From positions 270,501-334,500 of the forward strand of contig SMSO01000032.1 of NCBI GenBank assembly GCA_004764695.1: 64,000 nt of DNA, in the 5' to 3' direction. The notes under the pieces are model-generated. The model was not told the DNA's origin, did not search any database, and worked only from the letters and a program-made list of their open reading frames with translations. Each line of letters begins with the position of its first letter. Positions within the stretch are counted from its first letter, which is position 1. Shown here piece by piece: positions 1-64,000 of this stretch. Position numbers and translations under genes: made by a program. Source of the stretch: Schizochytrium sp. TIO01. Lineage: Eukaryota; Sar; Bigyra; Thraustochytrida; Thraustochytriidae.

Positions 1-3000
1 AAGTACGCACTCGATGAGTTTTCCAGATCCGTATGTGGGGCGGCCACTTCTTCCTTTGTGGTATCCACACCTTTGCTGATCGTAGTTGCCTGGAGGAATT
101 TCTCAACGAGACCAATGCGATTAAGAGCAACAGCATAATGAAAGGCTGTATTGCCATCGGAAGGGCATCGAATCGAAATGTCTGCACCGAAGCGAAGAAG
201 ACTCGAAATGATGCATCCCATGGTATTCTCAATCACTCTGTTTTCTGAGGCCAACGTTGCTAGCATCAGAGGGGTGCGTCTGGTTTCGTCACGCGTGATC
301 GTATTTACATTGGCACCAACGCGCATCAGAAGATCACTTGCCTTAATATTACCAGTAAGGACGGCATGATGCAAGGCATTGAGACCTTTAGCGTCTGAGG
401 CGTCAAGGTCAAGCTCAAATGAAGCAAGCTTGTTGAAGACTTCCTCGTGCTTGCATTTCGAGGCCTCAATTGCTAGTGTAGAGACAACCTCGCCAGTAGT
501 GGTATCCTCCTTGTCAGTCTCTACATTTCCATGGCTCTTAAAGCCCTTCCCGCTTGATTCTAGTTCACGTTTGACGGTCTCAACATTGGGACCTGCTTCA
601 AGCTTCAGACTAACAAACTTGAGCGGGGGTACGTCGAGATTCCCTGCACTGTTCTTGTTCTTGAGAGAAATTGTGACTTTGTTGGAGAGAGTTTTTAAAG
701 GGCCAAGCGGCTTGGCCAAGATCTCAATGAGTTCAAGCAGGTCCGCAAGGTCTGCTCCATTCTTATTGGCATTTAAGGACGCCACAAGATGCCAAAGAGG
801 CGGCTGCCCTTGCGCATCCTTTTTAGACACGTCGTTTTGACTGTGCTTCATTAGAAATTGACACAAAGCTAAATCCCCACGACCGGCTGCGAGATGAAGT
901 GGTAAGCAACCATTTTTGTCTGGCAAGCTTGCATCAACACCCCGTCCAATGAGCTTTTCAGCAAGAAGAACAGACCACTCCTTATTTTGATTCAATGATT
1001 TAGCCGCTGCAATGAGATGAAGCATGTTACGGCCATCTGAGTCACACATCTTCAGGGTATCTAACTTTGCTGTACTGACAAGTTTACGCACCATGTGCAA
1101 GGAACCGCAATCTAGGGCGTCTGCGATAGCCTTTGTGCGTTCAAGCATGGGAAGAACAATGTAAGCAAGTCCCATTTGCTTTTTTGATGACGCATGCCAG
1201 AACATAGATCTGCGAGTCTCCGAAACAACCTCAATTTGCTTCGTCCCATCCTTTTCAACCTCGCGGCGTTGGATATTCACTATATCAGGAAGTTTCTTGG
1301 GGATTTTCTCGCCTGCACTCTTCAGAAGAGTGATGGCAAACATGTCGTGTCCACGAAGCTCAGCGATGTTGAGTGCGTTGTTTCCATCAATGTCTTCAGC
1401 AAACATCCGTGCTCCCTTAGTGAGCAACAGAAGACTCGAGACAACAGAGTTGAAGGCAGCTGCGTACATCAATGGAGTGCGCTCCCAACGATCTCCTGCA
1501 TCAATGAACTCAAGCCCATTCGAAAACTCCAGCAGCGCATTGACAAGTTCGATACGGTCATGAGTCTCTTGACGAGGGAGCGAATGAGGAAAGTTGAAAA
1601 GGTCATTGTGCGCGTGGGCTCCAAGGAACGCGAGATGCATGGGTGAATGTCCATTTTCATCCACAATATCTAGCTGAGCACCTGCATCCATGAGACTAAC
1701 TTCACATGGCTCTAGAGCCTCCCCTTTTCGTTCTGCAGCACGAACAACACTTAAATGCAAAGGTGTCCGGCCTTGCGCATCTTGTAGGTTAATAGTCTTG
1801 CTATTCTCTTTGAGAGCAGTAAGGAGAACACTGAGGGATTTCGCATCATCCCGGTCTGCCACCATGTGCAGTGGAGATCGGCCCTGATCATTAACCTCTG
1901 ACAGCATCGCTGGTGCATTCTTGCAAAGGAGCTTGAGAACGCCAATTTGCTTTTCTGACCCATTATCCTTCCGCTGCAAAGCTATATGAAGCGTGTTATC
2001 CTTCCTGCTACTGTTTTGGGCTTCGAGTCGTAGTCCGCAGCTCAGAAGAGTTTCCAAGGCTTTCGGTCCGACGTTCCCTGAGCCTGCTAGAACGTGCACC
2101 ACAGGCTCTCGGTCTGAGCAACCATTAGACTCAGCCACCGCAAGTCGGCGCTTGAGTCGCAGCATCGCTAGCTCCTCAAATTTGCCTGGTAAATCTTCTA
2201 AATCATCAGACTTGAGACAATGCCGCAATTCGTCGATTTTGTCTTGCTCTTCAGAGGCTGAGAACTTGAAGCTTGTGCGCTCCAGATCGCTTGCAAAGAC
2301 TCCCTCCGCTGGCTCATTTGTATCAAGAAGCTTGCTGAATTTCAGCAGACTTTTGCAGGCGGAAAGGAGTACATTTGGTTCATTTTCTGATTGGAGATTT
2401 GTTGCATTCACAGTATCAGGCTTTTCCTCGCTAGATGATTCATCATCGCTATCATCTAACATATCTTCAGCGCTATAGTCCGAGTCACTATCACTATCAC
2501 CACCCGAAAGGGCATTTTTCTTGCTAGAACGACGATGAGGAGAAGTGGCTTGCACCTGGACAGTTTCGCTACCCTGTTGCTGGGATGTTGTCAGACGCGG
2601 AAGGCGCCGGAGCAACAAGATTTGTACAGGGTTCAAGCGTGAACCAGGGGAACCAGCAGGTTGCACCATGGTGTCCGCGCAGCTTGCTACTAATGGAAGA
2701 AACCATTCCAAGGTACTTTTAAGGAAAGTAAGGTTATTCATCTCCACAAGCATATGAATGACAGTTTTGTCATCATTGTGACGCGAAGAATAAAATTCGC
2801 AAGAAGCTAAGGCAGCTGTTTCGTTTGCCTTTTTACGTCGAAGCTCATCTACATCCTCGATTGTGAAAAATTTAGCGAGAGGGCCTTCCGGAGACTTAAG
2901 AGCTTTGGCAAGCTCTGTTGGAACCCTACGTTCAGCAGAAGGAAGTACCTTTACAGAAAGCATCTCTGGGGGAATGCCAAACTTTGTGCAAAGCGTATGG

Positions 3001-6000
3001 AAAGCTGCACAGGCTTGGGCCAAATCCTCAGTTCTTAGCCCGCGAAGTGACTGGGCTGCGCGGAGGATAGGTGTAAAGCCGGCTTGGTCAACTTCAGATA
3101 CAAGGTCATGGAACACTGACTTAGTCACCTGATTAAAGATCAGGTCAAACTTGTCGCCACTCTTTGCCAATGTGTCGTGCTTACACAAAAGGTGAAGGAT
3201 GTTTTGACCCTGATTATCCTTTGCTGTACTCAAATTAGCGCCTGCTTTAACAAGCGTTTCAAACAACTGACTGTGACCTCGAATTGCGGTGTACATGATA
3301 GGCGTGAACCCATCTTTATCCTTTGCATCAACATTAATATTCGGTTGTGAAAGGACGAGCTCCATGAGCACCTGAATAAAAGAGAGGCTACTTGAAGTAG
3401 AGTAGACCTTTGATGCGAGCAAGTGCAAAATTGACACACCGTCGACATCCGCACGGCTCAAGTCAATGTCGTCTCTCGCAAGTAGCGTCCGAAGCGCCCA
3501 TGGAAGCTCCGCGAATACAGTTTCTCGAGTGGGGTTCTTTACGTAGATCGGAGTTTTCACAAAAGTTTCTAGAAAGCTAGACATTTCATTGAAGACAGGA
3601 GTTCGACCTTGCTCGTCAGGAAAGTTGACATTGATAGGCTGGGACAACAACAAGGCTGTCACGGCATTTCGCCCCTTTTGTAATGCTACACTTAAAGGTG
3701 ATGTTTTCCACTCATTCTGGGGGTCCAATGATGCATCGCCATGTTTGAGAAGAAGGTTGGCGAGATCTTCCCAACCGTAGGCAGCAGCATAATGTAATGG
3801 CGTATTTCCACTTGTGTCTGCAGTTTCTGCATTGACACCGATACGCAGGAGCCAGGCAGCAATATGACTATGGCCATTGATGCACGCATGCACCAAGGGT
3901 GACCGGGACACTTTGTCACCCTTAATAGGTGAAGCTCCTGCATCAACAAGCTTTTGCGCCATTTCCATATCACCAAGCTGGATTGCCAAATGAAGAGGCA
4001 TGAGTTTCATCTTGTCTGCGGGAAGCTGTGCATCTACGGCTGCGCCAAATTTAAGAAGCATGTCGACTGTTTCATATCTTGCTGCGCGCCGGGACATAAC
4101 AGCCACGTGAATCGCGCTCTTACCGGCTCGGTTTCGAACAGAGAGCATTGAAGCCCGTGCGTCTTCGGGGCAGTCATTAAGCAATAGTTCAACACATTCG
4201 GGCCGTGCAGAGCGACATGCAATATGCAGAGGTGTCTCTTTATCTCCACTACGACAAGCTGCATTACGATCAAGAGACGGGTAAGTTTCCAGGAGGTATT
4301 TGAGAGGTGCTGGACTCTCGCAAGCGGCGGCATAGTGCAGAAGGTTTCGCTTCTTGTCATCAAGACTCGTGAATGCGGCAGGTGCTGCGGCGAGAAGAGC
4401 CTTCAGGTAATCCGTACAAGGGTTAACACAGGCAAACATAAGAGGCGATGAACGCAATTCGCAATTACCGTGCTTGGTCACGGAGATGGCACGAAACGGT
4501 TTGCTAAAGGGCTCTGACTTATTCGTTGGCGGCCCATCTTGCAACACTTCAGTGTGCAGAAAGTTGAAACCGTCTTCATCTTTGGCAGAAGCAAGAAGTC
4601 GACGGGCAAGCTTGTACGAACCGCCACGAATGGCACGGCTGATGGGGATATAAAAGTTCGAAAAGTAAAACTTGGTTTCCAAGATGTCCATTACCTCAGT
4701 GGTGAGAGGGTCAAAATCTTGGAACAAGTCCCATGTAGGCCAAGATGCTCCCATGTTGCTGGTAAAGATCTTGTTGTAGTCAAAAGTCGGCACAGCTCCA
4801 TTTCTGATTTGACTTCCTGAGGCAGAGCAAATGTAGTTTCCATTCTCAACATCACCCATCAAGGCGTTATTGCCCTCTTTGCCACCTCGGGAAGCATTAA
4901 TTTTAGCCCGACCATAGCCATCAGAGTATTTTGATGTATGGGCACCAGTGCTGAGCTGTGTGAGCGTGCAAGCCTGAAATCGAGCTCGTGAGGTGCTGAG
5001 TTGTTGCTCATTGAGAATGTCAGAGATCATTTCAGTCCTACTGAGTACCAAAGCCCAAGAAAGTGGTGAAAATTTTACATGGATAGATTGCATAATCGTG
5101 GTAGTACCGATTTGTGCAGTGTCCTTCATCAAACCTTTGAAGGCTTTCGTGTCATCACTACGAACTGCACGAATGAGCTCTTTAGTAGCACGCTCTATAT
5201 CACCTGAGAAGAGATCATGTTTGCCCTCCAAAGAAGTGGTCCAGCGGTCACTTACGAGTGGAACATCAGGTCGTGGGCATAACTTCTTGCTAGTTTTACC
5301 TTTACCTTTAGCTGCAGTAGCTTTTCCAGAAGTTGCATTCTTCTTGCCACCAACCTTGCGGGTCTTGCGAGAACGGCGTGGCTTCCCGTCATCAGACTCG
5401 TCATCACCAGCGGTTCCGTCTGCGTCTGCGCCATCATCGTCATCATCGGCACCAACTTTACGCTTGATACGCTTTCCAGAGAGTGCTCCACGCCGGAGAC
5501 GCTTCTGCACCGCAGCGTCACCAAACTGGGAATCTGCATCAGACTCGTATTCATCCTGAAGCTGGCGGGCAAGACGCTCATCCGCAAATGCAAAGGCAGA
5601 TTCTGGAATTCGAAAACCCAACGTCGACGGAGAGGCTCCTTTCTTTGAGATCTCCTCAAGCTTGACTTGGCCTGTAAGAGAGCATACGAGTGAGCCAATC
5701 GGTGTTTCGTCAACTTCTTCGCGACCAATGAAAAGGAGACTTTGAGACTCACTTTCGTCGTACCATTCAATTTCGACCTGATCCTCTGCATCACCGTTCA
5801 TGTACACATCTGCCTGAAGCCTTCCAATAAAGAACTTCTTATGTCCTTCAGCTTTGGCATCACTAAGTACTGTCACAAGCTCTCCTTCAGCAAATTTGAG
5901 CTCGTAGCTGTCGTGCCCCATTCTCCGCTTCTCTGGTTGCTCCGGTGGGGCCTTGCGTCGGAGACGAGACGTAGGCCCAGACATTGCTTCATTGCTTTTA

Positions 6001-6419
6001 TCTTTATCGTCTTTGGAGGGCTTAGCGTTGGCCTGAGCAAGCGAAGACGTTGTTGGTCCCGTCTTTGGGTTCTTCGTGGTTGAACTTTCGTTGCTTAACT
6101 CCTCGGCGTTGATAGTTTCGACCGGAGAGTATTTAGCTTGCGACGTGGTGATGGTAGGTGGAGGGCTCTTGCGTCTTCTTCCTCTCGTGGCATTGGTGGT
6201 CTTCTTTTCAGCCACAATCCCTTCCTTTGCAGACTCCTTGTTTTTTGCAGGTCTGCCACGTCTATTTTTCTTGTTGCGCTGTTCACTCAATTCTTGCATG
6301 GGTTCTTCATTTCCCGCAACAACAATGCGACGCCGGTTGCTCCTGCCAATCGTTTCGCCTTCAGCCGACTTATCCTCTGCCACCGGCAAAGCTGACTTAG
6401 CTGCACGTCTTGCTGCCAT
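1..6419 (-). CDS. Giant AT-hook / ankyrin-repeat protein, C-terminal part beyond the window
   Basis: The minus frame starting at the ATG at 6419-6417 is open to the window edge (over 2,130 codons, no stop), so the gene is partial at its 3' end. An in-frame TAG lies 17 codons upstream and fixes the start. Residues about 1-150 are basic and disordered, with an AT-hook core RRGRPAK near residues 53-59. Around residues 170-260 is a compact beta-rich segment (FFIGRL...VEIEWYD) that resembles a Tudor/BAH-like fold, followed by acidic and lysine-rich stretches that look like nuclear localisation signals. From about residue 680 onward there are some 20 ankyrin repeats, many with clear cores such as TPLHIACRSA, TPLHYAAAYG, LPLHLAAGRG and NALHHAVLTG. 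AT-hook plus basic tail suggest a chromatin-associated scaffold. A conserved-looking block near residue 490-520 (KYSDGYGR, SRGGKEGNNAL) reminds me of ankyrin-type PARPs (C. elegans PME-5 class); any WGR/PARP domain would lie left of the window. No intron is needed. Confidence 0.9.
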   Translation of the reverse strand, partial: MAARRAAKSALPVAEDKSAEGETIGRSNRRRIVVAGNEEPMQELSEQRNKKNRRGRPAKNKESAKEGIVAEKKTTNATRGRRRKSPPPTITTSQAKYSPVETINAEELSNESSTTKNPKTGPTTSSLAQANAKPSKDDKDKSNEAMSGPTSRLRRKAPPEQPEKRRMGHDSYELKFAEGELVTVLSDAKAEGHKKFFIGRLQADVYMNGDAEDQVEIEWYDESESQSLLFIGREEVDETPIGSLVCSLTGQVKLEEISKKGASPSTLGFRIPESAFAFADERLARQLQDEYESDADSQFGDAAVQKRLRRGALSGKRIKRKVGADDDDDGADADGTAGDDESDDGKPRRSRKTRKVGGKKNATSGKATAAKGKGKTSKKLCPRPDVPLVSDRWTTSLEGKHDLFSGDIERATKELIRAVRSDDTKAFKGLMKDTAQIGTTTIMQSIHVKFSPLSWALVLSRTEMISDILNEQQLSTSRARFQACTLTQLSTGAHTSKYSDGYGRAKINASRGGKEGNNALMGDVENGNYICSASGSQIRNGAVPTFDYNKIFTSNMGASWPTWDLFQDFDPLTTEVMDILETKFYFSNFYIPISRAIRGGSYKLARRLLASAKDEDGFNFLHTEVLQDGPPTNKSEPFSKPFRAISVTKHGNCELRSSPLMFACVNPCTDYLKALLAAAPAAFTSLDDKKRNLLHYAAACESPAPLKYLLETYPSLDRNAACRSGDKETPLHIACRSARPECVELLLNDCPEDARASMLSVRNRAGKSAIHVAVMSRRAARYETVDMLLKFGAAVDAQLPADKMKLMPLHLAIQLGDMEMAQKLVDAGASPIKGDKVSRSPLVHACINGHSHIAAWLLRIGVNAETADTSGNTPLHYAAAYGWEDLANLLLKHGDASLDPQNEWKTSPLSVALQKGRNAVTALLLSQPINVNFPDEQGRTPVFNEMSSFLETFVKTPIYVKNPTRETVFAELPWALRTLLARDDIDLSRADVDGVSILHLLASKVYSTSSSLSFIQVLMELVLSQPNINVDAKDKDGFTPIMYTAIRGHSQLFETLVKAGANLSTAKDNQGQNILHLLCKHDTLAKSGDKFDLIFNQVTKSVFHDLVSEVDQAGFTPILRAAQSLRGLRTEDLAQACAAFHTLCTKFGIPPEMLSVKVLPSAERRVPTELAKALKSPEGPLAKFFTIEDVDELRRKKANETAALASCEFYSSRHNDDKTVIHMLVEMNNLTFLKSTLEWFLPLVASCADTMVQPAGSPGSRLNPVQILLLRRLPRLTTSQQQGSETVQVQATSPHRRSSKKNALSGGDSDSDSDYSAEDMLDDSDDESSSEEKPDTVNATNLQSENEPNVLLSACKSLLKFSKLLDTNEPAEGVFASDLERTSFKFSASEEQDKIDELRHCLKSDDLEDLPGKFEELAMLRLKRRLAVAESNGCSDREPVVHVLAGSGNVGPKALETLLSCGLRLEAQNSSRKDNTLHIALQRKDNGSEKQIGVLKLLCKNAPAMLSEVNDQGRSPLHMVADRDDAKSLSVLLTALKENSKTINLQDAQGRTPLHLSVVRAAERKGEALEPCEVSLMDAGAQLDIVDENGHSPMHLAFLGAHAHNDLFNFPHSLPRQETHDRIELVNALLEFSNGLEFIDAGDRWERTPLMYAAAFNSVVSSLLLLTKGARMFAEDIDGNNALNIAELRGHDMFAITLLKSAGEKIPKKLPDIVNIQRREVEKDGTKQIEVVSETRRSMFWHASSKKQMGLAYIVLPMLERTKAIADALDCGSLHMVRKLVSTAKLDTLKMCDSDGRNMLHLIAAAKSLNQNKEWSVLLAEKLIGRGVDASLPDKNGCLPLHLAAGRGDLALCQFLMKHSQNDVSKKDAQGQPPLWHLVASLNANKNGADLADLLELIEILAKPLGPLKTLSNKVTISLKNKNSAGNLDVPPLKFVSLKLEAGPNVETVKRELESSGKGFKSHGNVETDKEDTTTGEVVSTLAIEASKCKHEEVFNKLASFELDLDASDAKGLNALHHAVLTGNIKASDLLMRVGANVNTITRDETRRTPLMLATLASENRVIENTMGCIISSLLRFGADISIRCPSDGNTAFHYAVALNRIGLVEKFLQATTISKGVDTTKEEVAAPHTDLENSSSAY

Positions 6420-9400
6420 CTCTGCACCCAAGCTCTGTGGCAACTTTGTTACAGGGCAATTGCAATTCTAAGACTTGAGTTGCTTCTCACTACCAGCTTG
6501 GTACTTCAGCAGCAGCGGTATGTATAAGTTCTTGGTTTTACCAGTTTCAGATTTGCTGATCCTGTAATCGAGGCTTGTTTATTCACTTCAGGAACCAGAC
6601 CTGTTTGCCTGCCCGCCCCGCTGCCTTAGTGCTGCCACCTTGGCGTCCCTGAGTCGAGTTGATCTCGCCAATCTCAATCCGGGTTTGCCCGCCTCCAGCT
6701 CCACATTTACTACTTAGTACGAATTACAGATACCATCTTAGGGGTACTACTTTTTCTAGGCCTGGCCTAGCTGCTCCTAGCAGCCCTTACGCGGACCCAA
6801 CTGGGACTGCTACAGTTTACACTAACCATGGTGCTACCAGCTTTACGTCTTGAGATCTTCAGTGGAGGTGTGTGTGTGGTCCAAATAAGTTCAACGTGAA
6901 GATACCATCATCAGTTTCAAGCTGTCAATCAGGAACAGACTCGTCGCTCTCTGAGCATCGTGCGCCATCCTGATTCTGCGAGGAGGCTGCCTGGAGTGTG
7001 TGTGTAGCTTGGCAACGGATGAGACTCGAGCTTCCAGATTGATGGAGCTTACAATTTTATGTGGTGCAAATCGCTGCAGAACCTGGAGGGAATCAGGTCG
7101 TCGGTCAATCAAAGGTTGTAAAAGGATGTGCAAGTCGACCCAGAAGCTCGCGAGGTGCCCACATAAACCTGTGTTTCGACCTTCACTGTCTGTCTGCATG
7201 GCGGCGATTTGCGCTCAAGCTGACTCTAAGGCCGCTTCGAAAGCACGCGAGGCAGCAGAATTGCGACGGTGCGATGCCGATATCGTGGCCAACGGCGCTG
7301 CAAACTTCGCGCTGCTCTTGAGCATCTTCAGGTGCTCTTCAAAGATAGATTTTGAGCTGTGTGTTTTGGTCGACTTGCCGACAAATCACTGCATCGAGGC
7401 ACGGACCTGAGCAGCGCCAACCTCAAGATCAACAGCCATTCACATTTGCAGGCACGCAACTCAACGCAACGCAACGCAACGCAACGCAATGCAATGCAAT
7501 GCAATGCAATGCAATGCAATGCACCGCAGCGCAGCGCATTACACCCGGAGCGACCCCATTTCCACAAGCTACTGCTCTGTGAGTGTGAGCATGAAGTTGA
7601 ATGGCAAGTCGATTTAGATCAAGCTTGTGCGTCAGAGGCATCACTGCACATAAACAGCTTCGACAACCTCAGGGCCTTGAGCTTGCTTCCTGCTGGTCCC
7701 CCGCTCGTTTACACCTCTTTTCGAGACGAAGCATATGAACGATCTTCGATCAACCACTTAGCCGATGGCTGTCGATGGGCCATCTGATGGTTCACGATGA
7801 AGGCAATGGCTGCTAGCCCCAATTTGCGCAGAGCTCGAGACAATCTAGAGAGATCGATTCGTGCAGGGCTTGTTTGCTTTCCTCCGCCTGCCGATACCCA
7901 ATAGGCACAATTCGGCTGTCAAAGGTCCTTACTCTTGGTCCATTTTATGCAAGTGATGCACTATTTTGCATCACGAGGCGATCAAATCTTTAGTTCACTT
8001 GAGATAGCATGCTCAAGCTCGTGGTCGATTCGGTAATTCCTCTCAAGAAATCAAGACGTACCTCGAATTTCACTCCATTTGATTGTCTCAATCCTGTTCC
8101 AGACAGCGTATTCTTATTCAATTGTGTTTACAGCTCCTTAGATTTTTTTTTCTTTCCATTTTCATTTCTTTTTTGGAAAGTAAATAGAGAAGATCACTTT
8201 CCCTAATCAGGGTCTTTTATTAAGGTTAGGAGGAAGTCTTACCTTTTAAGTAATATAGTTATATTGAAGAAAAGGTATGAGACAGAGGCATGGTATTACA
8301 AGACGCGAAAATCTTTTGTAATCTTGCACGAGCCAGCGTACAACTTGGAACTCAAGGCTGAGGATGAAAACGCAAACAACTTCGAATGATGGCCATAGTA
8401 TCGATGTTCGATCGATGACGAACTTGAAACTCGCAGAGTTATTACGAATATCGACGGGTCTTTGAAGTCAAAGTCTCCACTCGCGAAAGGTTTGTTTTTC
8501 ATTTCTGGTTGTACGAAGTACTACCAGACTTATCTTCAATCAGGAGTGTACTTGTTTTTATTATTGCTATTTGGTTAATTTCTCCTCTCGTTTTTAAAGT
8601 TAAATAAATAGATTACAGGACGCAAAAACTTTTTGCTACTCGGGGTATAAAGTCAGTAAAAAGTAGCATTACTGGGCTACGCATTTACTGTCCATCGGGT
8701 TGCAGAACCCAGAGCTACTCTGAATGCACTGCAGAACCACTACTGTCTCCCACAACTTACACGGGAAGTGAAAGACTAAACGTAATGATGGCGATAGTCT
8801 TCAGACGATCCATCACTCAGCGGACTCGACTTGGAATTTGAAGTCGCAGAACCCAGAGCCCACTGTATGTGGGTGGCACTCCAGCCTTAAGTCGATTTTG
8901 AAGTATCCAAAGCTTGCAGATATCACTAGTTAGCTACTTAAATAGCCTTTTGCAAGGCTACCATATTTACGGAGCTGGTCACATGCAGAACTCAAGTGAA
9001 GTGGGGTTTTGGGATTAAAGCTGGGGTCCGAAGGGGCTTTCGAGTTGATCCAAAGCACCAGACACCTTCCAGAGATCAAACACTAGATCTAAACCAAATA
9101 CTAATTAAGATCGTCTTAACTGGTCGCTGTTGTTTACAAAACATCATATTTGAACTTGAAGTACTACTTCTGCAAATAATGGTACCTGAGTGCCCTTCGA
9201 GTGTGTACTACAATGCTGATACGCCTAGCTAGGTAGGTAAATAGGTTAGAAGCGGTACAAGGGGCAGTGTGTATCAAATCACTTGTAGTCGGTTACTAAG
9301 CTGAATGGAACGCCACTACTATGTCAATTGTGAGTATCTTAGGCCAGATGTACTCGATTCCTTAATTCCAATGTGATCTTTTAAGTTCAGAGAAAGAATG

Positions 9401-9931
9401 CAGCTACGATCATGGACCAGGACAACATCAGGTGACACGGCCCGGACCCATTAACATATTAAAGGACACTGCGATCCAGACTACCAGAACCCCTAATTCA
9501 GGTTCTCCGAATCTGACCGGATACCACAAAAGAATATTAGTTTAGTACAGCTGTGGCACTAGCAATAACTGATTTAAGCTCTTGAGTTCTTTCGAGCCGA
9601 CTTGAGCCGATACTAGATTCAGTTCGTTAAGCTAACATCCTTTATTTGAGTTTCAAAATCCCACGATTGTAGACTTGTAGCCTGAGGTTGAAAATCTCAA
9701 CTTTGAAAACCCCTTTTAGAAAACAACAAATTCTGATTTCAATTCCCTTCCTTTTAATCGTAGAAAATTTGCAGTACAAAACCAATCGAGTTTGAGTAGT
9801 TCTCAGGTTCTCAGGAAAATGAGCGTAGCGATATTACAGAACTGTACACGCCCTATGATAGTCCTAGATAATCAAAACAACTGTATTGCGGATAATACGA
9901 GGATCTAGAAAACATGATGCTACGTTACTGA
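6420..9931. other. 3.5 kb gene-free spacer
   Basis: This lies between the start of the ankyrin gene and the stop of the RCC1 gene (both minus strand), so it should hold the ankyrin gene's promoter and 5' leader and the RCC1 gene's 3' UTR. Open frames here are short, mostly lack ATG or come from the pentanucleotide repeat at 7455-7540. The 14-bp string GCAGAACCCAGAGC occurs twice (8702-8715 and 8846-8859). No RNA gene or transposon motif was recognised. Confidence 0.6.
7455..7540. repeat. GCAAC/GCAAT pentanucleotide microsatellite
   Basis: A tandem 5-bp array changes composition along its length: about five GCAAC units (one reads TCAAC), then seven GCAAT units, then degenerate GCACC and GCAGC units. 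It sits in the gene-free spacer upstream of the ankyrin gene. Open frames on both strands through it are by-products of the repeat. Confidence 0.9.
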
Positions 9932-12900
9932 TTATATAGATGAGGTGATAACCTCTTGACTGAAACAGATAAAGGTTGTTCCAGCCCCACATACAACTTG
10001 CTCAGCTGCCCCTGGAAGAATGTTCCGCAGCAGCGCAGGCTCAGGAATGATGATATCATCTTGCTCGTCAAATCCCCAAATAAGCACCTCATTACGCTCT
10101 GTTACTACGGCCGTATGATAGCGTCCACAATCAACACTAACAATGCGTTTATCGAGGTTTGGAACAAGTTGAGGCACAAGACTTGAAGCACTATGATCTG
10201 TACTTCGAAGGATGAGAGGGTTTTTATCTCCACGGTCGCTCCCCTCGGAGCGTTCGAATGGCTTTCGGAGTGGTGCTCGTTGCTGATCGAACTCAACAAT
10301 GCCGACTGATCCGGCACGGCGGTGCAGACGAGGTTTCTTTCTTATACTCGAATTTTGATCGCCTTGAACTCCATCTATGTTATTGGATGCGAGTCCATGC
10401 TGCTGCCCTTGCTGCTGCCCCTGCTGTTGTTCTTGTTGTTGCCATTGCTGAGTCGATGACGATGTAGTTTGCTTGCTCCCGCTTGTCTTACTGCTTCCCC
10501 GAGAAAAGCGACCACGCATGCGGAACGATGATGAGTCACGGTCTCGTGTTCCCGGCTTAGATGATAATAGATCATGCACCATTTGCAGCAGTGATCCCTC
10601 TGAAGCATCAGGATCATGCAGTCGCGGGCTCACACTACGATTCGTCGAAGACTCCTTAGCAGTAGATGAATGGGGATTGCTAGGCGATGATCCTTCGTGG
10701 ATCGTTGTAGCTAGAACATCACGGGAAAGCACATCTTTACCACAACCAAGTTGGCCAAATGCAGCACTTCCGCATGCTAAAAGAGTTCCGTCCCGCAAGA
10801 GAAAACATGAATGCGCAAAGCCTGCAGCCACAGAGGACACCATCCGCCCATACAGATTAACTGGTTTAGGTTCGTAGGCATCCGCGACTGTGCCCAAGCC
10901 AAGACGTCCCTCGCCTCCACAACCCCACACAAATGCAGTTCCAAGCTCCGAAACAGCCATGCTATGTGACCAACCAGCAGCAAGTGACTCAATACGCTCT
11001 TTACTGAGTCTTTCCACGCGGGCTGGTAAATACTGCTTATCAATACGACTTCCTAGCCCAAGTCGTCCACATGTACCACGACCCCAAGACCAAACCTCTT
11101 GTTCTGCAGTGAGGACCAGCGAATGACGTGCACCGCATGCCACTTCAACTACAACCTGCCGTCCATCGTTATCCGAAGAGTGACTCTGATCTGGAAACTC
11201 GACCCACATTGGTGACGTACATCGCTCTTCTCGAGCACCAACACCAACTTGTCCATCTCGATTATCACCCCACGCAAATAGCTGTCCCGCATAATTAACT
11301 GCAAGCATGTGGTTTTCGCCGCACGCAACACGACAGAAACGTTGTCGAGAAAGCAGTGAGTGATGCATTCCTGTGCTCACGCGGACTCGTCCACTTCGCC
11401 CAATCCAACAGTGAACACCTGGCGAAAATTTGCTTGCAGCAAACTGTTGGATGTTTTCGAGCAAATCTGGTTCCTGCCAGGTTACCGCAGGTCGTCGACG
11501 CTCTCCTACACTACCTTGCAAAGCAAGCATAACTTCGCGCGAAGAGTTTTGAGCATCAACGACTAAATAGAGCTGTGAGAAGTCGCCATCAGCTCGATAT
11601 GCGCGACTTATTGGAGGACCCGCAGGCTGGAGGCTCTCACAAACACGTTCAGCTACAGTAGCAGCCAGATCTCGGCCATGACTTGTAATCCATAACGCAG
11701 CTACCTCCACATTAGCCAGGTTATATCCAAGTGAAGTTGTATTTACATTCATCGTATGGAATGCCCTCATAAAGTAAATTTGGGCCATCAGACCTTCCAG
11801 ATCCTCAGCCCATACCATTACATAAATAAGTTGATCTAGCAGATCGTCTGTGGTGAGCTGAAAGGCTGATACATCAACAAAATGGCGTCGGATATTGTCT
11901 TCTACAGCAGCATTGATATAAGACACCACTGTCTCAAGGCACAAAAGTTTCTCTAGAGGTGTAATCCTAGATGATAAGGTACGAAGGTGCTCAATGGCAG
12001 CATTCTGTGGACATTGATATTCTGGCCGCATGCCAAGGTCCTGCTGGTTGAGTCCTCTCGAGCGAAGCACAGCAGCCTCATTAGATAGCTTGGCGTCTTC
12101 ATTCACAAAAAGCTTGCGAAGCTGTGCCATGGATTGATCATGAAGTTGTGCCATCACATAACCCTCCAAAGCTTGCTCAACTTGAAGCATATGTCGGCGC
12201 ACCTGTGTCTGCAAGCTCTGGCGCTCGCGTTTACTCGTGATTAGTTGAACCGCACCTTTATTGCGGTGCAAAGGGGCAAACGAGCTGGATGTAAAGATTA
12301 GAGAAGTCGAGGAAGTGCGTATCCAGCCTTTCACCAGACGTTGCACATTCTCCAGGAATTGCGCATCTACTTGTTCATTATCCCAAGCTTCTAACACCGC
12401 AGCTACAACCTCATCTAACTCTTCAAAAATAATTTCATGCTCAGGGTATGACCGCAATACCCCTAGGTACTTGCCAATCTGGTGTAGGGTCATGCCAGAG
12501 AGGGTACATGGTGATGCGCAACCTCCACGCAACGGCCGGTCAATATGCATAATTTTCAAGGAAATCTTAATCTCTTCGCCTGTTGGTGCTTTCTGCGTTG
12601 TTTCAACAGACTCTGAGTAAAGAACATACACCATTCGTTCTCGCCATGCAGGTCGAACATGGGCCCAATGATCTCCAATACTACCTGCATCTTGGCTACC
12701 AACGAAGACCTGGTTCCCCTTGATGATTACTTGCCGTCCATCCACAGTAACAAAGTCTCCTCTTAATTCTTCAGCAGCTACAAGCAAATGAGATCGCACG
12801 TCCGATATGCTCGGGCGTGTTCGCAAAGAGAGCTCTTGAGGAATACATAGCAAAACAGTAGTCCCTTCCTCCAGAACTAGGTCTTCATCATCATCCAGCA

Positions 12901-13327
12901 AAGAAGCAATGTGAGCTTCATCCCGCCTTGTGCCATGTCCTACATGGCTCTGCATCCGATTTGGATGAAATGTGCCTTGTGAATCGGAAAAATTTGATTC
13001 CACTCCAGACAGTGGCTCTGTTATCTCGTTCCCTGAAGATGAACTCGGTGCTGCTGTCTTTGGTTCGGTAGTTGACAATTTTGTTGATGCTAGTCTGGGG
13101 CTATCTTTAGGTTGACTTTGCAGGGAAAGTATGTTTCCTTGGTTTTGACGATCATGAAAGCTCAAATTCCACGCCGCAGGATCATTTTCGTGAAGATCAG
13201 CTGCATTGTGTTTTTGAACCCGGCGTCTGCGATTTCTCTCACGAGCATACTCGCGCAGAAGCTCTCCTTTATACTGTTCAAAAGCCGCGAAGACAGAGTT
13301 TAGCTCTAGCCGCTCCGTTTCGATCAT
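9932..13327 (-). CDS. RCC1-repeat (beta-propeller) protein with large unknown N-terminal region
   Basis: This is a 1,131-residue intronless ORF. The first in-frame ATG is at 13327 and an in-frame TAA lies upstream at 13381-13379; a TTG nine codons earlier is not a credible eukaryotic start. Five RCC1-type repeats are visible: FAWGDNRDGQVGVG (about residue 680), VWSWGRGTCGRLGLGS (745), FVWGCGGEGRLGLGT (800), LLACGSAAFGQLGCG (850) and a last blade EVLIWGF near 1085. Between the fourth and fifth is a low-complexity Ser/Gln-rich insertion of about 210 residues (QQEQQQGQQQGQQ). Residues 1-640 start with a basic helix and contain no domain I recognise. RCC1 propellers act as guanine-exchange factors or protein-binding platforms; nothing here shows which. 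It is divergent from the coiled-coil gene at 14650 and shares a 1.3 kb spacer with it. Confidence 0.88.
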   Translation of the reverse strand: MIETERLELNSVFAAFEQYKGELLREYARERNRRRRVQKHNAADLHENDPAAWNLSFHDRQNQGNILSLQSQPKDSPRLASTKLSTTEPKTAAPSSSSGNEITEPLSGVESNFSDSQGTFHPNRMQSHVGHGTRRDEAHIASLLDDDEDLVLEEGTTVLLCIPQELSLRTRPSISDVRSHLLVAAEELRGDFVTVDGRQVIIKGNQVFVGSQDAGSIGDHWAHVRPAWRERMVYVLYSESVETTQKAPTGEEIKISLKIMHIDRPLRGGCASPCTLSGMTLHQIGKYLGVLRSYPEHEIIFEELDEVVAAVLEAWDNEQVDAQFLENVQRLVKGWIRTSSTSLIFTSSSFAPLHRNKGAVQLITSKRERQSLQTQVRRHMLQVEQALEGYVMAQLHDQSMAQLRKLFVNEDAKLSNEAAVLRSRGLNQQDLGMRPEYQCPQNAAIEHLRTLSSRITPLEKLLCLETVVSYINAAVEDNIRRHFVDVSAFQLTTDDLLDQLIYVMVWAEDLEGLMAQIYFMRAFHTMNVNTTSLGYNLANVEVAALWITSHGRDLAATVAERVCESLQPAGPPISRAYRADGDFSQLYLVVDAQNSSREVMLALQGSVGERRRPAVTWQEPDLLENIQQFAASKFSPGVHCWIGRSGRVRVSTGMHHSLLSRQRFCRVACGENHMLAVNYAGQLFAWGDNRDGQVGVGAREERCTSPMWVEFPDQSHSSDNDGRQVVVEVACGARHSLVLTAEQEVWSWGRGTCGRLGLGSRIDKQYLPARVERLSKERIESLAAGWSHSMAVSELGTAFVWGCGGEGRLGLGTVADAYEPKPVNLYGRMVSSVAAGFAHSCFLLRDGTLLACGSAAFGQLGCGKDVLSRDVLATTIHEGSSPSNPHSSTAKESSTNRSVSPRLHDPDASEGSLLQMVHDLLSSKPGTRDRDSSSFRMRGRFSRGSSKTSGSKQTTSSSTQQWQQQEQQQGQQQGQQHGLASNNIDGVQGDQNSSIRKKPRLHRRAGSVGIVEFDQQRAPLRKPFERSEGSDRGDKNPLILRSTDHSASSLVPQLVPNLDKRIVSVDCGRYHTAVVTERNEVLIWGFDEQDDIIIPEPALLRNILPGAAEQVVCGAGTTFICFSQEVITSSI

Positions 13328-14649
13328 CTTCTTCACTTCCAGCGAAGATAACAATACAACCCTATGAAGGGCCGCAAATTATAGTGCTCGCCCTCTGTAG
13401 TTCTGGATCACCAGATATGTGTTCAAAAGATCCACTTTTGTAGAACTGCTTTCCAAGTGGGCCTAAGAAGAGGCCCAAGGTCACCGAGCAGACGTCATTG
13501 AGGATTCTGTTTATTATCCATTATGTTACTAATCAGTACCTACCTTCTATCGCCTCCGTAGATACTGTTAAGTACTAATGGACAAATCTACCGAGATGGA
13601 ACGATTTCGTACTTTGGCGTTTTCGTTTGGATGATGAACTAGACATGTATTGAGGACCCTGTGCGATGGCTTTACAAAAACATATGTTTGTCTGACATTT
13701 GAGAAGCTGTACGAAGTCAGCAAAAAGTAGAAGATATATAAGAAAGAAAGGTTAGTCATGTTGGTTTCTCACACAAAGATCCGAAATATCGTGTTTACTT
13801 GACGAATACCTGATTGATGGATGTACGAATACCTCCCCTCCCCCCCTCTTTGTTAAAAGAATCAAAGACAAGAATCAACCTATGTTGAATGCAGCTACGA
13901 ATGCAACTTTATATTGATTGTTTCAAGCCATCAAATCTCGGCGAGATGGGGAATCTTAGGTTAATAAACACTTAGCTTCGTACGTGGGACTGATATAGTT
14001 TGCTATATTTCCTTAGATTGAATTTCTACATTTTTCTTATTGAGAAAAGCATTCCGAACCAGCATGAAGCAGTAGAAACAACCGAGATCCCATGTCATTG
14101 CCAGAAAACTCATACATGCTATATTTTAAATTATGTATATAGATCATTTTTCCGAATGAACCCTCTAGCTCAACTGGAGTGCAGCAAACATTCCTGGAAA
14201 AATTTCTAATGTTTTATGAGCTTATTTGCTTTGCCAATGCTTCATTCATTTCTTACAGTAAAGTAAAGGATAAAAGATAAAGGGGTTATGAGCCTGCTAC
14301 CATAAATTTATCTTCTTTTTCATATTGATCCGTTGGGTTCACCGTCGATAGACATACTTTACAGCATAAAGGAGAACAATATTGCCTAGCAAATAGAATT
14401 TAGCACCGTTCTAAGTATGCTAAGCTCCCTTTATTCCAAGGTTTCAAATGTTATCACACCCTGAGCAACTTTAGATCCATTGCATAGGCACAAAGTAATA
14501 TATGTGTATATGTAGTAGCGTTAATTTCTTGATGTGTGCGATCGTTCTATACTTTTGTAGGACACGGCAAGTCTAACTCACTTGGTGGACGGGGCAATCG
14601 TCGATGGCAGAATTGCGTTGATCAATTTGGTGTAGCTTTACTGTCCACT
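13328..14649. other. Divergent intergenic region
   Basis: This separates the starts of the RCC1 gene (minus) and the acidic coiled-coil gene (plus) and should carry both promoters. It is AT-rich with a short C-run near 13845. The plus-strand frame of the downstream gene is open upstream to a GTG at 14536, but no in-frame ATG occurs before 14650. No other gene is visible. Confidence 0.6.
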
Positions 14650-16611
14650 ATGTCAGAAAGATCAAGTGAGCAAGCCAGCGATCCACATGCGAAGGATGGG
14701 GTAAACGAGAACAATGACGAGATTGAAAATCACATTCCTGAAAATACTCCTGCGTCAGAAAACAAGTCAGAGGACGCAACAAACACCAGCGCGAGGGCGG
14801 AAGAAGAGCAAGCACAATTTGAAAGCGATAGACAGGTTCAAAGTAACGTTGATCTTAAAGAAGAGGAAAGTGACAACTCTGGGCAAGATCCGCCAGTACA
14901 GGAAACATCCAATGCTGAGACATTAAGCCGCAACGTTCACAACGACGGCGAAAGTAAAGCTAACGCAGACGCCGAAGCCTTTTTAAAGGAGTCTAACATT
15001 GATGTCAAAGAGAGAACACAAGAGGGTGACATTGCCGGTACCGACACGTCCAATAAAGAGGAAGTGAGTGCAAAGAAGGCTCCAATAGAAGAACAGCAAG
15101 AAGCTACTGGTCCGGAAGCATCCCAAGAAACTCATTCCAGAAACGATACTGAGCAAGTACAAAATGCTGTGGAGGAGAGCAAATCTGCTACAGCAGGAGA
15201 TGACTTGAACGAACCTGAAGATATTAACAGCAGCAACAACGAATCAAAATTCTCGGATCGAGATGAGGAAGAAGCAAAGTCTGATATTAGAAACGAGGAA
15301 GAATCAGTCAAACCTGTCGAATCAAAAACTGTAGATCAAGATGAAGATAAGTATGTTGATGAAGATGAATCTAAAATCGAGAGCGCCCGTAAGAGCTCGC
15401 GAGAAGCTGAAGACAATGGCACAGAGGAAGAGGCTGTAAAAGATGAAGCAGAAGAATCAAAGTATGAATCTTCTCCCAGGTCACGTTTCTCACGCGAGGA
15501 AGGTCTAAGTAGCTATCGGAGCCGAGAAGAAACCAAAGAGATCGAAGCAAGCATGGAGGAGGAATATGATGATGCAGACTTTGAAGGAGAATCTAAAGTT
15601 ATCGAAGATGAATCAAAAAGTGTAGAAATCCCAATTCTTAAGAGACCAAACGATATCGAGATACGGGACTCTTCTGAGAGCCATAAGAAATCGACTTCAC
15701 GTAAAGATAGCAATACAACAGCCAAAACGAGTATCAAGCCTTCCCCGCGCAGCACGGGGTCTTCGTCATCGGGGCCTAAAATTCCAAAAAGGACAAGTCA
15801 AAGCGGAGCTCCCAAACCAGCAAAATCATCTGTTTCATCGAGCATGAATAGTTCTAGATCTCGCGAGCCATCAACTCCCATGAGCAATGGACTACTTGCA
15901 ACTGACCGGTCTTCCGATCGGCCATATGACGAAAGGAATATGTCCGAGATCCAGCTAGAACTTCGCAAAGAGAAGAAATTAAGACGCTCACTAGAAGATG
16001 ACATCAAGCTTCTAAAGAATCGATTACAACATTTAAAGAGCGAGCACGACTCGACCCAACGGAAAATTGCGGAAACCAGAACAAGAGTTCAGCAGATTCG
16101 AGAGCAGAGAAGTGACCGCATGGAACGGTCTCAGTTTCTTCAAGATCGAAAAGAAAGCCATGCCTCGCTTGTAGTTCAGGATACTGAGAAGAACAACCGA
16201 TTGCGAGATGAAGCACGAAAAAAGCGAGAACATGCTTTTAGGCAGCAGCTTGTACAAAAGAAAACTCTCACGCAGCATTATCAAGAACAGAAACATCGCA
16301 TGCTTGCAGAGAAAAAGAAGCTCGAGGCAGAATGGCAGCGAGAGAAAGAAGAAAAACGAAAGGAACGGCTACAACAGGTACAGAGGAAACGTGAGGAGCA
16401 ACAACGCCGTGAAGCTGAGTTTCAACGGCAGCGACAAGTAGAAAAGGCCCGGCAACTTGCCCGCGAGGCGAAGCGAGTTCGTGAAAAGGAGGAAGAGGTT
16501 CGTCAATTGGAAGAATTAGAAAGAAAGCTTATTGAAGAATTACGTGCAGCACACCGAGAGCAGCAAGGCGCATATCAGAGCTTAGAGGAGTCCCTTACTT
16601 TGCCCACTTAA
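14650..16611 (+). CDS. Acidic, disordered protein with C-terminal coiled coil
   Basis: The first in-frame ATG is at 14650 (MSERSSEQ), giving 653 residues. The N-terminal two thirds are dominated by Glu, Asp, Ser, Asn and Lys with no predicted fold. A Ser/Pro/Lys-rich linker follows. The last ~210 residues form a continuous charged coiled coil (heptad-like KEKKLRRSLEDDIKLLKNRL, later long runs of Arg/Glu/Gln). Such an architecture is common in cytoskeletal or centrosomal proteins, but no family is recognised, so the role is unknown. The stop codon at 16609-16611 lies inside the end of the capping-enzyme gene on the other strand: the two coding sequences overlap by 17 bp tail to tail. Confidence 0.85.
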   Translation: MSERSSEQASDPHAKDGVNENNDEIENHIPENTPASENKSEDATNTSARAEEEQAQFESDRQVQSNVDLKEEESDNSGQDPPVQETSNAETLSRNVHNDGESKANADAEAFLKESNIDVKERTQEGDIAGTDTSNKEEVSAKKAPIEEQQEATGPEASQETHSRNDTEQVQNAVEESKSATAGDDLNEPEDINSSNNESKFSDRDEEEAKSDIRNEEESVKPVESKTVDQDEDKYVDEDESKIESARKSSREAEDNGTEEEAVKDEAEESKYESSPRSRFSREEGLSSYRSREETKEIEASMEEEYDDADFEGESKVIEDESKSVEIPILKRPNDIEIRDSSESHKKSTSRKDSNTTAKTSIKPSPRSTGSSSSGPKIPKRTSQSGAPKPAKSSVSSSMNSSRSREPSTPMSNGLLATDRSSDRPYDERNMSEIQLELRKEKKLRRSLEDDIKLLKNRLQHLKSEHDSTQRKIAETRTRVQQIREQRSDRMERSQFLQDRKESHASLVVQDTEKNNRLRDEARKKREHAFRQQLVQKKTLTQHYQEQKHRMLAEKKKLEAEWQREKEEKRKERLQQVQRKREEQQRREAEFQRQRQVEKARQLAREAKRVREKEEEVRQLEELERKLIEELRAAHREQQGAYQSLEESLTLPT

Positions 16612-19600
16612 AAACCATAACTTTATATAGTTGAATTGCTTCCCATTCTGCTTGTGACAGAGGTGGACGACCTTGTGTTTTGAGGCCTACAACAGCCATG
16701 GAGTGCAGCATAGATTCATATTCATGGCACTTTGAGGCAACGAAGGAGGAGAGATTCTGCGATACGATCATTTCTAGCCCATGTTTAGCGGCCATTGCCT
16801 TGATGCGTGTCTCTGGGACGATAAACTCTTCACAGTCTTGTACAGCGTCCCCGAGTGAGAAAGAGTACGCGCTACCAAATGCAAGGTCTGCTGCGTCCTC
16901 TGGAAGCTCCTCACGGAACTTTACCGAGCATACATCATTGCTAAAGCTTGGACGACGGGCATGTAAGATGTCGGCATCCGTGGTAGACATGAGCAACAGC
17001 GGCTCAAAGTCTTGTTCACCGTCTCCATGTTTGCGAAGAGCTTGTTCACAAATTGTAAAAAATCGTTCACAGCGTGCCTCATCACTGCACAGATAATGAA
17101 AGGCAAACTGTACACTAATCACATCAAACGAGCGACCCTTGATTGCTTCGTTCTCCAGCAATGCCAAGTCTGAAATGTCAGATTCTACAAACACGTGCGT
17201 TTGGCCTTGGGCACGGGAACGCGCTTCCACAAGAGCAACGCTGGCAATATCTACGCCAACGTAAGATTCAATTTGTGACGCACTGGCTCGCCACTTGTTT
17301 AGATCGCCACCACGCCCGCAAGCCAAATCAAGAATGCTCATAGGGCGGCTCTGTTTAGCTTGAGAACGCTCTGCGCCACGGATAGCTTCCCGAATTGCTT
17401 TAAATGACATAGGTGGATGCTTCGAAGGTTTCAACTCACCCGGAATCGCAGGCAAAGTATCCACCTTGCTCTGACCCACATCAAGAGGCGTAAGTTTGCC
17501 CATGCAGCATTCATGAATAAGCACGGCCTTCGACCAGTTATTCAGCTTGCGCAAATTCTCGATACCGGCATCAAGTTGACCCTTACCCTTGCTGTTACGC
17601 TCAGTCTGGCGCTCATTGTAGTGAGCTGCGACAGCATCAGAGCCTTCCAGCATGCCTGAAGGATGTTGGTGCACAAGATCTTTGAGGCGTAAGATCAGAC
17701 TATCTACGGATACATTTTCGGCCACAGACTCAAGAACAGTCCAGCCGGTACGAAGTGAGTTCGGCCGAACCTTATCTACACGAGCCCGCTGACCGCGCCA
17801 GCACCCAGACTGTGTATCAAATCTACACTCAACGATGCTGCTTGCCGGCCCGCGGCCACCACGACTCTTAGTATTTTTGCTGCATGCTTGTCTCAGGGTG
17901 TCGTCCATCTCTGCCTCAGCAAGCTCCACATCAGCCATGCCTGAGCGTCCATTCACGGTCACATGCTCCATGAGAAAAATGGGAACTCGGGGTTTGTTCA
18001 GGTCACGCGCAAAAACACGAAAATCTACGGTCAAGTCATGGACAGGTTTGTATTTCACAACCGTGTATTCATAATAATTCTTTCCTGCAGGGGTGAATAC
18101 AAGGCCATCGCACTGGATTGCACCAATGTGGTCATACGTATATTCCTTGGCGGCGGAGCGCAAAGTTTGGACAGAGTCCACATCAACGAATTTCTTGTCA
18201 ACGAGATAAAAGCTGCCAATCTGAGCCAGATCGCCACGAAATTCTTGCCATGCCGTCATTCGTTTACGCAAGTCTGGGACAGCACCAACATCTTCCTCCC
18301 CGATACGAACTGCATCAAAAACGAGATACCCGTTTTGCGCAACAACTTCGCCATCGAGAAGAAGCCAATCTTTATCCCCGAGATCCTCTTTTGGCAATGT
18401 TCCAACAAACTGGAAAGTCCACGAGCGATCCACGAGGAAACATTCGCGCCCAGGGCCCGGAAAGCCAATCAACATGTGTCGCACTCCATCAGACTTTTCG
18501 CACACAACCCAGCGTTTATGCTCACGCCCAATATCATTGAGCTTCGAGAGGCGGAAAGGCTCGGCGCGTGGGCCAGGAATGTCTCGGTGGTTCATATAAA
18601 ACTTCACATTACGGTCGGGGCAGTTCCGCTTCATCACCTCACTTGAGGTGAAGAGAGTAGCCACACGGTCTCGTAAATACAGCTGCTGAATCGTGTCCAA
18701 ACTTGGCAATCTCTCCATAGAGCCTCGGCGTGCTTGTCCAGCATACTGGTCGAGAGCGACGCAGAATGCGCCCTTGGGATCAAGAATGGAGTCACTGTTG
18801 TCATTCGTATCAAAATCCGGAACAAGAACACACGTGCTCATCGGGTTACGCTCAAACTTCTCAGCATGGTTATCCAAGAGGAGCGTGTTCGAGGCATCAA
18901 AGCGGTCCCCAAACTTTTCCCAAATGTTGCCCAAGTCTTTTAAAAACAAGGGTTTTTCCACGGACACTACAGAAGTACGAGGCCACTCGTTTGAGGAGTT
19001 CTCTTGGTCCCACTGGAACAGAACACGATCTGGGTACGCCTGAAAGAGCTCCATCTCCATGTTCTTGCGTTTGCCGCAGGACCATACGCCCACATGAAAT
19101 CGCTCCATGCAAAAGTGAATAAATTCATCGCAGAAGGGCCGGCGAGCAAAGCTTGCACGGGGACCACCACGCCCGCGTTCTTTGAAGTTCGGGCGGTTCA
19201 CAAGGACACCATTCAGGTCCAAGATGATAAGCGGTGCATCGGACTCTGGCTCTCGCGAAAGATTCCAGCGCAACACAGGAAGGCCATTTGGGAGAACCTT
19301 TGTCACAGTCACAGTTTTGAGCGATTGTACGGCTCCGGAACCTCTCCAGAGCTCAATGTTCTCCACAAGACCATAGGTGTTTGCTTTGATCTCCACAAGA
19401 GTACCCCCTTGGCCCACTTCCACAACCTTGACATTCGCGAACTCTTGGCCAACCTCAATGCCGGCTTGAGATTGCTGCTGAGCGAAATCTCTCTGCACAA
19501 AACTCACAAAACCAGCCTGTGAGGAAGCTGTCGATGAAGGAGATGCTCCACGACGCGAGTTGTTCCCGCGATCAAAGCGTGAGTTTCCACCACCACCACC

Positions 19601-19945
19601 ATTGTTGTTGTTGCCATTGTTGTTATTGTTGCCGCCATTGTTGCCAACTGTCTGCCAGCTTCCATTGCCGCCAAAGTTGCCACGATCGAAGCGCGAATTG
19701 CCACGATTATTGCCAAAATTGCCATTGTTGTTGTTGCTGCTGCTGCTACTGCTGCTGTTGTTATTGTTGTTGTTGTTGTTGCTGCTGCTGCTATTATTGT
19801 TGTTATTGTTGCTGTTGCTGCCGCCGCTGTTGTTGTTGTTGTTATTGTTGTGGCGTCCACGGCTGCCTCCACCGCGTCCATTTCTGCCTCCACCGCGTCC
19901 GGCGCCGCCGGCGCCGCCGTCGTTGTCGCGTCTGCGCCAGTCCAT
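16595..19945 (-). CDS. Fused mRNA-capping enzyme: FCP/SCP-like HAD domain + guanylyltransferase + cap N7-methyltransferase
   Basis: This is a 1,116-residue intronless ORF with ATG at 19945. Residues 1-150 are RG-rich then poly-Asn. A FCP1/SCP (NLI-interacting-factor-like) HAD domain follows: motif LDLNGVLV with Asp243, a VGVWSCGKRKN segment, and LLLDNHAEKF with Asp358. The second HAD Asp is replaced (D-L-N instead of DxD) and the late DD is DN, so phosphatase activity is doubtful. The nucleotidyltransferase domain has the covalent-GMP lysine motif KSDG (Lys484), a DGEVV motif, VKYKP and the OB-fold motif RVDKVRPN, as in GTP:RNA guanylyltransferases. The C-terminus is a cap (guanine-N7) methyltransferase with the SAM motif LDLACGRGGDLNKW (about 870-884) and FAFHYLCSDEA. 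The protein should transfer and methylate the cap on RNA polymerase II transcripts in the nucleus. No RNA triphosphatase domain is visible in it. Confidence 0.93.
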   Translation of the reverse strand: MDWRRRDNDGGAGGAGRGGGRNGRGGGSRGRHNNNNNNNSGGSNSNNNNNNSSSSNNNNNNNNSSSSSSSNNNNGNFGNNRGNSRFDRGNFGGNGSWQTVGNNGGNNNNNGNNNNGGGGGNSRFDRGNNSRRGASPSSTASSQAGFVSFVQRDFAQQQSQAGIEVGQEFANVKVVEVGQGGTLVEIKANTYGLVENIELWRGSGAVQSLKTVTVTKVLPNGLPVLRWNLSREPESDAPLIILDLNGVLVNRPNFKERGRGGPRASFARRPFCDEFIHFCMERFHVGVWSCGKRKNMEMELFQAYPDRVLFQWDQENSSNEWPRTSVVSVEKPLFLKDLGNIWEKFGDRFDASNTLLLDNHAEKFERNPMSTCVLVPDFDTNDNSDSILDPKGAFCVALDQYAGQARRGSMERLPSLDTIQQLYLRDRVATLFTSSEVMKRNCPDRNVKFYMNHRDIPGPRAEPFRLSKLNDIGREHKRWVVCEKSDGVRHMLIGFPGPGRECFLVDRSWTFQFVGTLPKEDLGDKDWLLLDGEVVAQNGYLVFDAVRIGEEDVGAVPDLRKRMTAWQEFRGDLAQIGSFYLVDKKFVDVDSVQTLRSAAKEYTYDHIGAIQCDGLVFTPAGKNYYEYTVVKYKPVHDLTVDFRVFARDLNKPRVPIFLMEHVTVNGRSGMADVELAEAEMDDTLRQACSKNTKSRGGRGPASSIVECRFDTQSGCWRGQRARVDKVRPNSLRTGWTVLESVAENVSVDSLILRLKDLVHQHPSGMLEGSDAVAAHYNERQTERNSKGKGQLDAGIENLRKLNNWSKAVLIHECCMGKLTPLDVGQSKVDTLPAIPGELKPSKHPPMSFKAIREAIRGAERSQAKQSRPMSILDLACGRGGDLNKWRASASQIESYVGVDIASVALVEARSRAQGQTHVFVESDISDLALLENEAIKGRSFDVISVQFAFHYLCSDEARCERFFTICEQALRKHGDGEQDFEPLLLMSTTDADILHARRPSFSNDVCSVKFREELPEDAADLAFGSAYSFSLGDAVQDCEEFIVPETRIKAMAAKHGLEMIVSQNLSSFVASKCHEYESMLHSMAVVGLKTQGRPPLSQAEWEAIQLYKVMVFKWAK
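19560..19945 (-). repeat. Poly-Asn / RG-rich low-complexity coding tract in the capping enzyme
   Basis: The 5' end of the capping-enzyme ORF encodes RGGG-type repeats followed by long Asn runs broken by Ser and Gly. Asn is encoded by a mix of AAC and AAT, so the tract is not a single pure trinucleotide repeat. The antisense strand gives artefactual Leu/Cys/His-rich open frames. Confidence 0.85.
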
Positions 19946-21130
19946 GGCTGCGAGTCGCTTTGGGTCCCGCCGCGCCGCAAACGAGGCCGAGAGGAGCGGA
20001 TCTCCCGCACCTGCACCAAGCTGATTGCGGTCTGCTGTCTCTTCTTTCGCTCGCTCCCTGTTACTGTCTCAGTGCCAAATCAATCAATTGATTCATTGAT
20101 TTCTTTCGATTTCTTTTGATTTCTTTCTTTTTGTCCATGTCTTTGATTCATTGACTTCTTTGATTCTTTCTCTTTCCTCTTTTCAATGTTATCAAGAGAT
20201 AACAATCGGCCGCGCTCTTACGATCTCGTCTCCACTCCAATTCCTTCAGTGCCATTGCGCTTTAGCCTACTTGTGAGGCAGAATACTCTACTGTATCTCA
20301 GTGAACTCCCATTCAGTGGGCTCACGGAAAGTGGGTTATAGCGCACCTGCATGGAACAGTGGAGGAATGGGATTAATCTTGTGCTAGACTCGCCGCGGGA
20401 GTGAGAATTTAGATGAGCCGCGATCTGTACGTCGTTGTTCATTGTACTAGGTACCCACCTACTCTCCTCATGCTCAAGCTTTCTGAGCCAGCATAGATGG
20501 TCATGAACCCAAGCAGTGAAGCGATTGCGTTGAAGAGAATTAGCGCAACTAAAAGCTGAATGAATGAGAAGATTTTGTAAATTGCACCTAATGAATATGG
20601 AACTTAAACGTTTGAGGGGATCTCTACTACAGCAACATTGCTGAGTCTTCGCTTGGGACGGCGACTAAGGACGGAGAAAGATGACGCACGTACGCAGGAA
20701 TCAAGTGAAGTGGTAGGCACTTATGGCAAAGAGCATACATAGGTGATTGACCGCGTTGCAGAAAAGCAATGAGAGTGTCTGTGCTTCAGTGATTGTCATG
20801 TTTTACTCAAGGTCAACTAATTTGCCGCCATTTTTTGCCTACTAGATGCAATGAAGTGATCCATTTTCATCAAGGTTTTGTTTATCGCTAAAACTGAGCC
20901 GTACCGAGCCGTCCAGAATCATTAGCTGACCTTGTAAGCTAGCCTCCATCGAAGGTTGCTCTTTCCTGCGAGATATATAGAGAAATATTCTACTACCCAA
21001 GCCAACATGAAGTCGAAGTTGGTAAGTTTGCGTTTGCACGTCGGGAATGCTCACAAAAAGAACTTTTCAATCTGTGATGATCATCATAAATTACACTACC
21101 AATATACTTTTCATTATGATGTTGAAATAA
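19946..21130. other. Spacer upstream of the capping enzyme
   Basis: This lies between the capping-enzyme start and the 3' end of the next minus-strand gene. At 20089-20180 it holds imperfect GATTTCTTT repeats, so the leader or promoter of the capping enzyme is purine-rich on its own strand. The rest shows no coding potential and no RNA gene that I can recognise. Confidence 0.5.
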
Positions 21131-23809
21131 TTAGTTTACCGAGTTCTTACGTCGGCGATGGTCGTCGTCCTGGTCTCGGCGAAGAAAAACCTGCCAGAGA
21201 ATATATTGCTCGTTAAGCGGACTTTGAATATCTTGGACTTTACAGAGAGCTCGCTTTCGATGTGAAAGCTTCATCTCTGGTGTGGGTTTATAAATAGCAA
21301 GAATAGCGCCCTCGCGCATCGTACGCACGTCAAGATCAGAACAACTTGCGGGTGTGGCGAAAACGAGATGCGCATCTGCAAAAGCTCGCATTGCTGAAGA
21401 AGGGGCCTGAAAGCGAATATCAGGAATTGTCTGCGTGGGAATATTTGCCACCTCTTCGTTGTTTTCATCATCTACGTCTTCAAAACTCGGAACGAAAAGA
21501 TTTTCCATATCAGCCTCAAAACTTTCTACAGCTCGACCACCTTCTTGGCGAAGCTCTGCGTTTTCTTCATAGCCTATCGCACTTGCGAAGGACTGTGAAA
21601 GGCACGCAGCGAGAATTGCTTGACCTTTACCGGCTTGTAAGTCGCACAGGATCTTATCTGTGAAGGTCAACCGATGCATTAACTGCAAAGTACTTAGTAA
21701 AAGCTCTACATGCATAAATTTCTCGCAAACTATGCCCTCTGGTATGGGTTTTGCAGCAGGATTGGTTTCCCCAAATTCAGTCCAGCGAAACCCCCGCTGA
21801 GTTGACATAACCTCATAAAAACGCAACGTTCGCTTCCCACCCATCGCCCAAAGTTTTTCCCAAGTATTTTTTGGAAGCAAAGGCAGCAAGCGTCTCACAA
21901 TGTGCATATGATCAACAGCAGCAGCTATTTGGACTGCTTTATGAAGAGTTTTTTCATCTGCAAAACCAAGCGTACTTTTCATCGTGGATAGTGCACCTCG
22001 TTTCGTAGCAATTAAAAAAGCTTCCCTTTTTACATCATTTGACAAAGAAGGAAGTAGCCTTCCTAAGAGACCCAACACGTCTTCCCGGTCACGCGATGCA
22101 ACAAGCAGAAAGGCCTTTCGATGAACTTCGTGATTGACGAGCTCAGACAGCAGCTTGACAATACGACTGTCTGGGTGGCTCATACTGACTGCAAGCAGGA
22201 TACCTTGAATGAGTTGCTTATCTGTACAGTGGGGAATCGCGCGGTAAAGCATAGCCAGATCGTAGTTTCTAATTGATGTACAAAGAGCTTCAAGCGTCTT
22301 CGGCGTCCCGATTTCTGTCTTTTGATCTGGCGTAGCAGCTTTCATACCCTTCGCTCGATTCTGTGGATCCCAGCCACTTGCACAAAGCTGTTCGTATCCA
22401 ACTACAAAGGAACAGCCATGGACGTTGCAATAGTCAGCCAGGATTCTTGCTCGTGGGAAAGGATCATACAAGTAGCGATTTTCAGATAGCTTTTCCATGC
22501 ACAATTCCATGTAAATATCAAGAAAATCTGCGATCCTGGTCTTCGAAATTGACTCGATAGGATCCATATGCACGTGTTCGTATGCATGTGTACGCATCAT
22601 ATCAAGGAATAATGGCCTCAAAATTTGCTGTGTAAACTTTTCTCGGCTAGGTCTCCATTGGGCACCAGAGAGCGCCCGGAATTTGTTTGCGGCACATTCA
22701 AGCATTGTTATTTGAGTTAGGACCTCATTGAGCTGGGTGCGTTGAGCAGCCCTACGCGTAGATTCCAAAGCATCAGTTGCATCCAGAACTCGGTCATCAT
22801 TAATTTCCTCACTGGTCTCATCAGGATAGCCATCCATAAAATCGTCGTCATTATCATCCTCATCATCGGGGTTCTCAACATTGTATTTGTTCCCTGAAAC
22901 GGAACCGCGATGTTGTTGGTCAGGATTTTCATCATCATTTTCATCATCTGTTTCGTTATTGTTGATTCTTTTGGGCTTCTCCTCCGCTTGCTGCTGGCTG
23001 CTGTCTTCATCTCCTTTCTGATGGTCGTCTCGGTCTACCTCCGCGTCATCTTGGCCAACCGTGGGTTTATCTTTGAAGTATGATTTGTGGTTTGCTGCAT
23101 TGACGACATGATCTGACAATTCTGCCTGAGAGAACTCTGAAAAGGGATAGTGCTGATTAAGCTTTCTTGATGGACCTTTTGTTGCAGCCTTTGCTTGCCA
23201 TGCTGGACACTTTGGCGCATCAGGGTCGCCCACTGAAAAGCGCCGATGAACTCGGTCATCGTTTTCAGTAATAGCTGAGCTTACAAACCGTTCTCGTCGC
23301 TTTTTGTTTATAAATTGATAAGCCCGAGCTGGTTCTGCCCGTCCTTCGTTGCGCTGCTGCTGCTGCTGCTGAAATTGGCGCCATGCCTGTTCAGCATCAA
23401 AGAGTGTCATAGCTACTGCAGAGGTTCTGTGTGAGAGATTACCTTTAAGTGGGGCGAATGGAACTACATATGACTGCCTTCGTGCGTCGTTAAGCATTGA
23501 TCGCATGCGCATTTGTCCAGGGAAATGAACTGAATCGACCGTATTTTCCACTGATTCTATCAATCGCTGGCCATCTTCGGGTATTTGCAAGCCCTCCGCC
23601 GGTGCCTTGTGTTCCAGGTCATCAATCCCTTTCACAAAGGTTTCCTTTTGGTCCTCTTTAAAGTCCAAAAGCTGATGAGCTCTAACATGCGTATTTAGCG
23701 CTAATGTTTGAAGTTGCAGAGCAGCCTTATCTACTACTGGCGGTACAGATACATGATTAGCAACCGTGTTGACTACCGAGCTCGTAACCGAAGATGCTGC
23801 GCTGCCCAT
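21131..23809 (-). CDS. Acidic helical-repeat protein with possible N-myristoylation signal
   Basis: The first in-frame ATG is at 23809, giving 892 residues beginning MGSAASSV; an upstream TTG at 23863 is not a credible start. Gly2 with small residues at 3-5 and Ser6 fits the N-myristoyltransferase consensus, so membrane attachment is possible. Residues ~150-160 hold a poly-Gln run, and residues ~230-340 a strongly acidic, Asn-rich linker. From about residue 430 to 700 the sequence is alpha-helical with repeat-like units (for example AFLLVASRDREDVLGLLGRL and AFLIATKRGALSTM) resembling degenerate ankyrin or HEAT-type hairpins. The C-terminus is acidic and ends in a basic tail (DDDHRRRKN). I do not recognise the family. 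It is divergent from the TPR gene. Confidence 0.8.
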   Translation of the reverse strand: MGSAASSVTSSVVNTVANHVSVPPVVDKAALQLQTLALNTHVRAHQLLDFKEDQKETFVKGIDDLEHKAPAEGLQIPEDGQRLIESVENTVDSVHFPGQMRMRSMLNDARRQSYVVPFAPLKGNLSHRTSAVAMTLFDAEQAWRQFQQQQQQRNEGRAEPARAYQFINKKRRERFVSSAITENDDRVHRRFSVGDPDAPKCPAWQAKAATKGPSRKLNQHYPFSEFSQAELSDHVVNAANHKSYFKDKPTVGQDDAEVDRDDHQKGDEDSSQQQAEEKPKRINNNETDDENDDENPDQQHRGSVSGNKYNVENPDDEDDNDDDFMDGYPDETSEEINDDRVLDATDALESTRRAAQRTQLNEVLTQITMLECAANKFRALSGAQWRPSREKFTQQILRPLFLDMMRTHAYEHVHMDPIESISKTRIADFLDIYMELCMEKLSENRYLYDPFPRARILADYCNVHGCSFVVGYEQLCASGWDPQNRAKGMKAATPDQKTEIGTPKTLEALCTSIRNYDLAMLYRAIPHCTDKQLIQGILLAVSMSHPDSRIVKLLSELVNHEVHRKAFLLVASRDREDVLGLLGRLLPSLSNDVKREAFLIATKRGALSTMKSTLGFADEKTLHKAVQIAAAVDHMHIVRRLLPLLPKNTWEKLWAMGGKRTLRFYEVMSTQRGFRWTEFGETNPAAKPIPEGIVCEKFMHVELLLSTLQLMHRLTFTDKILCDLQAGKGQAILAACLSQSFASAIGYEENAELRQEGGRAVESFEADMENLFVPSFEDVDDENNEEVANIPTQTIPDIRFQAPSSAMRAFADAHLVFATPASCSDLDVRTMREGAILAIYKPTPEMKLSHRKRALCKVQDIQSPLNEQYILWQVFLRRDQDDDHRRRKNSVN

Positions 23810-24910
23810 TGACCAGTCGTTAGCCAACCCCTTCTCCAGCGCTCGGCCCGCCCCGTCTGTCAATTGGAGCCACTACAGCCTTTCTATTTTTGGTATCACA
23901 ACGAAGAATAAACGTTGCTGCCAGCCGCCCGCACCAGCACTAGTGGCTCTTACTGTAGCTCTCAATGTTGCATGTGTGGCTATTATTTCAATTGATAATT
24001 TCCTTTGTCCCCTGCGCCTAGACTTCACTTTGCACCCTGGCTCGGGGTACACTCCCCAAAGTTCACGGGACCTCGTGCATGTTCCCATTTGAGGTTTCGA
24101 CTTGCGCGAGAACTTGCTTGTGGCTCGTGAACACTCTAAGTGAGAACGTGGGCACCGTCTAGAACCTTCCCAAGTGAGCCTCCAGGACCAGATCATATCT
24201 TCAGTCCCCCAAGAGGCTGCGGGAGTCGAACGCCTTTACACCAACTAGCAAACAACTAAAAGCAGGCTTCATTTCGCAAGTGCGTCTATTCGTTCCCGGA
24301 CTTTTCCTGGTGCTCCCCGGGCGTCACCTTTTTTCCCACTTTTACTCCCACGCAGATCACTGTCACGCATGCTCCAGACACATCACTCCCGTCGTCACGA
24401 TCACATCTCCACTTGCTAGTTTCGCGCTCCTGCTCCACGTAGGGATTTATGCAATCTCAACGGATCTCTGACCTGCCTATGAGAATTGGGACACGTGCGA
24501 GACAATATGAAAGACCCGGTGGGGGGGGGGGGTATCATGGGACTAAATGAGTATCAACGACAGCAACCCCATTGTATGTCCCGGGAGTTTGGAGCGGCCT
24601 CTTGAACACAGTGTCCAGAAGGCCCCCCAAGTAAGCCAATCTCGCCTCACGCCACAGAGCCTAGGCGTTCCTAGGGCGCTGGTAGCGAGACTACGGAGCA
24701 CCACGTGTACTGGCGAAGCATTGACCTTCGCTGGGCCGCCGATGGTGGCTCGTTTTGGGGAATTTCAGGAGATAGCAGGCATTTGTGGAGGTTAAGAAGT
24801 GAAAAGAATGAGAGCGTGGTGTGGAGGCACGAGCAAGCACTTGGGCTCAGCGTAGTGTGCTTGCACGATTCTTTGTTTGATTGTTTGTTTGAGTGGTATT
24901 TGATGCATAT
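23810..24910. other. Divergent intergenic region with a 12-G run
   Basis: This lies between two divergent starts and should contain both promoters. A run of 12 G lies at 24521-24532. An ATG-led frame at 24547 runs 80 codons and reaches a good-looking splice donor (GAG/GTTAAG at 24791), so it could be a 5' exon of the downstream gene. With the nearest acceptor (24916) the frames do not match; with the acceptor at 24941 they do. The evidence is too weak to include it in the gene. Confidence 0.45.
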
Positions 24911-26556
24911 ATGCAGGCCTTCGGTAGCTCCTTGGATTCAGTGGAGCTGCGGAAGACCGAATCTCAGAAACTTGAAGTAGAGCAGATCCTCAACTTGGGT
25001 TGGTGCATTCAAAAGATGGACAAGTGGCTCTTTGGAACTATGTACGGCCAGCCGCTCGATGCTGGTGAAGATGTACTCTTCGACGCCGAGGAGAAACTTC
25101 AAGAAATTGAAGGTCCGGTAATGGAGATCAAAGTGAGAGGCTGCCGATCGGAACAGACAGAAAAGCTGCAAAGAAAAATGGAGGACATGAACGTAGGTTC
25201 TTCGTATAAATCGAAGCAGTCGTTGCACAATGCTAGAAAGGAGATGCAAAGCAGCAGTTCATATAGGCGAATACCAGGAAAGATGCCAGCTCAGGATCTC
25301 CAGGTTCATACCAATTGCTTGGAGCTTGAGGTTCTGCTTCGTAACGAACGTATTCGTGGTGCGTGTCTGGGGAAACTGGTTGACCAGGAGCGGCGACGCT
25401 TGAACGAACTTCATGAAGCCACCCGAGCAGTTCAGCAATTACTTCCACTGCAGTCGTCACCGAGGTCGCAAGCTTCTCCCCAGGTTTCTTGCAAGATGAT
25501 TGTGGTTTCCATACACACCGACTCAGTAACCAAAATTATACAAGCAACGGACATGCAACAAAGAAGAACTTTAAAGGACACGGAATGCAGGAATCGGGTC
25601 ACTTCTTAGACATAAACGATCTCGCACAGTGCCTTCAGGAAGAGGAAGCTTCTCATGATAGGCGCTTTGCGCACCTCTCAAACTTAAGTTATAGCTCTGA
25701 AGGATGCAAATGGAGCTCTCAATCAGAATGGTCACATAGTACGGGATCGTTTGGAGCTAACAACCGTCACAAAGCTTGCCGAGCAGCCTTAAACAAAGCT
25801 CTTGGTCGAATCAAAGCAGGGGATTTTGCAGGTGCAAAGGCTTTTTTGACTCAATCAACCTGGCTAAGCCGTCGCGAAGGTATTATTGTTGTTGAAGGCC
25901 GTGCATGTGCTAATCTTGCAGCTCTCATTGCTTTGGAAGGGGATTGCCAAGAAGCACACAGATTATCCCAACGCGCGCTACACATTTTTCGAAGCACCGG
26001 GGAGAGATCTCTTGAGTGCAAGACACTGACAAACAGTATCTTCTATTGTATAGCATTGAAACGATATGACGAGGCTATGGGTATGGCTCTCAGGAAGAGT
26101 ATGATTTCAGAAGACGAGAATGAACGCAATTTAGGGAAGGCATGGATTCGTCGCTTGCAGGATTTTGTATGCTCTGCATTCGACTACGAACACATACCAC
26201 AGCCTGTTGACCACGTTCGCCTAAAACATCTCACTCGCCACCAAAGCTCTCTTGCAGACGATGTGGTTCACCATCGCACCCCTTGTTTGGAAACTGTGCA
26301 ACAGGATTATATGCTATTGTTTCCTGAATGGCACATCCAATACACTTCTCCTTCTCAACAGCAAGACACACGTCTGCTTCATTCTGAAGGCGCTGTAAAT
26401 TCGTTTGCTGAGCTATCGAGCCGCTCTGCACCTCGAAGGAATCAACGCGCTCGTTCCCAAAGTGATAACCATTTGGACAAGCTATATCGGTCAGCACCTG
26501 GTCTTCTCCCAAATGGTACAAAGCGTAATTTTACAGAGAAGCTCATTGTTGTCTGA
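24911..26556 (+). CDS. TPR-like protein, two exons (24911-25483, 25591-26556)
   Basis: Two protein-like frames overlap at 25489-25609 in different phases. Removing a 107-bp intron at 25484-25590 (CAG/GTTTCT...AATGCAG/GAA) joins them in phase 0 and gives about 512 residues. The start is the first in-frame ATG at 24911; a 5' exon upstream cannot be excluded. Exon 1 is charged and helical with no recognised domain. Exon 2 contains two or three tetratricopeptide-like helical pairs (ALGRIKAGDFAGAKAFLTQS, NLAALIALEGDCQEAHRLSQ, YCIALKRYDEAMGMALRKSM), which usually mediate protein-protein contacts. The C-terminal ~150 residues look disordered. The donor is not a perfect consensus, so a frameshift is the alternative explanation. 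Confidence 0.65.
25484..25590 (+). other. Predicted intron in the TPR gene
   Basis: GT at 25484 and AG at 25589-25590 flank 107 bp; both junctions are phase 0, so the two open frames join without a partial codon. The first frame stays open to 25609 and the second is open from before 25489, so other splice choices within the overlap are possible. Confidence 0.5.
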
Positions 26557-27390
26557 GCGTTTTCGATTATTTTTAATGAAACAATTGTATCAGCTTGGTC
26601 TGCTATAAATGTTCAATTAATGCAATTTCAGACTGCATGCGTAAACACATGAAGAAACAATGCAACGCATTTCCTTTTTCGAAATGATATTTCAGATAGT
26701 CTTCTTCATTTCTCTTTCCGGGCTTCTATCGAGTCCGCTTATTCTCATTTTGATTTCATTCATTACCAAATTCATGATAAATTGCCCACATTTTCCTCAT
26801 CATACTTTGGAAAGCAAGAAATCCAAGCAGACGCGTGTCTGTTTGTTTTTCTCAAATTCCGTTCTCTTCTTGCTTTAGCCCCCCACTCTCACCAGGAGGT
26901 ATTCACGCATCGATCTCCTGAAACCCATCAGCATTATAGTTCTCCAGCTAGGTAACTCTAAAGGTACATTATAGTATCCCCTTTCCTCTTCTCTTCCTTT
27001 TGCTGTTGTACTCCTATCCAAACCCGTATTAGGTCCTAGCAGCACCTTGTACAACGTTCTCGATCTTCTTATTCAAGCCAAATAAAACGTTATTTATCTC
27101 TATAGTAAGTGAAGATTTGAAGTGAGCTATTCACTGCATCTACAGTGAACAGTATAGTCTTCTAAATGAGTTAAACGCTCTGTAAGTGAAACAAATCTCC
27201 CAGTGCACATGAAGAAAATGTTGGAGGACATCTTCGTCCAAACCCGTATCGAGGCAGTCAGCTTCGCTGCTGTTCCAGCTCCGCTGATCTTTCCGCGCCA
27301 CCTTCCGTTGTGCGCCTCCGTACCCTCCTTACGTCCAAGTCTTCCTCCGTGTTTCTTTGTCGTATTTTCTGATCGACAGTCGCCGTCAAG
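26557..27390. other. Spacer between the TPR gene and CDC37
   Basis: AT-rich DNA carries the TPR gene's 3' end and the CDC37 promoter. A 72-codon frame at 26660-26878 is hydrophobic and judged to be chance. Nothing else is recognised. Confidence 0.5.
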
Positions 27391-29128
27391 ATGGCGCCTG
27401 CCATGAAGGTAACCTTGAAGTGGGAGGAGGGTTCCGACGAGGCCTCCCACTCTGTTATCAAGCTCACTCTCCCGCGCAAATGGAAGGAGGGCCCTACGCT
27501 TCAGCTTAAGGAGACCTTTGTCGACCAGTACAACAAAAAACACCCTGATTCTCCATTGGATCTCTCTCAGACGCATCTTCTCAACACCCGCGGCCAGGCG
27601 CTCTCTGACGCCGACATTGTCTTCCGCGTCCTCGAGCACGGCGAGCACGTTCGCGTCAAGCCCGGCCCGGCTCCTTCACGGCTTTTGGTGCCGAACGAGC
27701 CTAAGGCAGAATCATCCAAGACATCGAAGCCCTCACAAATCCCGTCAGACTCCGCTTCAGATTCACACTCTGCGGCACAGCGGGCGTCGCAGGTTCCTAC
27801 ACCTGTTGAGGCTAGTGGCTCTAACTTGGTAGGGAGCAAGGAAGCGCTTGACAAAGCGCGGAAGATTGACTTTGATTACTCCAAGTGGGACCGGCTGGAT
27901 TTGAGTGATGACGATGGAGATGACTGTCACCCGAACATTGACAAGGAGAGCTGGAAGCGACTGATGGCGCAAAAGCGGGCGGATCGTAGAGCGAAGGAGG
28001 ACGAGAAGATTTCTGCATTTCAGTCGAAGATCGATAAATACTCAAAGAAGGTAGCAGAAATTCAGGCCAAAATTGACAAGGCGCAGGCGGATGACGAAGA
28101 TGTGGCGCAGTGGATTGTGGACCGCGACGATGCAAAGGACTCGCTGGAGAAGTACCAGGCGAAGCTCAACCACTTTCTTGGTACAAGAAAACTCACGGCA
28201 GACGACCTTTGCAACATCAAGGACGACCGCACGTCAGTAGCAAAACACGCAGAAATGACACCGCTGCAGACCGGACTTCCGGCACCGAAGCCGGCAGTTA
28301 CGACATCTGCGGAGCCTAAACCCAACCATGCGCCCAGAGTCGCCTCCTGACGAGAGTGGGGAGTACGATGCTTATATTAAATTACATCGCGCCAAGGTCG
28401 ATAAGTTTGCCGACCTCCGCTCAGATGAGGCCTCGGAGCACTTTCTCCTGGAGACACCTGAGATTTTGCACAAGCACGCAGAAGGCTACCTTCTCTTACG
28501 CACACTTGACACATGCATGCGCCACCTTGGTGAGGAGGAAGACCGCGGTGGCTTGCCGGAAAAATTGAAGAAGGCATATTCTGAGGAGGAGATTGCCATT
28601 GCGCGCCAACACATGATCATTCAGTTTGTCTTAGCCCTGGCCGAAGGCAAGAACCGCGATCCTCGTGACTTTGTTCGTGCATTTTTCGTCAAGGCAGGCA
28701 AGAACTCAACACAGCGTGTTGACGGGTTTGAGCAAGATCTTGAGGCGTTTGTCCAGCGTATTCGCAACCGTGCCAAGGAGAAGCGTGAGAAGGGCGAGGA
28801 ATCTCCTTTGGCCTACCACAACCGAGACAATATTGTTGAGGTAGATGATGAGGAGTATGAGCTGGCACCTGTGGGACCTGGTGGCTTGGATCCCAACGAG
28901 GTTCTTGGTACCTTGCCTCGTGACATGCAGGAAGCCTTCATCTCACAGAATACTGATGCGCTCCGTGCTGCGCTGCAAAAACTATCCAATGAGGAAGCAC
29001 AGTATCACATGCAGCGCTGTGTTGATTCTGGACTGTGGAACCCCGGTCCTGATGAGGTTGTGGATGAAGATGAAGAGGATGATGACGAAGCTGAGGAGGA
29101 GGAGGAGTCACAAGAGGCGGCCAAGTAA
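27391..29128 (+). CDS. CDC37: Hsp90 co-chaperone Cdc37, frame-broken at 28345-28351, with N-terminal extension
   Basis: Two overlapping frames encode one Cdc37. Frame 1 (27391-28350, 319 codons) starts MAPAMKVTL, has ~85 residues that look like a beta-grasp domain, a Ser-rich linker, then the canonical Cdc37 N-terminus near residue 160: FDYSKWDRLDLSDDD, with the CK2-type Ser and the following HPNID. Frame 2 (to 29128) carries the Hsp90-binding middle domain (HMIIQFVLALAEGKN, DFVRAFFVKAG) and the C-terminal hallmark PGGLDPNEV...YHMQRCVDSGLW. The kinase-specific co-chaperone normally begins with MVDYSKWD, so the N-terminal extension is unusual. Frame 1 ends TCC TGA C, and a +1 shift there leads directly into frame 2 (578 residues). 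Alternatively, a 157-bp intron (28181-28337, GTACAAG...CGCCCAG) also restores the frame (526 residues). An assembly error is the third possibility. Confidence 0.9.
28345..28351 (+). other. Candidate +1 frameshift site TCC TGA C in CDC37
   Basis: Frame 1 of CDC37 ends with TCC followed by TGA and C. Reading TCC, skipping one T and continuing with GAC enters the frame that encodes the rest of Cdc37. TCC-TGA is the core of the antizyme +1 shift site. No stimulatory pseudoknot was assessed. Confidence 0.35.
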
Positions 29129-29724
29129 ACTGTTTGCTAAGAGCTTTAGGCTCTATTCTTCTCCAAGAAGTCTTGGTCCTGTTTACGCAAGCACATTGTG
29201 CGATGCAAATATGCATCCTAGTGTGGCGAGCTTTGGGAAGCAGAGCCCCTCGTTAATGCATGTCACTTACTACAAACGGTCATTCTATACAATCCTATTT
29301 CAAATACAACTTTAAAAAAATATAAATGAAAGGTGTACACCATTTTCTTATAAAAAAACAACACACACAAAATTAAAAATCCTCACTGTGCATTTTTCTT
29401 ATTTCTTTTATAAGTAAGAATCCCAGCCAAAAGCGCCTTGACATTTCCCCTTATTTTCTCTGAAAAAAATGACTCTGTTTTTGTTCTTCTCATCCGTTTC
29501 TTATAGAGCTGGTTTTTGAACCCAACTGTATGAGTAGGTTCGAGAAAATCAGTACCAGTCTACGACTCTCTGTAGGGATGATCATTACAATATTATATTC
29601 AGCATGTGTCTCTTTCAACAAATCAAAGTAAAAAAACAATACTTGAGCAGAGAAAGATTATAACATAGTTAAAGACTTTAATTGCGAGTACTTGGTCTCA
29701 TGAGTAGGAAGTGGGTCTTAATTC
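29129..29724. other. Convergent 3' intergenic region
   Basis: AT-rich spacer between the CDC37 stop and the acyltransferase stop. It should hold both polyadenylation regions. No gene is seen. Confidence 0.55.
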
Positions 29725-31292
29725 TTAGGTCTCGGCAGGTTTGTGGAAAGGTAAGCGAGTGGCGGTAACATAGTCCCAGAAGGCCTTCACATTGCACTTT
29801 GGCATGACCAAAAAGATGCCCAAATCACCTTGGTTTGATCGCGGAAGCAAAATATTTAAGCCAGGCAGCTGCACAGGTGGAGGTACCATATAAGCTGAAG
29901 CGCCTTTATCTGCCGGGGCACCCATGTTGACCAGCCACTGGTAGCCTGCCCACGTGTTTAGAAATGTTTGCTTGCCTCGAGCACAATCTCCTACAATATG
30001 AAAGACGCCTGTCTCTTTCCGCATGCCGAGTGCACGAGCATGTTCAAGCCAGTTCTTTCGCTTTGCAAGATTTTCTCCATCCTGACTAAGCTCTGCACGG
30101 ATTGCTCGGTGAAGGCTCAGCGCAGAAGATGCAAGTGAGGCCGGATCAATTTCTATTTGCAAGGGAACATCAAAGACCGCGTTGCCAACATAGTTCTTCG
30201 GATAGCGAGCAAGACGTCCACGTGTATTGATGGCTTGTACAACTGGACGTGTGTCTTTAGCCCAAGGACCAGCAATTGCTGCTCGTTGTGCGCATAGAAT
30301 AGAGCTCATAGCAACCTCATAGGTAGATACCCACTCACCTTGAGGCAACATGGCACTGACCGAGTCCTTGAGTCTCTCAAGTCCTTGTTTGTCAATAAAC
30401 ACTTCCACCACCTCGCAAGTGTAGCTTGACCAGACCATGTTGAAAATGAGATTCCACCAAAACCAACGGGTTGCCAAAGGAGGCGTTCCACCAATTTCGT
30501 CACGCCATTTTTGCAAAAGTTCCTTACGGGTCTTTGGTGTCTCGTCGATGGGTTTGTTTACACGAGGTGGCAATACAAGGGGTTTGAGGGTTGAAGGATC
30601 AACTTCTGAGTTGCAAGCATCTGACCAGCGTTGCATGAACTCCACATAAGTCTGCGCGTCACCAAGGCAGTGATTGAGGATGATGCTCAAGTAAGAGACG
30701 TTACGGTCTTCAAATTGAATAAGCCGGGCTTTGAGAAGTGGTTCATTTGGTGAGGTGCAGCTCCCTTCGCGGGGAGGAAAATACCAGCTTGAGACCATGC
30801 TGTACTGGAGGAGTTTACATCAGGGAGCTTCACATGCGAGTCCTTCCACGTGCCACGAACAACTTCAAAATACACACCATTTGAATCTGCATTGTCGAGC
30901 CAAAGGCTATAACGTAGGCTGTCATACTCCTTGTCGAGTCTTGCTGCTACAAAAGGAAGTTCTGCGAGGACCCGTTCCAGTCCCTTGCGAACCTTGTCAG
31001 GATCTAGATTTGACTCCACACGAAACGCGAATCGAATCCAAGTGACCGTAGTCATCTCATCTACCTCGCTCAGGGTCCAGCGTTGGCCTGCATCTGTGGC
31101 ATTCACAGATTTGACAAGGTACTGCTTGTCGACTTCCAGACTTACGAGGCGTCGCTTGGCTGCTTCTTCCGCGGCTGCAGCTTTTAGTTTCTTTTCCTTC
31201 GCTCGGCGAAGTATAAATGCTGCGCCAGCCAGCGCAACGAGTGTAGTGCCCGCTGCCACAGCGAGCTTATTATCCATTCTGAACATCATCAT
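29725..31292 (-). CDS. Membrane-anchored BAHD/HxxxD-type acyltransferase, frame-broken
   Basis: Translation from ATG 31292 (or 31277) begins with a hydrophobic segment (about 20 residues, LAVAAGTTLVALAGAAF) followed by basic residues, a signal anchor. The N-terminal half of a BAHD-like transferase follows (TVTWIRFAFRVESNLDPDKV, LPFVAARLD). This frame ends at 30687. The rest is in the -1 frame (30798-29725), which holds the catalytic HxxxD motif NHCLGDA near 30672 and the C-terminal lobe (NTRGRLARYP, ILLPRSNQGDLGIFLVMP). The usual DFGWG motif is not evident. BAHD enzymes transfer acyl groups from acyl-CoA to alcohols or amines. The break lies in the overlap 30687-30815; no convincing intron was found because both flanks look coding, so a one-base assembly gap or a young pseudogene is likely. 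It is divergent from the ABCG gene. Confidence 0.72.
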
Positions 31293-32102
31293 ATGCAACG
31301 CAATGTCCCAAAATTTCTCAAGATCGTGTAACCGAACAAAGCGCAATTCAGGAACTGCTTTGTACAACAACAACCTGCAAGCACACTAGACTGTCAAGAG
31401 AGTTTTGCAGCGCTGCAGCCTTAAACTGTTACGAAGACAGCTAGAGCGAATTCTCGTTTAGGATCATGCAGCAGCTCCGAACGGTACGTTCTGGGCACGT
31501 GCGCGGCACTGGTGAAGTTTCTTCGCGTCTTCACGTTCGCTTCTTCCGGATCAGGTGATTGGCCCTTCGCCACACGGAGCGAGAGCTTGGATCTTTCGGG
31601 TCGGTCCGGCAGTTTTTGCGCCAGCTTCCGTGTTTTGGGTTTGCCTGTGAACGATTAGTTCTGAGCGGCGCATCCTGGACTTCCTCGACAGATCTACGGA
31701 CTATTTCCATAGAGTTAAAGTCTCTTTAAATATAGCCACTGCCGCCAAATATGGACTTCACAAGAGCTGTGTAAAGCAGCGCTGTTAAGCGTACAATATG
31801 GAATACAGTGAGGTAAAAATGGTCCACAGTGGAGTATTCAAAGAGTCTGCGTCATAGAGAACTGTGATGCTGGATACCCTATGCACTAGTATGAACGTAC
31901 TTCCACGACAGACTTTGCATAGCTGGATTGGGCTGCACAAGGCTCAGCTTTGCTACTCGGGCTTCCCCTGTGGAGCAGCGAAAGAACTTTGCAGCTCTGG
32001 TCGCACTGCTGGTCGCAGTCACGAAGCAGTGGTGCAGCAGAGTAGTAGACGATTCGAGGGTATAACAACTTTTCTTACACTACAGTACAATACGAGACAG
32101 CC
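31293..32102. other. Shared divergent promoter region of the acyltransferase and ABCG genes
   Basis: About 810 bp separate the two divergent ATGs. A TATA-like string TTTAAATATAG lies near 31725-31735. A plus-strand frame at 31864-32199 overlaps the ABCG start and is judged a shadow. No other gene is visible. Confidence 0.5.
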
Positions 32103-34136
32103 ATGTTGCAGGAACAACTCTTGCAAGAGGATAGCCGTCTTGAAGAGGAGGCGATTGAAGCCGAGATCTCACTGGAAGAGGCCCGGGAGGTTTCTTTGAC
32201 TCAGCTGAACCCGCACGAATACATTCGGGTGACGGTAGAAACTGAGAACTTGAGCTATTTCGTGGGGAAAGGAAAGACGCGAAAGCAGATTCTCCACGAT
32301 GTGAATGTTAAATTTCAGCCAGGCGAGCTCACGGCGATTCTAGGACCGAGCGGCAGTGGCAAAACCACAACAATATCAATATTGCTAGGTAATGCTGCTG
32401 GCCAAAAAACTGGAAAAGTGTTTGTAAATGGAATTGAAGGGCCACCTAAACACTTCAAAAGCGTGGCCAAGCTCGTGCCCCAAGAAGATGTTTTGCTCGC
32501 TTCTTTGACTGTTCGGGAAACTTTATACTACCAGAGTGAACTAGTCCTTCCAGAGGTATGGTCAAGGGCTATGAAAGATTTACGTGTTTTAGAGGTAGTT
32601 CGTGCGTTATCAATCGAAGACTGCTTGGATGTGCGCATTGGTACTGTAGATGAACGAGGCGTCTCGGGAGGCCAGCGGAAGCGGGTCTCCATTGCTATGG
32701 ACCTGCTTTCGAACCCAGCTACACTTTTTGTTGACGAGCCAACGAGTGGGTTGGATAGTAAAACTGCGGAAGATGTTGTGCGTATCCTCAGTGGGCTTGC
32801 CAAGCCTCAGGATGGAGGACCGCAAAGGACGATTGTTTGTACAATTCATCAACCAAGTTATCGGATCTTTTCATTATTCGATCAGCTAGTTCTACTAGCC
32901 GCAGGCCGAGTGGCATACCGAGGCCCAATGTCACAAGTGGAACTGTTTTTTGAGGAAATGGGTCTTGCAACACCACCACGCGAAAACCCTGCCGACCATT
33001 ACATGCGTGTGCTGCAAGATGAAGGCAACCAAGAGAAGCTAACAACTGAATTTGCAAAGCGTACGAATCTTTTACTGGAACATCAATCTGCAAATGAAAA
33101 TAGGTGGACTGACTCAACAGCTTTGGAGGAAATACAACAATCTACCGATGATACCGAATCGTGGACTCGACTCGAGAAAATGAAGCAACGGCTTCATGCC
33201 GTAACACGACAATGCTGCACAGGGTCCTACCCAAGAGTTGGGGAGCATACTGATAGCTTGGCAGATATCCCACGCTATCCTACTTCTTTTCGCAAGCAGT
33301 TCTGGACACTTTTTAAGCGTGCTGCGTATGACTCTATCAAAGACAGGAATAAGTTTTTGCGTACTGTGACTTTAAAAACCTCTGTGGGTCTTCTGGTTGG
33401 CTGGGTTTGGTGGCAAGCTGGCAACCCAGCGCGCTTAGATAAAATATTTCCACTGGAGGGTGCCTGTCTTATGTTGGTACTGAACAGCACCGTTGACACC
33501 ATTGCGTCTACAATCATTGTATTCCCTACGCAGCGCAGCCTGATGAACAGAGAGTACAAGAACGGCGTATACCGATTGATGCCCTTTTACCTGGGCATCA
33601 TCTCCTCTATGGCAGTACTTTCCACTGTGCATGTGACAGTGATGACGTTCCCAATTTATTTCATGGTAGGCTTGCAGCCAAAGCTGGTGAACTTCTTCAC
33701 CTTTTTGTGCATTATGCTTCTTATGACAATGATTGGTAATGTCCTGGGAGTCATTGTTGGTGCTATTAGTAAAGATTTGATTGAGGCACAGAATACGCTT
33801 GCACCAATGCTTGCCCCTATGATTATTTCTGCAGGTTATGTCATCCCATACAAACAGCTTAACGCACCTTTACGTTGCGTGTACCACATAAGTTTTTTTC
33901 AATTTGGTCTTTCTGCTTTGCAGCTGAATGAGTTCAAGGATTTACCAATTGAAATCAAAATCGAAGACTACGAAATTCCACTCACCGGCAACTTTATTTT
34001 GAAGAATTTTTTAAGTCTCGACCCTGCTACCCATCACGTTGAGGACTACCTGTTGCGCCTGGTCGCAGCTCTCGTCATCATCATCGTCATTGGGTATCTC
34101 GTCGTGCGCCGCCGTCTTCGTCAAAAAACCGGATAG
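32103..34136 (+). CDS. ABCG (White/ABCG2-type) half-transporter
   Basis: This intronless ORF of 677 residues starts at the ATG at 32103. The nucleotide-binding domain comes first: Walker A GPSGSGKT (residues 81-88), signature VSGGQRKR (about 186-193), Walker B TLFVDEPTSGLD (about 206-218) and the H-loop CTIHQPS. From residue ~400 a six-helix membrane domain follows (FWTLFKRA, MNREYKNGVYRLMPFYL, MLLMTMIGNVLGVIVGA, LLRLVAALVIIIVIGYLVV). This NBD-TMD order and length match ABCG half-transporters, which work as homo- or heterodimers exporting lipids, sterols or secondary metabolites. The substrate cannot be read from the sequence. It is divergent from the BAHD acyltransferase. Confidence 0.95.
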   Translation: MLQEQLLQEDSRLEEEAIEAEISLEEAREVSLTQLNPHEYIRVTVETENLSYFVGKGKTRKQILHDVNVKFQPGELTAILGPSGSGKTTTISILLGNAAGQKTGKVFVNGIEGPPKHFKSVAKLVPQEDVLLASLTVRETLYYQSELVLPEVWSRAMKDLRVLEVVRALSIEDCLDVRIGTVDERGVSGGQRKRVSIAMDLLSNPATLFVDEPTSGLDSKTAEDVVRILSGLAKPQDGGPQRTIVCTIHQPSYRIFSLFDQLVLLAAGRVAYRGPMSQVELFFEEMGLATPPRENPADHYMRVLQDEGNQEKLTTEFAKRTNLLLEHQSANENRWTDSTALEEIQQSTDDTESWTRLEKMKQRLHAVTRQCCTGSYPRVGEHTDSLADIPRYPTSFRKQFWTLFKRAAYDSIKDRNKFLRTVTLKTSVGLLVGWVWWQAGNPARLDKIFPLEGACLMLVLNSTVDTIASTIIVFPTQRSLMNREYKNGVYRLMPFYLGIISSMAVLSTVHVTVMTFPIYFMVGLQPKLVNFFTFLCIMLLMTMIGNVLGVIVGAISKDLIEAQNTLAPMLAPMIISAGYVIPYKQLNAPLRCVYHISFFQFGLSALQLNEFKDLPIEIKIEDYEIPLTGNFILKNFLSLDPATHHVEDYLLRLVAALVIIIVIGYLVVRRRLRQKTG

Positions 34137-34825
34137 AAGTTACGTCGTCACATCCAAAATTATTTTCTTGCCTTTCTTGCAGTACACAATGTTCAAGCAA
34201 GCAAGTATGCAATGCAAGTAATACAAGCAATCACAGCTCTTATCATCTTGTAGATTTTTCTTCGTATTTACACAGACCCAACATTGAAAGTTCCTTTAGC
34301 TCCTTCTTTTCCACACCATAGAATCAATCCATATGCACACAAAAAATACGTGCTTAGACAGTAGTAAACACAAACTTTTCTTCTTCGGACTCCACCTTAA
34401 TTTCTCGTGGCTCTTTTTTGCTGACCTGTATCATATTCCATTTCAAAGAATATTGGATTCCATCCATCGCTCTGATATCCCCGAAGGGTCCCCGCACACA
34501 CCTGCGTTGTGCAGTCTACTAGTTAAACATTCAAGAGAGAGTGAGTGGTTCTCTGGTCCTTGCAAAGGAAAGCAAGGCTGACGAAAGTGGACTATTGTTA
34601 AGTCGAGTATAGCAACATGCAAATGGGAAATAAATTGGATAAAGTAGAATATATTTGGTTCGAAGTAGAGCAAAAAGAGGCCAAGTAAGGTAAAGAGCAG
34701 AGCCTGCCAAGGCCTGCGAAAAGCCTCGAGCAAGGCCAATTAATGGCCACGGGAGAACTCGGTGCGAGTGCTGCCGAGGCACCCTTGGCACTGCGAAGGT
34801 CGTAGACGCCCAATCGCAAATAGCA
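34137..34825. other. Spacer between ABCG and the aspartoacylase-like gene
   Basis: AT-rich 3' region of ABCG and promoter region of the next gene. Frames of 82-101 codons here lack matches to anything I know and overlap each other on both strands. No gene is called. Confidence 0.5.
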
Positions 34826-37645
34826 ATGGCATTCTCTTCCTCGCGAGGCCTGCTGCGGCCCTCTTTGCGGTCCGTGCGCCTCGGCGCCGTCCATTATGGC
34901 CAAGCCATCTCACCAGCATTTCCTGCTGCCACATCTTCCTCGCACCTCACGCTCCGCCAAACACTGGTCGGCCTCCGCGAGCTCAGTTCCAGCGTTGGTA
35001 AATCTACAACATCCTCTGCGTCTGGAGTCGGCGCCAAAGACCAGGACGCCAAAACGTCATTGAAGAATGCAAATGCAACTTCATCGACGTCTTCATTAAT
35101 TCCTTCAGATTCTGGCAATTCTGGCACTTCGTATCTGTGGAGATTTCAGGGTGTGGAAAATATCTCTGTCAAGAGCGTGGATGTTCCTCGCGTTTCTGAG
35201 TCCAAGCTCGATGGCGTTCCAATGTTGCATGGCACTCGTAAGCGCGTCACCATCTTGGGTGGAGTCCATGGAAATGAGCTCATGGGCACCAAGATTGTCA
35301 ACAGGCTTGTTGCAGAGCTACAGAGTGGCCGCTGGGCCATGCCAAAGGCAAACACGGAGCTTGTTTTGGCTTTGGGGAACCCTGAGGCGATCAAGAAAGG
35401 TACTCGGGCCACCACGGCTGACTCTGACTTGAACCGATCGTTTCCTCTTGAGCTCAGCAAGTCCCAGGAATCCTCTGCCGTTGAGAAGCAGCCCAAGTCT
35501 GTGGAGGAAGCTCGTGCGAAGGAGCTTGCCCCTTATTTGATGAAGACTGACATCCTTCTGGATATTCATGCCACCAACCTTCCATCAGAACCTTTTATTC
35601 GCGTCGCTGGACAGTGCACGGAGGACCACATGCGAGTGGCTAGTTGGTTTGCAAAACTTCCTGCACAGACTACCGAGCACATGAAGCTTCTTCTCGACCC
35701 TATGTACGAAATTGGCGGCTTTCCGTGCACAACTGATGAATTTGTCAACAGCTTCGGAGGCATTGGAGTCTGCCTAGAGACTGGCCTTTACGACGACCTG
35801 AGCATGGAGGACGAGGTGTACACTCGCGTTCTGGAAATGCTTAACTACGAAATTGGCCTTTACGATGTCAAGGGCGACTTCGCCTGGCCGAAGCAAAATG
35901 TGGATCCCGTCACCTTCCTGAGACCTTACGGTATCACGCGTGTGAGCATTCCTGACGAAAGTAATCCCAGTGAGAAGGCAGCTGCAATCATTGATATGAA
36001 TGAGAAAGAGGAGCAGGCCTACCGCGAAGCACTCAGTAAGCCCAAGAAGCGCTCTCCTGAAGAGTCTTCTCGAGCTGAGAATGTTGAGAGGTCTCCATGG
36101 GAGCTCTCGCAACCTACCCAGAAGGTTAACATTTCCAAGCCTGTTAGCACTCAGGATACTGGCGAGAAAAAGGAGAATGACTTCTTGGATGAGGAAGGTG
36201 AGAACTCGACTAGCGAGCCGCTCGATAAGCACCGCGTCATGTCTCGCGCTGACGCTCTCCATGAGGATGACATCCAAATTGTTGAGCGCGATGTGTTTGC
36301 AAACCCGCCTAAGCGCAAGGTACACCCTATCCAGAATGTGTATTCGTACCTTTTCCGCCCGTTTCAAGTTGTTTCTTCCCACTTGCTCACTGAAAACGGC
36401 TTTGAGTTTGACAAGCAGTTTGGCTCTTTTAATTGGGAGTATGTCCGTCAGGGTCAGCATGTAGGCCGCTACCCACTGCCAGAGAAACCAAGTTCAGGCA
36501 AGAGATCTTCCAAGGAGCCTGAAACTTCTATTGATGAGCTCTACATGGCATTGAGTGATAGCTATATCCTCTTTCCGAAGCCTCCCCACCTGCGCCGGCT
36601 GTACCGTCCGTTATTTTGGCTTGCGTCTGAGGTCAGACTCCCAAGAACAGCTTCCACACCGATGAGCATTCTGCGCAAGACCGAAGATAAACTGTTTACT
36701 CGTCAACACTTTGCCAACCACATTGCACGAGTTGTTACAAAGAATCGTGAAAGCTTTATGGAGAACCTGCACTCTTCGCCAGCTTTGACACGTAAGGGTG
36801 CTAATGATCCCTACACTTTTGTCTCTCAAGAAAACCTTGTGCACTTCAATACTAACACAGGTGAGCTTGCTGGTAAGGTCTATACTCAACAGTTGCGCAC
36901 GTCCACTCGCTCAGGCCGTAACTTCCGTTTGGGTGTTGTCTTGGAAACCTATAGCAACCTTGCTCCTGATGAATATGTGCGCAAGGATTTGAGGGACTCT
37001 ATTGTATACTTTCCCTACGAGCTTTCTAGCGTTAAGAGCCAGGGTCTGGTTGTGTACCCGACCCCCCAAACTGTGCAAGGTGAGCACTTTCTAACGGGTG
37101 GCCCTCCTTACTCGTCTGCCCGTATCACTATTCCCTTCCCGCTTCATCGCTTCGATCAAGGTAACAAATTCTTCCTTGGCATTTCTCCTCCAGGAATTGA
37201 TTACTCGCGTTCAGATGAGTTTGTCGAGGCTCAGCTGCATCGTCGTATGGCTCTTGCGCGCAAGACTGTTCCATGGGTGAAGCTCCAGGCACACAAAAAC
37301 TACATCTTGAGCGAAATGTCTTGTGTTGGAGATGCCTACTTGTTTTGTGACTCGACTTTGTCTGAGCCGGAAATCGACACTGTGAGTGTTCGTGGATCCA
37401 GCTTTTCTAGCGTTGGTGCTACGTATTACAACTTGTGGCAGACCGTGTACGCATTTGGTCAGATGTGGCGTGAGCAGGAGAATGACTCTGCACCATACCT
37501 TGCGGAGATCCATCCCGCCTTTAGTCGTCGTGGTGATCTCGTGCAGGAGTTCGGTGCTTCTAACGAGCTCCCTGAGCCTATTCGCCCTGTCGAGCGTGAC
37601 CCTTCACTGCCACCGCCCAAGTACCCTGTCAACCAAGGCCGATAA
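34826..37645 (+). CDS. Aspartoacylase/AstE-type metallohydrolase with large unknown C-terminal region, likely mitochondrial
   Basis: A 939-residue intronless ORF starts at the ATG at 34826. Residues 1-60 are rich in Arg, Ser, Leu and Ala and nearly lack acidic residues, typical of a mitochondrial targeting peptide. Residues ~138-352 form an aspartoacylase/succinylglutamate desuccinylase domain: zinc ligands in GGVHGNE (His148, Glu151) and DIHAT (His248), the substrate-binding DLNR (201-204), and a candidate catalytic Glu318 in CLETG. Such enzymes hydrolyse N-acyl amino acids. About 590 residues follow: a charged linker and then a well-ordered sequence (SDSYILFPKPPHLRRLYRPL, SSARITIPFPLHRFDQG, GATYYNLWQTVYAFGQMW) that I do not recognise. 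The family is usually about 300 residues, so this is a fusion or lineage-specific extension. Confidence 0.85.
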   Translation: MAFSSSRGLLRPSLRSVRLGAVHYGQAISPAFPAATSSSHLTLRQTLVGLRELSSSVGKSTTSSASGVGAKDQDAKTSLKNANATSSTSSLIPSDSGNSGTSYLWRFQGVENISVKSVDVPRVSESKLDGVPMLHGTRKRVTILGGVHGNELMGTKIVNRLVAELQSGRWAMPKANTELVLALGNPEAIKKGTRATTADSDLNRSFPLELSKSQESSAVEKQPKSVEEARAKELAPYLMKTDILLDIHATNLPSEPFIRVAGQCTEDHMRVASWFAKLPAQTTEHMKLLLDPMYEIGGFPCTTDEFVNSFGGIGVCLETGLYDDLSMEDEVYTRVLEMLNYEIGLYDVKGDFAWPKQNVDPVTFLRPYGITRVSIPDESNPSEKAAAIIDMNEKEEQAYREALSKPKKRSPEESSRAENVERSPWELSQPTQKVNISKPVSTQDTGEKKENDFLDEEGENSTSEPLDKHRVMSRADALHEDDIQIVERDVFANPPKRKVHPIQNVYSYLFRPFQVVSSHLLTENGFEFDKQFGSFNWEYVRQGQHVGRYPLPEKPSSGKRSSKEPETSIDELYMALSDSYILFPKPPHLRRLYRPLFWLASEVRLPRTASTPMSILRKTEDKLFTRQHFANHIARVVTKNRESFMENLHSSPALTRKGANDPYTFVSQENLVHFNTNTGELAGKVYTQQLRTSTRSGRNFRLGVVLETYSNLAPDEYVRKDLRDSIVYFPYELSSVKSQGLVVYPTPQTVQGEHFLTGGPPYSSARITIPFPLHRFDQGNKFFLGISPPGIDYSRSDEFVEAQLHRRMALARKTVPWVKLQAHKNYILSEMSCVGDAYLFCDSTLSEPEIDTVSVRGSSFSSVGATYYNLWQTVYAFGQMWREQENDSAPYLAEIHPAFSRRGDLVQEFGASNELPEPIRPVERDPSLPPPKYPVNQGR

Positions 37646-38388
37646 ACGGTACAGATTTACAAGTCACCAACAATATTTGTCGTTCTGAGGAAAAAAAGTC
37701 TCTCTTGAGCGCGACGACAATATCCTCACACTGTCTGTGTCTCGTATCTATCACTGCATACCTTCGTATCGGTTTTTCTCGTTTCCTCCTACCTAGCTAG
37801 TTTCATGGGACTGTAATTGATTTTTTGATGCATGAAGTTTACCCATTTTGATTGATCGTTTCGTTTTAGGACATCAAATCGAGCTTATCTATGTACACCT
37901 GGTATTATATTTACTTAACATTAGGAGAATTCGTCATATGTAATCTTCAAGCAACCAGGAGGTCTTTTCTCTACAAAGCCAACAAAACCAAAAGTTTTTC
38001 ATCAAAAATTAAAAGTTTGCAAAGACAAAACAATCGAATGCTTTCTTCTCTTCAAACAAAATGTTATAAAACACAACAAATCAAAATAGAAACTAGGAGC
38101 TTTTATACCAATAATTAAAAATGATATTCGCTCAAGGCGAAGTATGGATCTGATGTTCTCTATTATGTTGAACATATCCTGAGTTATTGAGAAATCTGAG
38201 AATGCTTGTGGTTTATTGATTTATAAGTTTACGAAATCCACCAATTTAATCACGAGTTCGTTGCATAACAGAATTTTCATTTTAACAATTTTAAAGCTTG
38301 GTTCAAGCCACCATAAGCCACGGCAAAATCCCGTGCAGGTTCTATAATATTGTTAGAAATGACTTGGAAAGAACCAACAGAATGGCTT
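37646..38388. other. Convergent 3' intergenic region
   Basis: AT-rich spacer between two convergent stop codons. It should carry both 3' UTRs; no gene is seen. Confidence 0.55.
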
Positions 38389-41300
38389 TTAGCTCCCAAA
38401 TACACGGAGTTTCACAATCTTGCCAAGTGCATCACCCATAGGATCTGTCTCAGGATCTCCGGGAATAATTTGAATTTGCTCGTCTGCCGGAGCTGCATGG
38501 GATAAATTTGAGAATCCACGATCCCCACCATCATATGTATTAATCATTTTGTTCCCGTCGACGTTACTGTTGTTACCAGATGAGTTTTCTAAAGGGTTTT
38601 GTCTGCAATTCAGCACATAGGTTCCATACCCTGCGCGAATGTCAGAACGCCACTTACCCTCAAACCGATTTCCTCGACCAGGATATTCGACACGACCTTC
38701 GCCATGTCTTTGCCCATGAACAAAGCTGCCAGTGAAAACGTGGCCGTTTGATTTAGTAAGAGTTCCTTGCCCATGCATAAGACCATTGGCCCAGTCTCCA
38801 CGATAACTAGAGCCATCAGGAAAGTTGGCTAGGCCGCGCCCATGAAACCGGCCATTACAAAAGTCACCTTCATATATCATCCCATCACTATCTACAAAAC
38901 GACCCTTTCCATGGCGTTGATTCTCATGCCAATTGCCATCATAAATCGATCCATCCTTGAAAGAAAGCTTCCCTCTTCCATGACGACGTCCGTCCTGGAT
39001 TTCACCTTCGTAGACCTCCTGCAAGACAGTGCCAGGACTGGTTATGAATTTTCCAGTTCCGGTCATACGATCATGTCTGAAGTCCCCAACGTATATGCTT
39101 GTGTCATTAAAATGCATTGTACCTTGGCCGTGACGATGGTTGTCTTTCCATTCACCTTCATATCGATGTCCATGCTTCAAGTAGGCCATTGTTCCATGAC
39201 CATTGATTTTGTTTTCGGCAAACGCACCTTGATAAATATTGCCGTTCACAAAGGTATACTTGCCGTTTCCGTTTCTTTTGCCATGAAAGAAACTACCATG
39301 ATAGACAGAGCCATCTCTATACGTAAAAGTGCCAATTCCATGAAGTTGGCCCTTGAAAAAAGAACCAACATAGTGAGCACCAGATCCAAAATAGAGCTGG
39401 CCTGGACCATGTTTTCGGCTATTTTTCCAATTTCCTACATAGATACAACCAGACTGGCGATAAAGAAAAGTTCCTTGGCCTGATGCAGCTCCACCTGAGA
39501 AGCTGCCCTCAAAAATATCTCCATTTGCAAAGACCAGGGTTCCATGCCCCCCCATATGTCCTAGCTCCCAGGCACCATCATATATTTCACCCGTGACTGT
39601 ATTTTCAAGACGGCCATGTCCATCATAGCGACCCATATTCCAGGTTCCTACGTATCGATATGCGCCACCAAAGGTGCAAGTACCATAGCCATGACGATTA
39701 TCATCAACGAAATGCCCTCTGTAAACTTCTCCGTTTGCAAGTTTGAGAATTCCTGGCCCATTTGCTAGGCCTCGAGCAATTCTACCAATGAAACGATCTC
39801 CATTTGCTTTCGTGAAGGCTCCAATTCCGTGAAATCTCGTTTTGAGGAATTCCCCCTCATAGACATCTCCATTTGCGCTTGCAAGTCTCGCCTTTCCATT
39901 CAAAAGTCCTGCTGTCCAAAGTCCTTCAAGGGTGTCGCCTGTGGCAGATGTTTCCACACCAAAACCATGGCGAAGGTTGTTCTGCCAGCTGCCTTGGAAA
40001 ACTGTACCATCACTTTTGCGCAATGTCCCCATTCCATGTCGTAGATTGTGTCGAAATTCTCCTTCGAAGGTTGTTCCATCTTCGTAGCGTAGTTTTCCAT
40101 TCCCATGGGCCTGGCCCTGAACGAGTGCTCCAGAGTATTTCATAGTTCCGATACAAAGGCGTCCCTGCCCATTTTTGATTTTGTCTCCATATATGGTTTT
40201 GGGATCAATGTGGTCAGGTATCTGGTATGGCCCCGCACGTTTTTTCTTGATTCTCTTTGACTTGCGACTTTGCAAGCGATTTTTATTAGCAGCCTTGGGG
40301 TCTTGATTGCAATCCTTGTTACCAGCAAGACCTGAACTGGGAAGACCTACAGGTGCGGATTGTTTCGCTTGTTGCATACGTTGCAGTTCTTCTTTAAAGC
40401 GTTCAATATCAAGAAAATCTTCCTTACCACCAGTTCCATTTCCCTCATTTTTTAGTTCCATTTGTGCCCGAGCTTCGACGACTGAAAAGTGCGGCCAACG
40501 ATCATCTGGGACAGGCTCAATGTTAAGACGGGGTCGCAACATTGCTGGGACTTCTGGCGGATCGTTTCGTGATCCTTGCGGTTGGTCACTAGTCAGTTCA
40601 GCAGAAAGTCGTTTTTGTTTTCGCTTTTTCTCACGAAGAGCAAATTTCCTCTCCCGCATAAGAACGTCATTTAATTTATGAATCATCTCCTGACGTGATG
40701 CAAAAATGCCAAGTTTTCGAGCTTGTAAATGCATCAAAAGTTCATCATTGGAGAGAGCTTCGGGCACAAGTTGGCCCATAATGTGGCCGTCTATGTCGAG
40801 TTGATTTGCACAATTGGCACAGTCAGGAAATACATCGCAATGATTAAGCTGCCAACACGCAGGGCATAACCAATTGTGCTGTCGTCGATGAACTTCAAGC
40901 GTTTCAAATGTTGTGGCATGGAAATCACAGTCACCCCAGTTACACGGAAAATCTCCATTATTCATTTCGAATGGAGCGTCCCATTGCGTTTCTGTGTTAG
41001 AGGTGTTGTAATAGAAGACGGCACCCGTTTCAGGATCTCGCATTTCTTTCCAGTTATCCACCTTGCGTATGAGGATACTCCGCATCAGCAATGCTCGAAG
41101 AGATATACCTTTAGGCACAACTCGTTTCCGCTCTAAAAGGAGTTCTTCGCGGCGTTTTCGACCAAAGCGGCCACGCACAATTGCTTGAATACGAATTGCA
41201 GATGCATGTTTCCCGCGTAATTCGAGGACAAGACGTTTGGCAAGCTGTCGTCTTCGAGCTGACTGGATCTTACAGGCACACCGTTCAAGTCTTTGAGCAG

Positions 41301-41415
41301 CTTCAATTTTAACCTGCTCTTGCCTTTCCTCTTCTTTCGCAAGCCATGCAAGCCTAATAGTGAGCCGAGCTTTGGCATCTCGTCTAACCTCCCGCCTTTG
41401 ACGAAGGCCTTCCAT
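38389..41415 (-). CDS. MORN-repeat protein with IQ motifs, WW domain and Cys/His cluster
   Basis: The first in-frame ATG is at 41415 (MEGLRQRR), giving 1,008 residues; a TTG at 41484 is not used. Order of parts: two IQ-like calmodulin-binding motifs (about 46-62 and 72-90, IRIQAIVRGRFGRKRRE), a WW domain (118-150, WKEMRDPETGAVFYYN with Trp122 and Trp145), and a Cys/His cluster (158-202) that includes a C2H2-like segment and a CPAC...CANC segment. A charged helix and basic linker come next, then 22 consecutive MORN repeats (about 425-925, for example IYDGNWHENQRHGKGRF). MORN arrays bind membranes or act as structural rods in cytoskeletal and flagellar complexes of protists. The combination suggests a calmodulin-regulated scaffold at the cortex or cilium; this is inference. 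Confidence 0.92.
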   Translation of the reverse strand: MEGLRQRREVRRDAKARLTIRLAWLAKEEERQEQVKIEAAQRLERCACKIQSARRRQLAKRLVLELRGKHASAIRIQAIVRGRFGRKRREELLLERKRVVPKGISLRALLMRSILIRKVDNWKEMRDPETGAVFYYNTSNTETQWDAPFEMNNGDFPCNWGDCDFHATTFETLEVHRRQHNWLCPACWQLNHCDVFPDCANCANQLDIDGHIMGQLVPEALSNDELLMHLQARKLGIFASRQEMIHKLNDVLMRERKFALREKKRKQKRLSAELTSDQPQGSRNDPPEVPAMLRPRLNIEPVPDDRWPHFSVVEARAQMELKNEGNGTGGKEDFLDIERFKEELQRMQQAKQSAPVGLPSSGLAGNKDCNQDPKAANKNRLQSRKSKRIKKKRAGPYQIPDHIDPKTIYGDKIKNGQGRLCIGTMKYSGALVQGQAHGNGKLRYEDGTTFEGEFRHNLRHGMGTLRKSDGTVFQGSWQNNLRHGFGVETSATGDTLEGLWTAGLLNGKARLASANGDVYEGEFLKTRFHGIGAFTKANGDRFIGRIARGLANGPGILKLANGEVYRGHFVDDNRHGYGTCTFGGAYRYVGTWNMGRYDGHGRLENTVTGEIYDGAWELGHMGGHGTLVFANGDIFEGSFSGGAASGQGTFLYRQSGCIYVGNWKNSRKHGPGQLYFGSGAHYVGSFFKGQLHGIGTFTYRDGSVYHGSFFHGKRNGNGKYTFVNGNIYQGAFAENKINGHGTMAYLKHGHRYEGEWKDNHRHGQGTMHFNDTSIYVGDFRHDRMTGTGKFITSPGTVLQEVYEGEIQDGRRHGRGKLSFKDGSIYDGNWHENQRHGKGRFVDSDGMIYEGDFCNGRFHGRGLANFPDGSSYRGDWANGLMHGQGTLTKSNGHVFTGSFVHGQRHGEGRVEYPGRGNRFEGKWRSDIRAGYGTYVLNCRQNPLENSSGNNSNVDGNKMINTYDGGDRGFSNLSHAAPADEQIQIIPGDPETDPMGDALGKIVKLRVFGS

Positions 41416-43253
41416 CTTGATAATAAATAAGTAGTGATCGAATTTCTCTCTGACGTTAAAGAACAAGGACTTTGCGCCTTGCAAACAGCCCGACCCACGG
41501 CTGCTTGAACTTCATGCTCAGCGAGCTGAGCTCATGGATCTCGTGCCTACATGTCATCACTCTCAAGACCACTTGGTTCGTCTTCAAATGTGAACGGAAT
41601 ATTATACTCTTTATTCCTTTAGTAGTTCTACAGAGTACACACCCTCCAATCATGTCTGCCTGATGCTATTGTTTTGAATAGGTGACAGGCATTAGGAGGC
41701 ACAAGCAGAATTTTCTTTTTCCTTACAAAAAAGAGGTTTTGCTTTAATTAAAAAAAAATGTATAGTTACTATGATATAGGTGTTACAAAAGGTTTCTGAG
41801 ACCAAGAACTTGACTTTGAAGATTTGGAATCGACGCTTTCTTTTCTCACATGAGCAGCTAGCTACAAAGTAGGTTCTTATTTCTCGGTACTAGGTGCAAG
41901 TCGTCATGGATAAACTGCCATTCTCCTTTGTTGCCCGAAGAGTGATTGGTCATATTGCCATGACTTGAGTTTTGGCCCAAGTAGAACGATTGTGAGAATG
42001 CCCCATTTCCAAATCAGTTGTTGATATGTACTGGCCACAAGTTCTATAATTCGGAGCGTGGTTTTCATAGTGATAGACAAACCTTCAAAGGTTTGCAGAG
42101 GACACCTTGTGGAAATGAGGTATCTGCCGCTTTTGAGCCGAGTTACGCTTGGATATAGAAATAGCTATATGCCTGCTACTTCTTTGACATTGCAGAGCAA
42201 GAACATAGAACTAGGTGCCTACTGTCGAGGCTCAAACAACAATGCTTGCTTGCTCCAGCCTTGTAAAAAAGAGAAGAAGAGAGCAGGGCGTTAACATACT
42301 AGCACTAGTGAAGTATATCTATCTCAAAAGCCACCAACCGTTGGCAAGACCAAAATTCATTGTCAATCATTTACTCATTCGTCTGCAGTTGAGGCACCAG
42401 GCCTCTGATCGTTCCAACGCAGCACATGCGCAGTTCCCTCCAAATTGAAACAGACTACGTATGAGGAGTTAGCTGTACGAGTGAAACATCCTTCCTTCCG
42501 AAGTATATTTCCAGCTTTGATTTCGTTTGAGCTTTTATATATCGAAGTGCCTCTGGCTGTGATAGATGCTGTAGTATGCTGCACTTTGTTGCACTGCAAT
42601 GCGCCATGTTTCTCAACGTGACGTTGACTGATTCTATACATTTCTCAAGAGGAATTGCGCTCCCACAATCTACTATGCCAGCTGCTCGCATATAAACCCA
42701 GCCAAGTCAGTGATTCCTCGGTTCGCGCAGGTAGCTAGCTGGCTTGAATGCTTCTAGGCAATCCATTTCGCAGTCCTCGTTGGCAAGCACATTTATTCTA
42801 TGGACATGCAGCATCGTCCTCCCACCTGGCTCGCAACATCACGATTGGCTCGGAAGGGTTACACTGCTGCCCTGCCAAGATCTCTCGACTGACTTGCACA
42901 GCTTTTGAGCTCTACACCGGTGTAATTCACACTCGGGAGGTGCTCCTACGAGGTATGTATGCACGGTTGCTCCATCTGCGCTTTCGAGAGCCTTTTGGGA
43001 TTCATTCGCCTTGGATTTTGCTTGCAGCCTTTGGGCTTTCGGCTCGGCTGCCTGGTTTTGTCTTCGCTGGCTGTTCTACAATTAAGCATTTAGTTCGGAA
43101 GGTCTCGCTTCACAGCTGGTAAAGCGCATTGGTCTTGAAGCTGCTGCACGGCAAGGTTGATTTTATGCTGCCAGCACATCGATGGGTAAATAAATCAATG
43201 GGTGAATAAGCCAATGAGCAAGTTCTTGAGTGAACGCATCAGTTAATGAAAGG
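41416..43253. other. Gene-poor region upstream of the MORN gene
   Basis: This contains the MORN gene's promoter side. The longest frame is an ATG-led 124-codon ORF at 42748-43122 (+) in a locally GC-richer patch. It has no recognisable domain and is overlapped by frames on the other strand, so it is not called a gene. Confidence 0.45.
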
Positions 43254-43431
43254 CATTCATTCATTCATTCATTCATTCATTCATTCATTCATTCATTCAT
43301 TCATTCATTCATTCATTCCATTCATTCATTCATTCATTCATTCATTCATTCATTCATTCATTCATTCATTCATTCATTCATTCATTCATTCATTCATTCA
43401 TTCATTCATTCATACATTCATTCATTCATTT
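43254..43431. repeat. (ATTC)n microsatellite, about 178 bp
   Basis: Tandem ATTC units run with one short interruption (TTCCATTC near 43318) and one CATA variant near 43411. The repeat translates to FIHS repeats in two frames, which are artefacts. Confidence 0.97.
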
Positions 43432-45277
43432 AGTTTTTTAATATTTATTTCAAGTTGTTTTTTTTTTTGTTTATTTGGGGGAGCGCCTGAATGCTGGCTA
43501 TGCGAGCGATTGGTGGCCTCTGGCCCCCCTGTTTGCAGCGCTGGCCAGGCCCCGATAGACGACGTTGACACCTCTAGATAGGTCGGCCACAGTTCCTACG
43601 CAGCCTGTGTTTATGATCTCGGTTGTCCAAGTAGCCCATGGCTGGAATGCTGGTGCTGTGTTGCTCGAACATTGAGGTGTCGAACTTACAGCCACTGACG
43701 ACCCCGCAATCTTTTGCAAACAACCTTGTGCGAACAGCACTGCTTTGACAGGGTTCGAAAGAGAGGACCTTCTATGCCTACTGATTCCAAACACAAGAAC
43801 TAATGAATCAAAGAAATAGTTATCACGATAGCCTATGAAGAGCGTCTCTTACGTTTTCTGTTTCAAGTCAACAAAGGGCTTTTCGCATAGGGGTTTTCTG
43901 TATTTATTATGAGGTATAGAAAAAGGGAAAAGGAGAGAGAAGGTGAAAGAGAAGCAAATCAAGGCGCACACATTAAACCTGGAGTGCGCAAGTATCCGAT
44001 GGTTAGTTAAGTATTCAATCTCCCCGCTCCAAATGCCTCTTCTCTGCGCATCTATCAAGTAAAATTTGGAACCAGAGTTAAAGACAAGTACTTGTACTTC
44101 AAGTTATTTTATTTAATTAATTAAATTAAAAAAAGTGAATAAATAATAATTTCTATACTTTCTGTAATTTATAAATTGAAAAAGCCCGTGAGGGCACCAT
44201 CATGTCTGTTGTATGAAAAAACTAAACAATTGGGGTAGAAAGGAAACACTGCTTGCTCATGCCGGCTCCTAACTAAGGACCACCGCCAAGTCAACTTTAA
44301 GGTGAGCAATCCTATGTAGGATTTTGCTGTTGATTACCAACACTTGAACTGATATCTTGACTAAGAAAGAGAGTAAACGACAAGGCGACTTGGGTTCCTG
44401 CCTCCCCAAATGAGCAGGTACTACCTACGTACTTTTGAGCCATGCTCCGTGCGTTCAATATGCGCCCTTATCCATATTTGGGGCATTATACTACAGACTT
44501 GACTATGTTTTGATTATATTGAGTGCCGCGTTCGGACCCCGAATTGACCGGAGGCGGATACTTGGTTTCTTATCCAAAATTAACTGTGTTTCAGAATCCG
44601 TCGCTGTTGTTCTATCTAATCTTATAAATGTTCCATATTATTACCTCGGTGACCAGCTGGGATGTGATAAACCGACGCCCGTGGCTGCAAAACTTGTGTG
44701 AATAGCTTACAAAAAGGAGGCAACGAGAAACATACGTCAATGAGGACAAATGATGGAGTGGTATGCGCTCAACTGCTTTTGCCATCCATGGCGTTCGCTC
44801 GACCTCGTGGCAGGCACCCTTCTAAATTCCCTCTTTTGCAATTATTTTAATCCTTTAAGATATAAAACCAAATGGGGGAGCATATGCTGTCTTTAGAGCT
44901 CAAGAGAATTCTCCATCAGGATAGATATCAGCGTATTTAAAAGGTTCAGAAGAAGTAGCCAGCACAGGTTAAATTTGCTTGTTGCAATTTGTGCAGCGAG
45001 ACAAAAATATGAAATCTGAATTTGGCATTATCCGGGTCCTTCGAAGAAGAGACTGGTTGCACGTTTTCCTTCAAGGTTGAGCTAGGTTTATCGCAGGTCC
45101 TAGTTAGTGTCTTTAGATGCAGGCTGACTATTTCAATTCGCGTCATGATGGATGATGCTCCGGTTTGTCTACCTACATTCGGGTTCGGTAGCCGATTAGA
45201 GAAATCTATTTTCGCAGGGACGTCCCCGCTGGAAGTTTCAAAATCACTGCCTTGGAATAACCCATCGGTTATTAACT

Positions 45278-45309
<32 letters not shown>

Positions 45310-47414
45310 TTCTTCTTCAACCTCGATGCGACGGAAATGACTGCAGCTTCGATCGATCAGTTGCCTCTTCATCAATAATAATAACAACAACAACAATAGT
45401 AATGAGAATATCAAAATTAATCATCTTCGGCTTTATGCGAACACCACGGAGAAGCTTTCCTGTTCGTAATCACGCCCATTTCACATGCAAGGCGCGTGCT
45501 GATCAGTTAACTGCCCTAGATTTGCTCAGCCAGATTGGTTTCATCCCACCTTCGCCCGTATCATCTCTAAATTCCTACATGTGGTAAGTACTAAATGTCC
45601 TGTCATTCGCCAGCAACTCATTCTAGCTGGCATGGCGTTTGCAAATTGAAGTAACATGTTAATAAGCCATGAAGCCCGATCGCTGGAGTGAATAAATGAG
45701 CCTGCGGTTGAATTATCAAGAAAGTGGCACACGACCTGCTTGTCGCCGCCTTCTCGCGCCCATTTTGTAACAGACATACATACATGTGCAGCTGATTTGT
45801 GAGTCTGCAGATTATGAGCCATCTCAGATCAGAGGAGGGTCAGCGCATTCGGTGGCTGCTTTAGTGTTCGCAAACTGTCCCCCATTCTGGTTTTAGATGT
45901 CTGTCTCGCAAGTTCGCTGGAATAGCCATTACCACCGCATACATAGGCAGGCTCTACTGGCCGTCTAAGAGCTCAGGCACAGCCGATGATTGCAAACTTT
46001 AAGTAAACAAATGAGCAAAATACCAAACAAAGACACACAGCACCACAAAGCGAGGGAAAGCTTTTCCCGCTTCAAGTGCTATGAATGAGATGCGAGAAAG
46101 AATCGGTGACGGTTGTTAGAAGATTAGGCTGCGTGGATGGAAAGGAATGGAATGGAAAGGCCTCAACCAAGTCGGGCGGACTCGCTGCTCGCTGGTATTC
46201 TCGACCTCGCTTGAAGACAGTCGGTGGACCTGTGCTTCCTCTGGGGCAGGAGCAGTGGCGTTTTAAAGGCTTGGGCACACCTCCACACTGCATTTAAGAT
46301 GGATTTAGAAAGCCTTTGCTTTCTAAACCTGTGGTTTGCCCTGCTTCCTCATTCATTTATTGAAAAAAGGAAAGAAAGGAAAGTAAACCAGGTGAAGAAG
46401 AAGTGTATTAGAGAAATAAAGAGATTGATTGCGCAGAGACCTTCGTTTATTTCTATTCTAAATAATAAATAAATGAATGAATACAAATAAGTAAATCTTT
46501 TTATTGTTCTTTTTTTCTTCTTTCTAAAATAGATATAATAAAGATACGTAAGCTCACGAGGGAATTCAATTTAATCATTATTTTTTCATTACAATTTCTT
46601 ATTCGTTTTCTTTTGATAATAAAATAAAACAAATTAAATTAAAAATAGAAAAGGCTGCAACAAAAAGCAAAAAAGCAAAACAACATTGAGATAAAAGAAT
46701 AAAAACTACTCGTTCAATAATATCAGAAAATTCAAGATGAAAAAATTCACTCACCTAAACAAAAATTTCCAGAGGTCCAATCTTCTCAAAAATCCTCAAA
46801 CAAAAAATAGCAAGGGACAGCCCATTCTCCATCCATCTTTGTTCTCGGCGTGAGGCCCTCTTTGTATCCTTTACATTGTCATTTCATAAGAGTGAAATTC
46901 TAAAAATGAAAGGAAAAGCGCCTTTTTTTTGCTGCACTGTTGCTGCCATTGCTTTTTACTTTACGAGCAGAAGTATGATAGTTTCTTTCTTTCTTTGAAG
47001 TTTGTTTATTTGATTGAAGTTGTTTGTTTGAAGTTGTTTGTTTGTTTGTTTGTTTGTTGAGGTTGTCTGTTTGTTTGAAGTTGTTGTTTGTTGTTTGTTA
47101 TTTCTGCTTTCAATCAGCCGTTCGGTCCTCTCCGCCAAACAAGAACGTCCATCGCAGGAAGCTTCTTTTCTCCTCGCGGCCCCACGCTGCTTTCTGCTGT
47201 GGCGCGCCATAGCTTTTGGTACACCAGCTGCGGCTATCAGCATCGCGAATCCCAACAGAAAGCGGGCGGCCAAGAAGCAGGAGAAGCAAGCGCAAGAAGC
47301 AAAGAGAGGCTCTTGCAAGGCCTTTTCAAGAGCTGAGGATAAGTATTGATATTAATGACTGCTGGGCACACGTAAAGGAATTAAAAAAACAAGCTGCATT
47401 TACATGTCAAGAAG
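43432..47414. other. Gene-poor AT-rich region with small repeats
   Basis: No intact gene was found. Besides the (CTT)n tract there is an AAC/AAT triplet stretch near 45374-45400 and a TTTG/GTTT-rich stretch at 46996-47100. A minus-strand frame at 44946-45274 looks protein-like (SDFETSSGDVPAKIDFS, MTRIEIVSLHLKTLTR) but has no ATG outside the repeat and no known domain. The plus frame at 44435-44701 is also open without an ATG start. Both may be chance or decayed coding sequence. Confidence 0.4.
45275..45318. repeat. (CTT)n trinucleotide repeat
   Basis: CTT/TTC units with one CCT interruption near 45286. It reads as poly-Phe on plus and poly-Lys on minus; the long frames through it are artefacts. 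Confidence 0.9.
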
Positions 47415-47416
47415 GA

Positions 47417-47484
<68 letters not shown>
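47415..47484. repeat. (GAAA)n microsatellite, about 70 bp
   Basis: An uninterrupted GAAA array of about 17 units. It reads as KERK repeats in plus frames, which are not genes. Confidence 0.95.
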
Positions 47485-50346
47485 CACACCTACACAGGAG
47501 AGAAAAGCTTTGGCGACTGCTGTTTGTTTGGCTTTGTTTTCTTGCCGCCCTGGCTCTCACGTTTGTCCGGAGGGTTTGGAAAGCACCTGTGTTTCTTGTT
47601 TATTTGCTGTCTCTGCGAGTAGACAGTTAACGACGGGTAAATGAAAAACTGATTGAAAGCGGGAACTTGATGACGACTAAGGAAGAGGTTAAAAATCCTC
47701 TGCTCGTTCGTCGATCTTGCCCCGCTGTAAACAAGCAGAAAGAGCTATAGCAGCTATATACAACGGAGCCATAGAAAGGGACCACGGTTGGTATGATTGT
47801 GAGATTTGTTATACATGCATGCACTTGTTAGGCAAGTAAGTAGAGGGGAGAGTGGGACCTAAGATAAGTAAGTACCTGTCTATCAATTGGAACACAAATA
47901 AACTAAAAAACCAACCGAACAAGGAACACCAATAATACTCATCACAATTATCTATCTCTATATATGGATATAGATATATATTGATATGTTTTAAATTAAA
48001 AAGGATATTTTGTGAAACAAAAACAAGAAACAATTAATACCGTGCAGACTATCTATGAAAAAGTAGAGTTTTCATTTCGACTAATCGAACCCAAAAGGTT
48101 ATATAAGAGTAGCATACATTTTATTGAGTTTTAATAGGAGCTACTCACTATTTGAAAAAAAAAATAAAGAAAGAAATGAAATGAGCACAGAAACAAAAAA
48201 GACAAGAGCCGAAAAGAGCTCAACTCCATCTTGTAGAATAGAATGAATTGCTTCTCTTCTATTGCGAGGTACTGCCATAATTATAGAAAAATCAAATCAA
48301 ATCTAATAAAAGACACAACTTACTGTCCTATTAGACATGACTACTTCTTCATCTGATTACGGCCCCTGTGAAATGTATGAATGAATGATAGCGATGCTGC
48401 TTTTCATTCATGCATGAACATACAGTATGTGTTCTCTAATCAAATCACAGACTGTTCACAACGGAAGGCTCACTAGGGTATCACTATTGGTTATCATAAT
48501 AGTAACCTGACTCGTTGACTGGCTCGCAGAGACCGTGTTCTTCTTTCGTTCACTTTGATATGATATCACTTTCTTTCCCTCAAGTTCCCTTCCACTCAAA
48601 AGTTCGAGTTAAGGTTTTCCACTGTAAAACTTTGCACTGCTGCTGTCTGTCTCAATCAGTAACCTTTGTATGTAAGTAGGTACCTTTTAAAACGGGCTGT
48701 CTTCTTTGGTAGATTTTTTCATTCGAAAGAATTTCGAAGTTCCTGTGAGCACTTTTGATGACATTTAGGAAGAGATTCTGTCATCATTCAGGCACCGGTA
48801 GGACCTCTTAAGCCGCACGTAGAGGCAGCAGCCGTATTAGACTGAAAAGGAACTCCAGTTCTGAAGGTCTCTCATCCAAGTAAAGTCTTTATGTCGTGCC
48901 ATGCCTCATATGTCGATTTTATAAACAGCACTCTATTCCTACAAATACGACTACGACTTCAATGCTTCTGCTGCACTCCAATGAGACCATGTTTAGCCTC
49001 TAGTCTGTAGTCTGGTCTGGCCGGGGATGGGGGTGGTATTTGCAATCATGACTCCAAAGGGCCGAGCAGCATTCTTTCTCGTACAGCGCGAATCTCGTAC
49101 TTTCGAAATCTTGTGAATGATGATTGGATTGGTTTAACAATGCCTCATATTTGAGGGGTTGCTTCTGGCGGCTTCTAAATATTCTCTCTTACCAGACTTG
49201 TCTGGTAAACGTTTGCACCATCGCTATGCTCTGTTTTTTAAAATCGTCCCTTTATCACATCTCGTTGTCGATGATGATGTGCTTGGTTGCTTATATGTTT
49301 ATAAAATTAATTAAAAGAGGAAGGAGACGATTTGATTCCACCTTTTTTTTAGTTAAATGCAGGCCTTGGTATTTCATTGCGCAATGCCAGGTTATGGATG
49401 GCACTATCGTGGCATATGCTAGTCCCACAAATAAATAGATAGAACTGTTGAGAACTTTCAGCTCTCGCTCTATACATCAGTAGCTTTGTTGCAGGGTCAG
49501 CTTTCTTTGGTTTAAAGCACGATCCCTCCATGAATCAAAGCTTTGCAAATGAAACAATCTTGGGGGTTTCAGCCAGCACATAAGCAGATACAGGCTTTGA
49601 ACGAAGCTCTTTGACTGAGACCAGTCTTAATCAAACGCTGCAGCCTCTGCGAGCGTTGCTAGATTCACCAAACCGCAGCTAAGCCACTCTTACAAGCTTC
49701 TATCTAAAAAGCCCCAAACTCGTGGTTGGGTCCGTCCGTGTTGGCGTTGTGAACTGCTTACTTTCTGCACTATGAGCCGCAATCTATTCTTTATAAAAGA
49801 TGTATGTCTAACTAACTTGAAATAAAGCCAAACAAAATCACGAACAACTTACTTACAAGCTGAAAGAAGTCTTGGGATCCGAGGAATCTCTAACTAAAGG
49901 AAAGCAACCGTCCTTCAAAGTTCTCTCCATCCCACCATTGGTTGGCTTCCAGTTTGCCGCCTCGGTAGAAAAGCCTCGAGTACGTTGCTTGATTTCTCAT
50001 TTTCCGAGTGGTCTCCATCAGTTTTCAGATCTTTTGGAGGGAGCAAATTAAATTGACGGCGATTTTACTGCTCACAAATAAACAAGTCATCGCATCGTGG
50101 GTTTTAAGGCAGGCTCAGGCAGCCAGTCAGGCGCGCAGAGATACACACAAACACACAGACACACTCGTTAGATAATCTCGAGGATATCTCGTTTGCTTTC
50201 CGGCGTCCACGTTTCCTCTTTCGATTTGTAAACCAGGCAAGATCTCTGATCAAGCTCAGCTTTGCCTGGACATCGTCGATGTCGCAGTTGCTGTCGCTGT
50301 AGTTTTCTCCCGTGGTGGCCATGTCTTCGCGCGAGCTTGTGCGAGG
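47485..50346. other. Gene-poor AT-rich region
   Basis: No coding, RNA or mobile-element signal is recognised. The longest frame (49124-49438, +) is hydrophobic and lacks a family resemblance. A CA-rich stretch lies near 50141-50165. Confidence 0.45.
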
Positions 50347-50547
<201 letters not shown>

Positions 50548-50839
50548 GGGCATGCCTTCGTGGGTAGGACAAGCAAAAGCAAGCGCCTCAAGCATGTAAA
50601 AACGTGTGTCAAGCTTCTCCATTATTGCCTTCTCCTCGTGCGTACCTTTCTAGCTCAGTGCATTCTGCACCAACATCGAAGCGTGCGTATGCATGTATTT
50701 ATATCAAATGTATGCATGTATGCATGCATGTATAGGAATGAGTGCGATCTCCCGCAACTTTTTCGAGTCCATGCGGTCATTCGCTCATCAGCCATATTCA
50801 TACATCAGCACTACATTAATTATAAGCCATCATAATTAT

Positions 50840-50962
50840 AAATGTCGATGAATGAATGTCAATGAATGAGTTCAATGAATGAGTTCAATGAATGAAAGAA
50901 TCAATCTATGTCAATGAATTATTGAATGAATGAATTATTGAATGAATGAATGAATGAATGAA
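50840..50962. repeat. Degenerate AATG repeat with ~12-bp higher-order units
   Basis: GTCAATGAATGA and GTTCAATGAATGA-like units alternate, then resolve into pure GAAT at the right end. It appears to be an aged or rearranged tetranucleotide array. Confidence 0.75.
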
Positions 50963-51400
50963 GACTGTACTGAGGTTGCGCTGTTGCGGGCAGATCGATT
51001 GAGGGTGGACTACGACACCCCCGTTCAATCGGTCTCTGCGGTTGCCATCTTGTGTTGGCGCGGTGCCTGGCGGACGCTGCTCTGCTCCCTTTCGCTCCCT
51101 TTCTCATAATACTATGGAGTACCTCCCATCAGTTGGATGAGAGACCGACCTTCCTTTAAATCGGAAATGGAAATACTTAGTTTCCTGAGGTTTTCTGATA
51201 TAAAATGAAGGAACTTCCTTCCTTCCTTCCTACTTTCCTTCCTTCCTGCCTTACTTACGTGTTCAACAACGATTAATTACCTGTTTCAGAACTAGAAAGC
51301 GGCAAAAGAAGAGATGAAAGAGAGCGCGACAGATAGATAGATAGATAGATAGAAAGAAAGAAAGTAGGAAAGTAAGCAAGCAAGAATAAATGAAAGAAAG

Positions 51401-51476
51401 AAGCAGCGAAGAAGAGAAGCAGCGAAGAAGAGAAGCAGCGAAGAAGAAGAGAAGCAACGAAGAAGAGAAGCAACGA
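51401..51476. repeat. 16-bp minisatellite (AAGCAGCGAAGAAGAG), about 4.5 copies
   Basis: Four full units (one with an extra GAA triplet, later ones with CAACG in place of CAGCG) plus a partial fifth unit. Confidence 0.85.
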
Positions 51477-53504
51477 AAACTAAGAGGGACCTTTTCTTTC
51501 GGTTTCGGCGATGGATATGATGCCAGTTATGAGGGAAATGATCTGTCTCCCTGCTGCCTGTCTTTCCTTCCTTTGTTTTATACAATTCCATTCATTTTTT
51601 CCCTCGCGCTAAAGAACTGAATATGTTATTTTAGTTTTTAAATAGGTAGAAATGACTACTCTTGGTAAGTTATAGTTTTTACATTGATTGAAAATAGTAT
51701 TAAAAACAATTCATTTTCGACAATTTTCATCAGAATATTTAAAACAAAATAATTTATCTTCCTCCCAAAGAAAAGAATTTTAATGCAAGTATAATAAATA
51801 AACTCAAACATTATTTAGTTTAAAAAAAGTAAATCATAAATTGTTTATGTACTTTCGGGACAATGAAAAAAAAAGGAAGTTTAATGGAGCTGTGGTATAT
51901 AGAGCTATAAATCACTGTACTAGTGAAATCTGAATTAGGTGGTGACCGTGAACAGTTGTCTCCAATTCCGGAGAACCGGTAGATATCCTGAGATTTTTTT
52001 AGAAATAGAAAAAACTTATTATAATATTATAAAAATGCCCTCAATAGGCAGTGAAAGGAATTACTAGACCTGGTGTATGTAGTTTTTTTCGTGTAATCGG
52101 GAGCGATGGAGGTCATGTTCCTGGATAGCAAAGAACACAATGTTTGCGAATGAAATAAAGTTATCCAGATTATATACTGCAGAAAAATTTAAGGGCCAAT
52201 TTGAGCGAATCGTGTGTATTCTGCCACGTCAGCTTTTTCGGGTTGAAGGCGTTACCCATGTTCAAACTTGTTTTCTGAGAGTTCCATTGCACGGGTGGAG
52301 GGTGATTTTAAATGAAGGAGGGATTAGCGAATCCATGTGCGAGAAAGTCGAATTGTGAATTTTCATTCAGACGTTTGCAATATTATCAGCTCCCGCAAAT
52401 AGTCTTAAACTACAGAAGAGTAATATAATTAATAGTAAGAAAAGATCAGCATCGCAAGTGTATTAGAAGAAGAAGAAAGAAAATATCGAAGCAGATCTGC
52501 CTGCCTGTCTTGTGCGAAAGGTGGCGATTGCAAAGGACTTCGAACAAGTTTAATTTAAGAAAAAGAAAGTCTTGCAAGATAAAGAAAGACACAAGTAAGA
52601 ACACCTTCGATTCTAAACATTTGATGTCACTTTTTATTTCTGAAGCGTGAAATCTCCAGCTTCAGAAAACCAAAGAAGCGACGCTATTTTTTTTTGGCTA
52701 AGGAATAGATGCACAAAAAAAGGACGCCGCTAAAATTACCAGATCTGTCCTTGGAGATTACCCCTATTGGCTACGGACACTTAATGAACCTTAAGAATCA
52801 GCAACGTCCAGGGAACATAAAAGCATGAGTACGTTTAAAAAGGGGGAGAGAGAGAAGGAAAGAAAAGAAAAGAAATAAATATCAATACATGGCTTTCTTT
52901 CGAATTCATCTGTGGCAATAATATATGTGACTGAATTTTGGTTATCTTTCATTTGTTTTTCAGAGTTGAAGTCTTTAGAAGCTACGATTCTAAAATCAGA
53001 ATAGATCAATCAAACAAAATTTATCTATTCCATCCTAGGTAGTCACAGAAAAGACATAATTTCAAGACAAGGCTGGCGACGGATGTCTTTACTTTCTCTG
53101 CTTGAGTACACTACTTTCCCTAAGTATTTCAAAGCAGGAGGTACGCCAACATTCCGAATGAAAGCTATCTTTCAGAGACTTGTACAAGTAACACTACAAT
53201 CCGACAAGTAGGCTCTATCTAGCGAGTTCTATTTGCTTCCATGGAAAGGTAACAAGTATTGCAATCAATTGCCCTCAAAGAAAGGCGATGTGCTTCACCC
53301 TCCAAAATAATATGCCATCTATGTCGACGTGAAGCAATTGTGTAAAGACAAATGAAGTTACAAACCAACCAACAAACGATCTATCTTCGTTACATAGCCG
53401 CACTTACCCGGAACTTAGACTCAGGGAATGTACCTACAACAACGCCGTCACATGGTCTCCCTATGCCCAAATTAGTCCTCTGTAAAAAGTGGACAAGAAG
53501 GTGT

Positions 53505-53887
53505 GAGTCGCTCTCTTTCCAGAGACCCTAATTAACAAACAAGAGGAAAGACGCATTGGCTTACAAGGAAGGCCCAAAGGTGAACTCTTCTTCTTTACTG
53601 AGTTGAGAGATAAATGCCTTACGCAGCTGCCTAAATCTTCGAGGACTCTTCAGATCAAAGCTCATCAGTGCTCAAAGGCAAAACGTAGCATACTCAATCA
53701 ACGTTGGAAGCAGAGGAGAGATGCATTAGTAATTGCTGCGCTGAGCAAAGACCGATGGTCTTATCTGCGTTTGCGGCGACCGCCGTTGCAGGGTGAGTGT
53801 ATTTTGCTTCATGCTCCTACCTGGTTAATTGTAGCACGAAAGTGGCAGCTTTATCTAAAGCGAAGCGGGCACCCAGTAACGTCTTGA
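53505..53887 (+). other. Possible coding exon or gene remnant
   Basis: The frame is open for about 127 codons after a TGA, with no ATG. The translation is basic and protein-like (QEERRIGLQGRPKGELFFF, NQRWKQRRDALVIAALSK, DRWSYLRLRRPP). A strong splice-donor string (CAGG/GTGAGT at 53793) and an acceptor-like GTTAATTGTAG ending at 53834 lie inside; the 42 bp between are a multiple of three, so the frame is open either way. A pyrimidine-rich acceptor-like string CTCTCTTTCCAG precedes the open frame. No family is recognised. A frame this long can also occur by chance in a region of this size. Confidence 0.25.
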
Positions 53888-56800
53888 AGCAGCGAGCTGA
53901 GTTGATTGCCTTCTGACATTTTCGAAGTGGGCTCCAAGCAAGCAAGCCTGGTTAAAATGCATCTGCGCAAACTCTCGATAACATTCATTGGACAGGCAAA
54001 CATGCAGACTGCAGGCAAGCATTCATAAACACACTCCGCATTCGCTCTCGATGAGGCTGCACATCATCGGCAGTTGTCAAGCAAATTTATACTGAAAAGG
54101 CTCCAATTGAAAATAATTAAATTGCCAGCCGCCACAATTCGATCTGCAGTATTCGAGAGCTCGTGTTGGCCTTTTCCTGGTTACCATTTCGTTTGGACAG
54201 CAGCCACAATCTCAGGCCTTGAAAATTCCTCACGTGGCGTTGGTGGACACCAGCGAATTAGCCTGTCTCGTATGAGATCTGCCCGAAGCATGGCCGACAT
54301 CACATGGCGCATCGGGGTTGGGACTTCGACCGTTACCACCCAAGAAAGGTGGACAGTAGCAATAGTGGTTTAAAGAAATCCGTCCAAACCCTCTTTTTGA
54401 TGTTAGAGTTCTTGTCATTCCTCTTCTCTTCTATTCTATTCTCTCTCTTTTTTCCTTTTTTTTTCTTTCTTTCATTAGATTTGAGTATGAAGGAATGAAT
54501 GAATGAACTGCGTCACATCCTGACTAAGGTAGGTTAGTTATGTGCTATCCAAGCAGGGAATTCGTAATTTCCGCTTCATTTCATTTGTTCATTCATTCAT
54601 TCATTCATTCATTTATTCATTCATCAATCAATCAATGTTCCCCCGTCAACAGTCGCGGCTCAGACATCTTGACACCCGAAATTCAGTCGTCAAGAGCAAA
54701 CAAGAATGCAAACGAATGAGGTCCGGAGCTAATTCAGAACAGGTTGGTCATATAATACGCCATAGCATTTGCGCACAAGCAGAGATTAAGAGGTATGCAA
54801 GCACACCGAAGGAACATCAACTCGAACTGAGCCTAAGAGCCCATCAAAAACCGCCATTCCAGCCCTCAATTAATTAATTAATTCATTCATTAATTCCCTG
54901 ATTCTGCATTTCTATTCAGCGACCATGATTTTATCGCGGGCCACTTACAAGTCATTCATGGTACTACTTACGATAAGCTGTTGGCTGTCTCGAACTGCCT
55001 CCACTTCAAGTCCCTTTCTTTGGTTTTTGTGCGCCAACCCAACTTAACTTGCACAGTTCACGGTGGCGCAGCTCCAAAACTACTTCAAGCTCGCTTGAGC
55101 TCTTCCGGCTTCCTAGGTCTCAGGTTCCTGGTTCTCGCATCCAGAAAGACTATCAAAAAGTCTGTCTGGCGATCTTGAATTTTTTCTTAAGGGCTCTGCT
55201 CAAAACCCACTCGATCAAGGCCGCGCAACGACGCACGGACCACACGAGTTAGGAGGTGCTCTTTGCTGGCTCCGCGCTCCGCCTAACTATTCCTTCTCAT
55301 AGACAAACAAATTACCTGCTCCAGCCTTACATCTTCGAATAGATCAATAGATAAATGGCGTACTAAGAAGACACACCCTTTCCATTCAAGCTGCTATCTG
55401 CCTATTGTAAATGTGGTCCGTCTGTCTGTGCGATAACCCGAGCCGCTCTGAGTAGATGGGTTTTATTAGAGTTTGATCTTTCAAGGAGGACAACCTCATG
55501 GAGAGATTGAAGAGTGATCTATTTTGGTTGGATTGACATAGACTTTGCTGTTCCACGCTTTGTCTAAATGCGAAGGCCATCTAAATGATAGAATACAAAC
55601 AACAACAATTATAAAATGAGACGCGCATGCGAGATGAACTGTGGTAGGGCAGTTGACCTCTTCTATTGGCACAGCAAAAGAAAGGCTCACCTCAAGTCAG
55701 AAAACTGCTCATGAACCTAGTTAGATACACCTTAACCATGATCTCTTGCACCTGAAAGCTATAGTTTCAATCTCGAAGTCAGCCTCAGAAGAGCCCAAAT
55801 CGACCAAACTAAAGAGCATACGCTATATCTTAAGGTAGCAAGCTTCCACGGTTTGGTTTTCGAACTTTTAGATGGCGTTATCAGAAAAGATAGTCTTCCA
55901 CGTCGATCTATCATGTTGCTCATAAATTTCAAGGTAGGAAAGGAGACGAAACTGGGAGTAGCTAATTCTTTTGTAATTTATTAAGAAGAATAACATCATA
56001 ACATAGAAGATGCGTACTCTCCGTTACTACCGTCGGCCAAGTCCCCTATTTATCGGAGTGTAGTCCTCGGGCACAGGTACTAGTCGGTACATAGAAAATA
56101 CGTCACGTCTTTTCTCTGTCTCCAATAATCTTAAAACAAAACAAAAATAAAAACTGCATCGATAGGCAGTAACATCGAATGAGTTCTTGACATAACTCTT
56201 TCCTCCCACCATGATCAACTTTGGAGACCTTCTCTCTTCAAAGTCTCGCTCCCTTTTCAACCTTTTCAATCAATCAATTTTTCTTTTTTGTCACTACATA
56301 CTGATTCAACGCTTCAGAGAAGGTTAAAAAAAGAAGAACTTGAACCCATTTCATAGGTTAAAGGAAAAAATAAATAAAAACAAACAAACGGGAAAATAAT
56401 CAGAAGAAGAGTGCTCTTTCGAAGCGATGATTCGACGGTGATCTGCTCCAGACAGTTTGTTCCCGAGCACTCGCGACGGGATTTTGCTGCACATTCTGGA
56501 GCGCTTCGGGAAAACAAGTCTGGTCCCTGCCACCTTTCGGTTGCTTTTAATTCCTTGCCAGCTTCCACTCTTCTCTGGAACTGCTCTTTCTTTCACTGAT
56601 CTTCAGTGACAAAGCAATGTGGTAGGTAGGATTGCTTGCTAGTAGGTAGGTCTACCACTACTTTTTGTTAACGCAAATAAAAACTTTCTGTCTAACAGGA
56701 AATAAAATAAAAACGAAACGCTACTTGAAGAACCCGAACCAAGCTCCAGACAGAAGAAATCCCTCTACCCATCGACGGTGTTTTATAGATTAATCTTTTA

Positions 56801-58273
56801 GTGAAAAGACCTTGAGCGCAATCCAGCTTCAACTCGGAATGCAGCAGGTCCGGCCCAAAATTATTATTACCTGTTCTGCCCAAATCTGGACAACTTTCGG
56901 AAATCGAGCTTTCTAAATTAATAACTTTTGTTTCTAAAAAAGAAAAAAAGAAAAAAAATAGGTTTATACGTAACATTAAAATAGAAAATAAAGACAAAGC
57001 AAACCAACCATTTTGACATTGGAGCTGGAACCACGCGATTTACAAATCGTACGAACACCCCTCAGTCAACGCTGCGACCGCATGCTGGCGTTTATCCGAT
57101 CTCTAGGGGCAACCTTTTCATGCATTTCTTCTTAGCTTTCTTCCCTGATACCATCAACGCCCGTGACAATAATTGAATGTCTCTGAGGTGTGTACCTACC
57201 CGACTAGCACCGATACTGCCAGATAGTTTATAATACATGGACTTTAGAGAAGAACTCACTCACTCACGCACCTTGAGAGTTGTGGATCGGTGCTTCTAGA
57301 TTACAAAGGAAGTTGATCATGCGGTCACTGCATGTATCCAATCTTTTTGCTTGCATGCGCTTACCGCCCGGCATCAAAATCCAGATTGAAATTAAGAGGC
57401 CTATTGCTAAATGGGGCTATTCTACAGCGCGACCAAGTTGCGGCACGCACTGTGCACGCGACGGCACCTTAAGCTGACTAATTTGTCGATCCAGTTCGTT
57501 CTTCAAGGGGAATTGTCTTATTTCGCATAATAAATTACCTCATTATTAGAAGAAGCCGCACTGCACGAGCTTTGGGCGGTGTTAACTTTGAGATCAGAAA
57601 AGTACTCTTTTTTGGATGTCTTATTAGGAAGAAATTCTTGATATGTTTTAGTTTACTTTACGAGCTGTTAGGAAAGAGGAGAGGCAAATAATGCCAAGCA
57701 TTGTGATATTATGTGCAGCTCTCCTTGGCGACACATTTTGACTACAAAAACTTGAGCAAGAAATAGGATCGATTGATAGGCGCCTAATCAGGTCGCGAGA
57801 ATGGCAAGTAGATAGGTAGCATATTTAGTTCCATTCAGAATTCAGGGCTCATCAAAAGTTTAACTTCGTATCATGTAGGTAACTACCAACGTAATGCAGC
57901 GAACAAAATTGGATTATTGCATTGATTTTCAAGATCGACCCATTAAAGGGCCCACAGCAAGGCTGGTTGAAATATTCAGGATACTCGTAGCAACATGCGC
58001 TCTATGCGTTGGTACCTTCTGCTGCGCGTTCCACTGCATTAACAACCAATAAATGCCTGGGTCAATTGTCTTCGGAATTCAGCTCCAGACCCCACTAGAA
58101 CGATACTCAATTCGTGACTTCATATGTGACTTTTTGGCTGATTCGGCGGTGCTCATGTCGTCGTCGTCGCTGTCGCTGGTGCAGCAGTCTGAGTTGGTAT
58201 CTACGTGAAGACTGTAGGTCAAACTAGGGAATTTCCCAGTTCACGTTATTGTTGTCTATGTCCGATGGAGCTT
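53888..58273. other. Gene-poor region
   Basis: No gene is recognised. An (ATTC)n tract lies at 54587-54625 and an AATT/ATTC stretch near 54868-54893. Short frames on both strands (for example 56027-56269 - and 57280-57477 +) have no recognised similarity. Confidence 0.45.
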
Positions 58274-61200
58274 CTAAAGTCGATCAGATTGCGGATGTAC
58301 AACGTTTTGTGTTAGTGTTAAGCACACCCAATATTTGTCCTGTCCTAGTAAGATGGTGCCGACGCTGAAGACGTTCGCCACGACAATCCCTTGGAGCATT
58401 GCAAGTAGACCGTTGTACAAGCAAAATGAATGTTTGAGGATCAGCTTTACGAAATGATCATGAGTCATTTTTTCCAGTTCTCAAGTTAATAACTGTTGTC
58501 TCACAGAAACCTTTGACTTGGCCTTTTTTCTGTTGGGCCTTTTCCTTAAGGGTAGCTCTAATGTGCAATGCGAGGTCCCGAAACTATCAGATGACACGTT
58601 TGTATCTTTTCATTGCATGCCAACCACGGAAAGGAGTTGTAGCTTGACCAAGAGATGCAGCGATTCCCCAATTGGACATAGACATTGCCTGAGACGGAGA
58701 TGCTGTTTATGTGCAATTTTTATTTGCCAACAGTGAAAACTGATATAGCGTTATCATTATCATCAAAATGAAGCTTGAGTAAAATCTATGAAAAACCGAT
58801 TTGAAGAAATGTCATATCGGCATTTCTTGGTGATCATGCAGGAACAAATTGGCTATTACCGAGTCCAATGTCTGGATTGCTCTTGTCGATCCATTAGTTG
58901 AAAGTAATTCAAAATCCTCGACTATACTTATCTCGAAGCTATTATGGTGTCTTATTTCACTATGCAAACCGCGTTGGTTTCCATGAAGAAATGAGAATCT
59001 GAACTTAGACGAGTGTCTGGGACAGCATCGTCGTAGTAGAATGACTACCAGGACTGTGTTCACTCTTTTTCAGTGTTTGCATGGCAAATAACAGCAGATT
59101 GACAGTAACCCTTTCGTAAGGCAATTCTTTATAGCTCAGCATGTCTGTAACGAACATAAGCTTGTTGGAAAGTTCTTGGACAAATTTGTAACGTATATCA
59201 AGTCTCTAGTCAAAAGCACTTCGCACAATTTTATAAGCGCATTATGCGCAAATCAAAAGCGCATGTACAACGTTTGACAAGAGAGCGAGGTATACAGTGT
59301 GTGTGGCCCAGCAAATCATCAAGGCGGATGTAACATAAGCAGATGGACCAATGAGCGGAGACGTAAAGAAGCTCGTTAAACGCAACATGAGCTACGTGCA
59401 CGCGAAATTCACGCAGACTAGCAATAAATAAAGATTCAAATAGGAGCCACTCTCAATTTGCAAAAGGGGTTCCTCATTTTCGATGAGAAGGCCTGGATGC
59501 TTGAACCAGTTCTTCAAAATTTCCAGCCTAATAAACTTGAGGTAGTAACATTCTCATGCATTCAACAAGTTCCTAAAGAGGCATTGCCCAGGAGACAGAC
59601 TACCTGAGTAATGAATCAATGCCAAGGATGCACTCGCATGATGGGTCAGAGACATTGGTATGAAGCAACCGTTTTTCTTGATTGAGTAAAGAAGACTTAG
59701 ATTCCAAATATATGTTTGCCTGATTGATGCACCAATGGCTCATGCTTTGAGAAGCCGTGGAATACTGGTACCTAGTCTGAGCATTTATATAATTATAAAA
59801 TAAATATTAAATATTCATAAATTAGCCTCAAAGGAAAACATCAATTGGTAGACATAGGAGTGGGCAGAGAAGGGTCAAGGACGGTTGTGTCAAATGTAGC
59901 GAATAAGGAGAAGGTAGTTCTAGCGTTGTGATAATTGCAGCCGATGGCGAGTTTGATTCACTCAAGAATTAGGTTTCTGGTAAGTTGATGAACTCTTGGA
60001 TCTTGGAAACAACACATTCTGCCTAACTACTATCTATCCATCTCATAATACCAAAAGGAGCGCCATCTTGAGATTGCAAAGGGCCAGTCAAAATAGGTAA
60101 AACTGTTTGCTTGCCAACGTTGGTTGACATTAATAAGTCCTTTCGGCAACTCTTCGTTCAATAGGCGAAGGGAGGTTTCGCGAGCCAGTTGCTCGAGTTC
60201 ATTACGCGACGCAGCGATCAACACTTTGATTTCATTAAAAATTGTTTTATTAATTGTTTTATTCTGTAAAGAGAAAGGAAAGAACAGAGGAATATAGATA
60301 GGTTCGGCAAAGAAAAGTCTTTTTTCACTGTACTAGTAGTAATACTACTAGTATTAGTGGTATTAATAATAGTATTAACAGGGTACTAGGTCCTGTTTGT
60401 TAAAGTTTGCAATGCTCGAAAGCAAAGACCATATATAGCTTTACGTGGGCATATAAGTTTATCAAGCCAAATTATTTTACGTTGTCTGAATGAGTCAGTT
60501 AATTCTGTCTTCGAGAACCTGGCACGTTTGCAATTTCTTAATTACCAAACCGGAAACGAGTCAATCGCGATAGTTCAAAGTACTCGTTTGGTATCTACTT
60601 TGGCTTGATGAATATCAAACCAGAGTGAATAAGTTTTCGTGCCAAAATAAAGATAGAATTACTTCTAATATGAGAGTATATGGAATATAGATCTAAATTG
60701 ATTAATCAAGATTTGGGGACGTCAATCTTTGAAACTCAGCAACGCAAGTTGTTCTGAACTCGTTTTCAGAGCTATCGCTGGTTGAGTAAAATACACTTTT
60801 ATATAGCGCCTCTGCTTTGCTCTTTAGCAGCCGAGAAGCATCATTGATTCCGTGTAGCAAGCTGTGCCATCATCACGTTTTCGATATTTTACGTCTTTGG
60901 CCGTTCAACGAAAGTCCTCACAATCTTGAATGGTGAGAGATCAATACGTACTGTGTCACGACATAACCCTAACTTCGACTTTCCTTCAATAAATGCCAGG
61001 TCGGAATCGAACATGCCATCATGCCAAACCAATTCAATGCCCTGTATAAACCCTGAAAGGCCACGATAGTTCTCTGCGGAAAAGTCAAAGTAACGATAGT
61101 TGCTGATGTGCACAATGTTCACTGGGACGCTCGGAATGGCCTATCAGGAAGAGAGGCTTCTGATAGCATTCCCAATACTTTCCCTTGAAATCCTTGAAAA

Positions 61201-61401
61201 TAAACGGCAAGAGATGGGGAGTGTTTATGTATATAAGAAAACTATAGTCGTACGGTAGGTTACAATGATACATTGATTTCATGCCATGCTCTTCTTCGAC
61301 AAGCTCTGTGTCCTTAGATGCTCTGTGTTCTAGGTAGTAATCGCGATCTGTTGGTTTATAAAATCAGCGAACTGAAAGACATTGGGCCTGCCGAAATTCA
61401 T
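58274..61401 (-). pseudogene. Cluster of minus-strand coding-like segments: decayed or intron-rich gene(s)
   Basis: Reading the minus strand from high to low coordinates, successive open segments look protein-like: 61401-61330 (MNFGRPNVFQFADFIN), 61363-61085 (RDYYLEHRASKDTELVEEEH), 61140-60889 (VNIVHISNYRYFDFSAENYR), 60263-60030 (KVLIAASRNELEQLARETSL), 59553-59392 (IRLEILKNWFKHPGLLIENE), 59205-59005 (KFVQELSNKLMFVTDMLSYK), 59063-58812 (GLHSEIRHHNSFEISIVEDF) and 58468-58274 (hydrophobic, ATG-led). Several are preceded by acceptor-like strings; the one before 60263 has a long pyrimidine tract and TTTACAG. The frames change between segments, so either short introns or frameshifts separate them. 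I recognise no family. Each segment alone could be chance; the shared strand and spacing are the main argument. Confidence 0.22.
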
Positions 61402-64000
61402 GCGAGGTTGTTATTGAAGCACCTTCAATCAGATAATTGAATTGATGGAAGTTGAATATCTAAAGTAAGCCTTCATACAGTAGGTAGGTAAAATAATATA
61501 TATATATTTTTGTTTTAGGACGGCAAGGTTTAGTTCTTGACTCAGAATCAGAGTTTATTTAAAAGGAAAAAAGAAAGAGAAAAGAATAAATAGAATTGGT
61601 CTTTCTCGAACTCAAGCAATGGAGCCGAACCGAGACCTCTGACTTAGACATTTAGGATAGTGCGCACTAAACGTTTAGATGATCATGTAATTAAGGCGAT
61701 ACTACCACGATAAAGTTGTATTTGGGTGTTCAGAAATGAAGAAAGCAAGAACGCTACTACCCAAGACTTTTCATTTTTAATGAGCTGGGAAGCTTTGTTT
61801 ATTATGGTTGCTGACTTTTTTCATCTTTAAAATTAGTACAGAAACAAAAACTGAAGCAGATTGTTTTGGCCGGGATCACACATGTCCCTAATTGGCCTGG
61901 TAAAAAGTATCTTCGGTTTATATTGTCTGTTGCGACGAACTGGTATTGCGCGTTCAACTCGTATATTATGAGTTAATCTGAGTACTACTGGGCAAGTGTG
62001 TTCATTTTGAAGTCGAATGAATGAATAAATGAATTAATCAGTGATTTTCTTTTTAAAATATGGATTTCCCCATCTTAAATTTATAAAATAAAATAAAATA
62101 AAGTGAACAATATAATCAGAAAGACTGGCCGAATTGATTAGTTGAGTCTGGAAGAGTGAAAATAAACCTCATTTATATTACCGCAATATATGCTGAGGTT
62201 CAGCTATACTTCTCCCTATGATATACTATAAAGAAACAGAGTCAGTATGCTACTCGTGAGATAATGCAAAAAAATTAAGTACAATCGTGATATATATAAT
62301 TACTCTTTCACGTTAGGCCATGGTTTCATAGGTATGATTATATTGACATAGTACCAGTTGATGAGATTGAGAACCACTGGATCAAGAAGGTTTCTACTGT
62401 CTTAAAAAAGAGATGATTTACATTATTCAACATCATTGAAAAGTATAAAGGAGGAAATAATAAATAAAGAAAAAGTAGTAACAGGTGGGCTTTCTTTTAA
62501 ATACAAAAAAGGGAAATTGGCTGGTAAACGTTCATCTTCAGCCCCTACCTGATCAATTTATGACTAAGTAGTACTACAATGGCTGTTTAAGCATTTTGCG
62601 AGCCAGGCGTCCTCCTCGGCCTGTCAAGTGGTATAGACAAACATACAAAAGGGCTTTTAAAAAATTACAAAAAAAATACACAAAACAACCAGGCCTATGA
62701 AACCAACAAGTCTTTCTAACTATCAATCAGAGAGAAAGAAACCTGCAAAGCATTGGTGGCCCTGGGATAATCGATATTAGGTATGTACCTGCCTACTTGC
62801 CTAGTGAATGCGTAGTTCTGCGGTCGCAATTCCCGTGGCCAGTCGCCTATGGATTAGGGCAGCTCGTAGCAAAGCAACCAAGCGCTGACCTGCATCTCAA
62901 AAGACCTGAAGTTCTTGTATCGATCTCTTCTCTAACAGCTAAATAGCTTAGTTTGCCCAAACAATTTGCACAAAGCCCTTCTTCTGTGTTCCTCGGTCCT
63001 AAACTATATCTTGTACTTTCATTTATTCCTTCATTCAGTCATCCAATCACAGCTTCTGGTTCAAGAAGTTTAGCCAGCTAGGTACTTCGACTTGTGCGTA
63101 TTCTCATCGCTCTGGTGATCAATATTAGTTCAATGGCCTCGCTTTCACAGCTAGGTTGTTTTGCAACTTTCCTTTTCAACCTGCATGCACCGGGTGGTCT
63201 CTCTAAAATTCGAACTTGGCTTTTACTCTTTATTTGCTTGCCACTTCAGGCTTTGACCGAGGTACAATTCTGCAAAACTTCTGTGGATGACCACTACTAC
63301 TACTACTTTCTGTCAGCCACTCAATAACTGGGCAGGCCATCAGCTCATAGGTACTTAGGTATTCAAAGGTTGGTTGGTCGGTGCAGTAAACTTGGCAAAA
63401 GCGAAGTTCAAGGTCCAATCGTCCCTTAAACACGAACGATGCCACTCTTAGGTTTGTGTGGCGTGTATAAGGTGGGTGGGGATTATTTCTTTGGGTTTTT
63501 GGACAAGGGACTTGAAGATGACCCATAATGGCAGCCATTCTCACTGCGTTTACATATGTCGTCATGAACAATGAAAAAACAAGAATTGTGCGCATGGTAC
63601 CTATTGTTCTGAAGGAAGTTGCTCATCTTGCGTTTCCCAGGGTTGTAGTAGTATATACCTAGTTACTACCTCCGATTCTTCAAGGTTTCTAAAGCATTCA
63701 CGGTTTGTGCGGGAACGCGCTTTTCCTCGCCTTTCCTTACTCTACCTATTACCTACTTCCTGCCGTCCCAACAAAGAGGAATGAGAGCACAGCCTAAATG
63801 ATAGGTATGTAGTAGTAGTAGTAGTAGTATAGGTGGGGTCCTTTCTTTCACGGCAATGGCTGAAGAGACAACTCCTCCGCTCATTTGTTGCTCTTCAATA
63901 AAGGTGACTTTGAGAAGCAGAGAGAGACAGAAAAAGACATGAATGGGGATAGGTTGTTTCACAACGAAAGACTGGATTGATTGAGCAGGCAATAGTAAAC
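61402..64000. other. Gene-poor region at the right edge
   Basis: A short GTA triplet run lies at 63808-63829. An ATG-led 121-codon minus frame (63595-63230) begins with a plausible secretory signal (MRTILVFSLFMTTYVNA) but its downstream part has no recognised domain. No gene is called with confidence. Confidence 0.4.

Follow-up and report, generated by a model that had tools for sequence, protein, structure and literature searches.

In vaccinia D1 and enzymes of the K. lactis pGKL2 ORF3 type, a triphosphatase domain is followed by a guanylyltransferase and then a methyltransferase in a single chain. The Cys-phosphatase-guanylyltransferases of metazoans and plants (RNGTT type) carry a phosphatase fold N-terminal to the guanylyltransferase and have no fused N7-methyltransferase. 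The arrangement of capping enzymes is considered a marker of eukaryote phylogeny (PMC2904801), and triphosphatase, guanylyltransferase and methyltransferase activities are ascribed to pGKL2 ORF3 (PMC6211774). Two capping sets coexist in trypanosomes, where, according to the sections available to us, the nuclear TbCgm1 combines guanylyltransferase and methyltransferase, and the cytoplasmic TbCe1 combines a kinase with a guanylyltransferase and acts with TbCmt1 (PMC11417388).

The window analysed here, a stretch of 64,000 nucleotides from Schizochytrium sp. TIO01, contains on its minus strand one uninterrupted frame of 1116 codons that begins with an ATG (16595..19945). Four Pfam domains were detected in the 1116-amino-acid protein, each above its curated cut-off (NIF, mRNA_cap_enzyme, mRNA_cap_C, and mRNA_G-N7_MeTrfase), and they give the order HAD-guanylyltransferase-N7-methyltransferase. 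Codon-usage scoring, with seven further ORFs of the same genome as the training set, ranked the true frame above the five other frames in all seven segments tested, linkers included. Given the open frame and the in-frame codon signal across the linkers, we rejected the reading as two separate genes. Given the single frame, the Pfam domains, the motifs and the codon scores, the fusion is real at the genome level. A sequence-only reading of the window had proposed just this combination in one ORF, together with a KSDG guanylyltransferase motif and a cap methyltransferase SAM motif, and all three proposals hold. It had also stated that it knew of no described fusion of a capping enzyme with an FCP/SCP HAD domain. 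We likewise found no description of a HAD/NIF/FCP1-capping enzyme fusion in the open-licence literature, stramenopiles and thraustochytrids included; a survey of the Plasmodium phosphatome that was retrieved does not describe one either. The protein may be annotated somewhere. Against that literature the architecture is new and its parts are known.

The guanylyltransferase comprises a catalytic domain (residues 475-625, 18071..18523, minus strand; PF01331, E 2.3e-9), which aligns to solved capping enzymes and has EKSDG at 18485-18499, and a C-terminal OB domain (residues 640-751, 17693..18028, minus strand; PF03919, E 4.3e-10) with RARVDK at 17771-17788. Six motifs, which we take to be motifs I, III, IIIa, IV, V and VI, lie within residues 475-751 (KSDG, LLLDGEVV, YLVFDAV, CDGLVF, VVKYKP..TVDF, and RARVDK, respectively). 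In a PDB sequence search, solved capping guanylyltransferases matched the whole protein with an E of 1.7e-7 and the guanylyltransferase part alone with an E of 1.4e-9. The cap guanine-N7 methyltransferase occupies residues 797-1116 (16598..17557, minus strand; Pfam match to residues 862-1113). It scores 156.3 bits against a cut-off of 26.6 (PF03291, E 1.3e-45) and has both the SAM motif LDLACGRGGD (17303-17332) and the LNN lead-in (LRKLNNWSK, 17528-17554). The solved cap methyltransferase 8q69 matches the whole protein with an E of 2.5e-17. Since the guanylyltransferase and methyltransferase motifs are intact, one chain is predicted to transfer GMP to 5'-diphosphate RNA and to methylate the cap at N7. 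No TTM triphosphatase domain was detected in the protein (no PF02940 match up to E 1).

The protein compares in different ways with the described enzymes. It shares with vaccinia D1 and pGKL2 ORF3 a phosphatase-like domain followed by guanylyltransferase and methyltransferase in one chain, but its front domain is a HAD whereas theirs is a TTM/metal-dependent triphosphatase. The likeness to the RNGTT type is confined to a phosphatase fold N-terminal to the guanylyltransferase, the two folds being unrelated. TbCgm1 of Trypanosoma brucei also unites guanylyltransferase and N7-methyltransferase in one protein, in an organism with a separate triphosphatase and two capping sets; the likeness is at the level of activities, and a HAD N-terminus is not mentioned for TbCgm1 in the accessible part of the source (PMC11417388). 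Like TbCe1 with TbCmt1, the fusion would be a second capping set beside a probable nuclear one, but TbCe1 has RNA kinase activity in place of a HAD fold and the methyltransferase TbCmt1 is a separate protein (same source, accessible part).

A six-frame search of the 64-Mb genome recovered at least two cap guanylyltransferases and at least two cap N7-methyltransferases, the window gene accounting for one of each. The other guanylyltransferase is a stand-alone protein of 428 amino acids (C33, L007:2922-4208), far nearer the solved capping enzymes than that of the window (PDB match E 3.7e-32 versus 1.4e-9). The other N7-methyltransferase is the C-terminal part of a 902-amino-acid protein with a TTM-like N-terminal part (C6, L009:1820-4528). 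From these sequences the window gene would be a second capping enzyme, and the earlier view that it is the organism's capping enzyme is not supported. The guanylyltransferases of the window and of C33 share 33% identity and the methyltransferases of the window and of C6 share 32%, which indicates old divergence and not a recent copy. In a comparison that included solved structures, the methyltransferase of the window showed 31% identity to the C6 protein, and fragments of 8q69 (31%) and 1ri1 (33%) were just as near. The window capping set is old or from an outside source. We consider it very improbable that the gene is a decayed or unexpressed paralogue: its guanylyltransferase is divergent and no orthologue was recovered in the viral and prokaryotic collections searched, but 1116 codons run without a stop, the guanylyltransferase and methyltransferase motifs are kept, and in-frame codon bias extends throughout.

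The triphosphatase had been expected from a separate gene, and a probable candidate is the N-terminal domain of L009, fused to its own N7-methyltransferase. Residues 64-179 of L009 match the TTM RNA triphosphatase family PF02940 with an E of 0.0014 (18.8 bits, below the 24-bit cut-off). Outside this stretch we noted by eye EIEAR (residues 54-58) and EVELE, presumably TTM motifs. The TTM identity is only probable, since a direct PF02940 search of the genome gave no match (its control was silent as well) and the single-sequence structure model of L009 is poor (pLDDT 32). A PDB sequence search with the TTM-like part returned nothing credible. For the other known kind, the Cys-phosphatase, the exact signature HCTHGxNRTG occurs at no place in the genome when unspliced codons are read, a search that spliced or altered signatures would escape.

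The HAD (NIF) domain spans residues 239-387 (18785..19231, minus strand; PF03031, E 1.5e-13). We modelled residues 140-440 with seven further NIF proteins of the same genome aligned to them; confidence is low for the first 92 residues and fairly high over the HAD. The model has a HAD fold, and its solved fold matches are UBLCP1, SCP1, Tim50, CTDNEP1, and Fcp1. Motif I reads DLNGV (residues 243-247, 19205..19219, minus strand): in the alignment the nucleophile Asp is kept and the second Asp, which HAD enzymes generally need for catalysis, is replaced by Asn at the general acid position. Also retained are Ser in motif II, Lys in motif III and Asp in motif IV. The sequence therefore departs from the active FCP/SCP signature DxDx(T/V). 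The earlier assignment stands as far as the NIF/HAD fold, and an active FCP/SCP phosphatase is not supported.

The NIF family occurs at ten places in the genome, and motif I is readable in nine of them (that of L023 lies outside the frame read). The DxN form is found in three of these nine (DLNGV in the window, DLNGL in L004/L021, and DINNV in L005/L024), five have DxD and one DFE, so we regard DxN as a lineage trait. The genome also has a true SCP homologue (L015; 202 bits versus a cut-off of 139, PDB SCP E about 1e-67), a true FCP1 with BRCT (L019), a true UBLCP1 with a ubiquitin-like domain (L020; TIGR02245 score 230.5), and L018, which we take by eye to be Tim50-like.

Evidence for the subtype of the window HAD is mixed. 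By sequence it is nearer UBLCP1, the closest HAD in the PDB being UBLCP1 3shq (E 0.0029); two NCBIfam models match the HAD fragment, HAD_IIID1 (TIGR02245, E 4.1e-7) ahead of the dullard/SCP model (E 0.0056). Its TIGR02245 score is 29.7 bits against a cut-off of 192.25, far below the UBLCP1 family threshold, and the window HAD further differs from UBLCP1 in having DLN for DxD and in its fusion to capping domains. By fold it is nearest SCP1 (Z 18.3), followed by UBLCP1 (16.2) and Fcp1 (14.7). Fab light chains, which also appeared in the PDB search of the HAD fragment, were taken as chance matches. In a tree of eight of the ten NIF places (L019 and L023 left out), the window HAD groups with L020, L004, and L005, whereas L015-L017 (SCP-type) and L018 (Tim50-like) lie apart, a split with 97/95 support on long branches; the three DxN rows group together with only 83/89 support. 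The DxN paralogue L004 matches the dullard model (5.2e-6) slightly better than HAD_IIID1 (4.9e-5). We therefore place the window HAD in a divergent group, separate from the SCP, FCP1, and UBLCP1 proteins that the same genome encodes. On its motifs we read it as a putative module with a phosphate pocket whose catalysis is impaired or altered, and not as an FCP/SCP phosphatase. A search of open-licence papers on pseudophosphatases and UBLCP1 found nothing.

The HAD may bind the phosphorylated CTD of RPB1, the enzyme then capping a sub-class of Pol II transcripts in the nucleus. The top fold match to SCP1 leaves room for this, and RPB1 of the same genome has an SP-rich, degenerate CTD that offers a possible route. 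In the alignment with L015, however, the SCP insertion is shortened and the motif II tyrosine is unmatched, two features that help to hold the CTD peptide. The HAD is also nearer by sequence to UBLCP1, known mainly as a proteasome phosphatase, and another, more orthodox capping set exists for Pol II. The idea that the HAD couples capping to the CTD, put forward in the sequence-only reading, is thus weakened by these features, by the Asn in motif I and by the separate SCP, FCP1 and UBLCP1, and keeps some footing in the fold match and the SP-rich CTD; we hold it to be possible but rather unlikely.

We give equal weight to cytoplasmic recapping, in which m7G caps would be restored on decapped mRNA by guanylyltransferase and methyltransferase in one chain; the two settings fit equally, and this one too we regard as doubtful. 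The second set exists alongside a probable nuclear one in the same genome. The protein begins with a low-complexity region (residues 1-140, 19526..19945, minus strand) rich in Asn, Gly and Ser with RG pairs (48 N, 33 G, 22 S, and 15 R in residues 1-140; seven RG in residues 1-160). RG/Asn-rich regions are of a kind found in RNA granules. Against recapping, 5'-monophosphate RNA needs a kinase, and Pfam detected none in the window protein. In trypanosomes, TbCe1 and TbCmt1 are a precedent for recapping, but the guanylyltransferase-methyltransferase fusion TbCgm1 is nuclear, as described in the accessible part of the source (PMC11417388).

Between the low-complexity region and the HAD there may be an S1/OB-like segment (residues 162-232, 19250..19462, minus strand), for which the evidence is suggestive only. 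In hhalign against eight S1 domains of the same genome it scores 16.4 with a probability of only 3% and only 32 columns aligned; this score was the highest among 15 windows of the protein and was equalled by one of 200 shuffles. Pfam gave no S1 match up to E 10 in the N-terminal part; within residues 140-238, where the model is mostly below pLDDT 50, no ubiquitin-like domain emerged at the same threshold.

The HAD could also be catalytically active, as an undescribed kind of RNA 5'-triphosphatase or 5'-end phosphatase, which would make the protein a three-step capping enzyme. We judge this improbable. Its position N-terminal to guanylyltransferase-methyltransferase is that of the triphosphatase in vaccinia D1, and P-type ATPases are HADs that cleave a phosphoanhydride without the second motif I Asp. 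One of the weaker matches by fold is the HAD phosphatase of T4 polynucleotide kinase (E 4.2e-4). However, two DxN paralogues stand alone, with no other Pfam family above cut-off, so DxN did not arise as an adaptation to capping; the genome already has a probable TTM triphosphatase, and we found no residue that could stand in for the general base. In the fullest form of this proposal, to which we attach slightly less credence again, the HAD would add a third class to the TTM and Cys-phosphatase enzymes that act on RNA 5' ends for capping. Asp243 would attack the gamma-phosphate of pppRNA with no Asp serving as general acid, in the way P-type ATPases act on ATP, giving a complete three-step enzyme independent of the viral ones.

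We lean moderately towards a bifunctional second capping enzyme that would convert ppRNA to m7GpppRNA and be recruited through its HAD, a module that binds a phospho-ligand and probably does not hydrolyse it. The guanylyltransferase would load GMP from GTP on Lys484 and transfer it to 5'-diphosphate RNA, and the methyltransferase on the same polypeptide would then yield m7GpppRNA. The HAD, slow or non-hydrolytic, may bind a phosphoprotein or a phosphorylated RNA end and so recruit the enzyme, perhaps aided by the RG/Asn-rich N-terminus. The 5'-diphosphate would be supplied elsewhere, in the nucleus probably by the TTM-like part of L009 on C6. The domains, the motifs, the single frame and the second pair of capping genes are read from the DNA, and we infer the activities, substrate and location of the enzyme and the role of its HAD. 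As a counterpoint, the HAD fold sits where viral enzymes have their triphosphatase and could be catalytic.

A stand-alone guanylyltransferase, a probable TTM-methyltransferase and a second HAD-guanylyltransferase-methyltransferase fall outside the usual two-scheme picture of capping. The doubled apparatus is an independent case beside trypanosomes, one in which removal of the gene could reveal the purpose of a second set. Should the HAD act on RNA ends or on the CTD, it would represent a new means to feed or recruit a capping enzyme.

Because viral enzymes fuse capping domains, we considered a giant-virus or provirus origin of the window gene and set it aside. Viral contigs were searched with the window protein, the guanylyltransferase pair, the methyltransferase pair, four methyltransferases and four HADs, each with zero confirmed relatives; the patterns were strict, so that these zeros do not show absence. 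Prokaryotic genome contigs searched with the window protein gave zero relatives. Among the 31 ORFs of at least 150 amino acids, ten were scanned with Pfam. No family was above cut-off in those at 14536-16611 and 21131-23863, and that at 25489-26556 had only weak matches. Ankyrin, RCC1-VPS9, Cdc37, ABC transporter and aspartoacylase-like matches were above cut-off, and the neighbours that carry them look cellular.

Besides the one in the capping gene, the source genome (G000) has an N7-methyltransferase that is part of a 902-aa protein with a TTM-like N-terminal part (L009:1820-4528; G000:C6, about 1811 kb), which is probably a TTM RNA triphosphatase joined to an N7-methyltransferase in one chain. 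A guanylyltransferase is absent between the two parts, and such a fusion of triphosphatase and methyltransferase without one is an unusual arrangement.

Asn replaces the second Asp of motif I (DxN) in a group of the genome's HAD domains made up of the capping gene product and two stand-alone NIF/HAD proteins, one carrying DLNGL (L004:1396-2835, minus strand) and the other DINNV (L005:1036-2130, plus strand). The CTD of RPB1 (locus L034; G000:C13, 5070500-5076000) is degenerate, with YSPSSPA-type repeats, many with an extra Ala, and no exact YSPTSP.

Within the window, the 3' end of the capping gene (minus strand) overlaps by 17 bases that of an ORF on the opposite strand (14536-16611, plus), which encodes a charged, Ser/Glu/Lys-rich sequence of 691 aa that matches no Pfam family up to E 1. 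The protein at 9932-13354 (minus) combines RCC1 repeats with a VPS9 domain in a single frame, an Alsin-like arrangement. Cdc37 (27391-29128, plus) is split over two overlapping frames: the first encodes its N-terminal part and the next its middle and C-terminal parts, and an intron may separate them.
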